A stretch of DNA of 42,899 bases from a virus, in the IMG/VR virus record IMGVR_UViG_3300023223_000249, positions 1 through 42,899 of that record; one strand, written 5' to 3'. Below the pieces are notes generated by a model, which did no database searches, was not told the origin of the DNA, and was given only the letters and a program-made list of their open reading frames with translations. Positions 1 to 42,899 of this stretch are shown one piece after another (the stretch's first letter is position 1; every line of letters starts with the position of its first letter). Both the position numbers and the translations under genes were made by a program.

Positions 1-121
1 CTTCGTTTCCTGTTTTACCACGAGCGCCATTCTCTGCACACCAATAAGGCTTGCCTTCTTTGAATTCAATCATAGTGGATAACTTCTCATAATACGGAAG
101 TAATTCTTCATTCTTGTTCAT
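1..121 (-). CDS. HNH/AP2 endonuclease, N-terminal fragment (duplicate of the gene at the right end)
   Basis: This is the second copy of the first 40 codons of the endonuclease encoded at 42334-42876. It starts at the ATG complementary to 119-121 and runs off the left end. When the window is closed through the 144-base repeat there is one gene, so this is an end effect and not a separate gene. Confidence 0.9.
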   Translation of the reverse strand, partial: MNKNEELLPYYEKLSTMIEFKEGKPYWCAENGARGKTGNE

Positions 122-144
122 GGGATACTCCAAATAAAAAACAG
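1..144. repeat. Terminal direct repeat, copy 1
   Basis: Bases 1-144 are identical to 42756-42899 by direct comparison, giving a unique length of 42,755 bp. The repeat lies in the N-terminal coding part and leader of the HNH gene. Real direct terminal repeats usually sit next to packaging signals, so an assembly overlap of a circular or permuted genome is more likely; this is inference. Confidence 0.95.
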
Positions 145-266
145 TCCCTTGAAGTTTGCACGGCCTACGAGATAAGCCCATCAAGGTAACTGTCAGAAAG
201 TAATTGGTTATAAGCGGTGCAACGCGCTCATATAAGTTACACTTTCGTAACGAATATTCAATCAAG

Positions 267-294
267 TTGATTATTGATAATATTGATATAAACT
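267..294 (+). promoter_or_regulatory. Candidate promoter for the protease-capsid genes
   Basis: TTGATT (267-272), a 16-base spacer and TAAACT (289-294) lie about 40 bases ahead of the prohead protease in an AT-rich stretch. The match is moderate, and in AT-rich DNA such matches arise easily. The rest of 122-334 shows no gene. Confidence 0.3.
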
Positions 295-334
295 AATAAG
301 AACATAAGCAAAACTTATAAAGAGAGCCATATAC

Positions 335-976
335 ATGGAACATAAGAACCTTAATTTTGAAATCAAAGCTCATGAGGACGGTTCTTTCGTTGGTTATGGG
401 TCAACATTTGGTAATATCGATTTAGTTGGCGACATCGTACAGAAGGGTGCGTTTTTAAAGTCAATCTCTAAGAAAGGCGCTTCCGGCATTAAACTATTCC
501 TTCAGCATAATAGTAATGACATCATCGGTAAATTCACTGAGATCTATGAAGACGAAAAGGGCTTAGTTATTAAAGGTCAGTTCTTCCTGGGTAATATCCA
601 AAAGGCCGATGAAACACACTTCCTTATGAAGCAGGGCGAGATTACACAATTTTCTATTGGCTATCGAGTGGTAAGTAAAGCATTCGACGGCAACGGCAAC
701 ACACTTTTAAAAGAGATTGATTTAATTGAAGTCAGTCCAGTTACATTTCCTGCCAATCCTGAAGCGCAGTTAGTAGGCGTTAAAGCGGTTAAGGATCTAA
801 CAGAAAGAGAACTTGAAAAGCGGCTTCGGGATGATGCCGGTCTTTCGCAAAAAGAAGCCAAGGTTCTTATGAGCTGCGGTTATAAAGGTCTAAAGGAGCA
901 GGATGCTGTAGAGGACCTTAAGAAAAAACAAAAGGCCGATGAAGCCGAATTTATTAAATTAATGGAAGGTAAATAA
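335..976 (+). CDS. Prohead maturation protease (HK97 gp4-like, peptidase family S78)
   Basis: This 213-residue serine protease should cleave the scaffold (delta) part of the capsid protein inside the prohead. Residues 14-145 look like the S78 fold: YGSTFGNIDLVGDIVQKGAF near the start, His58 in LFLQHN, Ser107 in QFSIGY and Glu132 in EVSPVTFPAN, in the order expected for the His-Ser-Glu set of HK97 protease. The C-terminal 60 residues are lysine/glutamate-rich and could act as a scaffold-like tail. The stop is followed one base later by the capsid gene, the standard protease-capsid pair. A GAGAG purine tract precedes the ATG. Confidence 0.93.
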   Translation: MEHKNLNFEIKAHEDGSFVGYGSTFGNIDLVGDIVQKGAFLKSISKKGASGIKLFLQHNSNDIIGKFTEIYEDEKGLVIKGQFFLGNIQKADETHFLMKQGEITQFSIGYRVVSKAFDGNGNTLLKEIDLIEVSPVTFPANPEAQLVGVKAVKDLTERELEKRLRDDAGLSQKEAKVLMSCGYKGLKEQDAVEDLKKKQKADEAEFIKLMEGK

Positions 977-977
977 C

Positions 978-2228
978 ATGAGCGAATTAGACAACGCTAA
1001 GAAGTCACTAGACGGTGTTCTAGCTGACAACGAGCAGCTTAAGAAAGCTGTCACAGACCTTCAATCCGCTAATACCCCTGGTGAGATTGCAGCCATCAAG
1101 GAACGTCAAGACAAGCTCGACGTTGCCATGAATGAGAAAGAAGAAACAATCGAAAAGCTCCTTAAGTCTATCGAAGCTGACAAAGCTAAGACAAAGGCAA
1201 TGGGCGAGATTGATTCTGATGCCTCTATGAGAAAAGAGCTTAACGAGTTCGCTATCAATGCCCGTAAAATGGCTAAAGGCGATCTTCAGCACTTTAATAC
1301 ATCTGAGTCAAAGTCTTTTGTTGAGCGTAAAGCTTACAACAGCGGTGATGATTCTCTCGGTGGTGTTACTGTTCTTCCTTTCCTCGATTCAATGATTGAT
1401 AAGCTTGTCCGTGAATTCACAGACTTTCCGGCTCTTGTTTCTGGCGTGAATATTTCTACTGATAAGTGGGAAAGAATCGTTATGAACCAGACAAACGGCG
1501 CGTTCTGGGAAAAAGATATGGCTGACTTCTCAAGCCAGACCAAGAATAACGACTTTAACAAGTTGAATATCATGGTCGAGAATCTTCACGGCATTGCTAT
1601 CTTTAGAGATACTTTGATTGCTGATTCTGCTTTTGATATCGTTGGTGAAATCCTTACTTCTCTTGCTGAAGACTATGCAATTCAAATTGCACAGGCCGGT
1701 TGGAATGGTACAGGCGTTGGCGAAATGAGCGGTATTCTTAACTCTGCCGATGGTTCTGGTTTCCCTGAAATCGAGCGTGTCGCTACAGCTGCAAGTACTA
1801 CTGTCAAAATTGAAGACATCTACAACTTAGTAGATGCTCTTAAGGCTCCTTATCAAACAGGCGCACAATTCAAAGCTAATCGTTCTGGTATTAACGTACT
1901 AAGAAAGCTTCGTTCTGATTCTGGTGCCGGTCCTGGTACTGGTGACTTCTTGTGGCAGCAGTCAGTTATCCTTGGCGTTCCTTCTACCTTGTCTGGTTAT
2001 CCAATCAGCCAAGCGCAGGAATTACAGGCCGATATTGAAGCTGCAAATGCTGAAGGTGTTGTCTTTGGTAACTTCTCCAGAGCTTACACAATGGTTAATC
2101 GTTCTGGTATGGAAGTACTTCGCGATAACCTTACACAGTATCCTTTCGTTGCTTACAAGACGCAAAAGCGTGTTGGCGGTGGTGTAACTAAGGGCGAAGC
2201 TCTTAAAATCCTTAAAACTCAGGCATAG
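978..2228 (+). CDS. Major capsid protein (HK97 fold)
   Basis: This 416-residue protein directly follows the protease. Residues 1-105 are charged and helical with repeated Lys/Glu/Asp, as in the delta domain that the protease removes. The fold region begins around SFVERKAYNSGDDSLGGVTVLP, where the N-arm meets the shell domain, and contains the usual segments (KWERIVMNQTNGAFWEKDMA, then FDIVGEILTSLAEDYAIQIAQ, the spine-helix type). Near the end it has VVFGNFSRAYTMVNRSGMEV, a pattern common in HK97 capsids. Assignment rests on gene order and these patterns. Confidence 0.93.
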   Translation: MSELDNAKKSLDGVLADNEQLKKAVTDLQSANTPGEIAAIKERQDKLDVAMNEKEETIEKLLKSIEADKAKTKAMGEIDSDASMRKELNEFAINARKMAKGDLQHFNTSESKSFVERKAYNSGDDSLGGVTVLPFLDSMIDKLVREFTDFPALVSGVNISTDKWERIVMNQTNGAFWEKDMADFSSQTKNNDFNKLNIMVENLHGIAIFRDTLIADSAFDIVGEILTSLAEDYAIQIAQAGWNGTGVGEMSGILNSADGSGFPEIERVATAASTTVKIEDIYNLVDALKAPYQTGAQFKANRSGINVLRKLRSDSGAGPGTGDFLWQQSVILGVPSTLSGYPISQAQELQADIEAANAEGVVFGNFSRAYTMVNRSGMEVLRDNLTQYPFVAYKTQKRVGGGVTKGEALKILKTQA

Positions 2229-2237
2229 GAGATTATT

Positions 2238-2618
2238 ATGAGAAAAGATCTTATTTTTGGTTTGTCTGTTGTCGAATCCCTACCAACTACTGTTGTAGCT
2301 GGTGGCGGTGACAATGGTGTCGATGTTGATTCACTTCGCAAGTATGCTGTAAAGCATATTATTCACGTCGAAGCTGTAACAACTACTATTACAGTTAAGC
2401 TTCAAGAGTCGTCTGTTGGCGGCGGTTCTGGCTACGTTGATGTCCCTGCGGCTCAAATGGTTGGCGGTGTCAATCTTGTAAGCGTTGACGCTGCGGATGA
2501 TAACTCAGCGGTCCAGATTGCCGGGTTTGACCTTCAGCAATTTCAGCGCGTTGTAACTGTTGCCGGTGCGGGTACTTGCCACGCCGTAGCGGTTCTTGCT
2601 GACAATCTAAGCGTTTAA
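2238..2618 (+). CDS. Small head-associated protein, possibly capsid decoration
   Basis: A 126-residue protein of unknown family, 9 bases after the capsid gene with an AGGAGATTATT leader. It is rich in Val, Gly and Ala with alternating hydrophobic residues, suggesting a beta-rich fold, and has a glycine stretch near residue 22 (VVAGGGDNGVDVDSLRKYAV). A strong terminator follows directly, so it closes the protease-capsid transcription unit. Position suggests a decoration or head-stabilising protein, but no motif proves this. Confidence 0.75.
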   Translation: MRKDLIFGLSVVESLPTTVVAGGGDNGVDVDSLRKYAVKHIIHVEAVTTTITVKLQESSVGGGSGYVDVPAAQMVGGVNLVSVDAADDNSAVQIAGFDLQQFQRVVTVAGAGTCHAVAVLADNLSV

Positions 2619-2634
2619 TCTGCTATGATTAATT

Positions 2635-2664
2635 GGCCGGTCCTTCATTGGATCGGCCTTTTTT
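2635..2664 (+). terminator. Rho-independent terminator after head genes
   Basis: GGCCGGTCC (2635-2643), a 6-base loop and GGATCGGCC (2650-2658) form a 9-bp stem with one G-T pair, followed by six T (2659-2664). Confidence 0.9.
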
Positions 2665-2685
2665 GTATAAACTCAGGAGAATAGA

Positions 2686-2916
2686 ATGTATAAAATGAAA
2701 GTCAGTAAAGCTTATATGAAGTCCATTAGCGATTGCGTAAAATGTCCCAAAGGTGAGAATGTCGAACTACCTGAAGACATCGCGACAGCCTGGTTGAAGC
2801 ATGGATTCTGCGAAGAAGTAAAGAAAGCCAAACACAATCCAGTCGTTGAAACTGCGGTTGTTAATCCGGTTGAAGAAACAAAAGCCCCAAAAGTCAGACG
2901 CAAAAAGAATAAATAA
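2686..2916 (+). CDS. Small basic protein of unknown function
   Basis: A 76-residue protein between two terminators, with CAGGAG ahead of its ATG. The first half (KAYMKSISDCVKCPKGENVE, then DIATAWLKHGFCEEV) resembles the small phage proteins that follow capsid genes and carry a short 'G..v.lp...A..li..G.a' motif. The second half is a low-complexity lysine/proline/valine tail ending KVRRKKNK. A second small protein at 9195-9395 ends in a similar basic tail. Function unknown. Confidence 0.75.
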   Translation: MYKMKVSKAYMKSISDCVKCPKGENVELPEDIATAWLKHGFCEEVKKAKHNPVVETAVVNPVEETKAPKVRRKKNK

Positions 2917-2943
2917 TTTCCTGCCCGACAGCAGGAATGACGC

Positions 2944-2971
2944 GGCCACTCTTAATTGAGTGGCCTTTTTA
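2944..2971 (+). terminator. Rho-independent terminator
   Basis: GGCCACTC (2944-2951) pairs perfectly with GAGTGGCC (2958-2965) around a 6-base loop, followed by five T. It ends the unit of the 76-residue protein and separates it from the fibre genes. Confidence 0.92.
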
Positions 2972-3052
2972 TTTCACTACCCCAAAACAAGTGCAATAGT
3001 TTTTAAGCTCAAAAGTGTTCATATGAGTAATAACCAACACTAAAGGCGCACT

Positions 3053-3436
3053 ATGGGCACTTGTTCACAATTTGACTACACCGAATCGACACAGCCTTGC
3101 ACTAATGCTGATGTTGGTTTCGACTTCTCCAAGACCTTGACCTATGAAAACTTAGGTATCCCGATTGATATAACGGGCTTTGTTTTCGATATGACTATTA
3201 AAGACTCAGTAGGCGGTGCAACTCTCTTATCGCTTCCAATCGTTCTTAATGATTCTACCACGGGTTTATATATTCCCGATCCTACCAACGGCGAGATCTT
3301 CGTACAAATTACCAAGGCTGACACAATTATAGTCGGCAATGGTGTATTCCCATATGAGATGACTGAAACAAATCCATCTTCAAAGATATCTATTTTCATG
3401 CAAGGCACAATTCAATTTGTAGACAGAGGCTATTAA
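3053..3436 (+). CDS. Fibre-associated small structural protein
   Basis: A 127-residue protein. The central part (residues 33-110: LTYENLGIPIDITGFVFDMTIKD, then LYIPDPTNGEIFVQITKADT) has alternating strands like the small beta-sandwich modules at the N-termini of phage receptor-binding and baseplate upper proteins. It precedes the collagen-like and spike genes with one base between genes, so an adaptor anchoring the fibre is the likeliest role. An AAAGGCGCA leader precedes the ATG; the portal gene has a similar GGCGCA leader. Confidence 0.7.
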   Translation: MGTCSQFDYTESTQPCTNADVGFDFSKTLTYENLGIPIDITGFVFDMTIKDSVGGATLLSLPIVLNDSTTGLYIPDPTNGEIFVQITKADTIIVGNGVFPYEMTETNPSSKISIFMQGTIQFVDRGY

Positions 3437-3437
3437 G

Positions 3438-3782
3438 ATGAACAATATTACAGTCAAGACAGACGGCAGCGGGATAATTGTATCTGCTCAAGGTCCACAA
3501 GGGGCAACAGGTCCGGCGGGTAGTCTCGGTAATATAGTCGAAGTGTCAACAGCTTATACCACCAGTAACGCAGACGCAGTTATCATAGCGACGGGCACCT
3601 TCACAGTGACTTTACACCTTTTATCGACTGCAAATAAAGAGATAGCTATAAAATCCTCATTAGGAATAATCACCGTTGCGGCTGATGGATCGGATACAAT
3701 CGAAGGCTTAGCATCAATTGATATAACAACCGGGCAAAGTGTCACGCTAGTTCCGACAACTTCAGAATGGGTAATAATCTAA
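3438..3782 (+). CDS. Collagen-like fibre protein
   Basis: A 114-residue protein. Residues 16-27 carry a short collagen-type Gly-X-Y run (GPQGATGPAGS), typical of phage fibre trimerisation segments. The rest reads as repeated beta strands ending LVPTTSEWVII, resembling the small head domains at fibre C-termini (compare the end of the 789-residue fibre at 16553-18922). The stop codon overlaps the start of the spike gene (TAATG), so the two are translationally coupled and probably assemble together. Confidence 0.75.
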   Translation: MNNITVKTDGSGIIVSAQGPQGATGPAGSLGNIVEVSTAYTTSNADAVIIATGTFTVTLHLLSTANKEIAIKSSLGIITVAADGSDTIEGLASIDITTGQSVTLVPTTSEWVII

Positions 3783-6700
3783 TGAGCTTTAAATACAGCA
3801 TTAATTCAGGCACTCGCACTTTTTATCTTTCTGCTAATGGCGATGATATAGCTTCGGGTCTTTCCCCGGAGACAGCGGTTAAGACAATAGATCAAGCTAT
3901 CCTTAATGTAATCGCGGTTAATCCAACGGCGTTAAATCCTACAGCTATTATTGGACAGGGCGCGGGAATTTTTGTAACTGATAATTTTTCAATACCTGAA
4001 GGCTGCAACTTTGAAGGTCCAGACACGACATTCATAACAAACGGTTTGTCTGGGGTCACTCCTGGCGATAGTGCGATATTTAGAATTATTTCACTGGTCG
4101 TGCTAACTGATAACGCCTCAGCACTTTCCCTTCCTGCTAGTTTCGATGTTGGTATTACTCTCGCGGCTATTTCTTGCCGTGGTGAAAATAGTATTGGATT
4201 TAATCTAACTAATACCTCTGACACTGTAGTTTTTACAGCGGGCTCTATTCGACTTGAAGCTGTCGGCGCGGTTGGGATTTCCGATACAAATAATAACGAT
4301 ATACCAGAAGTCTATGACGTAGAATTGTTTAAGATGATGGCGAATAATACAACAGCTTTCGTGCATAACCCTTCACTCGGCACTTCTGAATCGGTTTTAA
4401 ATATTGGTTCAATTAGTTTAGAGGGATCACCGACGGGCACCACCGGATTAAATATTCTTAGCGGTGCTGTTGACTGCTCGGCAACTCATATTGAAGCTGC
4501 AATAGCTATACATGTTGCTTCAGGTGCGACTTTAAGCATAACGGGAACGTCTATTGAGGGAGCTATAATTGTTGATTTAGGCGGCATTCTACATTGTGAA
4601 GTTCCAGATTTTGAGGGAACCATCACAAACAACGGTGAAATCCACGGAAGAATCGGCGATAGCATTTTTGGCGCTCAATCGTTTATGAATGGCATTGCGA
4701 TCAATTCAACGACTGAAGGTTTTAAGCCGCCAGATATGACAACCACGCAACGTGACGCGATTGTTTCCCCGGCAACAGGACTTCAGATTCATAACTTAAC
4801 TACAGAAGAGCCCGAGTATTATACCGGCTCGGCTTGGGTATCTATGTCAGGCGATGGCGATGTTATTTCTGTTACTGCCGGAACGAATCTTAATAACAGC
4901 GGCACGGCGACTGAGCCTGTTTTGAATCTCGATGATACAATTACCGGCAGCGGTTCGGGTGGTGATTTAACTCTGAAAGGTGCGGCCAGTAGTCCAAACG
5001 GCGGAGATGTTATAATAACTGGTGGACCCGGCAGCAATAACGGCGGAGATATTAACCTCAGAACTGGCTACGGAAGCTCAGGCAATGGCGGCAATATTAA
5101 TTTAACCGGCGAAGAAGGAACCAACGGAAACGGCGGCGGGTTTAATTTAACTGGCGGTAATGCTGCAACTGATGACGGTACAGGAACCGGCGGCGGCTTT
5201 GATCTCACGACCGGTTTAGGCGGGTACGTTAGCGGGGACGGTGGCGATATTAATTTAACCACCGGTTCAACGGGTGCGGGTACAGGTAAAAGCGGATCTA
5301 TAACTCTTGATATTGGTAATGATGCGGGCGGCGGTGTTGGAAGTATTTCATTAGCTCCCACAAATGGAACGGTTGATATTGGCCCGAATATTACAGTCGA
5401 TCAGATCGGGAATATTGAAGGCGTAAATATTCTTGAGGTCGGTCAAGTAGTCGGCAATCAAACAAATGGCGCTCTTGTCGTAAAGGGTGACAACACAGGT
5501 TTAGTTGGCGGCAATGTCACTATCTCCGGCGGCATTGGTTCTTCTGTTGTTGGTAAAGTAACGATTGAAGGCGGAACGAGCGGCGCAGGAACCGGCGATA
5601 TACTTCTACAGCCTAATGCGGGCGATGTCGGTATAGGTAAAACACCGACGGCCAAGCTAGATGTTAATGGTGCCGTTAAGGTCTCCGATGATTTTACTGT
5701 TGACGGTGATTTAATATTCGCTGATAAAAGTAATGGAACGGTAACGCTTGGCAATGCCACCACCGGCACGGATCGATTCAATGTCTATGGTCCTGGTAAC
5801 GGCTTGAACCAGGGAATTATGAGTTTATATAACTCTGTTGGTGGGATTCTCTTCAGATTTAAAGATCAAATCACCGCATCATCAATACCGCCAAGAATAC
5901 AAGGACAATCAAACCTTGGTCTTGGTTATGATACTGATTCAAACGCGCCGCATATCTTTTACGTAAACGGCAACGAAAAGATGCGTCTTACTTCTGATGA
6001 CTTAATAATTGATAGTATCGCCACTAATCCGGGTGACACATTAGATATAAAAGGCGGTGATGGAGTAGCAGCACAAAGCGGCGCAACGGTAAATATCAAT
6101 AGCGGTGATGGTGGCGCGACTTCTGGAAGTGGAGGCGGTTTATTCTTAGAGGCCGGTAGTGCTACAGCGGCGACAGGTGGCAGCGGTGGAACTCTCATTA
6201 TCGCAAGTGGTGATAGTACGGGCGGTAATTCTGCGGGTACTTGTTCTTTTGAAGGCGGCAAAGGCGGCACTACTGGATTCGGCGGCAATGTTCAAATGTT
6301 AGCGGGTGATGGTGGATCCACAAGCGGTCCGGCAGGTGACATAACACTAACCGGCGGCGATGCTGTTTCAGGTGATTCTGGAAAGGTTATCATAAAAGGC
6401 GGCACCAGTGGCGATGCGAACGGCGGCGATGTCACTATAAATTCAGGTGATTCAGATGGTGATGTAAGAATCCAAGGCGACGGCGGTTCTTTATATGTTG
6501 GACCTTCAGCCAATGAAGATAGCGCAATCTTTCAAGCTCAGTCAAATACACAAGGACTTTTACCACCGCGAATGAGTACGGTTCAACGTGATTTAATTTC
6601 ATCGCCTGCTAATGGTTTGCAGATCTATAACGCAACAACAGATAAGCCGGAATATTTTAACGGTTCTTCATGGGTTACGTTAGTTAATCAAAATACGGAC

Positions 6701-7666
6701 TACTTAGATTTCACGCCGCAAAATCCTAATCCACCTTACAAGCAAGCGAGAATCTACTACAGCGAAGACAGAGAAACACTAGATTTCTATAATGCGATTT
6801 CTGATGTGACGGTCAATTTGCCTGAAGAATCTATACAGCCAGTGTGGAATTCAACAGGCTCAACGATTACGAACGGTCAAGTAATTAAATTCTCAGGAGT
6901 TGTTACAGGTGGAATCCCTAATATCGAATTAGCTCTAGCTGATACCGTCGCGGATGCAAATGCGGCGGGCGTTGCTACTCATGATATCGAAAACGGTACA
7001 AAAGGATATGTCACTATTATCGGCTCAGTTGGCGGTGTGAATACATCGGCATTTAGCGCGGGTGATATTTTATTCTTGTCAACTTCAACGGCAGGAGGAT
7101 TAGAAAATACAGAGCAGGTGATATTAAATCCTATTGCAATATGCTTGGTTTCTGATGTTACAGACGGCGTTATTCTAGTTAAGCCTCGCGGTGTTGTAAA
7201 TATTACGGCTCTAGCCCAGGTAAGTAAAGATACAGGAAGCCCAACGCAAGGAATTAATACGACGCTAGAGCCCGTAAGCGCATATGAAAACGCGGCTTTA
7301 CCATCCTTAAACGTCACGGCTAACTTCACAGCTTCAGAAGGTAACTATGAATGTGAGTTTCAGCCCGCATCAATAGGCGCTAGCGGATTTTACAGAGTCG
7401 ATTTCTCAGCCACTTGTACTTATTCAGATAGTAAAGATGTCATATTTAAAGTTTTTGTTAATGGCTCCGAAACTCCATTAGGGGGAATTATGCCATTTGC
7501 TAGTATTGATCCGAGTCAAGGCGGTTCTGTATCCTTCTCAGGAATAACGAGTGAGGTAATTGATAATACTGAAACTATTGAAATATATGTTGGCTCTGAT
7601 GATAGCAGCGGCACATTAACATTTGCTTCGTGCTTATTCTCAGTTACTCGGATTGGTAACGCCTAA
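3782..7666 (+). CDS. Large tail spike/fibre protein with glycine-rich repeats
   Basis: This 1,294-residue protein is a probable host-binding spike. The N-terminus has the beta-helix entry motif YLSANGDDIASGLSPETAVK. A module of the form 'PP.M(T/S)T.QRD.I.SPA.GLQI.N.TT..PEY..GS.WV' occurs twice (about residues 316-356 and 925-970). Each copy borders a glycine-rich block of 'GG.I.L.G' repeats (about 386-526 and 756-900). The middle has KLDVNGAVKVSDDFTVDGDL, common in long fibres. The last 120 residues look like a C1q/TNF-type jelly roll. ATG 3782 is chosen because it overlaps the previous stop (TAATG); an in-frame ATG at 3767 is possible. Confidence 0.88.
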   Translation: MSFKYSINSGTRTFYLSANGDDIASGLSPETAVKTIDQAILNVIAVNPTALNPTAIIGQGAGIFVTDNFSIPEGCNFEGPDTTFITNGLSGVTPGDSAIFRIISLVVLTDNASALSLPASFDVGITLAAISCRGENSIGFNLTNTSDTVVFTAGSIRLEAVGAVGISDTNNNDIPEVYDVELFKMMANNTTAFVHNPSLGTSESVLNIGSISLEGSPTGTTGLNILSGAVDCSATHIEAAIAIHVASGATLSITGTSIEGAIIVDLGGILHCEVPDFEGTITNNGEIHGRIGDSIFGAQSFMNGIAINSTTEGFKPPDMTTTQRDAIVSPATGLQIHNLTTEEPEYYTGSAWVSMSGDGDVISVTAGTNLNNSGTATEPVLNLDDTITGSGSGGDLTLKGAASSPNGGDVIITGGPGSNNGGDINLRTGYGSSGNGGNINLTGEEGTNGNGGGFNLTGGNAATDDGTGTGGGFDLTTGLGGYVSGDGGDINLTTGSTGAGTGKSGSITLDIGNDAGGGVGSISLAPTNGTVDIGPNITVDQIGNIEGVNILEVGQVVGNQTNGALVVKGDNTGLVGGNVTISGGIGSSVVGKVTIEGGTSGAGTGDILLQPNAGDVGIGKTPTAKLDVNGAVKVSDDFTVDGDLIFADKSNGTVTLGNATTGTDRFNVYGPGNGLNQGIMSLYNSVGGILFRFKDQITASSIPPRIQGQSNLGLGYDTDSNAPHIFYVNGNEKMRLTSDDLIIDSIATNPGDTLDIKGGDGVAAQSGATVNINSGDGGATSGSGGGLFLEAGSATAATGGSGGTLIIASGDSTGGNSAGTCSFEGGKGGTTGFGGNVQMLAGDGGSTSGPAGDITLTGGDAVSGDSGKVIIKGGTSGDANGGDVTINSGDSDGDVRIQGDGGSLYVGPSANEDSAIFQAQSNTQGLLPPRMSTVQRDLISSPANGLQIYNATTDKPEYFNGSSWVTLVNQNTDYLDFTPQNPNPPYKQARIYYSEDRETLDFYNAISDVTVNLPEESIQPVWNSTGSTITNGQVIKFSGVVTGGIPNIELALADTVADANAAGVATHDIENGTKGYVTIIGSVGGVNTSAFSAGDILFLSTSTAGGLENTEQVILNPIAICLVSDVTDGVILVKPRGVVNITALAQVSKDTGSPTQGINTTLEPVSAYENAALPSLNVTANFTASEGNYECEFQPASIGASGFYRVDFSATCTYSDSKDVIFKVFVNGSETPLGGIMPFASIDPSQGGSVSFSGITSEVIDNTETIEIYVGSDDSSGTLTFASCLFSVTRIGNA

Positions 7667-7681
7667 CCTTGTAGTGTTGGT

Positions 7682-7707
7682 GGCCCTCAGAGATGGGGGC
7701 CTTTTTT
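7682..7707 (+). terminator. Rho-independent terminator after spike gene
   Basis: GGCCC (7682-7686) pairs with GGGCC (7697-7701), extendable by a T-G pair, and is followed by six T. It insulates the spike gene from the leftward genes behind it. Confidence 0.85.
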
Positions 7708-7716
7708 GGTTATTGC

Positions 7717-7977
7717 TTATCTTCTATCAAGATTTGGATAATCCATACCAAGATTAACCATCTTAAGAATCATATCATCCAAGAACTTTTGGCCCTCTAT
7801 GTTTCTTGCCCTTGCCTCGTCGGTTAATCTTCTTACTCTTATGCGAAGAGCCCTTAATTCTTTTTGTTGAGCTGATACACGCACGAATAAAGAATCGATC
7901 CTCATATCTAGTATTATCTTGGCCTTGACGTTATCGCTGCTTTTCTTTAGCTGATGCCTCAATAGTTGCTTAGTCAT
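7717..7977 (-). CDS. Small basic helical protein, second gene of leftward moron
   Basis: An 86-residue protein of unknown function, Arg/Lys-rich and almost wholly helical (QQKELRALRIRVRRLTDEA). I place the start at the ATG at 7977 because it overlaps the upstream stop as ATGACTAA; a longer in-frame ORF reaches 8052 but would lie within the neighbouring gene. It is co-transcribed with the 87-residue gene upstream, and the two may act as a pair. Confidence 0.7.
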   Translation of the reverse strand: MTKQLLRHQLKKSSDNVKAKIILDMRIDSLFVRVSAQQKELRALRIRVRRLTDEARARNIEGQKFLDDMILKMVNLGMDYPNLDRR

Positions 7978-8233
7978 TTTTTGCCAATGCCTTAAACGCG
8001 GGCGCATATTCATCAAGAATATCGAGCATAATTGCGTCAACTTCTGCATCATCGAAGTATTCTATTTTTTTATTCTTCATAGAATCAATTAAATCATCCA
8101 GTTTACGTAAGGGCTTATTCAACCGCTTAAGATGCTTTTCAGCTATCTTTTCTAATGATGTTTCTAAATGAGCTAAGGCTCTGATAGATTCAGTCTCTAA
8201 GGCGAGTATTAGTTTTAGTTCTGATTGTTTCAT
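7970..8233 (-). CDS. Small helical protein, first gene of leftward moron
   Basis: An 87-residue protein of unknown function, strongly helical (residues 5-52 rich in Leu, Lys and Glu), with an acidic C-terminal half (YFDDAEVDAIMLDILDEYAP). A GAGGGAAG Shine-Dalgarno lies just before the ATG. It is read against the flanking structural genes from its own promoter at 8348-8376. An acidic protein followed by a basic partner with overlapping genes resembles toxin-antitoxin or small regulator pairs in architecture only; no family motif is visible. Confidence 0.75.
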   Translation of the reverse strand: MKQSELKLILALETESIRALAHLETSLEKIAEKHLKRLNKPLRKLDDLIDSMKNKKIEYFDDAEVDAIMLDILDEYAPAFKALAKND

Positions 8234-8347
8234 CTTCTTCCCTCTTTCCTTTCGCTTCGTTCCTCTCTTCGCTCAGTCAGTATCTATATCTATATCCAAA
8301 TCCAAGATCCTGAGTCCGTTGCCGAAGCTCTCGCCCCGCGTAAGGAG

Positions 8348-8376
8348 ACTTTAGATTGATGTAAAAAGGCTGTCAA
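8348..8376 (-). promoter_or_regulatory. Leftward sigma70-type promoter for the moron
   Basis: On the minus strand TTGACA (plus 8371-8376), exactly 17 bases, then TAAAGT (plus 8348-8353). A perfect -35 with optimal spacing makes this one of the best promoters in the window. It predicts a leader of about 105 bases before the ATG at 8233. Confidence 0.75.
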
Positions 8377-8495
8377 GTCCATAATTATTAATACAAATCA
8401 CTCGGGAATTCATTATCATTAGTAAGCATAAAGTTATTGATAACTGATTCTCATTAAGGTTTTCCATAGAAGTATAAAACACCATTTATTAATTA

Positions 8496-8525
8496 TTGAC
8501 ATACACAAGATCAATACAGAATTAT
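8496..8525 (+). promoter_or_regulatory. Candidate rightward promoter for connector and tail genes
   Basis: A perfect TTGACA at 8496-8501 lies 83 bases before the connector gene. The -10 is poor: AATTAT at 8520-8525 gives an 18-base spacer. An activator-dependent late promoter would fit a good -35 with a weak -10, but this is inference. Confidence 0.4.
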
Positions 8526-8583
8526 CATAACATTGATTTAATCAAAATTGATATTAGATTATTTAAAACAGATCAAGGTTATC

Positions 8584-9195
8584 ATGAGAATTGAATCAAC
8601 TACTCCGGCCAATAGTCCTGCGACGACCCTCGCAGATATCAAACTATTCGCTTTTATGAATACGCCAGCCTACGATTCCAAGATCGAGTCTTTAATATTT
8701 CCTGCAACTTTATACGTTGAGAAATACACGGGCCGTAAACTCATTAATCAAACTGTGACTATTTGGGAAGACCGCGACGATTATATTGATAGGCTCAGAG
8801 CATACGCTAATACAATCACTTTATCGACTCTTAATGTATCGGTTATCAATTCGGCAACATTATACGCTCCAGACAATTCAACGAGCGTTATAGATTCTGC
8901 TGACTACAGACTTTCAGGCGGCATTCTTTCTGCTGCTAATCGATTGGCTTTTAATGACAATACGCCGATCACCACAACCAATTTACGGACAAATGATTCA
9001 GTAGCGATTGAAGTCGTTACGGGTTATGGAATTGCAAGCACTGATATTCCGGCACCGATTCACCAGGCTTTATCGGTCTTAATAGATCACTGGGTTAAGT
9101 TCGGTGTGAAGTTATCGAGTAGTGAGCTTCATGATGTTCCCAGTAGCTTTAGAGCGTTAATACTTCCTTATATGTCAACAGAGGCTTTTTTCTAA
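8584..9195 (+). CDS. Head-tail connector protein (gp6-like)
   Basis: A 203-residue protein resembling the phage gp6-like head-tail connector family, whose members form a ring below the portal. Features: N-terminal helices (ADIKLFAFMNTP, then YDSKIESLIFPATLYVEKYTGRKL), the family signature of two helices ending in a 'Y.GR.L' turn; a beta middle; and a C-terminal helix with IHQALSVLIDHW. Start chosen at ATG 8584 because AAGG lies 7 bases upstream; an ATT/ATA-rich in-frame extension to 8548 lacks a ribosome site. Followed by a coupled start (TAATG). Confidence 0.8.
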   Translation: MRIESTTPANSPATTLADIKLFAFMNTPAYDSKIESLIFPATLYVEKYTGRKLINQTVTIWEDRDDYIDRLRAYANTITLSTLNVSVINSATLYAPDNSTSVIDSADYRLSGGILSAANRLAFNDNTPITTTNLRTNDSVAIEVVTGYGIASTDIPAPIHQALSVLIDHWVKFGVKLSSSELHDVPSSFRALILPYMSTEAFF

Positions 9196-9395
9196 TGGCG
9201 AAAACAATCAAAGTAGAGTTTTTACAAGACAGAGTGATGTTCTTAAATGGGCTTAGAACTTTTTGTTGTTCTAATCAAGTTAGAGACGAAGACGGCAAGT
9301 ATAGGCCGCGTAAAAAGTATTCACTTCCTTCTGAACTTCACGACGAGTTCGTAGAGAAAGGCATAATCAAGAGCGCGAGAAAGAGTAAAAAGTAA
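9195..9395 (+). CDS. Small basic structural-module protein
   Basis: A 66-residue protein coupled on both sides by one-base overlaps (TAATG). The first half is beta-like (KTIKVEFLQDRVMFLNGLRTF) and the end is very basic (KSARKSKK). Small proteins with this layout often sit between connector and neck genes, but I cannot assign a function. Confidence 0.75.
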   Translation: MAKTIKVEFLQDRVMFLNGLRTFCCSNQVRDEDGKYRPRKKYSLPSELHDEFVEKGIIKSARKSKK

Positions 9396-9847
9396 TGGCT
9401 ATAACACTGTCAGAAGTATCTAAACTCATTGAGAAGCACACCACTATAAATGGTGCGGCTTTACGCGATGAGTTTTCCGCGTCCATACTGCAAAAAATGG
9501 CGCGTGATACTCCGGTAGATACTGGCAGAGCAACAGGAAATTGGACAGCTCAAGCGGGTTCACCAGATTTAACCCCTAAGAGATTTAGAGATCAATCAAA
9601 GAGCGCAACTATTACCCGGCAACGGGCAGAGAAAGCTATTAGAGCCGCTTCGGATAAAGACGATATTTTTATTTCTAATGCAGTACAGGGCGAAGACGAA
9701 GAAACTGGAGCATTTACTGGCGAAGGCTATATAATCGACTTAGAGCGCGGAAAATCTATTCAATCTGCGGCCGGTATGATGTTTAACAAGAATGTCGCTT
9801 TAGCCAAGCCAATAGCTGATAATGCACTAAGGAAAATATTTACATGA
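9395..9847 (+). CDS. Neck/tail completion protein (HK97 gp10-like)
   Basis: A 150-residue protein with the hallmark of the gp10-like minor structural family: an N-terminal helix, then RDTPVDTGRATGNWTA (a 'P.DTGR...NW' turn), and late in the chain GYIIDLERGKSIQSAAGMM, corresponding to the 'Y...lE.G.S.qaP.gm' motif. These proteins join the connector to the tail. The gene lies between connector and tail-terminator genes and overlaps the next gene by four bases. Confidence 0.8.
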   Translation: MAITLSEVSKLIEKHTTINGAALRDEFSASILQKMARDTPVDTGRATGNWTAQAGSPDLTPKRFRDQSKSATITRQRAEKAIRAASDKDDIFISNAVQGEDEETGAFTGEGYIIDLERGKSIQSAAGMMFNKNVALAKPIADNALRKIFT

Positions 9848-10299
9848 GCCTTGATTCAGTACAGCGCATTAATGATTACTTTGATACGGCAGTAGCAACG
9901 CCAAATAATTTATATACGATCCATGCCGATAAGAACGAAGCTATCGGTGACGATATGGGCGGCGATGTTTGGGTTAAACTCAGCACAGAGGCCGCTTTTG
10001 ATGATATGACAGGCCAATCATTGCCTGAATTATGTTATCGCGAAAGAGGACTTGTTATTATTGAAATATTTTGTATGAAAGGATTAGGCGATTTAAATCT
10101 ATATGGAATAGATAAAGTAGTCACTATTCTTCGCAATGCTTTTAGAAATGTAAAGTTACAGCCTACTGGAGATGAAGAAGGCGTTATTCTATTTGAGGAT
10201 ATTTCCGCGCCCCGTTCTTTTGAGCTTCCAAGCAGAGGCGGTACAGCATATTTCAGAAAAGACATTTTTATCAATTATCAGAAAAACTATCAATTATAA
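9844..10299 (+). CDS. Tail terminator-like protein
   Basis: A 151-residue protein in the position of the tail terminator (lambda gpU-like). The chain starts with a helix (SVQRINDYFDTAV) and continues as beta strands with a central helix (GIDKVVTILRNAF), ending SRGGTAYFRKDIFINYQKNY, a typical end for this fold. Start coupled to the upstream gene by ATGA. Family assignment is by order and shape. Confidence 0.7.
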   Translation: MSLDSVQRINDYFDTAVATPNNLYTIHADKNEAIGDDMGGDVWVKLSTEAAFDDMTGQSLPELCYRERGLVIIEIFCMKGLGDLNLYGIDKVVTILRNAFRNVKLQPTGDEEGVILFEDISAPRSFELPSRGGTAYFRKDIFINYQKNYQL

Positions 10300-10320
10300 A
10301 AAACAAAAAAGGAATGCCCT

Positions 10321-10725
10321 ATGAGTTGTCCAGTTGGAGCAACAGATGTTACCTTTGGTAGTATCGCACTTAATTACTTTGCTGAGGCTGGCGTAAATGC
10401 GGGCGCTTCAGTACCTAAAGTCAATACCACACCTACAGGCGTTACAGCCGAAACTTGGTGTCCTGGTGATGTAAAAGAATTCACCGACCCAACAGCCACA
10501 GCAATTGCTGATCGTACTGTTGATGTTTTGGGCCTTGTCGGTACTACTGAAACATTGACTTTTACTTATGTTATCAGCAATGCCGGTAACAGCTCAAACG
10601 CTACGCTTATCGGCCAAGCTTTCTTGCAGTCTGCCGGTGAAACTACTGGTAAAAATGCGCTCAATGTCCATGATTTTGTATGGACTTGGGAAGATGAGCC
10701 GGTGTATACGGTTGAGGCTGTTTAA
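10321..10725 (+). CDS. Tail tube (major tail) protein
   Basis: A 134-residue protein preceded by a strong AAGGAATG leader, as expected for a highly made structural protein. It is rich in Thr, Val, Ala and Gly with alternating strands, e.g. DRTVDVLGLVGTTETLTFTY, then HDFVWTWEDEP near the end. Size and position immediately before the frameshifted chaperone match a single-domain tail tube protein. Confidence 0.75.
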   Translation: MSCPVGATDVTFGSIALNYFAEAGVNAGASVPKVNTTPTGVTAETWCPGDVKEFTDPTATAIADRTVDVLGLVGTTETLTFTYVISNAGNSSNATLIGQAFLQSAGETTGKNALNVHDFVWTWEDEPVYTVEAV

Positions 10726-11165
10726 TGGCTGATCTCAATCTTGATGACTTCACAAAATCTTTCTTAGACTCTGAGATAATCAAGGTTGAACTGGAAACTA
10801 TGAACGGCGACTCTATCTATCTTCGCTCTTTGAGCCGGGCTAATATTGTTCGCTTTCGTAGTTTATCTTCTGAATTAACCGCTAGATCATCAATAAATAT
10901 ATTTTATGATCCCAAGAACGCTAAAGCCATTCGTGAATCTGACTTGGATTCAGCGGAAGACTTTTTAGTCATTAAGTCTCTTTGTAATAATCAAGGGGAG
11001 CTTTTATTCAGCGATGAGAAGCATTATAAAAAATGGTCCCAAGCTGCCGGTAATGAAGCTATCCAAGAGATCCTACATAGTATTGATAAAAAGATGGTTG
11101 TCTTTTACGGTGACACTTTAGAGAGTAACGAAGATTTAAAAAAAAAATCGACATCATCCGAATAG
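10725..11165 (+). CDS. Tail assembly chaperone, short form (gpG-like)
   Basis: A 146-residue zero-frame product with the helical and beta pattern of tail assembly chaperones (MNGDSIYLRSLSRANIVRFRSL, then EDFLVIKSLCNNQGELLF). It lies between tail tube and tape measure genes, as lambda G does. Near its end is the -1 slippery sequence TTTAAAA at 11135-11141; the short form is made when ribosomes do not slip, ending LKKKSTSSE. Its first base overlaps the last base of the tail tube gene. Confidence 0.85.
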   Translation: MADLNLDDFTKSFLDSEIIKVELETMNGDSIYLRSLSRANIVRFRSLSSELTARSSINIFYDPKNAKAIRESDLDSAEDFLVIKSLCNNQGELLFSDEKHYKKWSQAAGNEAIQEILHSIDKKMVVFYGDTLESNEDLKKKSTSSE

Positions 11166-11512
11166 ATGACGAGGGGCAATGGCTCTTTGATATGGCAGAA
11201 ATGCAGGGTTGTTCGATTAGTAGTTTGTTAGGCATTGCTGATCACCCGGACAAGATGAGCAATAACGAATTAAGATGGTGGAGAGCTCGAAGTTATAGGA
11301 AGCCCCTACCGTCTGTTCGAGAAGATATATCATCCGGCAATCAGCTTTACATGAGTTCGATTAATCATAATACCGGAAAGGCCGCGATAAAGTCAAGTGA
11401 TGCGATTCGTGATTGGTTTGGCAAGACTCAGATGGAAAGACTAGAAGAACTCGAAGAAAGAGTCACTGAAAGACAAAAAGAACTGGATAAGAAAAATGGC
11501 ACGAATCGTTGA
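10725..11512 (+). CDS. Tail assembly chaperone, -1 frameshift fusion (gpGT-like)
   Basis: A -1 slip on T TTA AAA joins the upstream frame to a frame that stays open to 11512. The predicted fusion has 262 residues: 139 zero-frame codons, then 123 codons beginning KIDIIRIDDEGQWLF. The T part carries MAEMQGCSISSLLGIADHPDKM and a coiled, charged C-terminus (ERLEELEERVTERQKELD) overlapping the tape measure start. This arrangement is the conserved G/GT system of long-tailed phages, in which the fusion recruits tail tube protein to the tape measure. An independent start at ATG 11192 has no clear ribosome site. Confidence 0.85.
11135..11147 (+). promoter_or_regulatory. Programmed -1 frameshift slippery site
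   Basis: TTT followed by ten A (11135-11147). In the chaperone frame the codons read T TTA AAA AAA, the canonical X XXY YYZ form, with a second possible slip on A AAA AAA. The -1 frame is open across the junction to 11512, as the lambda G/GT model requires. Confidence 0.88.
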
Positions 11513-13031
11513 AGAGATCGTTTTAAAAGTAAAAGTTGACGATAAGTCAGCCAATAAGAAAATCCAGGCAATCGGTAACTCTGCAAAGAAAACAGAGAAA
11601 CAAGTTAGTCTTTTAGGCGATGCTCTAAAGCTTATTTCTGCCGGTGTTATTATTGCCGGTCTTAAGAACTTAGGCCAAGAAGCAATAAAAGTAAGCAATG
11701 ACTTTGAACGCGCCGGTCTAGCACTTAAAACGGCTTTCGGCGCTGATGCTGCGGCTCAGATGCAATTTATCACGGCTGAAGCGGAAAGACTCGGAGTTAA
11801 TGTTCTATCTTCTGCTCAAGGTTTCGCAAAATTAGCCAATAGTACAAAAATAGCGGGTATATCTTCTAAGGATACACAAGAGATATTTACCGCGACTGCC
11901 GAGGCTGCGACAGCTCTTGGTTTGTCTGGCGATGATGTAAACGGTATTCTTCGCGCATTCTCTCAGATTGCATCTAAAGGTAAAGTACAGGCAGAGGAAT
12001 TGCTACAAATTGCAGAACGCGGAATCCCTATTCAAGCAATGATGGCCGATGCTCTTGGTGTTAGTAACGAAGAGTTACAGGACATGGCACAGAAAGGCGA
12101 GATACTAGCCGTTGATGCACTTCCTAAGATGGCTAAAGCTATCCGCGATACTTTCCATGAAGGCGCGTTGGCGAATGCCAATAGTACAATGGCAACGAAT
12201 AACCGCACAATGAACCTTTGGCAGGAAAATTTAAAACTTACTGGCGATGAATTAAAGAACGTCACAACACCAGGATTAAACACCGCTGCCAGGGCTTGGG
12301 ATGGTTTAACGGATATGATCGCTGACGGCATTATTGATGTGATGACTTTTACCGGAAATATCGAAACTTTATCCGGCGCTTTAGCCGATGTTAGAATGGG
12401 AATGAAACTTGAAGGCGTTGATTTAGGCGGTGATAAAGGATCAGTATTAGGTATTGAAGTCGTAGAACTCGATAAAGTATCGATTGCTATGTCTAATTTC
12501 TTAGACACTATCAAGCAAGCTGCTACTATTGATACTTTCCGGGAGTCTTTAGGACTTACTGAAAGAGGCTTTGTTAAAATTAAAGACGCTATTGAAGCTT
12601 TAAAAAATCAAGGTCTTAGTCTTGATGAAATGGAAGACCCTTTAAAAAATCTCATAAAAGGCATGAAGGATCTTGACCAGTTAGGCGGTAAAGACTTAAT
12701 CGAGACTGAAGAACTCAAGAAGGCTGAAAAGATAAAGCAATCTTTAATGGATGCCTTTAACTTTATGAAAGACACAGCATCGGCGGCAACCTTTGGCGTT
12801 TTTGGTGAGAACTTAGGCGACTTTGACGAGGTGGGACAATCTAAAGCCCAGGCTCCGCAAGCCGGTATTGAAACAGGCACAAGAGAGGCCGCAGAATTTT
12901 TAGTAAGACCGACGGAAGACACAAACGAGATAGCGAAAGAGTCTCTTGATGTCGAAAAGAAATCTTTAGAGCAATTAAAAGAGCAAACAGCAGCGCTTAA
13001 AAATCAAAATCAATTTATAGGACATGGTTGA
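11496..13031 (+). CDS. Tape measure protein
   Basis: A 511-residue protein beginning inside the chaperone T region. Residues 1-45 are a charged helical start, 46-66 a short hydrophobic segment (LISAGVIIAGLKNLG), and about 70-245 the conserved N-terminal tape measure domain (FERAGLALKTAFGADAAAQM, then AFSQIASKGKVQAEELLQIA and GIPIQAMMADALGVSNEEL). The C-terminus is a glutamine/lysine-rich helix. Using the usual 0.15 nm per residue rule, the tail would be about 75 nm, short for a siphovirus. The tail end overlaps the next gene by four bases if that gene uses TTG. Confidence 0.9.
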   Translation: MARIVEEIVLKVKVDDKSANKKIQAIGNSAKKTEKQVSLLGDALKLISAGVIIAGLKNLGQEAIKVSNDFERAGLALKTAFGADAAAQMQFITAEAERLGVNVLSSAQGFAKLANSTKIAGISSKDTQEIFTATAEAATALGLSGDDVNGILRAFSQIASKGKVQAEELLQIAERGIPIQAMMADALGVSNEELQDMAQKGEILAVDALPKMAKAIRDTFHEGALANANSTMATNNRTMNLWQENLKLTGDELKNVTTPGLNTAARAWDGLTDMIADGIIDVMTFTGNIETLSGALADVRMGMKLEGVDLGGDKGSVLGIEVVELDKVSIAMSNFLDTIKQAATIDTFRESLGLTERGFVKIKDAIEALKNQGLSLDEMEDPLKNLIKGMKDLDQLGGKDLIETEELKKAEKIKQSLMDAFNFMKDTASAATFGVFGENLGDFDEVGQSKAQAPQAGIETGTREAAEFLVRPTEDTNEIAKESLDVEKKSLEQLKEQTAALKNQNQFIGHG

Positions 13032-13033
13032 TC

Positions 13034-14011
13034 ATGGCTATTACGAAGTTATACAGGAAGGATACACAGCCGCCAGTCACAAGAAATGAGGCAAGCACAC
13101 AGGCAAACGAAGAATGGTTTCTTGTAGCTGATGAAGCTTTAATCCCTATTGAGGTTGATGTCTTAGTTGCTTCTTTATCCTCTAATAACGAGTTTAATTT
13201 CTTAATTGTCGGCCAGACACACCCGGCCAATCCTTCTTTAGTTGTTACTCAGGCAGTTGTCGGCATGGCAGCAGATAAGACATTCACGAAGTACACTATC
13301 ACAACCACGCTGACAAATAACAAAGCCTCAATTGATAGTTCCGTTAAACCATCACGCGCCCAAGATAGCTATAACTTTGGCCGGGCTGACTATGAAGATA
13401 TTGTCACGACTACGACTTACGCTTCAAGAGCTAAGACAGGGCTTAAGGCCGCAGCCGGTACTTCTATTGAGAATACCAACGGGCGCGGAATTATCGTATC
13501 AGAATCTAAGAATTTAATTCGAGCGGTTATTATCCGTAATGAAGATGATTACGATTTAGGTATAGCGGCAGAGCATAAAGGCAAGATAAATGAGGGCCGC
13601 GTTACAATTGTCGGTTCTACTTTTCAGGCCGGACAATGTAAGCTCGTTGAATGGGCCGGACAGGATGCATATGATTCCGAGGGCAAACTTTACTGGCGTG
13701 TTACTTATGAGATTCTCATAAGCGATGATCCGGCATTTTTTGAACGTTCTTTTGTTATGCGCGGAACAGTTGATGCGAACGGAAAGCCCGCCGATATTGC
13801 AGCCGGTTATATCTCGGACACTGATTATAAATTAGACGCTGATGGATTTTTCTTAAGCCTGGCGGATCAAAAAGACCCTACTAAATTCATATCTAAGTCA
13901 TTCGCTACAATTGAGCAATCAAAGTGGGGCCCGGCTATACAGCTTTCAGATTCTCCTAATGAAAATATAACGAATCTACTCGGTGACTTTGGATTCGGGT
14001 TAGTTAAATAA
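13034..14011 (+). CDS. Distal tail/baseplate structural protein candidate
   Basis: A 325-residue protein of unrecognised family, directly after the tape measure where distal tail proteins are encoded. The chain is mostly beta (VDVLVASLSSNNEFNFLIVG, then a middle NTNGRGIIVSESKNLIRAVI and KLYWRVTYEILISDDPAFF) with a short C-terminal NLLGDFGFGLVK. Start at ATG 13034 is preferred over TTG 13028, which would overlap the tape measure stop. Followed by a one-base coupled start. Confidence 0.7.
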   Translation: MAITKLYRKDTQPPVTRNEASTQANEEWFLVADEALIPIEVDVLVASLSSNNEFNFLIVGQTHPANPSLVVTQAVVGMAADKTFTKYTITTTLTNNKASIDSSVKPSRAQDSYNFGRADYEDIVTTTTYASRAKTGLKAAAGTSIENTNGRGIIVSESKNLIRAVIIRNEDDYDLGIAAEHKGKINEGRVTIVGSTFQAGQCKLVEWAGQDAYDSEGKLYWRVTYEILISDDPAFFERSFVMRGTVDANGKPADIAAGYISDTDYKLDADGFFLSLADQKDPTKFISKSFATIEQSKWGPAIQLSDSPNENITNLLGDFGFGLVK

Positions 14012-14643
14012 TGAATACTGTACACGGGTTTAATAATTCTCGCGACATTGACCGCATAATGCGGATGCTCGATAAGTTCGAGGCTCAACAAGGTCAGAGC
14101 AAGCAAGGAACGAATAGATTTAGCCAACAGGCGAGATATGCAAAAATCCTTACTGTATTAGATCCAGGACCGACTGAGGCCAAGGATAAAGAAGGAACTG
14201 GAGTTGAGGTTGTTTGGGATGCTGACTCTTTTGATTTTGTCGTTGTTCCTTCGATTGAGAATCCGGTAAGCTATGACGCAACGGCTTTAGATGGCGCGGG
14301 CGCGACTGTTTTTATGACCTCCAATATCTCTTCGCCTTCAGCTATGGCAGTTGATGATATTGTATTATTGCAGCACTACCCGCATCTTTCAGAAACTTCT
14401 GATTGGCTTGTCGTTGAGACTGGCGGAGGTGGTTCGCGATCTTATGTTATTATAACGGCGGTGACTTCTCCTTCTTTATACACTGGTAACGTGATCACCT
14501 CACCGGATGATTCAACAGTTATAGATACTGGCGTAACAATAAAAGTTAGTGGCGCTTTGGGGAATGAATTTGAAGTGGGCTATTCAGCTTTTGCGGATAA
14601 AGTAGACGATGTTTATTATTTAGATGGATTCCTTTTGGGTTAA
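14011..14643 (+). CDS. Tail tip protein of unknown family
   Basis: A 210-residue protein coupled to the previous gene (TAATG). The first 45 residues are helical and basic (DIDRIMRMLDKFEAQQGQSK); the rest is beta-rich with two segments like small OB or carbohydrate-binding domains (RYAKILTVLDPGPTEAKDKE, then VDDIVLLQHYPHLS). Its place between the distal tail candidate and the next large protein suggests a baseplate part. No firm family match. Confidence 0.65.
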   Translation: MNTVHGFNNSRDIDRIMRMLDKFEAQQGQSKQGTNRFSQQARYAKILTVLDPGPTEAKDKEGTGVEVVWDADSFDFVVVPSIENPVSYDATALDGAGATVFMTSNISSPSAMAVDDIVLLQHYPHLSETSDWLVVETGGGGSRSYVIITAVTSPSLYTGNVITSPDDSTVIDTGVTIKVSGALGNEFEVGYSAFADKVDDVYYLDGFLLG

Positions 14644-14645
14644 TT

Positions 14646-15788
14646 ATGGCTTGGATTGATATAGATTTTAATTTGATAATTCCCGGAATGATTACACGCG
14701 GACCCGCTTCTGTTTCTTTTGGCGAATATCTTCAGCAGTTTTCTTTGGCACTTGATGAAAAGCAAAATATGACGCAATCCGGTACGCCAGTATTATCTGA
14801 GATACCTTTTCTCGTTGATGAGATCAGAAACGAAGGCACTTTTATTGCTAACTTTCGGGCACTTATAGAAGGTTATCGGGTTATCTGGTTTTCTGATACC
14901 TGGTATGAAGATGGTGTACTTACTGACGCTGAAAATTATCCCGACTATTTAATTACTGATGCTGATTTAGAGGCGGCAATGGGTGCTGAGGCTTGGGAGA
15001 TATTAAACGATCACGCCACGATGTCATTTCAAGATATATTTAAAGCATCTATACTTCAGGGATTTTATACAATATATCTTAATACAAAGGTCGTTGATAA
15101 GGCGTATATAGATACAAACGATACGCCGACGCAAAACAGGCCGACGATAAAAAAGACTAATGGATTTTTTGAGTACGAAGCTTCACCCGATTCAGTTATT
15201 GGTGCTAATGGAGAAGCTTATTCTTCTGTATTAACTACAATCCTTTCAGGAATTACTGAGAAGTCTACAACTCGACAGGGGCCAGATGATTTATACCGTT
15301 TTTCATATAGCGCACAGCGCACAATTCAGGGAGGCACTAGCTTTAGATGGAATGTATCTTATCTATTAGGCTCAGAAAGTGCCGATTATATGCATATCAC
15401 TTATCTATTCAAAGATTTAGAAGATAATATTCTAACGATGAATGCGGTCCCTTTATTTGAGATCACGAGGAATTTTATATCATCTAATGAGGAAGGCGAA
15501 GACACAGTATTCACACAATTTGATACTGATTTTCCATTAATTAAGAATGACTTAGAAACGGTATTTTTTCCAATTGATCCTAACTCAGTTTCTCAGTCTG
15601 GCGGCACAGTTCAAGAATTCTTTTTCAATGGGAATTCAGGCGCGGATATTAGAGAGCCCGACGTGCTTGCTGATGAGAGTAGTACATCTTCATTTTATGC
15701 GGAAGATCAGCAAATGATAATACAGCCGCCACAAGATTTTATCTTTATTGAGTTGAATAATCCGGCCTTAGAATTTTTCATCCTCTGA
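14646..15788 (+). CDS. Tail tip/adhesion protein of unknown family
   Basis: A 380-residue protein, three bases after the previous stop. It has many aromatic and acidic residues (NFRALIEGYRVIWFSDTWYE, then ITDADLEAAMGAEAWEILND) and a C-terminal beta part ending IFIELNNPALEFFIL. It is the last rightward gene before the antisense pilin-like gene, whose 3' end it overlaps by 21 bases. Probably virion-located by context; function unknown. Confidence 0.65.
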   Translation: MAWIDIDFNLIIPGMITRGPASVSFGEYLQQFSLALDEKQNMTQSGTPVLSEIPFLVDEIRNEGTFIANFRALIEGYRVIWFSDTWYEDGVLTDAENYPDYLITDADLEAAMGAEAWEILNDHATMSFQDIFKASILQGFYTIYLNTKVVDKAYIDTNDTPTQNRPTIKKTNGFFEYEASPDSVIGANGEAYSSVLTTILSGITEKSTTRQGPDDLYRFSYSAQRTIQGGTSFRWNVSYLLGSESADYMHITYLFKDLEDNILTMNAVPLFEITRNFISSNEEGEDTVFTQFDTDFPLIKNDLETVFFPIDPNSVSQSGGTVQEFFFNGNSGADIREPDVLADESSTSSFYAEDQQMIIQPPQDFIFIELNNPALEFFIL

Positions 15789-16370
15789 TAAGTAATAGCT
15801 AAACTTCCCGGTAAAAACATTAACTTTTCCTTCTTGAGTTCCGAGCTTAAACATAAACTCTTGAAAATTAGTTCCTGTTATAACTTGGCATTCTCCAGTT
15901 TTGAGAAGGTTAAACGATTTCACGGCGCTTCCATCTTTGAAATAGATATCTGATTTTAATTCGATGAGTTCTAGTTCAATGCCGTCTTTGTCTGTGATTT
16001 TAAATTCACCAGATTTGAGGCTGATGATATAGAATTGATCACCTGTTATATTGAATGCCTTTGACTGGTAAAGCTTAATCATGCTTCCGACTTTTTTGAC
16101 TTCTAAAGAGGCGGGATCGGTTCGCATGACACTAAGGACCATTGTTAAAAGAATGGCTGTAATTGTGATAACAGTGATTAGCTCGATCATTGTGAAGACT
16201 TTTACCTTCTTCAAGCTTTCGATAATATCGGCAGTGATTACACAAATGACAGTTGAACTTATTAAGATCATCAAGACCATCCAAATAGGCGCGGTTAAGA
16301 TGTTAGTTGTAGCGACTAATAAAAGTCCGGCGTTCATGGCGATAGCGATTAGTTTTAAAATAGTATTCAT
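15768..16370 (-). CDS. Prepilin/pseudopilin-like membrane protein
   Basis: A 200-residue protein transcribed against the tail genes, with AAAGGGG before the ATG. Residues 1-25 and 28-50 are two hydrophobic helices. Residues 54-80 read KKVKVFTMIELITVITITA and onward, matching the prepilin N-methylation motif ([K/R]-rich leader, then FTxIEL and a hydrophobic helix) with Phe+1 and Glu+5; position -1 is Val instead of the usual Gly. The remainder is soluble and beta-like, as in minor pseudopilins of the GspH/FimT type. An in-frame TTG at 16214 would give a canonical short leader MKKVKV. Role unknown: exclusion of other phages or interference with host pili or secretion is inference. Confidence 0.7.
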   Translation of the reverse strand: MNTILKLIAIAMNAGLLLVATTNILTAPIWMVLMILISSTVICVITADIIESLKKVKVFTMIELITVITITAILLTMVLSVMRTDPASLEVKKVGSMIKLYQSKAFNITGDQFYIISLKSGEFKITDKDGIELELIELKSDIYFKDGSAVKSFNLLKTGECQVITGTNFQEFMFKLGTQEGKVNVFTGKFSYYLSEDEKF

Positions 16371-16552
16371 GTTTTCCCCTTTGGTTGGTATAGCTTACCA
16401 TGAAAGAGATATGCAAAGTATTTCACTATCCTTTATGGATTGTAACGGCTCCCCTTATATAAATAAGTCTTATACGCGAGTGTTTTCGTATAAATTGAAA
16501 TTATATGTAAAAGGTCTACTTTAAAATAAAACTAATAAAGAGATCGATAACT

Positions 16553-18922
16553 ATGCTCACGCCAACATATTCAGCAACGGTAACTGTCGGCGGGACCGAT
16601 CAGTCTGTACAGTTTAGCGCCTTCCCGGATGAAATGATAAACCGTCAATCCGGCGATGTAACTATTATTCATAATGATTCAGACGGTCTTCCTTTTGATA
16701 TTTCTTCACTTTCTGGTAGTGATTTTAAATCAGTACCTTTTGGTTCTGGACAGACTCCGGTAACTTTAGCCGTTGGTGTTGTTGGTTTTTCTCGTGAAAT
16801 ATTCACTCTTGTAACTTCAGGAACTCCCGATACTTCAGGAACTTTTATACTTAGAGTTGCGGGAGAAAATACGACAGCTATTCCTTACAATGCAGATGAT
16901 GCGGCAATCTTAGCGGCTCTTATCGCTTTGCCTTCCAGAACAGGCGGTGACTTTTTAGTTTCAAGAAAGGCCAAAGAAAATCTAGGTTTTGCCGGTGCTC
17001 AGATATTGGTTGAAACTTCTGGCGGCTTTGCTATTGACTTCTCTTCGACTTTAGACGGTGCTTCACTTCCAGACGCTTCAATCAGCCTAAATATTGATCA
17101 GAAAGGTTCAAGTATTGCGAATGAGTACAACGCAAACTGGGATAAAGATTCTATACCGGCGGCTTATTCAGACTTTGATTTTGACAAAAAAGGCGCGATT
17201 GCCTTCTATATTGCCTTAGAGGATGGTGATGACTTTTACCAGGTTTACCAAAGATTAAATATTGTTGATGATGCCTTTGTTGATGGCGGCGGCGCGATTC
17301 CTTCAAGCGCAACTTATGTATATAATCCTAATGATCCTTCGGCATGGCTGAGAATAACAACTTCTTCACCGGCGCTAATAAATGAGGGCATGGATAAGTT
17401 AATAGCTAAGAACTTCAGAGACTTTGGCGCTATCCTTGATATCCAAACAACTCCACCAGTTTCACCGGCTGACGCTGACGCTTATTTGGTTCTATCTGTT
17501 GCTACTGGTGACTGGACAGGCCAAGAGGATCAGATAGCCAAGTGGTCTTCAACTCTCTCAGCTTGGGCATTTTCAAACGTCCATAGAGCCGGTGATGAGG
17601 TCTTAAATTTAAATGACAGTTCGCTTTATCGGTGGTCTGGTTCTGCTTGGGTTGCGGTCTCAAGTGGTGCGGGTGATGTTGTCGGTCCAGGCGTTGCAGT
17701 TGATGACAATATTGCGACATATAATTTAACCACCGGTAAAATAATTAAGGATTCTGGCGTTGGTATTGCTGCTGTTACCGCCAATACTGCCAAGATTACA
17801 AACGCGACACATACGGGCGATGCGACAGGTGCAACGGCATTGACCTTACAACCTGCGGCGATTACCGGCAAACCTTCTGTAACTCTCTCTGCGACTGACT
17901 TAGTTTTAATTGCTGATGTATCAGATAGCAATAACCTAAAACAAGTTGCAGCCTCGGAATTCATGGGCTCCGGTACTGATCCAGACGCGATTCATGATAA
18001 CGTAGCGGGAGAAATTGCGGCGATTACAGCTAAAGCCACTCCGGTGTCTGGTGACTTTCTATTAATTGAAGATAGTGCCGACTCGAATAATAAGAAGAGA
18101 ATCACAATAGGCGATTTACCCGGCGGCGGTGCTTCTTTGCCGGTTGTTGATACTACTTCGATAGTTGAAGGCAATACAGACACTACTAAAGAAATGCGTA
18201 TAGACGTTGAGACAAATGTAACAACGGCGACAACTCGCGTTTTGACTATGCCGGATACTGATGTAAATATTCAGGCTCAAGGGCGATCAACCTCCTTGGG
18301 AACTACCGGCGCGATTGAAATTGATTGGAATGAATTAAGCGTTATTGAGCTTGGAACTTTAACCGGCAACGTAACACTTACATTTATTAATGTCAGCCAA
18401 GATGCAACCATAAATATTACATATACAACAACCGGCGCTTTTGATGTTACTTTACCTGGTTCTGTCCTTATCTTGAATGGTGGAGCGAGTACAGCGGATT
18501 CTTATAACTCAATCTTCATGACAGCCACAAACGCAGCGACACAGCAACAGGCGGCATATTCTACAGATAGTTCAGGCGGTGTATCTATCACAGCCACAGA
18601 AGCGGCGGCGGGTGTTGATAACGACCAGACCGGAACGACTTATACTTTTGTATTAACTGACCAAGAAAATAAAACCGTATGGCTGAATAATGCTTCGGCA
18701 ATTGCCGTAACGGTGCCGACTAATGCAAGTGTCGCCTTTCCAATTGGCACTAAGATTAATACAATGTTTGAAGGTGCAGGAATCCCAACGATAACAGGTG
18801 ATACAGGCGTTACTGTAAATGGCACAAGCGGCGGTTCTGTCGTTATGAATAACCAGTACCAAGGCGCAACGCTAACAAAACGAGGCACCAACGTGTGGAT
18901 CGTGACAGGCGATGTATCATGA
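16553..18922 (+). CDS. Tail fibre protein with DUF2793-like module
   Basis: A 789-residue protein with an N-terminal virion-attachment part (residues 1-260, including FPDEMINRQSGDVTIIHNDS). A module at about 301-360 (TPPVSPADADAYLVLSVATG, then QIAKWSSTLSAWAF and SLYRWSGSAWVAVS) resembles the DUF2793-type segment of phage fibres. Then come repeated fibre linkers (GKIIKDSGVGIAAVTANTAK; paired 'LIADVSDSNNLKQV' and 'LIEDSADSNNKKRI') and a compact C-terminal domain with NKTVWLNNASAIAVTVP. The stop overlaps the next start as ATGA. Confidence 0.82.
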   Translation: MLTPTYSATVTVGGTDQSVQFSAFPDEMINRQSGDVTIIHNDSDGLPFDISSLSGSDFKSVPFGSGQTPVTLAVGVVGFSREIFTLVTSGTPDTSGTFILRVAGENTTAIPYNADDAAILAALIALPSRTGGDFLVSRKAKENLGFAGAQILVETSGGFAIDFSSTLDGASLPDASISLNIDQKGSSIANEYNANWDKDSIPAAYSDFDFDKKGAIAFYIALEDGDDFYQVYQRLNIVDDAFVDGGGAIPSSATYVYNPNDPSAWLRITTSSPALINEGMDKLIAKNFRDFGAILDIQTTPPVSPADADAYLVLSVATGDWTGQEDQIAKWSSTLSAWAFSNVHRAGDEVLNLNDSSLYRWSGSAWVAVSSGAGDVVGPGVAVDDNIATYNLTTGKIIKDSGVGIAAVTANTAKITNATHTGDATGATALTLQPAAITGKPSVTLSATDLVLIADVSDSNNLKQVAASEFMGSGTDPDAIHDNVAGEIAAITAKATPVSGDFLLIEDSADSNNKKRITIGDLPGGGASLPVVDTTSIVEGNTDTTKEMRIDVETNVTTATTRVLTMPDTDVNIQAQGRSTSLGTTGAIEIDWNELSVIELGTLTGNVTLTFINVSQDATINITYTTTGAFDVTLPGSVLILNGGASTADSYNSIFMTATNAATQQQAAYSTDSSGGVSITATEAAAGVDNDQTGTTYTFVLTDQENKTVWLNNASAIAVTVPTNASVAFPIGTKINTMFEGAGIPTITGDTGVTVNGTSGGSVVMNNQYQGATLTKRGTNVWIVTGDVS

Positions 18923-19788
18923 GTTTACTCTTAAGGCGTGGGATATTTAGCGGTTCCTTTAAAGAGATGGTAACGACTTGGAATACTGAGAATTTAGGCG
19001 GCACAGGTTCAGCGACTAAAGTTATTTTATTGCCTATGACTGCGGGGCCTTCTGTTGATTGGGGCGACGGCACAGTTAATAACCTTAATACTCATACCTA
19101 TTCAGTGGGTGGTGTAAAGACTGTAAAGATTTACGGGAATGTTGCAGGGTGGACGTTTTTTAACTTAGGCGATAAATTAAAAATCACCGATGTTTCTAAT
19201 GTTGGTGGCTTATTTATAGATGGTATCGGTTCTTTTTATGGTTGTGCTAATCTCGTATGGTCTGCCACGAATGCACCCAATATAATAACGTCTATGAGTA
19301 GCTGCTTTAGAGGGTGCACTATATTTAACGGGGATGTTTCAAAGTGGAATGTGTCTAATGTTATGTCCACAGTTCATGCGTTTCGTGACACGGCATTCAA
19401 TAAAGGTATCGGATCTTGGGATGTTGGCCTCGTAACTTCAATGAATAGTATGTTTAGAGGTAGCCCCTTTAACCAAGATTTGAGCTTATGGCAAATTGGC
19501 AATGTTGATAATGTAGGGAGTATGTTTAGGGATGCAATAAATTTCGATCAAGATATATCTTCTTGGGATATCGCCTCTGTTACCACTGCCGCTAACTTTT
19601 TAAACGGCTCCGCATTCACTCAAACAAACTATGATTTATTATTACCTGCATGGGAGGCTCAAAGCGTTCAAAATAATGTAGTCGCTCATTTTGGCGCAGC
19701 TACATATGGCGCAGGTGCTCCGGCCACGGCTAGAGCTGCTTTAATTGCGGATCACACTTGGACAATAACAGACGGAGGCGCGGCATAA
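18919..19788 (+). CDS. PKD plus DUF285/BspA-like repeat adhesin
   Basis: A 289-residue protein. Residues about 40-85 carry a PKD-like strand pattern with VDWGDGT and THTYSVGGVKTVKIYG. Residues about 110-240 have four to five repeats of about 24 residues of the form 'S.W(D/N)V..V..M..MFR...FNqDiS.W', the DUF285 (BspA-like surface protein) signature. Such repeats are known from bacterial surface proteins, so the gene may be host-derived and used for attachment. Start at ATG 18919 is set by the ATGA overlap; the in-frame ATG at 18895 is less likely. Confidence 0.78.
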   Translation: MSLLLRRGIFSGSFKEMVTTWNTENLGGTGSATKVILLPMTAGPSVDWGDGTVNNLNTHTYSVGGVKTVKIYGNVAGWTFFNLGDKLKITDVSNVGGLFIDGIGSFYGCANLVWSATNAPNIITSMSSCFRGCTIFNGDVSKWNVSNVMSTVHAFRDTAFNKGIGSWDVGLVTSMNSMFRGSPFNQDLSLWQIGNVDNVGSMFRDAINFDQDISSWDIASVTTAANFLNGSAFTQTNYDLLLPAWEAQSVQNNVVAHFGAATYGAGAPATARAALIADHTWTITDGGAA

Positions 19789-20258
19789 TGAGCCATTTAA
19801 AAAAGCAGACGAAAAAAGGCGTTATTTACTTTGCCGCATTTAATCCGCTTACAGGCGATATTTCAGTTGGTGAGATTCATAAAGGCTTGCAAGTTGAAAC
19901 TGGACACCCTTGTTTATTTACATCTACAGACAAGAATAAAGCATATGGGATGGCTTTCTCTGAGTGGTCAGAAGATGACGACGGAAATGTTGACGGAACG
20001 CCAAGAGAGTATGATTTTTCTGTATATGATACCGAAACAGACTTAGAACTAAAAGAGATCTTAACCGATATTAATTTAGAGGATGGAATAGGGCTCAGTG
20101 AAATTAAGCGGCCAAAATCTAAAGATAAGCTTTTGATGTTCTCTGAATATTCTTTTTCACAATTATCTTCAGCGACTCAAGAAAAGTTGATGAGCAAGAA
20201 GACGCTTAGAGATGGCAAGCGGCTTAAAGCTTCAGATATAATGGGGAATGAATCATGA
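19788..20258 (+). CDS. Conserved-looking tail-region protein, unknown
   Basis: A 156-residue protein starting at the coupled ATG 19788 (TAATG). It opens with a basic stretch (SHLKKQTKKGVIYFAAF), continues with mixed alpha/beta acidic sequence, and has a C-terminal helix (SSATQEKLMSKKTLRDGKRL). It sits between two adhesin genes and overlaps the LamG-like gene by four bases. It could be a fibre assembly factor or a virion protein; I see no diagnostic motif. Confidence 0.65.
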   Translation: MSHLKKQTKKGVIYFAAFNPLTGDISVGEIHKGLQVETGHPCLFTSTDKNKAYGMAFSEWSEDDDGNVDGTPREYDFSVYDTETDLELKEILTDINLEDGIGLSEIKRPKSKDKLLMFSEYSFSQLSSATQEKLMSKKTLRDGKRLKASDIMGNES

Positions 20259-20953
20259 GAGCAATGATGACAGGCGTTGCAAATAAGTTTAAAGGCGGGA
20301 CCGCTGAGGCTACAACGGCGTTTTATAATACACTTCTTCTTGATGGTTCCACTCAATCTGTTGATTGTGGGAATGATGCGAGTTTAACTATATCTACTAA
20401 TTTGACCGTATCTGGATTTTTTGATACTACCTCAGATATCACAACTGATCAGGCTTTATTATCAAGATGGAATGGTGGCAGCGGCTATTTAGTTTATATA
20501 TTTGCGGGTGAAGTATATATGCAAATAAACGGTGTATTCGCGAAGGCTGCTATATCCGCAAATACTCAATATCACTTTACGGGAACTTATGATGGAGCCA
20601 ATATGAAGATATTCATTAATGGCACGATTGCCGATACAGTCGCCAACACAGCCGCTATAGCTGATCCCGGTGTTAATTGCTATGTTGGCAGGTATGGTAG
20701 TTCTAGAACTGCGGGTTCATTGTCATTACCTATGGTATTTAATTCGATATTAACCGATACAGATATAATAGAATTGCAGACACCCAAACAGCCCGAAAAT
20801 TACAGCTCATCAATTACTGATAATTATGTGTTAGCACTTCCCTTAAATGACGGTGTCGTAGATCCTTATATCGATAGGTCTGCAAACGGCAATGACGGGA
20901 CGGCGATTGGTTCACCGACTTTTACCGGTACACAACTTGAGTTTACTCTATAA
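20255..20953 (+). CDS. LamG/concanavalin A-like lectin domain protein
   Basis: A 232-residue protein whose residues 25-175 match the LamG-type jelly roll: LDGSTQSVDCGNDASLTIST, then ALLSRWNGGSGYLVYIFAGE, HFTGTYDGANMKIFINGTIA and VGRYGSSRTAGSLSLPMVFN. These domains bind glycans or peptides, fitting a receptor-binding or virion-decorating role. Short N-terminal segment GVANKFKGGTAEATTAFYNT may be the attachment part. Coupled by ATGA at the start and by one base at the end. Confidence 0.8.
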   Translation: MRAMMTGVANKFKGGTAEATTAFYNTLLLDGSTQSVDCGNDASLTISTNLTVSGFFDTTSDITTDQALLSRWNGGSGYLVYIFAGEVYMQINGVFAKAAISANTQYHFTGTYDGANMKIFINGTIADTVANTAAIADPGVNCYVGRYGSSRTAGSLSLPMVFNSILTDTDIIELQTPKQPENYSSSITDNYVLALPLNDGVVDPYIDRSANGNDGTAIGSPTFTGTQLEFTL

Positions 20954-21375
20954 TGAAAGACTTTCACAAAAAATATAAGAAGATCTCACCCTGGTGGAAA
21001 TTCATTCGCCAGGAGTTCGAGCTTACAGAATGCCACCACAGACAAACGGCCATTTATGATCGGCCTTATGAGGATGATAAAGTTGCCCTAAGAAAAAATG
21101 GTTTATTGACTATAAAAGCGGGTTTTGATTTCGGCGCGTCAGGACCAACGATAGACACAAAGTCGAGTCGTGAAGCCTCATGCGTTCATGATGCAATCTA
21201 TTACTTATCTGATAAAGGCTTATTCAAAGGCGACGACTCCCGTAAGATGCGCGGAATTGCTGATAATTTATTGGAAAGTATCTGCTTAGAAAATGACATG
21301 TTTCATTGGCGGGCTAAAGCATGGCTCAAGACCTTGGAAATATTCGGCGGTTACTCTTGGGAGAGTGGTTTATAG
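20953..21375 (+). CDS. DUF1353-like protein of the lysis region
   Basis: A 140-residue protein with the DUF1353 pattern: a basic N-terminus, GLLTIKAGFDFGASGPTIDT, then SCVHDAIYYLSDKGLF with an invariant-type His-Asp, and a helical end with 'R..AD.LL...' and RAKAWLKTLEIFGG. Family members are common beside phage lysis genes; some are suspected of cell wall activity, but none is proven to my knowledge. Here it directly precedes the holin and spanin candidates, and no other endolysin is recognisable. Confidence 0.72.
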   Translation: MKDFHKKYKKISPWWKFIRQEFELTECHHRQTAIYDRPYEDDKVALRKNGLLTIKAGFDFGASGPTIDTKSSREASCVHDAIYYLSDKGLFKGDDSRKMRGIADNLLESICLENDMFHWRAKAWLKTLEIFGGYSWESGL

Positions 21376-21477
21376 TTTTCACAAAAACATAACACAACTG
21401 TAAATTATTGCATTATGATTACGAAAGTGTAATGTTTAACTAGAGATTTAATACTTAATTTAAATGTGAGAGATGGG

Positions 21478-21882
21478 ATGGGATTTATTTTAGGACTTGC
21501 GGAAGCATCTTGGGTTGAAATCGGCTTAGTGGTAATACCTTTATTAATTATAGGCCTAGTCACTTTTATAATATATAAAGCTAAATTTGAAATTATGATT
21601 GATGTCGAAAGCAAAATTGCTGAAGAAATTGGACCAATAGAAAAACGAATGGATAAACATGACACCGATTTTAAAGACTTTAAGCGTGATGAAATCGAGC
21701 CAATGAAAAAAGACATCCATGAACTCATTAGACGACAATCAGTAATTGATACTAAGGTAGATAATGTATTGATCGGAATAGGTAGAATTGAAGAATATTT
21801 AAAAGAGCGTGACAGGAACTATAAAGAAAACTTTTTGCTAGTTTTTGATAGGCTAGAAAATAAAGTTGATAAGAAGAAATGA
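21478..21882 (+). CDS. Holin candidate, single membrane helix plus coiled coil
   Basis: A 134-residue protein with one hydrophobic segment (residues 12-33, VEIGLVVIPLLIIGLVTFII) followed by about 95 charged residues in heptad-like order (EEIGPIEKRMDKHDTDFKDF, then VDNVLIGIGRIEEYLKERD). This layout fits some phage holins or i-spanin-like proteins, and the next gene encodes a small lipoprotein. ATG 21478 is preferred because GAGAG lies upstream; GTG 21466 is possible. Alternative: the inner-membrane spanin itself, partner of the next protein. Confidence 0.6.
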   Translation: MGFILGLAEASWVEIGLVVIPLLIIGLVTFIIYKAKFEIMIDVESKIAEEIGPIEKRMDKHDTDFKDFKRDEIEPMKKDIHELIRRQSVIDTKVDNVLIGIGRIEEYLKERDRNYKENFLLVFDRLENKVDKKK

Positions 21883-22052
21883 AATATAAACTTTTGTTTA
21901 TCCTATGTACACTTTTCTTTACTGGTTGCGTTATTCACAAAGAGATCCATATTACCATCAAAGCTTCAAGTGACATAAAAATAGACTCTGCAATTTACGG
22001 TTCGGATTTAGAAGATATAAAACCAAGCCTTGAGATTCCTTTATTACCTTAG
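21879..22052 (+). CDS. Small lipoprotein, outer-membrane spanin candidate
   Basis: A 57-residue protein overlapping the previous stop (ATGA). The signal peptide MKYKLLFILCTLFFTGC ends in a lipobox (FTG-Cys17), so the mature lipoprotein would be about 41 residues (VIHKEIHITIKAS and onward). A tiny lipoprotein as the last gene of a lysis region, right after a one-helix coiled-coil protein, matches the i-spanin/o-spanin pattern that fuses inner and outer membranes. This implies a diderm host. Confidence 0.75.
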   Translation: MKYKLLFILCTLFFTGCVIHKEIHITIKASSDIKIDSAIYGSDLEDIKPSLEIPLLP

Positions 22053-22079
22053 ACTTTTCCCGCGCTCGGCGCTTCCTTG

Positions 22080-22114
22080 GCCCACTTGCTATTCCCTTTC
22101 AGGTGGGCTTTTTT
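22080..22114 (+). terminator. Rho-independent terminator of the late operon
   Basis: GCCCAC (22080-22085) pairs with GTGGGC (22103-22108), followed by six T. It ends rightward late transcription after the lysis region. Confidence 0.85.
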
Positions 22115-22120
22115 ACGTCA

Positions 22121-22154
22121 AATAAAAACGGCGACCCTCGGGAGAAGGGCCGCC
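22121..22154 (-). terminator. Rho-independent terminator of the leftward early operon
   Basis: On the minus strand GGCG-C-CCCT... folds against AGGG-T-CGCC (plus 22130-22154), followed by GTTTTTATT. Together with 22080-22114 it forms a converging terminator pair. Apart from these hairpins, 22053-22248 shows no gene. Confidence 0.85.
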
Positions 22155-22248
22155 AACAGTGAGTTACTAAAGTAAAGATTATTCCATATTATAAGCAGAC
22201 TCCATTATTAGTTTTAGTTTAATTTACGTGTTGGTTTCTTGCGGAGAA

Positions 22249-22440
22249 TCAAGGCTCTTTTGTAAAGGTTGCGCTGCCGCCGTCTATGCTAATTCTATAG
22301 CTGCTGACCTTCCTTACTGAGCCGGTTAATTTTATAATTCTTGATATAAATATATCTGCAATCTGCTTAGACTTCTCTAAGTCTCCCCGCGCTTCTGATA
22401 CAGAGCAAGAAAGCGAGTCTGGGAGTTCGTCGGTTAGCAT
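22249..22440 (-). CDS. Last gene of the leftward operon, unknown
   Basis: A 63-residue protein. I place the start at the ATG at 22440 because it follows the SSB stop by one base; a longer in-frame start at 22476 would overlap the SSB gene. The first half is helical (LSCSVSEARGDLEKSKQIAD, then IFISRIIKLTG) and the second beta-like (VSSYRISIDGGSATFTKEP). Being co-transcribed with recombination genes suggests a replication or recombination accessory, without direct evidence. Confidence 0.65.
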   Translation of the reverse strand: MLTDELPDSLSCSVSEARGDLEKSKQIADIFISRIIKLTGSVRKVSSYRISIDGGSATFTKEP

Positions 22441-22441
22441 T

Positions 22442-22858
22442 TTAAAATGGAATATCCGACTCGGGATCAGAGTCAAACTTTGGCATCTCAGGCATCACCG
22501 CCTGTTCTGATTTGCTTGACTCATGCTTGACTGGCGCTGCCGGATTCGCTTGACTTTCATTACCAATATAGAAGGCTCTGAGCTTATTGAATACGCTTGG
22601 TTCGCCGGTTCTGTTGTTTGTGTACGGTTTGCCACCGTCAAGACTAAACTTAATCGTAACTGTATCGCCGGGCTTGTTTCGGTCCAGGTGTTCAAATTGA
22701 GAGTCGGCCACATCGAATTCCGCATGTTTCAAATACTGCCCTTCATTCCCTGAAGCCATTGAGATTATAATACTGCGGTTTGTAAAGGTCTTTCCTTCCC
22801 ATTCGCGAGACTGCAAAGAGCCTACTGATACTATCTGGCCTGTGATTTCAAAATTCAT
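22442..22858 (-). CDS. Single-stranded DNA-binding protein (OB fold, DUF3127-like)
   Basis: A 138-residue protein. Residues 1-100 form an OB-fold-like strand series (NFEITGQIVSVGSLQSREWE, then KTFTNRSIIISM and PGDTVTIKFSLDGGKPYTN) resembling the DUF3127 family. Residues 105-138 are a flexible tail ending DSDPESDIPF, the acidic tip by which SSB proteins recruit replication and repair enzymes. Its position next to exonuclease and annealing genes gives a complete recombination cassette. Confidence 0.82.
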   Translation of the reverse strand: MNFEITGQIVSVGSLQSREWEGKTFTNRSIIISMASGNEGQYLKHAEFDVADSQFEHLDRNKPGDTVTIKFSLDGGKPYTNNRTGEPSVFNKLRAFYIGNESQANPAAPVKHESSKSEQAVMPEMPKFDSDPESDIPF

Positions 22859-22868
22859 TATAATTTCC

Positions 22869-23720
22869 TTAATTCCAATTAGCGCAATATTCGCTTGTTA
22901 ATATTTCAAAATCTACTGATTCGGATTCGACGCAATGACTACAAACTTGGCATTGTTGCGGTTTATCTTCCCCGGCGATCACTTCTTTTATTCTATCGGT
23001 TATAGATATCAGATTACTAATTTCATAATCTAATCGTGACTGATCATCAAACTTATACATCCTTACTGATTTAGTTTTCTTGTTTACGGCCAGAATCCGA
23101 GGCTGAACCAATTGATCAAAATTAGACTTAATTCCTACTTGATACAAAGCTCTTTGGCGATGATAATTCCAATTATCAATAAAGGTGATATCCTTTTGTC
23201 TGGTTTCGCTGTTGTATGATTTTTCGTTAAAATCCTTTGTTGTTTTGAGATCAATCTCAGTATTTTTATTTAGGTTTAAATAGTCAATTTCCCCGCGCCA
23301 TTTAAAGCCGTGTAATTCAAATGTCATTACTTGGTGGTAAATACTTCCTTCACTTCTAAATAACTCTGTCAGCTTCTTATGCTTGGTTACTGATTTAGCC
23401 AAGGCGGTAGAATCCTCAGTCCATTTATATGGCTTGCCGTCTTTCTTGAGTGCGTTATCCCCATAACGCTTGAGCATCTTATTGCGGCCTTCTTCACCTT
23501 CAAATATTTCAGCCTCGACTAAATGACCGATAGCGAAGACAGAGTTAAAAGCTTGCTGCTCTTTTATCGCATAACCAATAATCGAGCTATACTCACACTT
23601 TAGAAAATCACCTATAAAGCTATTTGAAAGAAAGCCCGTTGAATTATGATATTCATCTTCATCCAACTTTGGACCCTCTTGCCAAATGGCAAGAGCTTTG
23701 TTAAATTTCTTAATATCCAT
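22869..23720 (-). CDS. RecE/Cas4-like exonuclease (PD-(D/E)XK, possible Fe-S)
   Basis: A 283-residue nuclease that should resect double-stranded ends for the annealing protein. PD-(D/E)XK elements in order: HLVEAE (His66, Glu70), GEIDYL (Asp146), EIDLKTT (Asp157, Lys159) and YHRQRALYQ (187-195). Four cysteines near the C-terminus (257, 260, 263, 279) plus Cys42 in FLKCEY recall the split Cys arrangement of Cas4/AddB nucleases that hold a 4Fe-4S cluster; this is inference. The start overlaps the stop of the annealing protein gene (TAATG). Confidence 0.82.
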   Translation of the reverse strand: MDIKKFNKALAIWQEGPKLDEDEYHNSTGFLSNSFIGDFLKCEYSSIIGYAIKEQQAFNSVFAIGHLVEAEIFEGEEGRNKMLKRYGDNALKKDGKPYKWTEDSTALAKSVTKHKKLTELFRSEGSIYHQVMTFELHGFKWRGEIDYLNLNKNTEIDLKTTKDFNEKSYNSETRQKDITFIDNWNYHRQRALYQVGIKSNFDQLVQPRILAVNKKTKSVRMYKFDDQSRLDYEISNLISITDRIKEVIAGEDKPQQCQVCSHCVESESVDFEILTSEYCANWN

Positions 23721-24532
23721 TAGACAATATCCGATTTCACCGGAGCAATAGCCTTTTCCTTTGGCTTCTCAATTTCAAACCAATCCCAAGATTTAGACAT
23801 ACCATCTTTCAGGGAGTTGAAAATTGATCTTAGGTTTACGACTTGAGCGGCGTTGATGGCTTCGATATGACAACCGATGTTTTTTTCGATATGCTGCTTT
23901 GTAACTTTGAACTGTTCAAAGGCTTTCATTAATTTCTGGATACCTTCTTTACTTAGGTCAGCCGAGGCATTCAGAGTAATAGCACATTGTTTTTCAGCGG
24001 CTTCGATGACATCGCCAGGAATAACGCCAAGGATACAAGCTCTCAAGCGTCGTGCTCCTTGATTAGCGACAAGCTCGTAAATATCTCTTGAGTCTGTCAG
24101 CTTCTTATCACCGGCACGAGTATTTCTAATATGCTTCACTTTAAAAGTTTTAGATTCTCTGACATTGTTCTGAAGATCCCAACAAAAGGCAACTACTGAG
24201 CTTTCACCGTTTCGCTGATCAAGCTCTTTTATGCCAAATTCCAAATTACCCCAGTGACGGGCGACAGCTTCAGCCAGTCTTATTGATGGCCCGGTAATTC
24301 TTTGGCCGCCTCTTGGGTAGGCATAAGTCGAAGCTTCAGCCAATGCCGTGCGAGTACATTCGTTTAAGATGTTATCGACTGCCTGAATTGTATTGCGGGG
24401 GAATTGCTTCGCCATTACGACTTGAGCCTGAACTTCTGCCATTGCATGCGCTGAAGACTCTTGACCTAATACGCCATGATCCGGCGCGATTGTTCCCATT
24501 GGATTATTTACTCTTACTATTTCGTTTCTCAT
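23720..24532 (-). CDS. Single-strand annealing recombinase-like protein
   Basis: A 270-residue protein of a phage family usually found beside an exonuclease and SSB, as here. Conserved-looking elements are VVMAKQFPRNTIQAVDNI, AYPRGGQRITGPSIRLAEAV, HWGNLEFGIKELDQRNGESS, YELVANQGARRLRACILGVI and GDVIEAAEKQC. The likely role is annealing complementary single strands after resection (RecT/Redbeta functional class). The exact superfamily cannot be settled by eye. A GGAAAG ribosome site precedes the ATG. Confidence 0.7.
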   Translation of the reverse strand: MRNEIVRVNNPMGTIAPDHGVLGQESSAHAMAEVQAQVVMAKQFPRNTIQAVDNILNECTRTALAEASTYAYPRGGQRITGPSIRLAEAVARHWGNLEFGIKELDQRNGESSVVAFCWDLQNNVRESKTFKVKHIRNTRAGDKKLTDSRDIYELVANQGARRLRACILGVIPGDVIEAAEKQCAITLNASADLSKEGIQKLMKAFEQFKVTKQHIEKNIGCHIEAINAAQVVNLRSIFNSLKDGMSKSWDWFEIEKPKEKAIAPVKSDIV

Positions 24533-24535
24533 TGG

Positions 24536-25000
24536 TTACTTTCCTTTATTTATTTTTTGGTTGGCTAATTTCTTCCAGTGATCCTCTACGACCCCGCAAG
24601 CATCTCTGGCTTTTAATTTCTTTGTGGCTTCTTCTTTTTGCCATTCCTTCAAGCCTTCTGATGATAGCCACTCGTTTACTTGTTCTCTTAAATCATATTG
24701 AGGGTAAAGAGTTTTTTCTGCGTCTAGGATCATGAAAGGGCCGTCTATGTTTTTGACTCTTTTTATAATGTCCAAACTAGCACAACCTGCCTGAAATCCC
24801 GTTACACCTAATTTACTGGCTACATATTCAAATGAGGCAGTTGCGGCCAATGACATTGCATAGCAGCAAGTCCCGTAATCGTGAGATCTTTCTGTCAGGT
24901 CATTTATGAATTTTGTGAGTTCTTCAAGTGAATTAAACGTAGGACATTTATAACCTCTCAATTCCGCTTCTGTCATTGTCTTTATATCTTCGTTGCTCAT
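24536..25000 (-). CDS. Conserved phage protein near recombination genes
   Basis: A 154-residue protein. The recognisable core is FINDLTERSHDYGTCCYAMS, then ATASFEYVASKLGVTGFQAG and IKRVKNIDGPFMILDAEKTL with YPQYDL, a set I associate with a conserved hypothetical family of phages and prophages without known function. The N-terminus is acidic, the C-terminus basic and helical. It has a good AAAGGAAAA ribosome site and is separated from the annealing protein gene by 3 bases. Confidence 0.75.
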   Translation of the reverse strand: MSNEDIKTMTEAELRGYKCPTFNSLEELTKFINDLTERSHDYGTCCYAMSLAATASFEYVASKLGVTGFQAGCASLDIIKRVKNIDGPFMILDAEKTLYPQYDLREQVNEWLSSEGLKEWQKEEATKKLKARDACGVVEDHWKKLANQKINKGK

Positions 25001-25002
25001 AA

Positions 25003-25275
25003 TTATTTTCCTTTTGTTGAACTTGATGCGCTACTGGTTAATGCGCCGGCTCCGAAAAGAAAACCAAAATCATACCAACCACCGGTATTATAAATTGCGT
25101 ACACTGCCGTATCTTCCATAAATAATGAGCATATGAAAGATATAGGCGAAATCATTCCATGCCAAAATCCATGCAAAAAACCTACAGGATCTATATTACT
25201 TGCTTCGCTAAATGCCACCGAATCCGCGCAGCCTGTTAGTAGTAGTGCTGCCATGATTATAATTAGTTTTTTCAT
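25003..25275 (-). CDS. Small predicted lipoprotein
   Basis: A 90-residue protein with signal peptide MKKLIIIMAALLLTGC and a clear lipobox (LTG-Cys16). The mature part contains a hydrophobic stretch (GFWHGMISPISFICSLFM) and glycine/serine-rich end GALTSSASSSTKGK. Early expression of a lipoprotein suggests a surface role such as superinfection exclusion, as known for other phage lipoproteins; this is inference. Confidence 0.75.
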   Translation of the reverse strand: MKKLIIIMAALLLTGCADSVAFSEASNIDPVGFLHGFWHGMISPISFICSLFMEDTAVYAIYNTGGWYDFGFLFGAGALTSSASSSTKGK

Positions 25276-25276
25276 T

Positions 25277-25519
25277 TCATTTCCCGAATATTTTGTTTAG
25301 TGTCTCGTTGCTATGGCGCTGTTTTGATTCTTCAGAGTCAATTATAGAATACCAATCTGCCGCACATTGTAGGATTTCAGAAAGCATCTCGCTAAGGTCT
25401 GCATCTGGAAAATCTCGACGGGAACAACAGAATAAGGCATCCATGTTATTATTTATTCGTTCTTTCATTTCCTCTCTGCGCTTATCCTTCATGGTACGTT
25501 TGGCAATAGGTTCTTTCAT
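25277..25519 (-). CDS. Small early protein, unknown
   Basis: An 80-residue protein with a very basic N-terminal helix (KRTMKDKRREEMKERINNN) and a middle with ALFCCSRRDFPDAD followed by an acidic helix. The start overlaps the upstream gene by four bases. No family recognised. Confidence 0.65.
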   Translation of the reverse strand: MKEPIAKRTMKDKRREEMKERINNNMDALFCCSRRDFPDADLSEMLSEILQCAADWYSIIDSEESKQRHSNETLNKIFGK

Positions 25520-25776
25520 TCTTCCCCCAAATAAATATGAAATACTAAAGGCCCAAGAAATACAGTTTCAGCATACTTGAGAAAAGAGAAATCCGGCAAT
25601 GCACCGCCGGTCGGAACCGCTTCAAAGCTCTTTTTACTCATCCTTGATTGATCATCTATCTCAGCCCATAGATAAACTTTACCGTCTTGAACTCCGACTT
25701 TTAGAACTTTATGGATGCAAGGAATATCAAAAGAATTCTCTGCGTGATGAAGTTCGTATTTAAATATACGTTTCAT
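25516..25776 (-). CDS. Small early protein, beta-rich, unknown
   Basis: An 86-residue protein that looks like one all-beta domain: IFKYELHHAENSFDIPCIHK, then VGVQDGKVYLWAEID and TVFLGPLVFHIYLGEE at the end. GGAAGA precedes the ATG. Such single-domain early proteins often act on host factors, but nothing here identifies a target. Confidence 0.65.
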   Translation of the reverse strand: MKRIFKYELHHAENSFDIPCIHKVLKVGVQDGKVYLWAEIDDQSRMSKKSFEAVPTGGALPDFSFLKYAETVFLGPLVFHIYLGEE

Positions 25777-25789
25777 TATTCTTCCTCAA

Positions 25790-25984
25790 TTAATCATCTA
25801 TTTCGTCAAAAAAATCCCGACGGGCTCTTTCTGCCTTTTCTTCACATTCTAAATCCTCGTACATTTCGAGAATCCACCCCTCACAAACAGCACAACAATG
25901 TTCAGGTTTACAGCACAGATAACCTTCTTCTTTTATATTTAGGCATGCTTTTTTACATTCCTCTTCAGTCAGATGTGTTCTCAT
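25790..25984 (-). CDS. Small cysteine-rich acidic protein
   Basis: A 64-residue protein with seven cysteines, including YLCCKPEHCCAVCEGW at residues about 23-38, suggesting zinc binding. The C-terminus is an acidic/basic helix (EDLECEEKAERARRDFFDE). The start overlaps the upstream stop (ATGA). Confidence 0.65.
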   Translation of the reverse strand: MRTHLTEEECKKACLNIKEEGYLCCKPEHCCAVCEGWILEMYEDLECEEKAERARRDFFDEIDD

Positions 25985-26151
25985 TTTATATCCTTCTCTA
26001 TTGCTTCTGCGATTCTTGAAAACTCTTGCTCCATTATGGTAGCGACCAATTTTATTTCACTAGTCTTCATTGATACGGCAGCCCTTCTAATGATCTCTTT
26101 TGTAAAGTCAGTAGTCTTGACATTCTGCCCGTTATGCTTCTTGTTATACAT
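25981..26151 (-). CDS. First gene of leftward operon; half-HU-like small protein
   Basis: A 56-residue protein starting at ATG 26151, chosen because CCGAGG lies 6 bases upstream; an in-frame extension to 26322 would cross the promoter region. Residues 16-56 (DFTKEIIRRAAVSMKTSEIK, then LVATIMEQEFSRIAEAIEKD) resemble the N-terminal helical dimerisation half of HU/IHF proteins, but the DNA-binding arm is missing. As the promoter-proximal gene it may be an early regulator or a dominant-negative HU partner; the similarity is by eye and weak. Confidence 0.6.
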   Translation of the reverse strand: MYNKKHNGQNVKTTDFTKEIIRRAAVSMKTSEIKLVATIMEQEFSRIAEAIEKDIK

Positions 26152-26291
26152 GGTACCTCGGTTTTTGTTATTGATGTAGTAATGATAATTCCATTGGTAC
26201 CAACTTTCAAGCGTCTTTTTGATATTTGTGTATAAAAAATAAAACATGTATCTTTTATAGTGGTACCGCTTGATTTCTATAATCTGGTACC
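26152..26291. promoter_or_regulatory. Operator set: four GGTACC palindromes in the divergent early region
   Basis: GGTACC occurs at 26152-26157, 26196-26201, 26262-26267 and 26286-26291, each preceded by T. Two copies lie in the spacers of the divergent promoters, one abuts the rightward -35 and one lies just upstream of the first leftward ATG. A random 6-mer is expected about once per 4 kb, so four in 140 bases is strongly clustered. The binding protein is unknown; the CII-like protein at 26456 is one candidate. Confidence 0.7.
26182..26210 (-). promoter_or_regulatory. Leftward early promoter with GGTACC in the spacer
   Basis: On the minus strand TTGAAA (plus 26205-26210), a 17-base spacer and TATCAT (plus 26182-26187). 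The palindrome GGTACC (26196-26201) lies inside the spacer, where a bound repressor would block RNA polymerase. It drives the recombination operon. Confidence 0.72.
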
Positions 26292-26298
26292 ATATACT
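26270..26298 (+). promoter_or_regulatory. Rightward early promoter with GGTACC in the spacer
   Basis: TTGATT (26270-26275), exactly 17 bases, TATACT (26293-26298). GGTACC occurs just upstream of the -35 (26262-26267) and inside the spacer next to the -10 (26286-26291). The predicted start is about 20 bases ahead of the first small gene, which has GGAG before its ATG. Confidence 0.78.
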
Positions 26299-26322
26299 AA
26301 TACAAACAACGGAGCGCAGCAA

Positions 26323-26454
26323 ATGAAACAGTCAGAAACTAACCACTATAAAGAGAATAGAAAAGGGAAGTACCAGGAACGAGACATCACCACTTCATTC
26401 ATCATCGGCTTATTAGCCATCACATTAACGTTATTAGTAATAGGGAGTTTATAA
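26323..26454 (+). CDS. Small tail-anchored membrane protein
   Basis: A 43-residue protein, first gene of the rightward operon, with GGAG 8 bases before the ATG. Residues 1-23 are polar and basic (KQSETNHYKENRKGKYQERD), residues 24-43 a single hydrophobic helix ending LLVIGSL. Early membrane peptides of this size often affect host physiology or exclusion; no motif indicates which. Confidence 0.7.
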   Translation: MKQSETNHYKENRKGKYQERDITTSFIIGLLAITLTLLVIGSL

Positions 26455-26455
26455 A

Positions 26456-26887
26456 ATGAATACTCGGCACAGAACATTATTGAAAGAGGCAATTCGCGGA
26501 AAAGGTTTTTGTAAAGGTCTTGGAGTTGGTAAGCGCATGTATCATGCAATCTTTGAGATTGGTCGCGGCGGTTTCGATCCGTTATGCAAGATATTAACCT
26601 TAATTACACATTCAAAAAATGACATGATTGTTGATTATATATGTGCGGAGCAAGACGGAATTTTCGTTCGTAACACAGTTGCCAATGACAGCAAGTTTAA
26701 TATTTATCAGTCACAATCGCGCGTTATAAGTGAGCTATCAGATGTGATTCAAGTACTTACTAAATCTTGCAGCGACGGTAAGCTTACAACCCGTGAAATT
26801 GAAGCCATTAAGGTTCAAGTCGATGAATTCAATAAGGAAATTTACGGAGTAATTAAAGCGGCTGAATCTGGGAAGTACAACTCATGA
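26456..26887 (+). CDS. CII-like regulatory protein (Phage_CP76-type)
   Basis: A 143-residue protein resembling the CII-like family of P2-group phages: residues 40-71 FDPLCKILTLITHSKNDMIV then DYICAEQDGIFVRN match the 'lt..el..it.d..ildyla...Ggvfv' segment, and the C-terminal half with ISELSDVIQVLTKSC and DGKLTTREIEAIKVQVDEFN matches the 'dG.iT..E...i..e' helices. The expected N-terminal HTH is not obvious. The location right after the divergent promoters fits a regulator. Confidence 0.6.
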   Translation: MNTRHRTLLKEAIRGKGFCKGLGVGKRMYHAIFEIGRGGFDPLCKILTLITHSKNDMIVDYICAEQDGIFVRNTVANDSKFNIYQSQSRVISELSDVIQVLTKSCSDGKLTTREIEAIKVQVDEFNKEIYGVIKAAESGKYNS

Positions 26888-27129
26888 GTAAAGAAGAAGA
26901 TAGAGCCCAAGCAGTAGCTAAGAGAGCCGCAATTAGAAACGCCAAGCTTCAAGAGAAAGAGAAGGACGCAGCGATCAAGGAAGCCGCCAGAGTCAAGAAA
27001 GCCCTTAAGATTATGAGCGTTCCTATCAATATTAAGAAGACCGCCGAATATTATGTCATGTTAGCTTATACAAAGCGCTCAGGCTCGAACATGGAGCCTA
27101 TACAGCTAACCAAGGGCAGAGGTTATTGA
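26884..27129 (+). CDS. Small highly charged protein, unknown
   Basis: An 81-residue protein. Residues 1-45 are a long Lys/Glu/Ala helix (DRAQAVAKRAAIRNAKLQEK and onward); the end is beta-like (AEYYVMLAYTKRSG). Overlaps the upstream gene by four bases and the next by one. It could be nucleic-acid binding from its charge, which is only a guess. Confidence 0.65.
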   Translation: MSKEEDRAQAVAKRAAIRNAKLQEKEKDAAIKEAARVKKALKIMSVPINIKKTAEYYVMLAYTKRSGSNMEPIQLTKGRGY

Positions 27130-27326
27130 TGCTTAAGTATGAGTACCGGATTATGTACCTAATAGCTGATACTAAGGTTTTGGCTCTAAAAAGATTAGCG
27201 AGGGAACAGCAAAATGAAATCATCAGACTCAAAGCAGAAAATAAGATCCTCACGGAAGGTAACAAATACTTTGATATGGCTCCGGCTGTCAAAAGCACAG
27301 CAAGACAAATTAATCTCATTGCATAG
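27129..27326 (+). CDS. Small coiled-coil protein, unknown
   Basis: A 65-residue protein starting at the coupled ATG 27129 (TGATG). Residues 14-45 form a short coiled coil (LALKRLAREQQNEIIRLKAE). No further assignment. Confidence 0.65.
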   Translation: MLKYEYRIMYLIADTKVLALKRLAREQQNEIIRLKAENKILTEGNKYFDMAPAVKSTARQINLIA

Positions 27327-27350
27327 AATGAAAATAACCAAGGATATAAA

Positions 27351-27710
27351 ATGAACACAGCGCAGAACAGCAAGAACTCGAAAGATAAAGAACCGCTAAA
27401 CGTCAAGATTTGCGTAAATTGCAAAGACATTTGGATTCATCGGGTAGGCATGAATTATTGCGGGAGTTGCGGCACAGGAACTTTTGAACAAACTCATGAT
27501 TCTAATTTCAATAAGGCCGAGAATTATCCTAAGATAAACGATGTTTTTGAATCAGTAAGAAATCCAATGTTTCCTATTGCCTGTAATGGATGGTGGCTAG
27601 AATCTTATATGATAGAAGCTATAGAAAAGCACGGTGAACGCTTGGGATATGGAAGACTTGAACAAATGGCTTCAGCTATGTATGAAATAAAAATGAGGTG
27701 CGGCGAGTGA
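27351..27710 (+). CDS. Zinc-ribbon-like small early protein
   Basis: A 119-residue protein with VKICVNCKDIWIHRVG followed by NYCGSCGTGTF (CxxC...CxxC), a zinc ribbon at residues 20-44. The rest (PMFPIACNGWWLESYMIEAI, then YGRLEQMASAMYEIK) is mixed alpha/beta and resembles no family I know. An AAGGATATAAA leader precedes the ATG, and the stop overlaps the next start. Confidence 0.7.
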   Translation: MNTAQNSKNSKDKEPLNVKICVNCKDIWIHRVGMNYCGSCGTGTFEQTHDSNFNKAENYPKINDVFESVRNPMFPIACNGWWLESYMIEAIEKHGERLGYGRLEQMASAMYEIKMRCGE

Positions 27711-27928
27711 ATAACCAATCAGGCAAAGGCAGCAAAAGCCGGCTCAGAGGCGAGAGCTTGACGGCTTATGGTGAGTGCCCATTGTGGAATAATATGAAAT
27801 CGGGGAGTTTTGGCGTAGTTCATGGGACTTTTGTTGGTGAGCCTAAATTTGAGGGTGAGGCTTTAACTTTTAATGATAATAACCATAACGCGCAGGACCT
27901 CGCAAAGGTCGTGCAGGTGAAGAAATGA
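27707..27928 (+). CDS. Small glycine-rich early protein, GTG start
   Basis: A 73-residue protein. GTG 27707 is chosen because it overlaps the previous stop as GTGA, the pattern used throughout this operon; GTG 27698 is also in frame. The sequence is polar and glycine-rich (SGKGSKSRLRGESLTAYGEC, then GVVHGTFVGEPKFEGEALTF). Unknown function. Confidence 0.6.
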   Translation: MNNQSGKGSKSRLRGESLTAYGECPLWNNMKSGSFGVVHGTFVGEPKFEGEALTFNDNNHNAQDLAKVVQVKK

Positions 27929-28137
27929 GTGAATTTGGCCCAAAATTAAAACGAGCCTGTGAGTTATCAGATGTATTTTTTGATTCGATTGTCATGGACA
28001 GATTCGCGGAATTGACTATTAAGGTACCGATACTCGCAAAGATGCCGGAAGTTTTATGTAACGGCGAATTTTTAACCGCAGTATCCAAGCAACAACGAAT
28101 CCATAGAGAACGCAAAGAACGGGAGGAAAAAGGATGA
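27925..28137 (+). CDS. Small early protein, unknown
   Basis: A 70-residue protein with overlapping start (ATGA). The middle is helical and hydrophobic (SDVFFDSIVMDRFAELTIKV) and the end very basic (SKQQRIHRERKEREEKG). The basic tail codes for the ribosome site of the next gene (GGGAGGAAAAAGG). Confidence 0.6.
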   Translation: MSEFGPKLKRACELSDVFFDSIVMDRFAELTIKVPILAKMPEVLCNGEFLTAVSKQQRIHRERKEREEKG

Positions 28138-28298
28138 GCTTTAAAGTATTGTTAATTTTATTGTTTACTCATTGTATGGTTATCCTTATAGGATGCGGAT
28201 ATATGCACAAGGTTCTAGGCTTAATAGGCTTGTGTTCTTTTTTAATAGCTATGTTTATGATTGCCGAGAAGGGAGGCTTAGAAGATGACCACATTTAA
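28134..28298 (+). CDS. Two-helix small membrane protein
   Basis: A 54-residue protein with two hydrophobic segments (residues 4-22 VLLILLFTHCMVILIGCG and 26-44 VLGLIGLCSFLIAMFMIA), a strong GGAGGAAAAAGG site and ATGA overlap with the previous gene. It extends 14 bases into the next gene. The small size and hairpin-like topology would suit an inner membrane peptide. Confidence 0.7.
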   Translation: MSFKVLLILLFTHCMVILIGCGYMHKVLGLIGLCSFLIAMFMIAEKGGLEDDHI

Positions 28299-28470
28299 AC
28301 CAGGCCAAAGAGTTAAGATCTTTTACAAAAGTGATGGCTCTAGTGGACTCGGCACAATAGTCGAGGACAAATCCCAGGAGCTCGGCATGGGTGTCCGGCC
28401 AGATAAGTTCGATGATGTCTGGTACTTGGACGCATTCAGAATTGAGAGAGTCGAAGGGGTGGGTGTATGA
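28285..28470 (+). CDS. Small SH3/KOW-like beta protein
   Basis: A 61-residue protein with an SH3-like barrel pattern: TFKPGQRVKIFYKSDGS, then GLGTIVEDKSQ and DVWYLDAFRIERVEGVG. It starts inside the previous gene and overlaps the next (ATGA). First of four neighbouring genes whose junctions share a GAAGGGGT element. Confidence 0.65.
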   Translation: MTTFKPGQRVKIFYKSDGSSGLGTIVEDKSQELGMGVRPDKFDDVWYLDAFRIERVEGVGV

Positions 28471-28661
28471 GTGAGGATGAATATTATGTAGTCTGGAGTC
28501 GAGGAGATGAGAGCCCAGTTAAGGTATCCTGTGACTTCTTAGGGACGTACACTATAGAGGGCAATCCAGGGATATTTAGCCCTAGCGATATTGGAAGGAT
28601 GTTGAGAGAAGGTGTTATAACTAAGGTGGTACAAAAGCTAGAAGGGGTAGGCGATGAGTGA
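28467..28661 (+). CDS. Small early protein with repeated junction
   Basis: A 64-residue beta-rich protein (DEYYVVWSRGDESPVKVSCD, then PSDIGRMLREGVITKVVQKL). Its 3' end and the next start share a 22-base sequence exactly repeated at 28870-28891, so its C-terminus (LEGVGDE) is fixed by that element. Overlaps the next gene by 8 bases. Confidence 0.65.
   Translation: MSEDEYYVVWSRGDESPVKVSCDFLGTYTIEGNPGIFSPSDIGRMLREGVITKVVQKLEGVGDE
28640..28661 (+). repeat. 22-base junction repeat, copy 1
   Basis: Identical to 28870-28891. It begins AGAAGGGGTAGGCGATGAG and contains the ribosome site (AAGGGG), the stop region of one gene and the start ATG of the next. Confidence 0.9.
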
Positions 28662-28887
28662 CCGGGGAAGATTAGCTATAGATAAACTTTGTGAATTTAA
28701 ACTATTCTTGATAGACAAAGGCTTTGATATTCTGCCAAGTAAAGGAGTCTATGAAGTTCTGAGAGTATCAAAAGACGGTAATAAAGTCTTATTTCACAAA
28801 AGAGATAAAAGCCATCATGCAACGGCCAGTTTTAAAGATGGTGGAAGCGCATTAATAAGTAAATTCTTAAGAAGGGGTAGGCGATGA
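28654..28887 (+). CDS. Small early protein between two identical junctions
   Basis: A 77-residue protein (RLAIDKLCEFKLFLIDKGFD, then YEVLRVSKDGNKVLFHKRDK and HHATASFKDGGSALI), alpha then beta, of unknown function. It is bounded on both sides by the exact 22-base junction repeat, so it forms a cassette that could be lost or gained by recombination between the repeats. Confidence 0.68.
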   Translation: MSDRGRLAIDKLCEFKLFLIDKGFDILPSKGVYEVLRVSKDGNKVLFHKRDKSHHATASFKDGGSALISKFLRRGRR

Positions 28888-28891
28888 GTGA
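28870..28891 (+). repeat. 22-base junction repeat, copy 2
   Basis: Identical to 28640-28661, 230 bases downstream, again covering a gene start. Diverged relatives of the same element lie near 28452-28474 and 29062-29084. Confidence 0.9.
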
Positions 28892-29081
28892 ATATAAGAA
28901 CGGCGATATATATAGCTGCATAGATACCAATGAAGTAATCCTATTCAGGGAATGCGGCAATGGAATTATGGAATGGATAACGGCAAGTCAAGATAATTGG
29001 GTTGGCCTTCATGATAGGCAATTCTTCATAACTAACCCCGAATTCTATACATTAATTTACAGAGAAGGGGTAGAGGTGTGA
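28884..29081 (+). CDS. Small early protein, unknown
   Basis: A 65-residue acidic protein (YKNGDIYSCIDTNEVILFRE, then NGIMEWITASQDNWVGLHDR and FYTLIYREGVEV), mainly beta-like. Starts in the second junction repeat; the next gene starts at a GTG overlapping its stop. Confidence 0.65.
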   Translation: MSEYKNGDIYSCIDTNEVILFRECGNGIMEWITASQDNWVGLHDRQFFITNPEFYTLIYREGVEV

Positions 29082-29260
29082 GTAAAACCGACGAGCAAGA
29101 ATTAAAACGATTCGATGTAGAAGATGATTTAATGGTCGAAGAATTAGTAAAAGAAGGCGTTGAGGTGTGCGCCACCAGGATTCAAAGACGCTTTTACATA
29201 GGTTATAATCGAGCGGCAATAATACGGAATAGAGTTAATCAGATATTGAACTCCCCCTGA
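29078..29260 (+). CDS. Stand-alone FtsK gamma-like winged-helix protein
   Basis: A 60-residue protein with GTG start (GTGAG overlap). Residues 13-53 match the FtsK gamma domain: DVEDDLMVEELVKEGVEVCA, then RIQRRFYIGYNRAAIIRNRV, corresponding to the conserved 'SIS.LQRrFrIGYNRAARi...' of cellular FtsK, where this winged helix reads KOPS sequences and activates XerCD. Here the motor domain is absent and the protein is only the DNA/Xer-contacting part. Possible roles are resolution of phage DNA at host dif, or a transcriptional regulator; both are inference. Confidence 0.82.
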   Translation: MSKTDEQELKRFDVEDDLMVEELVKEGVEVCATRIQRRFYIGYNRAAIIRNRVNQILNSP

Positions 29261-29342
29261 TCGGCTGTATATTTGGCTTGTAACCTTTGGTGTAAAAACC
29301 CGTAACGACTTGATCGACGTCCAATTGGGTTACAAACAAAAA

Positions 29343-29390
29343 GCCTCACCAAGTTAACGCTTAATTGCAAAAACCTAGTGGGGCTTTTTT
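29343..29390 (+). terminator. Rho-independent terminator ending the first rightward operon
   Basis: GCCTCAC (29343-29349) pairs with GTGGGGC (29378-29384; one G-T), then six T. Upstream, TTGTAACC (29278-29285) is matched by GGTTACAA (29328-29335), adding a larger possible RNA fold. No gene is visible in 29261-29468. Confidence 0.8.
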
Positions 29391-29402
29391 GTGCCTATAT
29401 AT

Positions 29403-29446
29403 TGTGCGATAAAGTGTTGGCTATTCTTATAATGTGTGATATAGTG
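29403..29446 (+). promoter_or_regulatory. Promoter region with paired 14-base repeats before the excisionase-like gene
   Basis: TGTGCGATAAAGTG (29403-29416) and TGTGTGATATAGTG (29433-29446) are direct repeats 30 bases apart, about three helical turns. A perfect TATAAT (29428-29433) abuts the second copy; no good -35 is present at normal spacing, so activation or repression by a protein bound to the repeats is plausible. Confidence 0.5.
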
Positions 29447-29468
29447 CTACTTAACCAAAGGAGTGAAT

Positions 29469-29627
29469 ATGGAAAAAGTATACACAGTTACCGAATCAGT
29501 AGAATTACTGAAGCTTCATAGAAATACAATTATCAATATGATTGCAGACGGTCGCATTAAAGCCAAGAAGTTAGCCGGAAAGCATATTATAATGGAAAGC
29601 GAGATTAAGCGCCTTAGAGGTGAGTAA
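29469..29627 (+). CDS. Excisionase-type MerR-like HTH protein
   Basis: A 52-residue protein with AAAGGAG before the ATG. It matches the excisionase-family small wHTH: EKVYTVTESVELLKLHRNTI, then NMIADGRIKAKKLAGKHIIM and ESEIKRLRG, the usual 'yt..Ea...L.vs..tv...i..G.l.a.k.g..wri...dl..fl' order. No integrase is visible, so a transcription regulator acting on the adjacent 14-base repeats or on the replication gene is more likely than excision. Confidence 0.78.
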   Translation: MEKVYTVTESVELLKLHRNTIINMIADGRIKAKKLAGKHIIMESEIKRLRGE

Positions 29628-30656
29628 ATGGCTAAGACCCATCCTTACTTTAAATTCTATTGCTCTGAATGGAATGACGGCGATATAACCTTAGAGGACT
29701 TCGAGACTCAGGGTGTATTTATTGGCCTTTGTTCTTTGTACTGGTCAAGGGAATGTAACCTTACAAAAAAGACAGTTGATAAGAAATTTAAAAATAACCT
29801 AAAAAATATCCTAACTCTCAGCGAAGAGGGCATAATTAAATTTTTAGGTTCCGGTTTGGTTAAAATTAGCTTTCTCGATGAACAGTGGCATATAAAAGAC
29901 GGAAGGTCTTCAACATCAAAGACTAATGGCGCGAAAGGTGGACGCCCAAAAAAACCTAATAAACCTAACGATAACCCAGAAGAACCTAACCCCGAACCTA
30001 ACAAAACCCAATATAGAGAAGAGAAGAGAAGAGAAGAGAAGAGGAAAGAATTAAAAACTAAAGCAAAAAAAACGTGTGAGCTATTTGATTTAACATTACC
30101 TCTATTTGAAAGCCGAGGCGCTAAAAACCTCCATCAAGAATTTTGTGATTATTGGACGGCACTCAATGAGACGACCGACACAGAGCGATGGAAGGAAGAC
30201 CCGTATTTCAAAAGCAGCCTTTTGTTAAAAATTACCGGTTGGATTGACAGAGCAAAAAATAAAGCCGGACAAAATAACCCCGTTTCAAATCATCCTCACC
30301 AGACATTTTTGGAGCAGTGGATAATCAAAGCAAAACCACCTCATGCACAGGTTGAAGCCGCAAAGAGTATTTTACTGCGAAATCACCAAGGTCTAGAAAA
30401 TAAGCATCTACTCAAAGCCCTATCGTCCGATTCTATGGCTAATTTAGACACGCTAATCAAAAGAGCGAGGTCTTTGCAGGTAAGAGCCGGTAGCGATAGA
30501 ATGGCGCCGCCTAAGACCGTTAAAAACGATTTGCCCGAAAGAGAGACAACTATCGAAGAAATAAAAAGCATGGACAGCTTAATGCCAGAGGGTCGGTTAC
30601 AAGCCGACTTTCCTAGACTTTTCGAGCGGCTAGAAAAACATAAAAAAGTGAATTAA
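29628..30656 (+). CDS. Replication initiator/replisome organiser (DUF1376/DUF4373-like)
   Basis: A 342-residue protein coupled to the HTH gene. Residues 4-90 match the N-terminal winged-helix of phage replisome organisers (HPYFKFYCSEWNDGDITLED, then GVFIGLCSLYWSRECNLT). Residues 100-150 are a linker of KPN/PEPN and REEKRREEKR; residues 150-342 are a helical C-terminal domain. The linker DNA holds iteron-like repeats (29953-30002) and a (GAGAA)5 tract, as the lambda origin lies inside gene O. No helicase or loader gene is recognised, so host helicase recruitment is expected. Confidence 0.75.
   Translation: MAKTHPYFKFYCSEWNDGDITLEDFETQGVFIGLCSLYWSRECNLTKKTVDKKFKNNLKNILTLSEEGIIKFLGSGLVKISFLDEQWHIKDGRSSTSKTNGAKGGRPKKPNKPNDNPEEPNPEPNKTQYREEKRREEKRKELKTKAKKTCELFDLTLPLFESRGAKNLHQEFCDYWTALNETTDTERWKEDPYFKSSLLLKITGWIDRAKNKAGQNNPVSNHPHQTFLEQWIIKAKPPHAQVEAAKSILLRNHQGLENKHLLKALSSDSMANLDTLIKRARSLQVRAGSDRMAPPKTVKNDLPERETTIEEIKSMDSLMPEGRLQADFPRLFERLEKHKKVN
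29953..30002 (+). repeat. Iteron-like AACCTAAY repeats, replication origin candidate
   Basis: Four copies: AACCTAAT 29953-29960, AACCTAAC 29962-29969, 29983-29990 and 29995-30002. They lie in the middle of the initiator gene, the position of the lambda ori iterons. They also encode Pro-Asn repeats, so protein-level constraint alone could explain them. Confidence 0.5.
30016..30040 (+). repeat. (GAGAA)5 pentanucleotide tract in coding sequence
   Basis: Five perfect GAGAA units (30016-30040) followed by GAGGA, encoding part of REEKRREEKRKE. A pentamer is not a multiple of three, so losing or gaining one unit would truncate the initiator. Confidence 0.85.
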
Positions 30657-30657
30657 G

Positions 30658-30831
30658 ATGAATTTTTATATCCCAACGCCAAAAGAATATATGGATAAGC
30701 TAATGGACGAATTTTTTGAGAGTTTTGATAATAACACGTCTTGCCGTGAGAATCGCCGGAATCATTTTATTTTTGAAAGCGCACTGCAGAGAAGCGAAGA
30801 ATATCACAGAATAACAAAAGGAGAAAATTGA
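30658..30831 (+). CDS. Small early protein, unknown
   Basis: A 57-residue protein one base after the initiator stop. Helical N-terminal half (PTPKEYMDKLMDEFFESFDN) and a basic C-terminal half (NRRNHFIFESALQRSEEYHR). The position after the initiator is that of helicase loaders in other phages, but it is far too short for one. Confidence 0.65.
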   Translation: MNFYIPTPKEYMDKLMDEFFESFDNNTSCRENRRNHFIFESALQRSEEYHRITKGEN

Positions 30832-30832
30832 G

Positions 30833-30994
30833 ATGATACTAAAGAAAACAATAGCAGTACCGAGTTATAAGAACGACTTGAAAGGGTATCGCCAGCGTCA
30901 AGGAACATGGCTTTATGATTGCTGGTTACTACTGGGAATTATTCCGCTGTATGTAAAGAGATGCCATGTAGAAAGAATAGTGGAGTATCGATGA
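30833..30994 (+). CDS. 53-residue protein, paralogue of the one at 40019
   Basis: A 53-residue protein beginning MILKKTIAVPSYKND with a C-terminal aromatic/hydrophobic part WLLLGIIPLYVKRCHVER. The protein at 40019-40180 has the same length, the same start (MILKKTI) and the same motif (LFGFIPLYVVRTHAK), so the two are paralogues. The short hydrophobic stretch could be membrane-associated. Function unknown. Confidence 0.7.
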   Translation: MILKKTIAVPSYKNDLKGYRQRQGTWLYDCWLLLGIIPLYVKRCHVERIVEYR

Positions 30995-31266
30995 TGATAA
31001 CCGCAATAACAATAACGAAGCTAGGCCAGTTCAAGAAAGGCGACTTTCTTTTAATCCAGGAGAAGAACGGCCAGTCATTCCCGGCCACGGTCAAAGAAGT
31101 AATAAGGCCTGGATCAGTTCGAGAAGAGGTTATTTTCGCCACTGGTCAGAATAAGTATTTTATTACTGATATGTATTTAACTGGGAATTCATGGGTTCAG
31201 AGCGTGGTCATTATTCCAGACTGTAAGGCGACATGCATAATTAATAATTTTATGGAGCATCGATGA
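30991..31266 (+). CDS. Small early beta protein, unknown
   Basis: A 91-residue protein. Start at ATG 30991 (ATGA overlap with the previous stop) is preferred to an in-frame start at 30919 inside the upstream gene. Strand-rich: TITKLGQFKKGDFLLIQEKN, then ATVKEVIRPGSVREEVIFAT and WVQSVVIIPDCK. No family assigned. Confidence 0.65.
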   Translation: MMITAITITKLGQFKKGDFLLIQEKNGQSFPATVKEVIRPGSVREEVIFATGQNKYFITDMYLTGNSWVQSVVIIPDCKATCIINNFMEHR

Positions 31267-31502
31267 TGAGTGAAACAGAATTAGACACCGGGACTTTTAA
31301 AGAGCTTTCCAAGGATGCTTTTAAAGAAGTCTTTAATGAAGCCATTCACGAGCAATTAGGGCACCTGGAAGAAATTGGAAAACTAAAAGCCGAAGTTAAA
31401 AAAAGTTTCTGGGCCGGGTTTGAAATTAGCCACAGCTTAGGCGGAACGAATATACAAGCGCGTTGGAATGAATATGAAAAATTGAGGGGGTTGGGGGAAT
31501 GA
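31263..31502 (+). CDS. Small acidic helical protein
   Basis: A 79-residue protein rich in Glu, Lys and Phe (FKELSKDAFKEVFNEAIHEQ, then HLEEIGKLKAEVKKSFWAGF and ARWNEYEKLRGLGE). The end resembles the 'ARW.EYE..R' motif of small phage proteins near replication genes. Overlapping start and stop. Confidence 0.65.
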   Translation: MMSETELDTGTFKELSKDAFKEVFNEAIHEQLGHLEEIGKLKAEVKKSFWAGFEISHSLGGTNIQARWNEYEKLRGLGE

Positions 31503-31744
31503 TTATTTTAATAAATAAAACTATATCCAAGACAGTAAAGGAAATTGAAGAGGTAACAAATTCAACCACGATACCTTATTGGCTGTCTGCGAGACACTGC
31601 GAATTTTGCCGCTTTGACCTTTGTAGTAGTGATCAAATTATTGCGTTTCAATATAATTTTGGCAATATCGGATATGGCCACAATGATTGTTTTAATAGAA
31701 GTATGACAGAAGCGGCAGAGAAAGTGCAGAGGGAATTAGGATGA
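31499..31744 (+). CDS. Small protein with CxxC/CxxxC cysteines
   Basis: An 81-residue protein with SARHCEFCRFDLCSSDQ (CxxC plus a later Cys) at residues 31-46 and HNDCF near residue 63, suggesting one zinc site. Overlaps both neighbours by four bases. Confidence 0.62.
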   Translation: MIILINKTISKTVKEIEEVTNSTTIPYWLSARHCEFCRFDLCSSDQIIAFQYNFGNIGYGHNDCFNRSMTEAAEKVQRELG

Positions 31745-31956
31745 GTATGAAACCAGAGATGAGACATAAACAACTAAACACGGGCACAAGCCTAAGCAAA
31801 ACAGAAAGACAGGACGCAGAGATAAACAAGCTCTTAGACCGATTACAAGAAGCGCACGAAGAGAGGGATAGATACAAAAAGGCGTTGGAAACGATAGAGA
31901 GTAGTTTTTATCCAAGCCATAATTTCATGATAGCAAGAGAGGCATTAAATGGATAA
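31741..31956 (+). CDS. Small coiled-coil protein
   Basis: A 71-residue protein with a coiled coil (AEINKLLDRLQEAHEERDRY, then KKALETIESS) and the C-terminal 'AREAL' ending common in small phage proteins with this build. Function not known. It overlaps the next gene by 8 bases. Confidence 0.68.
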   Translation: MSMKPEMRHKQLNTGTSLSKTERQDAEINKLLDRLQEAHEERDRYKKALETIESSFYPSHNFMIAREALNG

Positions 31957-32317
31957 TTATATAATGGATTACAGTACACCTTTGGCGATTATCGAGTCAG
32001 GCGCAAGAGCGTTTAGAGTTGGCATCCAAAAATCGGATTGCCCTATAAGTTCAAGAACTGGAGCGAATAAAATAGAGTGGTGGCGGCGAGGATGGGAAGC
32101 AGAATCATTAAAGACATGTAAGGGCGATAATTGCGCCGCTGTTCGCGGTGTCGGGCATAGTGAAGAATGTGAGAGAGAGCACGACAAAATTGCTAAAGAG
32201 GCGCTAAAATCACCGTGTCCGAGATGTGGGAAGCTATTTTTGTATCCGGCTTTTAGTCGATCAATGGCAGGATCATTAAGTTATTGTAGCGATAAATGTA
32301 TGGATGGAAAATTATGA
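31949..32317 (+). CDS. RMF-like N-terminus plus zinc ribbon protein
   Basis: A 122-residue protein. Residues 13-50 resemble ribosome modulation factor: ARAFRVGIQKSDCPI, then IEWWRRGWEAESL, compared with the bacterial pattern 'A...GY.AG.....CPY......WL.GW'. Residues 85-120 contain SPCPRCGKLFLY and SYCSDKCMDG, a treble-clef or zinc-ribbon pattern. The combination suggests a phage factor acting on ribosomes or RNA during takeover; this is inference. ATG 31964 is an alternative start. Confidence 0.65.
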   Translation: MDNYIMDYSTPLAIIESGARAFRVGIQKSDCPISSRTGANKIEWWRRGWEAESLKTCKGDNCAAVRGVGHSEECEREHDKIAKEALKSPCPRCGKLFLYPAFSRSMAGSLSYCSDKCMDGKL

Positions 32318-32415
32318 CCCGCTCAAACGCCGCAATCTTAGCAATTGCCTTGAAGCATAGAAGACCGACTAGCGAGAAGCTGAAACGAGATATTAAAGAA
32401 AGGAGAAGGGGATGA
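32314..32415 (+). CDS. 33-residue basic peptide
   Basis: A 33-residue peptide (TRSNAAILAIALKHRRPTSE, then KLKRDIKERRRG) joined by ATGA overlaps on both sides. Its last codons encode the ribosome site of the next gene (AGGAGAAGGGG), so it may serve mainly for coupling. It could be a real basic peptide; evidence is positional only. Confidence 0.5.
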   Translation: MTRSNAAILAIALKHRRPTSEKLKRDIKERRRG

Positions 32416-32558
32416 AATACGAAGTTGTAACCACAAAAACATTATTGGAATTAGAAAAAGAAGTAAATGTAATGATAGGACTCGGTTGGATTCCTCAAGG
32501 CGGTATTGCCTCTGATCCGGGGGGGGTTGCTCAAGCTATGATAAAGGTGAAGGAATGA
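32412..32558 (+). CDS. DUF1737 protein
   Basis: A 48-residue protein matching the DUF1737 pattern: KYEVVTTKTLLELEKEVNVM, then IGLGWIPQGGIA and QAMIKVKE at the end. The family is a small beta-alpha-beta fold common in phages and bacteria with unknown function. Contains a run of eight G at 32519-32526. Overlaps both neighbours by four bases. Confidence 0.8.
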   Translation: MKYEVVTTKTLLELEKEVNVMIGLGWIPQGGIASDPGGVAQAMIKVKE

Positions 32559-32860
32559 GAGGTAACAGAACAGATTCAAATCAAACAGAGATAGTAAAGC
32601 ACTTTAGAGACTGGGGCGCTTCAGTTCTGATTATCGCTGATTTGAAAAATGCCTGCGACTTAATCGTATCCAAGCACGGGCGAAGTATATTCGTTGAAAT
32701 CAAGGACGGCAAAAAACCAAAGTCAGCCAGGAAGCTAACACCAGGCGAAGAACGTTTTAAAGCCGAGACTCTTGGAGCGTGGCGGCTATGTAAAAGCATC
32801 GAGGATGCCGAATCAATAGTCAATGAGCTTAATTCACCGGGAGCGATTCCTCTTAGATAA
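32555..32860 (+). CDS. PD-(D/E)XK nuclease (VRR-NUC/Holliday-junction resolvase-like)
   Basis: A 101-residue protein. Motifs: NQTEIVKHFRDWGASVLIIA (Glu12 in the N-terminal helix), CDLIVSKHGRSIFVEIKDGK (Asp35, then Glu48-Ile-Lys50) and LTPGEERFKAETLG, the 'l...Q..f...l...g' helix of VRR-type nucleases. The likely role is cleaving branched or host DNA during replication. Last gene before a terminator. Confidence 0.8.
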   Translation: MRGNRTDSNQTEIVKHFRDWGASVLIIADLKNACDLIVSKHGRSIFVEIKDGKKPKSARKLTPGEERFKAETLGAWRLCKSIEDAESIVNELNSPGAIPLR

Positions 32861-32864
32861 AAAC

Positions 32865-32895
32865 AAGCCGCTGAAAAATGCGGCTTTTATTTTTG
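32865..32895 (+). terminator. Rho-independent terminator
   Basis: AAGCCGC (32865-32871) pairs perfectly with GCGGCTT (32880-32886) around an 8-base loop, followed by TTATTTTTG. Confidence 0.88.
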
Positions 32896-32902
32896 TTTAT
32901 AG

Positions 32903-32937
32903 ACTAGCTATAGTTATAGTTACAGCTATATTCTAGT
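32903..32937. promoter_or_regulatory. Operator-like AT-rich repeat before the RHH gene
   Basis: ACTAG (32903-32907) and CTAGT (32933-32937) flank two direct AGCTATA copies (32906-32912 and 32924-32930; 18 bases apart) and TATAGTTATAG between them. It lies 25 bases ahead of the ribbon-helix-helix gene, a normal place for an autoregulatory operator. Confidence 0.45.
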
Positions 32938-32961
32938 ATCAATAAATAAGGAGTTATAAAA

Positions 32962-33108
32962 ATGCCAGTGTTACAAGTCTACTTTCCTACTAAAGGGGAG
33001 ATCGAGAAGCTTAAAAAAGAAGCTACAACAAAAGGTTTTGATTCTGCGGCTAGTTATATTCGCGAATTAATCAAGCAGGAAACGGCAAGGAGGGAGGGTA
33101 GAGGATGA
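32962..33108 (+). CDS. Ribbon-helix-helix DNA-binding protein
   Basis: A 48-residue protein with a strong AAGGAG site. It fits the Arc/CopG fold: strand PVLQVYFPTKGEIEKL, helix KLKKEATTKGF, turn, helix DSAASYIRELIKQE. Such proteins repress their own and nearby promoters. As first gene after a terminator with an operator-like repeat in front, it probably controls the 33.0-36.6 kb operon. Confidence 0.82.
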   Translation: MPVLQVYFPTKGEIEKLKKEATTKGFDSAASYIRELIKQETARREGRG

Positions 33109-33413
33109 GTAAAACTATAAAATTCACATACCATTATCAGAAAGTAATTGATTATGAAGGCGAGATAAATATCTCAGTTGATGAGTTTAATGAAGCTAAG
33201 AACTTAGCCGAATATAATCCAGAATATCCTGAAGACGGCAAATGTCTTGTGGAAACTGATTGGTCAGAAATGAAGGGCATATCGGCAAATTGTGACATAT
33301 GCTCATTTGAATTCAGTGATCCCAAAGAAGTTAATTTTATTGATGATTGTCCTCATTTGCACCAGGTTTGCAATGATTGCTTTAAGGAAATTGAAGAGGA
33401 ACAAAACCAATGA
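33105..33413 (+). CDS. Small zinc-finger-like protein
   Basis: A 102-residue protein. First half beta (TIKFTYHYQKVIDYEGEINI), second half ANCDICSFEF, then DDCPHLHQVCNDCF, a Cys/His pattern of RING or treble-clef type. Overlaps neighbours by four bases. Unknown function. Confidence 0.68.
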   Translation: MSKTIKFTYHYQKVIDYEGEINISVDEFNEAKNLAEYNPEYPEDGKCLVETDWSEMKGISANCDICSFEFSDPKEVNFIDDCPHLHQVCNDCFKEIEEEQNQ

Positions 33414-33652
33414 CTAAAAAAAGCTATAACCTCACGCCGAATCCTTATGGGAAGTTGAAGGAACAAATTAAGGGTAGAGATACTCAAATATCAGCTGTAT
33501 TAGAGCGCAATGCCAAGCTCGAAAAAGAAAACAAGGCGCTGAGGGAGTTCTGCGATAAGTTCAAAAAAGAATATTATAAGCACGTAGCAGGAATGGATTC
33601 GCATATGTACCAAGTGATCCAAGAAATGAATAAGCAGGAGGCAGGGGGATGA
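33410..33652 (+). CDS. Small coiled-coil protein
   Basis: An 80-residue protein with a coiled coil (KGRDTQISAVLERNAKLEKE, then NKALREFCDKFKKEYYKH). Unknown function; ATGA overlaps on both sides. Confidence 0.65.
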   Translation: MTKKSYNLTPNPYGKLKEQIKGRDTQISAVLERNAKLEKENKALREFCDKFKKEYYKHVAGMDSHMYQVIQEMNKQEAGG

Positions 33653-33915
33653 TTGAGATACAGAGATATATAATTTTTGCCTCTGATACTGCTGATAAAG
33701 GTTTGGCAGTATGGAAAGCGAATGAAAAAAGTACTGGCGAGTGGTGCAGACTTAAGGATGTGGAATTACTCGAAACCAATAACACCGACCGCAAAAAGCT
33801 AATAGACGAGATTCTGACAGCGATTCAGGACGGGGAAGTAATCACGGGGGATCGGTTGAATGACTGGGATCAGGAAGCCTATGGGATTGAACATCGTATT
33901 GGAGCGGAAGGATGA
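33649..33915 (+). CDS. Small early protein, unknown
   Basis: An 88-residue protein (IEIQRYIIFASDTADKGLAV, then STGEWCRLKDVELLE and LIDEILTAIQDGEVITGDRL), alpha/beta. No recognised family. The junction with the next gene (GGAAGGATGAACACA at 33906-33920) recurs exactly at 35633-35647. Confidence 0.65.
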   Translation: MIEIQRYIIFASDTADKGLAVWKANEKSTGEWCRLKDVELLETNNTDRKKLIDEILTAIQDGEVITGDRLNDWDQEAYGIEHRIGAEG

Positions 33916-34334
33916 ACACAAAAGAAAAGATCGAAGTAATGCAAGCTTATATTGACCACAAGCCAATAGAGTTTAAGAGCAATACCTGTAATAATGATTA
34001 TTGGAAAGTAATAACCTGCGCGTTGTGGGATTGGTGCGCTTGTGAATACCGGATTAAAAAAGAAATCAGCCTGGAAGACCGCGTTAAAGCTGAGTATGGC
34101 GATTTTGATGTGGTTATGTTGGAGTGGGAAGAGGGCGAATTTTTGACTCTGAAAACTGGCAATGTAATTAAAGATAACTGTCATATTTATGCCCAATCAA
34201 TGAAGGGGTTTGCCGGTTACATCTATGACTTTGATAAGCAGGGCTTAGATAGAGATTTCGAGCCTATTTGGCCTCAGAATCAAGTAAAAGCAATTCAGCC
34301 AATAGCCGCAATTTTTTCGCGGGGTGAGGGATGA
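33912..34334 (+). CDS. Conserved phage early protein
   Basis: A 140-residue protein whose N-terminal 50 residues (KEKIEVMQAYIDHKPIEFKS, then DYWKVITCALWDWCACEYRI) match a motif frequent in small phage proteins, 'I.vm.a...GK.IE.r......W........W.W....YRIK'. The remainder is a beta-rich domain with LEWEEGEFLTLKTGNVIK. Function not known. Confidence 0.7.
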   Translation: MNTKEKIEVMQAYIDHKPIEFKSNTCNNDYWKVITCALWDWCACEYRIKKEISLEDRVKAEYGDFDVVMLEWEEGEFLTLKTGNVIKDNCHIYAQSMKGFAGYIYDFDKQGLDRDFEPIWPQNQVKAIQPIAAIFSRGEG

Positions 34335-34678
34335 GTTATCCAGAAAAGCACAGTTTTTGCTTCTCAGAAACTAGAGAGTTCATCTTAAATGGCTTGGTAG
34401 TTCCACCGCTAAAAATCGTTGAGTTTTTGGAAGCCGGACGAATTCAAATGGCCAATCAAGAAAAAGAAATAGCCGACCTCAAGCAGAGGAATGAGGCGCT
34501 TGAGGCTAAGGTTGAGAGGTTGCCGACGATATCCTATTATGAAAAGGCGGGATGCACAGAAAGGATCTGTGCCGATGGGATTTATTTTGGCTATATCGAT
34601 GATTTAAACCAATGGAAAAAGGCAATAGATCAGTCAGTGGCGAAAAATCGGTATGAGTTAGGGGGCGATGAATCATGA
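34331..34678 (+). CDS. Small protein with coiled coil
   Basis: A 115-residue protein with a central coiled coil (NQEKEIADLKQRNEALEAKV) between a hydrophobic N-terminus and a C-terminal helix (GYIDDLNQWKKAIDQSVAKN). Unknown function. Overlaps neighbours by four bases. Confidence 0.65.
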   Translation: MSYPEKHSFCFSETREFILNGLVVPPLKIVEFLEAGRIQMANQEKEIADLKQRNEALEAKVERLPTISYYEKAGCTERICADGIYFGYIDDLNQWKKAIDQSVAKNRYELGGDES

Positions 34679-34854
34679 TAGCAAACTGTAAACAATGCTC
34701 TGAAGAGATCGAAATTGCAGATGATATTCAAGAGTGCGTGGTGTGCATGGATAACTTTTGCGTGAGTTGCATGAATGGTCAGTGGAGTTGTGAAGCTTGC
34801 ACGGAAGTAGAGAAAGCAGATAACGAAGAATTCGAGGAGATAAAGAACGCATGA
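34675..34854 (+). CDS. Small eight-cysteine zinc-binding protein
   Basis: A 59-residue protein with four CxxC pairs (Cys5/8, 21/24, 29/32, 39/42), enough for two zinc ions in a RING/FYVE-like cross-brace, and an acidic C-terminal tail (EVEKADNEEFEEIKNA). Overlaps both neighbours. It looks more like a protein-interaction module than an enzyme. Confidence 0.72.
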   Translation: MIANCKQCSEEIEIADDIQECVVCMDNFCVSCMNGQWSCEACTEVEKADNEEFEEIKNA

Positions 34855-35066
34855 TTACATTAAATAAAGCGCTCAGTTATGGTAAGATATATATTAATCC
34901 AGATGAGATACAGGCAGTATTTAAAAGCTCATATAGTTCTGGCGGTAGGTATCCAACAAAGATAGCACTACGAGGAAGATCAGCCGGTTTTTGGGATGAT
35001 GGTTGTGCAACTGTCAGAGAAACGCCTGACGAAGTAATGGCAATGATTGAAGAGGCTAAGAAATGA
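34851..35066 (+). CDS. FlbD-like small protein
   Basis: A 71-residue protein with the pattern of FlbD-like small proteins: MITLNKALSYGKIYINPDEI at the start and ATVRETPDEVMAMIEEAKK at the end ('INPd.I..v' and 'V.EtpeEV...I'). In bacteria FlbD-like proteins accompany flagellar genes; phages carry many of unknown function. Confidence 0.72.
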   Translation: MITLNKALSYGKIYINPDEIQAVFKSSYSSGGRYPTKIALRGRSAGFWDDGCATVRETPDEVMAMIEEAKK

Positions 35067-35329
35067 AAGCAACACTAAAGCGAATATTCCTATTCTTGAC
35101 ATGTCGGCACATGTATAAGGTCGGCGACTTACTTAATAGTCCACAAGACGCAAGTAATCGAGATACGGTATTGAGGGTCATTAATATCGATCCGAACACA
35201 AAGAAATATACATTCGAGGTAGCTTTCGAGGCCGGAGCAATAGTTAACTATAGCGGTAAGGATGAGTTCAGCGCAAGTAAAACAATGGTTCATTCAATGA
35301 TGAATTTTCATAATGGGGAATTGGCATGA
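35063..35329 (+). CDS. Small early protein, unknown
   Basis: An 88-residue protein with a hydrophobic start (KATLKRIFLFLTCRHMYKVG) and a beta domain (DTVLRVINIDPNTKKYTFEV). Overlapping start and stop. No recognised family. Confidence 0.62.
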   Translation: MKATLKRIFLFLTCRHMYKVGDLLNSPQDASNRDTVLRVINIDPNTKKYTFEVAFEAGAIVNYSGKDEFSASKTMVHSMMNFHNGELA

Positions 35330-35403
35330 AAGAAGTATCAGCAATAACGGCGCTAGTGGTTGGGGTCTTAGTTTGGGTTAAGATTATGAGGTGGAAGGGG
35401 TGA
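35326..35403 (+). CDS. 25-residue membrane peptide
   Basis: A 25-residue peptide (KEVSAITALVVGVLVWVKIM then RWKG), a single membrane helix with a basic end. Overlaps the previous gene by ATGA and the next by GTGA, consistent with real coupled translation despite its size. Confidence 0.5.
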   Translation: MKEVSAITALVVGVLVWVKIMRWKG

Positions 35404-35642
35404 AGATACTTTTAAGACGATGGAGCGCGACATGCCTGCAAGTGTATTTGGCAATCGCTTGTATAATGCTGATGAACTATCTACGCTTGGCATTTGTAGA
35501 TATGGATTGGCCTAACTGGTCCTTGGCTCTAAAGGAAAACAGATATTCGCTAGTACTTGTTTGCGGTATCGCGGCTCAAGTTTCTGTTTTTGTGCAACTA
35601 GGGAAAAGTAACACAAGGTATTATAAAAAGGTGGAAGGATGA
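35400..35642 (+). CDS. Two-helix membrane protein, GTG start
   Basis: An 80-residue protein starting at GTG 35400 (GTGA overlap; GGTGGAAGGG upstream); GTG 35391 is an alternative. Two hydrophobic segments: VYLAIACIMLMNYLRLAF and YSLVLVCGIAAQVSVFVQL, with a basic N-terminus. Possible inner membrane protein, e.g. exclusion or antiholin; the sequence does not say. Confidence 0.68.
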   Translation: MKILLRRWSATCLQVYLAIACIMLMNYLRLAFVDMDWPNWSLALKENRYSLVLVCGIAAQVSVFVQLGKSNTRYYKKVEG

Positions 35643-35869
35643 ACACAGACAATAAAGAAAAATACCAAGAGCCACAGGTTCATATTACATTGAATGTAAC
35701 GGGGATGTCAAATAGGCATATTTTATTCTTGCAGTTGATCGCGGAGTATGATTTATCGGATAAGGGAATTCAATCAAAGATACTGGATATAATCAATTCA
35801 AAATGGTGCCCACCTATTATAGATGATCATATAAGAGGTATGGCTAATAACTGGGAGTCGGATAAATGA
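35639..35869 (+). CDS. Small early protein, unknown
   Basis: A 76-residue protein (QVHITLNVTGMSNRHILFLQ, then LIAEYDLSDKGIQSKILDII), beta start then helices. Starts in a junction repeat shared with 33906-33920. No recognised family. Confidence 0.62.
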   Translation: MNTDNKEKYQEPQVHITLNVTGMSNRHILFLQLIAEYDLSDKGIQSKILDIINSKWCPPIIDDHIRGMANNWESDK

Positions 35870-36150
35870 CACAACTTGACGTTTTGGCGCTAATTGTGGC
35901 GGCGATGGTAGTGATGGTTATCATGGGAATTATCGCCCATGAGATTAGGCCGTCGAAGGGATTTCCAGAGCACAAGAAAAGGCCAGTACCACCTAGGCCG
36001 GAAGATCCAGAAAAACCAATAAGGTATATGCAGCACCAAGGAATGTTGCTTGAAGGTGATAGGATTTTAACCGACATGGAAACAGAGCAGATAAAAAAGA
36101 GGATATCCGAGAAAATGAAAAGGAGATCAGCATGTCTAAAAATACAATAA
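35866..36150 (+). CDS. N-terminally anchored small protein
   Basis: A 94-residue protein with one membrane helix at residues 5-24 (VLALIVAAMVVMVIMGIIAH), a proline-rich stretch (KKRPVPPRPEDPEKP) and a basic helical end. The last 19 bases overlap the next gene. Unknown function. Confidence 0.68.
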   Translation: MTQLDVLALIVAAMVVMVIMGIIAHEIRPSKGFPEHKKRPVPPRPEDPEKPIRYMQHQGMLLEGDRILTDMETEQIKKRISEKMKRRSACLKIQ

Positions 36151-36344
36151 AAGTGGGATTAACTGCAAAAGAAGCTGAAGAGAATATGAGCCACTTCTTT
36201 GATACGATGAATAAAGGCCCAAAGTATCAAGAGCGGCAGAGGATAAGGAAGCTCAAGAGCCAAGCGATGTTGCTTGAGCCATTGGAAACCGAATATATCA
36301 CAGTGACAGTAGACAAAAAGTATTTAGGAAAGTGGGGGAAGTGA
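36132..36344 (+). CDS. Small basic protein, unknown
   Basis: A 70-residue basic protein (KEAEENMSHFFDTMNKGPKY, then RIRKLKSQAMLLEPLETEYI) that starts inside the previous gene after an AAAAGGAG site. Confidence 0.65.
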   Translation: MSKNTIKVGLTAKEAEENMSHFFDTMNKGPKYQERQRIRKLKSQAMLLEPLETEYITVTVDKKYLGKWGK

Positions 36345-36345
36345 G

Positions 36346-36639
36346 ATGAATAATTTCTTTGAAGATCATTTAAAGCCAATAGAAGAAAGGCTCAGAGTTT
36401 TGGAAGGTGAGTCAATGACTTTTTATGGTGAAGTTGATGAGAGTAAAACCGTAAGAGCCAAGACGTTCTCAATTAATGAAGAGGGCGTAGTTGTTGATGG
36501 TGAGAGAGTAGCGGCAGTATTTAGAATTCAGATGGATGTGAGAAAGGGAAAAAGGATGTATATCATCGACTCATACGGGGAGACGCCGACAGAGTGTAAA
36601 GGGCGCATTTATGTGTACAGATTGATAGTGAAGTACTGA
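36346..36639 (+). CDS. Last gene of the rightward early operon, unknown
   Basis: A 97-residue protein (FFEDHLKPIEERLRVLEGES, then a beta part EGVVVDGERVAAVFRIQMDV and GRIYVYRLIVKY). GGGGAAGTGAG precedes the ATG. It ends 63 bases before the terminase small subunit gene. Confidence 0.62.
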   Translation: MNNFFEDHLKPIEERLRVLEGESMTFYGEVDESKTVRAKTFSINEEGVVVDGERVAAVFRIQMDVRKGKRMYIIDSYGETPTECKGRIYVYRLIVKY

Positions 36640-36643
36640 TATA

Positions 36644-36671
36644 TTGAAATCTGTGCAAATTAAAGTAAATT
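36644..36671 (+). promoter_or_regulatory. Candidate promoter for packaging genes
   Basis: TTGAAA (36644-36649), a 16-base spacer and TAAATT (36666-36671) in an AT-rich gap ahead of the terminase genes. The -10 is imperfect. Confidence 0.3.
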
Positions 36672-36702
36672 AATTACATAATTGTAAAGAATGGAGAAGG
36701 GA

Positions 36703-37116
36703 ATGGCAGGAGGAAGACCAAGTACGTTCGAGCAAGATATAGCAGATGAGATTTGTTTTCAAATCATTGATGGTAAAAGTCTTAGAGCTATTTGTTCCGA
36801 TCCTGATATGCCACCTTTACGTACCCTTATGGGATGGGTGGAGAATAACGAAGAGTTTCAGCAGCAGTACACGCATGCGCGACAGATGCAAGCAGACATA
36901 AAATTCGATGATTTAAAGGATATGGCCAGAGCTGCAACGCCTGAAGACATCCAATGTATTAAGCTCCAGATTGACACGGCAAAATGGGAGCTATCAAAAA
37001 CACTCCCTAAGAAATACGGTGACAAGATAGATGTTGCAGTTGATGGAAGAATAGACAGCACTATAAAATTAATCACCAAAGAAAACCCAAGCGACATAGG
37101 CTTTATAGATTCTTAA
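36703..37116 (+). CDS. Terminase small subunit
   Basis: A 137-residue protein (from ATG 36703, with GGAGAAGG directly upstream; ATG 36691 would lie in that site). N-terminal AGGRPSTFEQDIADEICFQI is the typical 'GRPs.ft.e...ei...i' start of small terminases. The HTH-like core IDGKSLRAICSDPDMPPLRT and GWVENNEEFQQQYTHARQMQ, followed by a helical oligomerisation part and KWELSKTLPKKYGDKI, match this family. Recognises packaging DNA and passes it to the large subunit. Confidence 0.88.
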   Translation: MAGGRPSTFEQDIADEICFQIIDGKSLRAICSDPDMPPLRTLMGWVENNEEFQQQYTHARQMQADIKFDDLKDMARAATPEDIQCIKLQIDTAKWELSKTLPKKYGDKIDVAVDGRIDSTIKLITKENPSDIGFIDS

Positions 37117-37197
37117 TTGGCTAGGGCATGCAACCCGAAGAGTGATAGTCCATCACCTGCCAGTTATTATTAATGGACAAATAACAAAGGACACGTT

Positions 37198-37704
37198 ATG
37201 AAAGATCAAGAGTTATTAGATAAATTAAATGAATACCTATCGTATGAAGATGGCCGCTTGATATGGATCAAGAAGAGTTCAAAAAATACAGTAATAGGCA
37301 GCACCGCAGGGCATACGCGGCCATCAAAATATATGACTCTAAAATTTGACCACAAAATGTATTTATTGCATCGTGTGGTCTTTTTCATTCATCATGGATA
37401 CTTCCCTAAGTATGTCGATCATATAAACGGGGTAAGGAATGATAATAGGATTGAGAATCTAAGAGAATGCACACACTCACAGAATCATCAAAATAAGTCT
37501 TTAGGTGCAACTAATAAGAGCGGCTATAAAGGTGTATCAAAAGCAAAGTGTAATAAGTGGCGAGCTAGAATCAAGAAGGACGGCAAAGAATTCCATTTAG
37601 GGACTTTCGACACCGTGGAGAAGGCTGCTAAAGCTTATAATGAAAAAGCCATAGAGATCTTTGGAAAATTTGCTCATTTAAATAGAGTTGTATATAATGA
37701 CTGA
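37198..37704 (+). CDS. HNH/AP2 homing endonuclease between terminase genes
   Basis: A 168-residue free-standing homing endonuclease. HNH (HNH_3-type) at residues about 55-97: LLHRVVFFIHHGYFP, then VDHINGVRNDNRIENLRE and CTHSQN. AP2 DNA-binding domain at 110-162: SGYKGVSKAKCNKWRARIKK, then FHLGTFDTVEKAAKAYNEKA. It overlaps the large subunit start by 8 bases. Both terminase genes look intact, so it is inserted between rather than inside them. Its relative lies at 42334-42876. Confidence 0.9.
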   Translation: MKDQELLDKLNEYLSYEDGRLIWIKKSSKNTVIGSTAGHTRPSKYMTLKFDHKMYLLHRVVFFIHHGYFPKYVDHINGVRNDNRIENLRECTHSQNHQNKSLGATNKSGYKGVSKAKCNKWRARIKKDGKEFHLGTFDTVEKAAKAYNEKAIEIFGKFAHLNRVVYND

Positions 37705-38986
37705 AGTAAGCTTATCATCTAGATATTACATTCCTTTTATGAATTCAGATCATCGATACTGTATACTATGGGGCGGTAGATCGAGCGCCAAAAGTTATAT
37801 GGCAGCAATGAAGACTGTACTTCGCATGAAGACAGACAAGTATTTCAAAGGTGTCATACTTAGAAAGGTCTTTGCGGATGTAAAAGACTCAGTATTTGAG
37901 CAGATTTGGGCAATTATTCAGCAGTATGGATGGGAAGATGAATTTCACTATACTAAATCGCCACTTCAGATAACGCATGTCCCTTCAGGTAATGTTCTAT
38001 TGGCCAGGGGACTTGATCGACCGGCTAAGCTAAAGTCAATAACCAATCCTAACTATGTCCACATCGAGGAAGCAGACGAGATTGGCTTTGATGACTTTAT
38101 TAAATCCGATACATCTATAAGGCACCCCGACCCAAATGTAACTCTACAATTAGTCCTAACATTTAACCCCGAATCGGAAGACGGTTGGATAAATGAACAC
38201 TTCTTCCCGCCTAAAGCCACTTATGAGCTAGAGGATGGGACTCACACATTTGTTAAATCAATAGTGCCAAATACTTTAATGCTCCATACTACTTTTGAGC
38301 ATAATGATTTTTGCTCAGAGGGTAATATCGATGTCATTAAAAGACTTGAGAAGCTTGGCAAAGAATCAAATTACTATCGGGTTTATGTACTGGGTCTTTG
38401 GGGTAATGCTCTTAAGGGCTTAGTATTTGAGGAATATTCCAACGTCGATACTTTCCCGGAAAGAGAAGACTGTAAGAAATACGGGTATGGCTTAGACTTT
38501 GGATTTACTAACGATCCAACAGCAATAATCCGTTGCGCTTTGTCTGGCGGCGAACTCTATTTTGAAGAAGTTACTTATAAAGTCGGTTTAATTAATCGAT
38601 GTAACGAGGGCGAAAAGGAGGACAATATCAGTGACAGGCTAAAAGATGCCGGTGTTGAATATGACCAGATTGTAGCCGATTCAGCAGAGCCTAAGTCAAT
38701 AAGAGAGTTACAGCTTGACCAGTGGAATATCAAAGGCGTTAAAAAGGGTAAGGATTCTATTGAAGCCGGTATAGCTCTTATTAAACAGTATAAGATTAAT
38801 ATTGTTGGTTCATCGCCTAACCTGCGGAAAGAGTTTAAGTCTTATAAATACCAGGAAGCAAAAGACGGTATGCAGGGCGAATTCACGAATAAGCCTATTG
38901 ATGATTGGAATCATGCCGCCGATGCTCTGCGCTACTGGGTATGGGATCAGCTTAATAAACGCCAAGCCTCCTTCGCTTTCTCTTAA
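37697..38986 (+). CDS. Terminase large subunit (PBSX XtmB/Terminase_3-like)
   Basis: A 429-residue packaging ATPase/nuclease. Walker A GGRSSAKS (residues 26-33, a deviant P-loop), Walker B VHIEEADE (121-128) with the catalytic Glu pair, coupling motif LVLTFNPESED (152-162). The nuclease domain begins at GYGLDFGFTNDPTA (Asp267), continues with QIVADSAEP (Asp328) and ends with IDDWNHAADALRY, giving the three metal-binding acids of the RNase H-like fold. ATG 37697 overlaps the endonuclease stop; TTG 37688 is less likely. Confidence 0.93.
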   Translation: MTEVSLSSRYYIPFMNSDHRYCILWGGRSSAKSYMAAMKTVLRMKTDKYFKGVILRKVFADVKDSVFEQIWAIIQQYGWEDEFHYTKSPLQITHVPSGNVLLARGLDRPAKLKSITNPNYVHIEEADEIGFDDFIKSDTSIRHPDPNVTLQLVLTFNPESEDGWINEHFFPPKATYELEDGTHTFVKSIVPNTLMLHTTFEHNDFCSEGNIDVIKRLEKLGKESNYYRVYVLGLWGNALKGLVFEEYSNVDTFPEREDCKKYGYGLDFGFTNDPTAIIRCALSGGELYFEEVTYKVGLINRCNEGEKEDNISDRLKDAGVEYDQIVADSAEPKSIRELQLDQWNIKGVKKGKDSIEAGIALIKQYKINIVGSSPNLRKEFKSYKYQEAKDGMQGEFTNKPIDDWNHAADALRYWVWDQLNKRQASFAFS

Positions 38987-39014
38987 TTCTTTTTAGATTT
39001 GGTTATGTTTGTAT

Positions 39015-39042
39015 TTGTATAAGCACTCATTGGGTGTATAAT
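39015..39042 (+). promoter_or_regulatory. Promoter of the accessory cassette
   Basis: TTGTAT (39015-39020), a 16-base spacer and a perfect TATAAT (39037-39042), 40 bases ahead of the GC-rich moron gene. Own promoters are typical of morons. Confidence 0.6.
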
Positions 39043-39081
39043 AAGGACATAAGCAACTGACAAACAACCAAGGAATACGAT

Positions 39082-39369
39082 ATGATAATCTCTAAAACCA
39101 CTAAGAACTTCGCAATCAAAAGAGGCTTAAGCCTAAACGTTGAAACTGAGAAAGACGGCAGCGAGAAATTATGGCTATACGCTGACACGCACCAAGAGGC
39201 CGAATGCTGGCTTTTGTGGGATATATGCGCCGAGGGTCTTCGGTACGTGGGGCCAATGTACGGAGAGACCCCGGAAGACATGCCGATCTGGATCAAAGAC
39301 GACGCGGCGCTTCGCGTATTTATCGCCGAGCTCGCCAAGACCGAAGAGTTTGCCGAAGCGAGAGACTAA
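39082..39369 (+). CDS. GC-rich moron protein, unknown
   Basis: A 95-residue acidic protein (TKNFAIKRGLSLNVETEKDG, then ADTHQEAECWLLWDICAEGL and PEDMPIWIKDDAALRVFIAE). The second half of the gene (about 39180-39370) is visibly richer in G and C than its surroundings, leaving long open frames on the same strand that I regard as shadows. With its own promoter and an AAGGA site, it looks like a recently acquired moron. Confidence 0.68.
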   Translation: MIISKTTKNFAIKRGLSLNVETEKDGSEKLWLYADTHQEAECWLLWDICAEGLRYVGPMYGETPEDMPIWIKDDAALRVFIAELAKTEEFAEARD

Positions 39370-39378
39370 ACAACAACA

Positions 39379-39397
39379 ACGGCCCGCAAGGGCCTTA
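39379..39397 (+). other. Small stable RNA hairpin
   Basis: GGCCC (39381-39385), GCAA and GGGCC (39390-39394) form a tight stem with a GNRA-type loop right after the moron gene. There is no T run, so it is not a normal terminator; it may stabilise or attenuate the transcript. Confidence 0.5.
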
Positions 39398-39413
39398 ACG
39401 GAGACGTAACAAA

Positions 39414-39665
39414 ATGAATTATTGCTATGATTGTAGGGCCACTTTTGAACTTGACCCGAATGACGATGGTTATTGTAAAAACTGTTTTTCTGAAAATTAC
39501 GAACCTGTAACGGAAGTCAGGAAGAATTACGCGGACAAGATGAACACCGCCTCGGTCGGAGTTGTTACACTCAGTGGGGCGATAGTTGCCATTGAAAAGC
39601 AGAAGGATGAGCTAGCCAATAAGGTAATTGAATACACGCAAATTTTAGAGAGGCTAAGAAAATGA
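39414..39665 (+). CDS. Zinc ribbon plus helical domain protein
   Basis: An 83-residue protein with YCYDCRATFELDPNDDGYCK and NCFSENY (CxxC...CxxC) in residues 3-30 and a helical C-terminal half (VAIEKQKDELANKVIEYTQI). Overlaps the next start (ATGA). Unknown role. Confidence 0.7.
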   Translation: MNYCYDCRATFELDPNDDGYCKNCFSENYEPVTEVRKNYADKMNTASVGVVTLSGAIVAIEKQKDELANKVIEYTQILERLRK

Positions 39666-39823
39666 CACCAACCGAAATACAGTGCATACGAGCAAGCCTA
39701 AGCCTAACACAAAAAGAGTTTGCCGCCAAGATCGGCTGCTCTTATAGATCAATTCAGAACTGGGAAGGCGGCCAGAGGAAGCCAAGCGGGATTGCTATAA
39801 AAGCCATGAGGAAACTAAAATGA
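39662..39823 (+). CDS. XRE-family HTH regulator (Cro-like)
   Basis: A 53-residue protein consisting of one helix-turn-helix domain: PTEIQCIRASLSLTQKEFAA, then KIGCSYRSIQNWEGGQRKPS, the standard 'iR..l.lsQ.efA..lg.s...i..wE.G.r.Ps' pattern. It could repress this cassette or act on the early control region. Confidence 0.83.
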   Translation: MTPTEIQCIRASLSLTQKEFAAKIGCSYRSIQNWEGGQRKPSGIAIKAMRKLK

Positions 39824-40029
39824 GCGAATCAGATGAGAGCAGGGACGGGCGCTCCATTGCCGACTTGATGTTACAGGGGCAGGTTGACAGCATTCAGGGG
39901 GAGATTGATCGGTTATGGGTTATCAACGATAAAGACTTAGAATCGATTCACCGCAAAGGATTAGAATCACAACTAAAACAAGCCAAGGCCGCGCTTGCTT
40001 GGGTCAGGGGGAAGGGTAGTGATACTTAA
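39820..40029 (+). CDS. Small acidic helical protein
   Basis: A 69-residue protein (DGRSIADLMLQGQVDSIQGE, then IDRLWVINDKDLESIHRKGL and QLKQAKAALAWVRG), helical throughout, overlapping neighbours. Unknown function. Confidence 0.62.
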   Translation: MSESDESRDGRSIADLMLQGQVDSIQGEIDRLWVINDKDLESIHRKGLESQLKQAKAALAWVRGKGSDT

Positions 40030-40180
40030 AAAGACAATAATTAAGAGGACGAGTAAAAAGGCAGAGAAGATGAATATCAGAATATTCGATGGTTACGCTT
40101 GGGTATATGAAGGCTATTATCTATTTGGGTTTATACCGCTCTATGTAGTAAGGACTCATGCAAAGTATAACGGGGATTAA
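40019..40180 (+). CDS. 53-residue protein, paralogue of the one at 30833
   Basis: A 53-residue protein with GTG start (40019), so it begins MILKKTIIKRTSKK exactly like MILKKTIAVP of the 30833 protein, and ends with YYLFGFIPLYVVRTHAKYNG, matching LLLGIIPLYVKRCHVER. It overlaps the previous gene by 11 bases. An in-frame ATG at 39995 would start inside the previous gene and lose the matching start. Confidence 0.7.
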   Translation: MILKKTIIKRTSKKAEKMNIRIFDGYAWVYEGYYLFGFIPLYVVRTHAKYNGD

Positions 40181-40197
40181 ACAATCCAAGATTAACC

Positions 40198-40223
40198 GGC
40201 CACTCTAACGGGTGGCCTTTTTT
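40198..40223 (+). terminator. Rho-independent terminator after accessory cassette
   Basis: GGCCAC (40198-40203) pairs with GTGGCC (40212-40217), followed by six T. It separates the cassette from the portal gene. Confidence 0.9.
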
Positions 40224-40241
40224 GCGTCCAGACCTCTTGTA

Positions 40242-40270
40242 TTGACTAAAGCGATAACTACCATTAGTTT
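40242..40270 (+). promoter_or_regulatory. Candidate promoter for portal gene
   Basis: TTGACT (40242-40247), a 17-base spacer and TAGTTT (40265-40270), 30 bases before the portal gene. The -35 is good, the -10 weak, as for the connector-gene promoter candidate. Confidence 0.4.
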
Positions 40271-40299
40271 AATCAATAAAATCAATATAGGCGCATAAT

Positions 40300-41592
40300 A
40301 TGCTCGGATTCGTTAAGAACCTCTTTTCTACCAAGGCAGCTACAACTAACAGCTCGGGCGATATTGCAAATATATGGGCCTTCTCTCAACTCTTAAACCT
40401 CACAGACGATTACGGCAAATTAGCTAAGGCCGGTTACTTAGAGAATGTTATCTCAAATACCTGTATCCGTCGGACTGCTGAGGCAATGAATACAATTCCT
40501 CTCAAGTACTTCCTTGACGATAAAGAGATCGATTCGAGCGTTGCCAATCCTTTAATTAAGTCATTCATCCGAGCTATTGAAGATCCAAGCGCGAACTATG
40601 ATCAGCAGTTACTTTTAGAATCAGTTATGTCTGGCCTTATGATTTCTGGTGAAGGCTATATTTACCCTTCTGAAGATGCTGCCGGCAGAGTTGGCGATCT
40701 TGTCTATCTACGAAAAGATAAAGTTTCAAAAGTCCAATCTCAGAATGAATCGGTTCACCAATACGAATATAATTCAGGCGCGACCCGTTATTTATTCGGG
40801 CGCGAAGAATCTGTAATTGAAGGCGAAGTAATCGAGAATAACCCAGGCTTACAAGGCCGGTTCAATATGGTTTTGTATAAGACCTATAACCCACTCTCAG
40901 AAGTAAACGGTTTATCTCGCTTAACTGCTGCCGGCCTTTCTATCGATGGTCACAACGCGGCTTTAGAGTGGAACAACGAGGTAATGCAGAACAGCGGCAA
41001 AGTTTCCGGTATTCTCAGTATGCAGGGAAGCGGTGACGATGGATCACCACTCAGCCCAGAACAGATAAAAGAACTGGCGAAGAATCTCAAGCAGAAGACC
41101 ACCGGCAAAAATAGAGGCTCTGTGCTTGTATTGAATAACCCGGCTAAGTTTGAGAAGACTGCGGTTACTTCTCAGGAAATGGACTTTATTGCGGGAATAG
41201 TGCAGCGCGCAACGGATATTTGTAACGCTTTAGATTATCCGCCTTACCTTCTTGGCTTTGTTGGATCTACATTCAATAACCAATCTGAGGCTAAGCTTTC
41301 ATTATTTGAGAACTCAGCAATCCCAAAGACGAATCACTTCTATGGGAATATAGCCAAGTTCCTATCGCGCAAGTATGATGTCAGATTCACAATTAAGATC
41401 GATATCTCTCAAGTTGAGGCAATGGCTCCCAGGTTTGCCGAGAAGAATACTAATATCTTGGCTCAGTGGGAAAAGAACGTCATTGATCAAAATGAAACGC
41501 GCGAAATGTTAGGCCATGAAAAGAAGTCTGGCGGCAATGACTTGTTCTTCGGTGACTTTGGCGGCAATCAGAATAACAATACTGAATCCTAA
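40300..41592 (+). CDS. Portal protein (HK97 family)
   Basis: A 430-residue protein matching HK97-type portals: IANIWAFSQLLNLTDDYGKL, then ISNTCIRRTAEAMNTIPLKY (the 'v..ci..ia...a..pl..' entry), LLESVMSGLMISGEGYIYPS (the 'll...l..Gna..y' part), the long stem segment with WNNEVMQNSGKVSGILSMQG, and PPYLLGFVGSTFNNQSEAKL (the 'P..llg....ty.N.e.a' wing). It forms the dodecameric entry for DNA. Coupled to the next gene by TAATG. Confidence 0.93.
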   Translation: MLGFVKNLFSTKAATTNSSGDIANIWAFSQLLNLTDDYGKLAKAGYLENVISNTCIRRTAEAMNTIPLKYFLDDKEIDSSVANPLIKSFIRAIEDPSANYDQQLLLESVMSGLMISGEGYIYPSEDAAGRVGDLVYLRKDKVSKVQSQNESVHQYEYNSGATRYLFGREESVIEGEVIENNPGLQGRFNMVLYKTYNPLSEVNGLSRLTAAGLSIDGHNAALEWNNEVMQNSGKVSGILSMQGSGDDGSPLSPEQIKELAKNLKQKTTGKNRGSVLVLNNPAKFEKTAVTSQEMDFIAGIVQRATDICNALDYPPYLLGFVGSTFNNQSEAKLSLFENSAIPKTNHFYGNIAKFLSRKYDVRFTIKIDISQVEAMAPRFAEKNTNILAQWEKNVIDQNETREMLGHEKKSGGNDLFFGDFGGNQNNNTES

Positions 41593-42362
41593 TGCCATCG
41601 GCGAAACAAGATGAAAGGCGGCATGAAGCGGCCTTAGTCAGGAACGAACGAAGATTAGAGCGCGAAATTATCGCGTTCTTTGCTGTTCTATTCTTGGCTA
41701 TGAAAGAATCGTTCAAAGAGATCGGTATTGTTGGCGCAAGGACTGAAATACAAAAAGCTCAACCGGCATTAGAAGAGATCCTGCAAAATTCCTATATGCG
41801 ATCCGGTCCCGATGGAATCAAGCTAACTGTTGAACAGCTTGAAGAGGATGACTTCTCAGAAGAAGCCGCATTACTGGCCTTACTTATTTGGGCCAATGCT
41901 GAGGCCAAAGTCGCGTCAACTCAGATCACTAATACTACCGCAAATATTATGGATGACCTCATAGCGGAACAAGCTGCAAGCGTTGAAACTGGTATAGAAA
42001 TCCCCGTCGAAGATATTTTGGAAGAGTTAAATAAGCGGAACCGTAATAGAACCGGGACCATTGGAACAACTGAAAGCGGAAAAGGTATTGGCCGTGGACA
42101 ATCTGAAGCGGCTGAGGAAATCGCAAGAGGTCAGATATTCACTATAAAAAAATCTTGGACAAGCAAAAAAGATTTTAGGGTGAGGGGATCACACGCAAGG
42201 GCAGATAGGCGCTATACTCGATCACCTATCCCAGTAAATGAGCTATTCCAAGTGGGAGCCTCTTTCGGTAGGTTCCCACTTGATACTACATTATCAGCCG
42301 AAGAAAGTATAAATTGTAGATGTTTTGTTAGATTTAGGAAGATAAAAGCTCAGGGAAGTTAA
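41592..42362 (+). CDS. Head morphogenesis protein (Mu gpF/SPP1 gp7-like)
   Basis: A 256-residue protein. Residues 1-150 are helical. The C-terminal domain has KKSWTSKKDFRVRGSHARAD, then PIPVNELFQVGASFGRFPLD and EESINCRCFVRFRKI, i.e. the family's 'K.W....D..vR..H' and 'ENINCRC' signatures. These proteins sit inside or beneath the portal and assist head assembly and DNA injection. The 3' end overlaps the antisense HNH gene by 29 bases, but the domain is complete. Confidence 0.85.
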   Translation: MPSAKQDERRHEAALVRNERRLEREIIAFFAVLFLAMKESFKEIGIVGARTEIQKAQPALEEILQNSYMRSGPDGIKLTVEQLEEDDFSEEAALLALLIWANAEAKVASTQITNTTANIMDDLIAEQAASVETGIEIPVEDILEELNKRNRNRTGTIGTTESGKGIGRGQSEAAEEIARGQIFTIKKSWTSKKDFRVRGSHARADRRYTRSPIPVNELFQVGASFGRFPLDTTLSAEESINCRCFVRFRKIKAQGS

Positions 42363-42876
42363 GGTTCGCATATTCATGGAATCCGTACTTTATACATGCT
42401 TTGTCGTATGCCATAGCGGCCTCCCTCTCATCGATAAAAGAGCCTAGGAATTTTATTCCTTTTCCTTTGCCAAGTCCAATAGCAGCTCTCCACCTATTTA
42501 GCTTTCGGGAGACACCTATATATTGGCTAGTCCCATTAGTCTTGCGAGGGCGATTTCTCATATTTTGTGCGTGCGTACACTCTCTTAAGTTATCGATGGA
42601 ATTATTTTCAGTGTTTCTATCTATATGGTCGATTTCATTTATTGGGAGATATCCGTAAGTCATAAACCAATTTAATCTATGGGCTGAGACCTTCTTCTGT
42701 TTTTTATTTATAGACATAAAGATATACCGATGTCTACACCCTTTCATTGTACCGGCTTCGTTTCCTGTTTTACCACGAGCGCCATTCTCTGCACACCAAT
42801 AAGGCTTGCCTTCTTTGAATTCAATCATAGTGGATAACTTCTCATAATACGGAAGTAATTCTTCATTCTTGTTCAT
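42334..42876 (-). CDS. HNH/AP2 homing endonuclease, antisense to head genes
   Basis: A 180-residue protein (ATG at 42876, with GGAG 7 bases upstream; an upstream in-frame TTG at 42888 is less likely). HNH elements at about 65-105: SAHRLNWFMTYGYLPINEID, then HIDRNTENNSIDNLREC and THAQN; AP2 domain at 116-172: SQYIGVSRKLNRWRAAIGLG and FLGSFIDEREAAMAYDKA. It is related to the 37198 endonuclease. Inserted antisense between the head morphogenesis and protease genes. Its 5' part is duplicated at the left end of the window by the terminal repeat. Confidence 0.9.
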   Translation of the reverse strand: MNKNEELLPYYEKLSTMIEFKEGKPYWCAENGARGKTGNEAGTMKGCRHRYIFMSINKKQKKVSAHRLNWFMTYGYLPINEIDHIDRNTENNSIDNLRECTHAQNMRNRPRKTNGTSQYIGVSRKLNRWRAAIGLGKGKGIKFLGSFIDEREAAMAYDKACIKYGFHEYANLNFPELLSS

Positions 42877-42899
42877 GGGATACTCCAAATAAAAAACAG
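42756..42899. repeat. Terminal direct repeat, copy 2
   Basis: Identical to bases 1-144. It covers the N-terminal coding part and leader of the endonuclease gene. When the ends are joined, the gene order head morphogenesis - HNH (antisense) - protease - capsid becomes continuous. Confidence 0.95.

Follow-up and report, generated by a model that had tools for sequence, protein, structure and literature searches.

A prepilin-like membrane protein lacking the peptidase glycine, encoded antisense between phage tail genes: a candidate decoy for host type IV filaments

Type IV prepilins and minor pseudopilins (PF07963, TIGR02532, GspH/FimU, ComGD) carry a Lys-rich segment followed by an FTxIEL helix with a glutamate at position 5 (Glu5) and a C-terminal domain, and prepilin peptidase cuts them after the glycine at position -1. 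In Streptococcus sanguinis, Gly(-1) was found to be crucial for processing, with a Gly to Ala change being harmless and Gly to Ser blocking processing, and the authors suggest that the unprocessed PilE1 is dominant-negative on filament formation (PMC6497953). For P. aeruginosa, bulkier -1 residues are reported to leave the pilin unprocessed (PMC6497953), while the G-1S substitution in the gonococcus prevents both PilD cleavage and piliation (PMC4877100; PMC4010543). Phages, in turn, are known to encode proteins that inhibit type IV pili, either via PilB, as do Tip and Aqs1 (PMC11656802), or via PilC, as does PfsE (PMC8764522). All three stop pilus assembly and exclude other phages; mimicry of a pilin has not been described for any of them. 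Pilins encoded by tailed phages are also on record, including the PilE-like protein of Acinetobacter phage Acibel004, the pilin of Synechococcus phage ACG-2014f and phrog_3433. The first two possess canonical leaders (KNKG/FTLIEL and KQNG/FTLIEL, respectively, thus with G at -1) and no extra helices. In the open-access literature we found no phage pilin that is both devoid of Gly(-1) and tethered to the membrane.

A prepilin-like gene of this latter kind is present in the window, by which we mean the whole stretch of DNA analyzed, i.e., the complete viral record IMGVR_UViG_3300023223_000249 of 42,899 bases. The same 144-base sequence occurs at both ends of the record (1-144 and 42756-42899), hence the genome is probably complete and was assembled as a circle. 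It encodes an HK97-type capsid and protease, terminase, portal, tape measure and tail genes, and has no close relative in the phage collection searched. No integrase was found in it with PF00589, and a CII-like transcription regulator (phrog_101) is encoded at 26456-26887 of the same genome, so that either life style is conceivable for the phage. Two HNH endonuclease genes (42334-42888 and 37198-37704, the second with an AP2 domain) adjoin the head/terminase genes. A 1299-aa protein with no confident family match is encoded at 3767-7666, with head genes on one side and a head-tail adaptor on the other, and a DUF285 protein (PF03382, E=5.7e-30) at 18895-19788, directly 3' of the fiber-like gene.

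The prepilin-like gene lies antisense between two tail genes (Table 1), as the first-pass annotation had proposed, and AAAGGGGAAAAC precedes its ATG start; its ribosome-binding site is a good one. Its codon score (0.193) falls within the range of the other genes of the same phage (0.13-0.39), and its status as a real open reading frame can be regarded as confirmed. An overlapping frame on the opposite strand, 16081-16524(+), was rejected as a true gene, as its codon score of 0.04 makes it look non-coding. Upstream of the gene, CGTTACAA is located about 70-75 bases 5' of the start in the window and in the homologous loci L027, L028 and L030, in three of these four followed by CTGCAA; this element is a possible promoter or regulator site.

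Table 1. Location of the prepilin-like gene, its parts and its neighbors in the window
Feature	Position	Strand	Remark
Tail-region gene	14646..15788	+	3' end shares 21 bases with 3' end of prepilin-like gene
Fused gene, 200 aa: two-helix module plus prepilin-like module	15768..16370	-	ATG start
C-terminal beta-rich domain, presumably periplasmic, residues 83-200	15771..16124	-	low-confidence models
Family C-terminal motif VNVFTGKFSYY	15792..15824	-	FTG in 6 of 6
Prepilin-type helix FTMIELITVITITAILLTMVLSVM, residues 59-82	16125..16196	-	Glu63 is Glu5
Lys-rich segment KKVKV, residues 54-58	16197..16211	-	Val58 at -1, Gly in prepilins
In-frame TTG, proposed second start	16212..16214	-	near ATG of split homologs; aligned codon no start in other fused homologs
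Two-helix N-terminal module, residues 1-52	16215..16370	-	separate 56-57-aa gene in L027, L028
Predicted membrane helix 2, residues 32-50	16221..16277	-	hydropathy
Predicted membrane helix 1, residues 7-25	16296..16352	-	hydropathy
Ribosome-binding site AAAGGGG	16376..16382	-	5' of ATG 16370; read from sequence
Element GCCGTTACAA	16440..16449	-	upstream of gene; CGTTACAA at matching place in 4 of 5 tail-locus homologs
Minor tail/fiber-like gene	16553..18922	+	divergent neighbor; conserved in L027 and L030

With the window protein as a lone query, neither the phage collection nor the viral contigs nor PDB gave a match, and relatives were reached only after a related phage (L003/G002) had been picked up by its terminase, which is 75% identical. 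The homologous locus of this phage is likewise antisense between the same tail genes and is made up of two genes that overlap by ATGA, encoding a 56-aa two-helix protein and a 145-aa prepilin. Counting this locus, we found five homologs in uncultured viral contigs other than the window (L027, L028, L030, L046, and L033), and all but the last occupy the common antisense position among tail genes. Two of the six members (L027 and L028) are split into ATGA-overlapping genes for a two-helix protein of 56-57 aa and a stand-alone prepilin of 138-145 aa, whereas the remaining four, the window included, are single fused proteins. Of these, L030 and L046 reside in the common slot and L033 among small genes in an unrelated neighborhood, where the gene just 5' of the homolog (5063-5776) has an end made of a long ESA/AWSA repeat. 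In the tree, the two split members group together in a clade with support, and the whole family of six is separate from three E. coli pilins, so that a single fission or a single fusion may account for the distribution of the two forms. The pair is under purifying selection, judging from its sequence divergence (dN/dS of 0.16 in its pilin part, 0.26 in its two-helix part). As the modules are fused in four members and ATGA-coupled in two, it seems that they act together in one task. In genome scans, neither the fused protein nor the terminase retrieved any relatives among prophages or hosts. A chance open reading frame or an assembly artefact, in favor of which one might cite that the window protein alone matches the profile only weakly, is extremely improbable and already refuted by the homologs: these lie on five independent contigs, the fused form occurs in four contigs, the codon statistics fit phage genes, and the motif is kept in five homologs, of which four share the locus, in addition to the low dN/dS of the split pair.

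The similarity to prepilins rests on the third helix and the segment preceding it. Residues 53-64 of the window protein read LKKVKV-FTMIEL, with Glu at +5, and the hydrophobic helix spans residues 64-82. The prepilin-type motif noticed in the first-pass annotation thus holds, and FT(M/I/L)IEL with Glu5, an FTxIE-type mature N-terminus continuing into a hydrophobic helix, recurs in all six members. It is the best-conserved part of the family, the remainder of which falls to 27-37% identity; the conserved residues are F1, T2, I4, E5 and L6, further V, T, I and L within the helix, and a C-terminal FTG. In profile searches the window protein alone remains below the Pfam threshold for N_methyl (PF07963; E=0.017 at full length, 0.0026 from the TTG), but the pilin part of L027 scores above the cut-off (E=2.9e-6) and four of the five homologs pass that of the TIGR02532 prepilin model. 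L030 matches the ComGD profile (7e-7) over most of its length, spanning helix and domain, and the GspH profile TIGR01708 is matched among the homologs at 6.4e-6. With hhalign, the family profile aligned with E. coli GspG (4.4e-6) and GspH (2.3e-4), the unrelated membrane proteins GspM and GspO serving as negative controls (0.8 and 0.19). These comparisons support the view that the third helix is a genuine prepilin-like helix.

What sets the family apart from cellular prepilins, besides its viral origin, is found in front of that helix. The two extra membrane helices suggested earlier are indeed predicted in the window protein, and the fused members carry 56-80 residues with two predicted helices before the motif, although for L033 the simple hydropathy scan called the first helix and the pilin helix only. 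A short hydrophilic leader with a single membrane helix occurs only in the split L027 and L028. From hydropathy, the likely topology of the fused protein would have the N-terminus inside, followed by two helices, a cytoplasmic Lys-rich segment, the third helix and an outer C-terminal domain. It had also been put forward that one gene yields two products, the full-length protein from the ATG at 16370 and a short prepilin from the TTG at 16214. This TTG is in frame and close to the ATG position of the split homologs, yet we consider two products very unlikely. The aligned codons of the other three fused homologs (TTT in L030, GTA in L046 and CTA/AAC in L033) are not starts, and their remaining in-frame starts occur at distances that bear no relation to it. 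In the window sequence no clear ribosome-binding site is seen 5' of the TTG, and the short product would still be without Gly(-1). The TTG may be a relic of a separate start or a chance coincidence.

Nor does the leader MKKVKV, previously described as textbook, bear closer inspection, for it ends in Val instead of Gly(-1), and glycine is absent from this position in all six members (V, A, N, T, R and A, with Val in the window and Ala in L030 and L046). For a background, viral contigs were scanned with a pattern blind to the -1 residue, which returned 16 places, 11 of them prepilin-like by the downstream helix; in these 11 genes, position -1 is G in seven and A in four, three of the latter being near-identical. 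Since the -1 residue is larger than Ala in four of the six members, including that of the window, and in view of the published -1 mutants, these four should resist prepilin peptidase, while L030 and L046 may be cleavable. The Ala(-1) of these two fits cleavage (PMC6497953), and the ComGD and GspH matches indicate minor pilins, as would be expected if the host peptidase cut after -1 and a phage-supplied minor pilin entered the host filament and altered its properties. Given the Val, Asn, Thr and Arg in the other four members, and the fused members' leaders, which are 56-80 residues long and contain two membrane helices, we regard such a working pilin as improbable.

As for the C-terminal domain, a GspH-type fold is possible, for which structure prediction had been proposed as a check, together with the profile search. 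The latter bore out the prepilin affinity through the homologs. PF12019, the GspH-type soluble domain, gave no match at E≤10 in the six records, and AlphaFold2 models built from six and five sequences reached pLDDT of 54 and 53. In these weak models a helix is followed by strands, so that the C-terminal domain looks beta-rich after one helix, as in prepilins. In the VIA list, EpsH (4dq9, a GspH-type minor pseudopilin) stood at rank 2, with a second-look alignment of Z 4.0 over 73 residues (rmsd 3.4); the match is weak, many unrelated rows having Z 3-4.7, and is suggestive but within noise. Foldseek matches of the first model to beta-propellers were discarded due to the low confidence of the model. 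Designed Pizza propellers, which the soluble domain matched in PDB, were likewise set aside, since these matches added up numerous weak repeats and contained no stretch that passed.

Taken as a whole, we tentatively favor, at somewhat below even confidence, a membrane-tethered and mostly uncleavable prepilin decoy that interferes with a host type IV filament. The protein would reside in the inner membrane, its third helix and periplasmic domain mimicking a (minor) prepilin of the host filament, be it a pilus or the pseudopilus of type II secretion or of competence. The two extra helices would act as an anchor that holds the Lys-rich segment on the cytoplasmic side and the C-terminal domain in the periplasm, the orientation of a pilin. 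Without Gly(-1), prepilin peptidase would leave most members uncut, that of the window (Val) among them, and the retained Glu5 helix would join pilins or the assembly platform, whereupon filament assembly would stall, as unprocessed pilins can cause. A stalled filament would then block pilus-dependent superinfecting phages or affect another filament function. The phage might profit by excluding superinfection in either cycle, or in some other way; with no integrase detected by PF00589, an advantage to a lysogen is at most conceivable. The decoy is weakened by the Ala(-1) of two members, tolerable to peptidases, by the empty genome scans for host relatives, by the sub-threshold Pfam score of the window protein itself and by the lack of a PF12019 match to its putative pilin-type C-terminal domain.

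Alternatively, the pilin-like helix might reflect ancestry only. The protein would then be anchored in the membrane and do different work in the periplasm, such as keeping DNA from crossing the inner membrane or taking part in lysis, and its peptidase site would have decayed through disuse. The universal loss of Gly(-1) and the two extra helices would agree with this, and no endolysin or holin was recognized with certainty among the scanned genes. Lysis cassettes may pair a coupled small two-helix gene with a larger one, an arrangement that the present locus resembles. We nevertheless judge this alternative rather unlikely, since FT(M/I/L)IEL with Glu5 is the best-conserved part of the family and a motif without use would be expected to decay.

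Returning to the decoy, a close parallel is provided by the G-1S mutants of PilE1 of S. sanguinis and PilE of Neisseria gonorrhoeae, which are unprocessed and in which, as in the phage family, Glu5 is kept and the -1 glycine replaced; a dominant-negative effect is suggested for the former. Unlike the phage proteins, they were made in the laboratory by point mutation of a pilin native to the host and have no two-helix anchor. It is conceivable, though we lean somewhat toward doubt, that the phage gene is a natural viral dominant-negative pilin, that is, a captured prepilin which dropped the peptidase glycine, bears a two-helix tether and poisons the host type IV filament machine. The pilins of Acibel004 and ACG-2014f, also with a prepilin motif in a tailed phage, have no detectable homology with the family outside the helix region. 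PfsE is similar to the window protein as proposed in acting on an inner-membrane component, and by analogy with PfsE, Tip and Aqs1, whose effect is for the window protein only proposed, pilus interference by the window gene is a reasonable hypothesis. If it is true, mimicry of a filament subunit would represent a route to pilus inhibition other than those directed at the motor (Tip, Aqs1) or the platform (PfsE), and the fused and split homologs would provide natural -1 variants that bear on whether the uncleaved state is the active principle.
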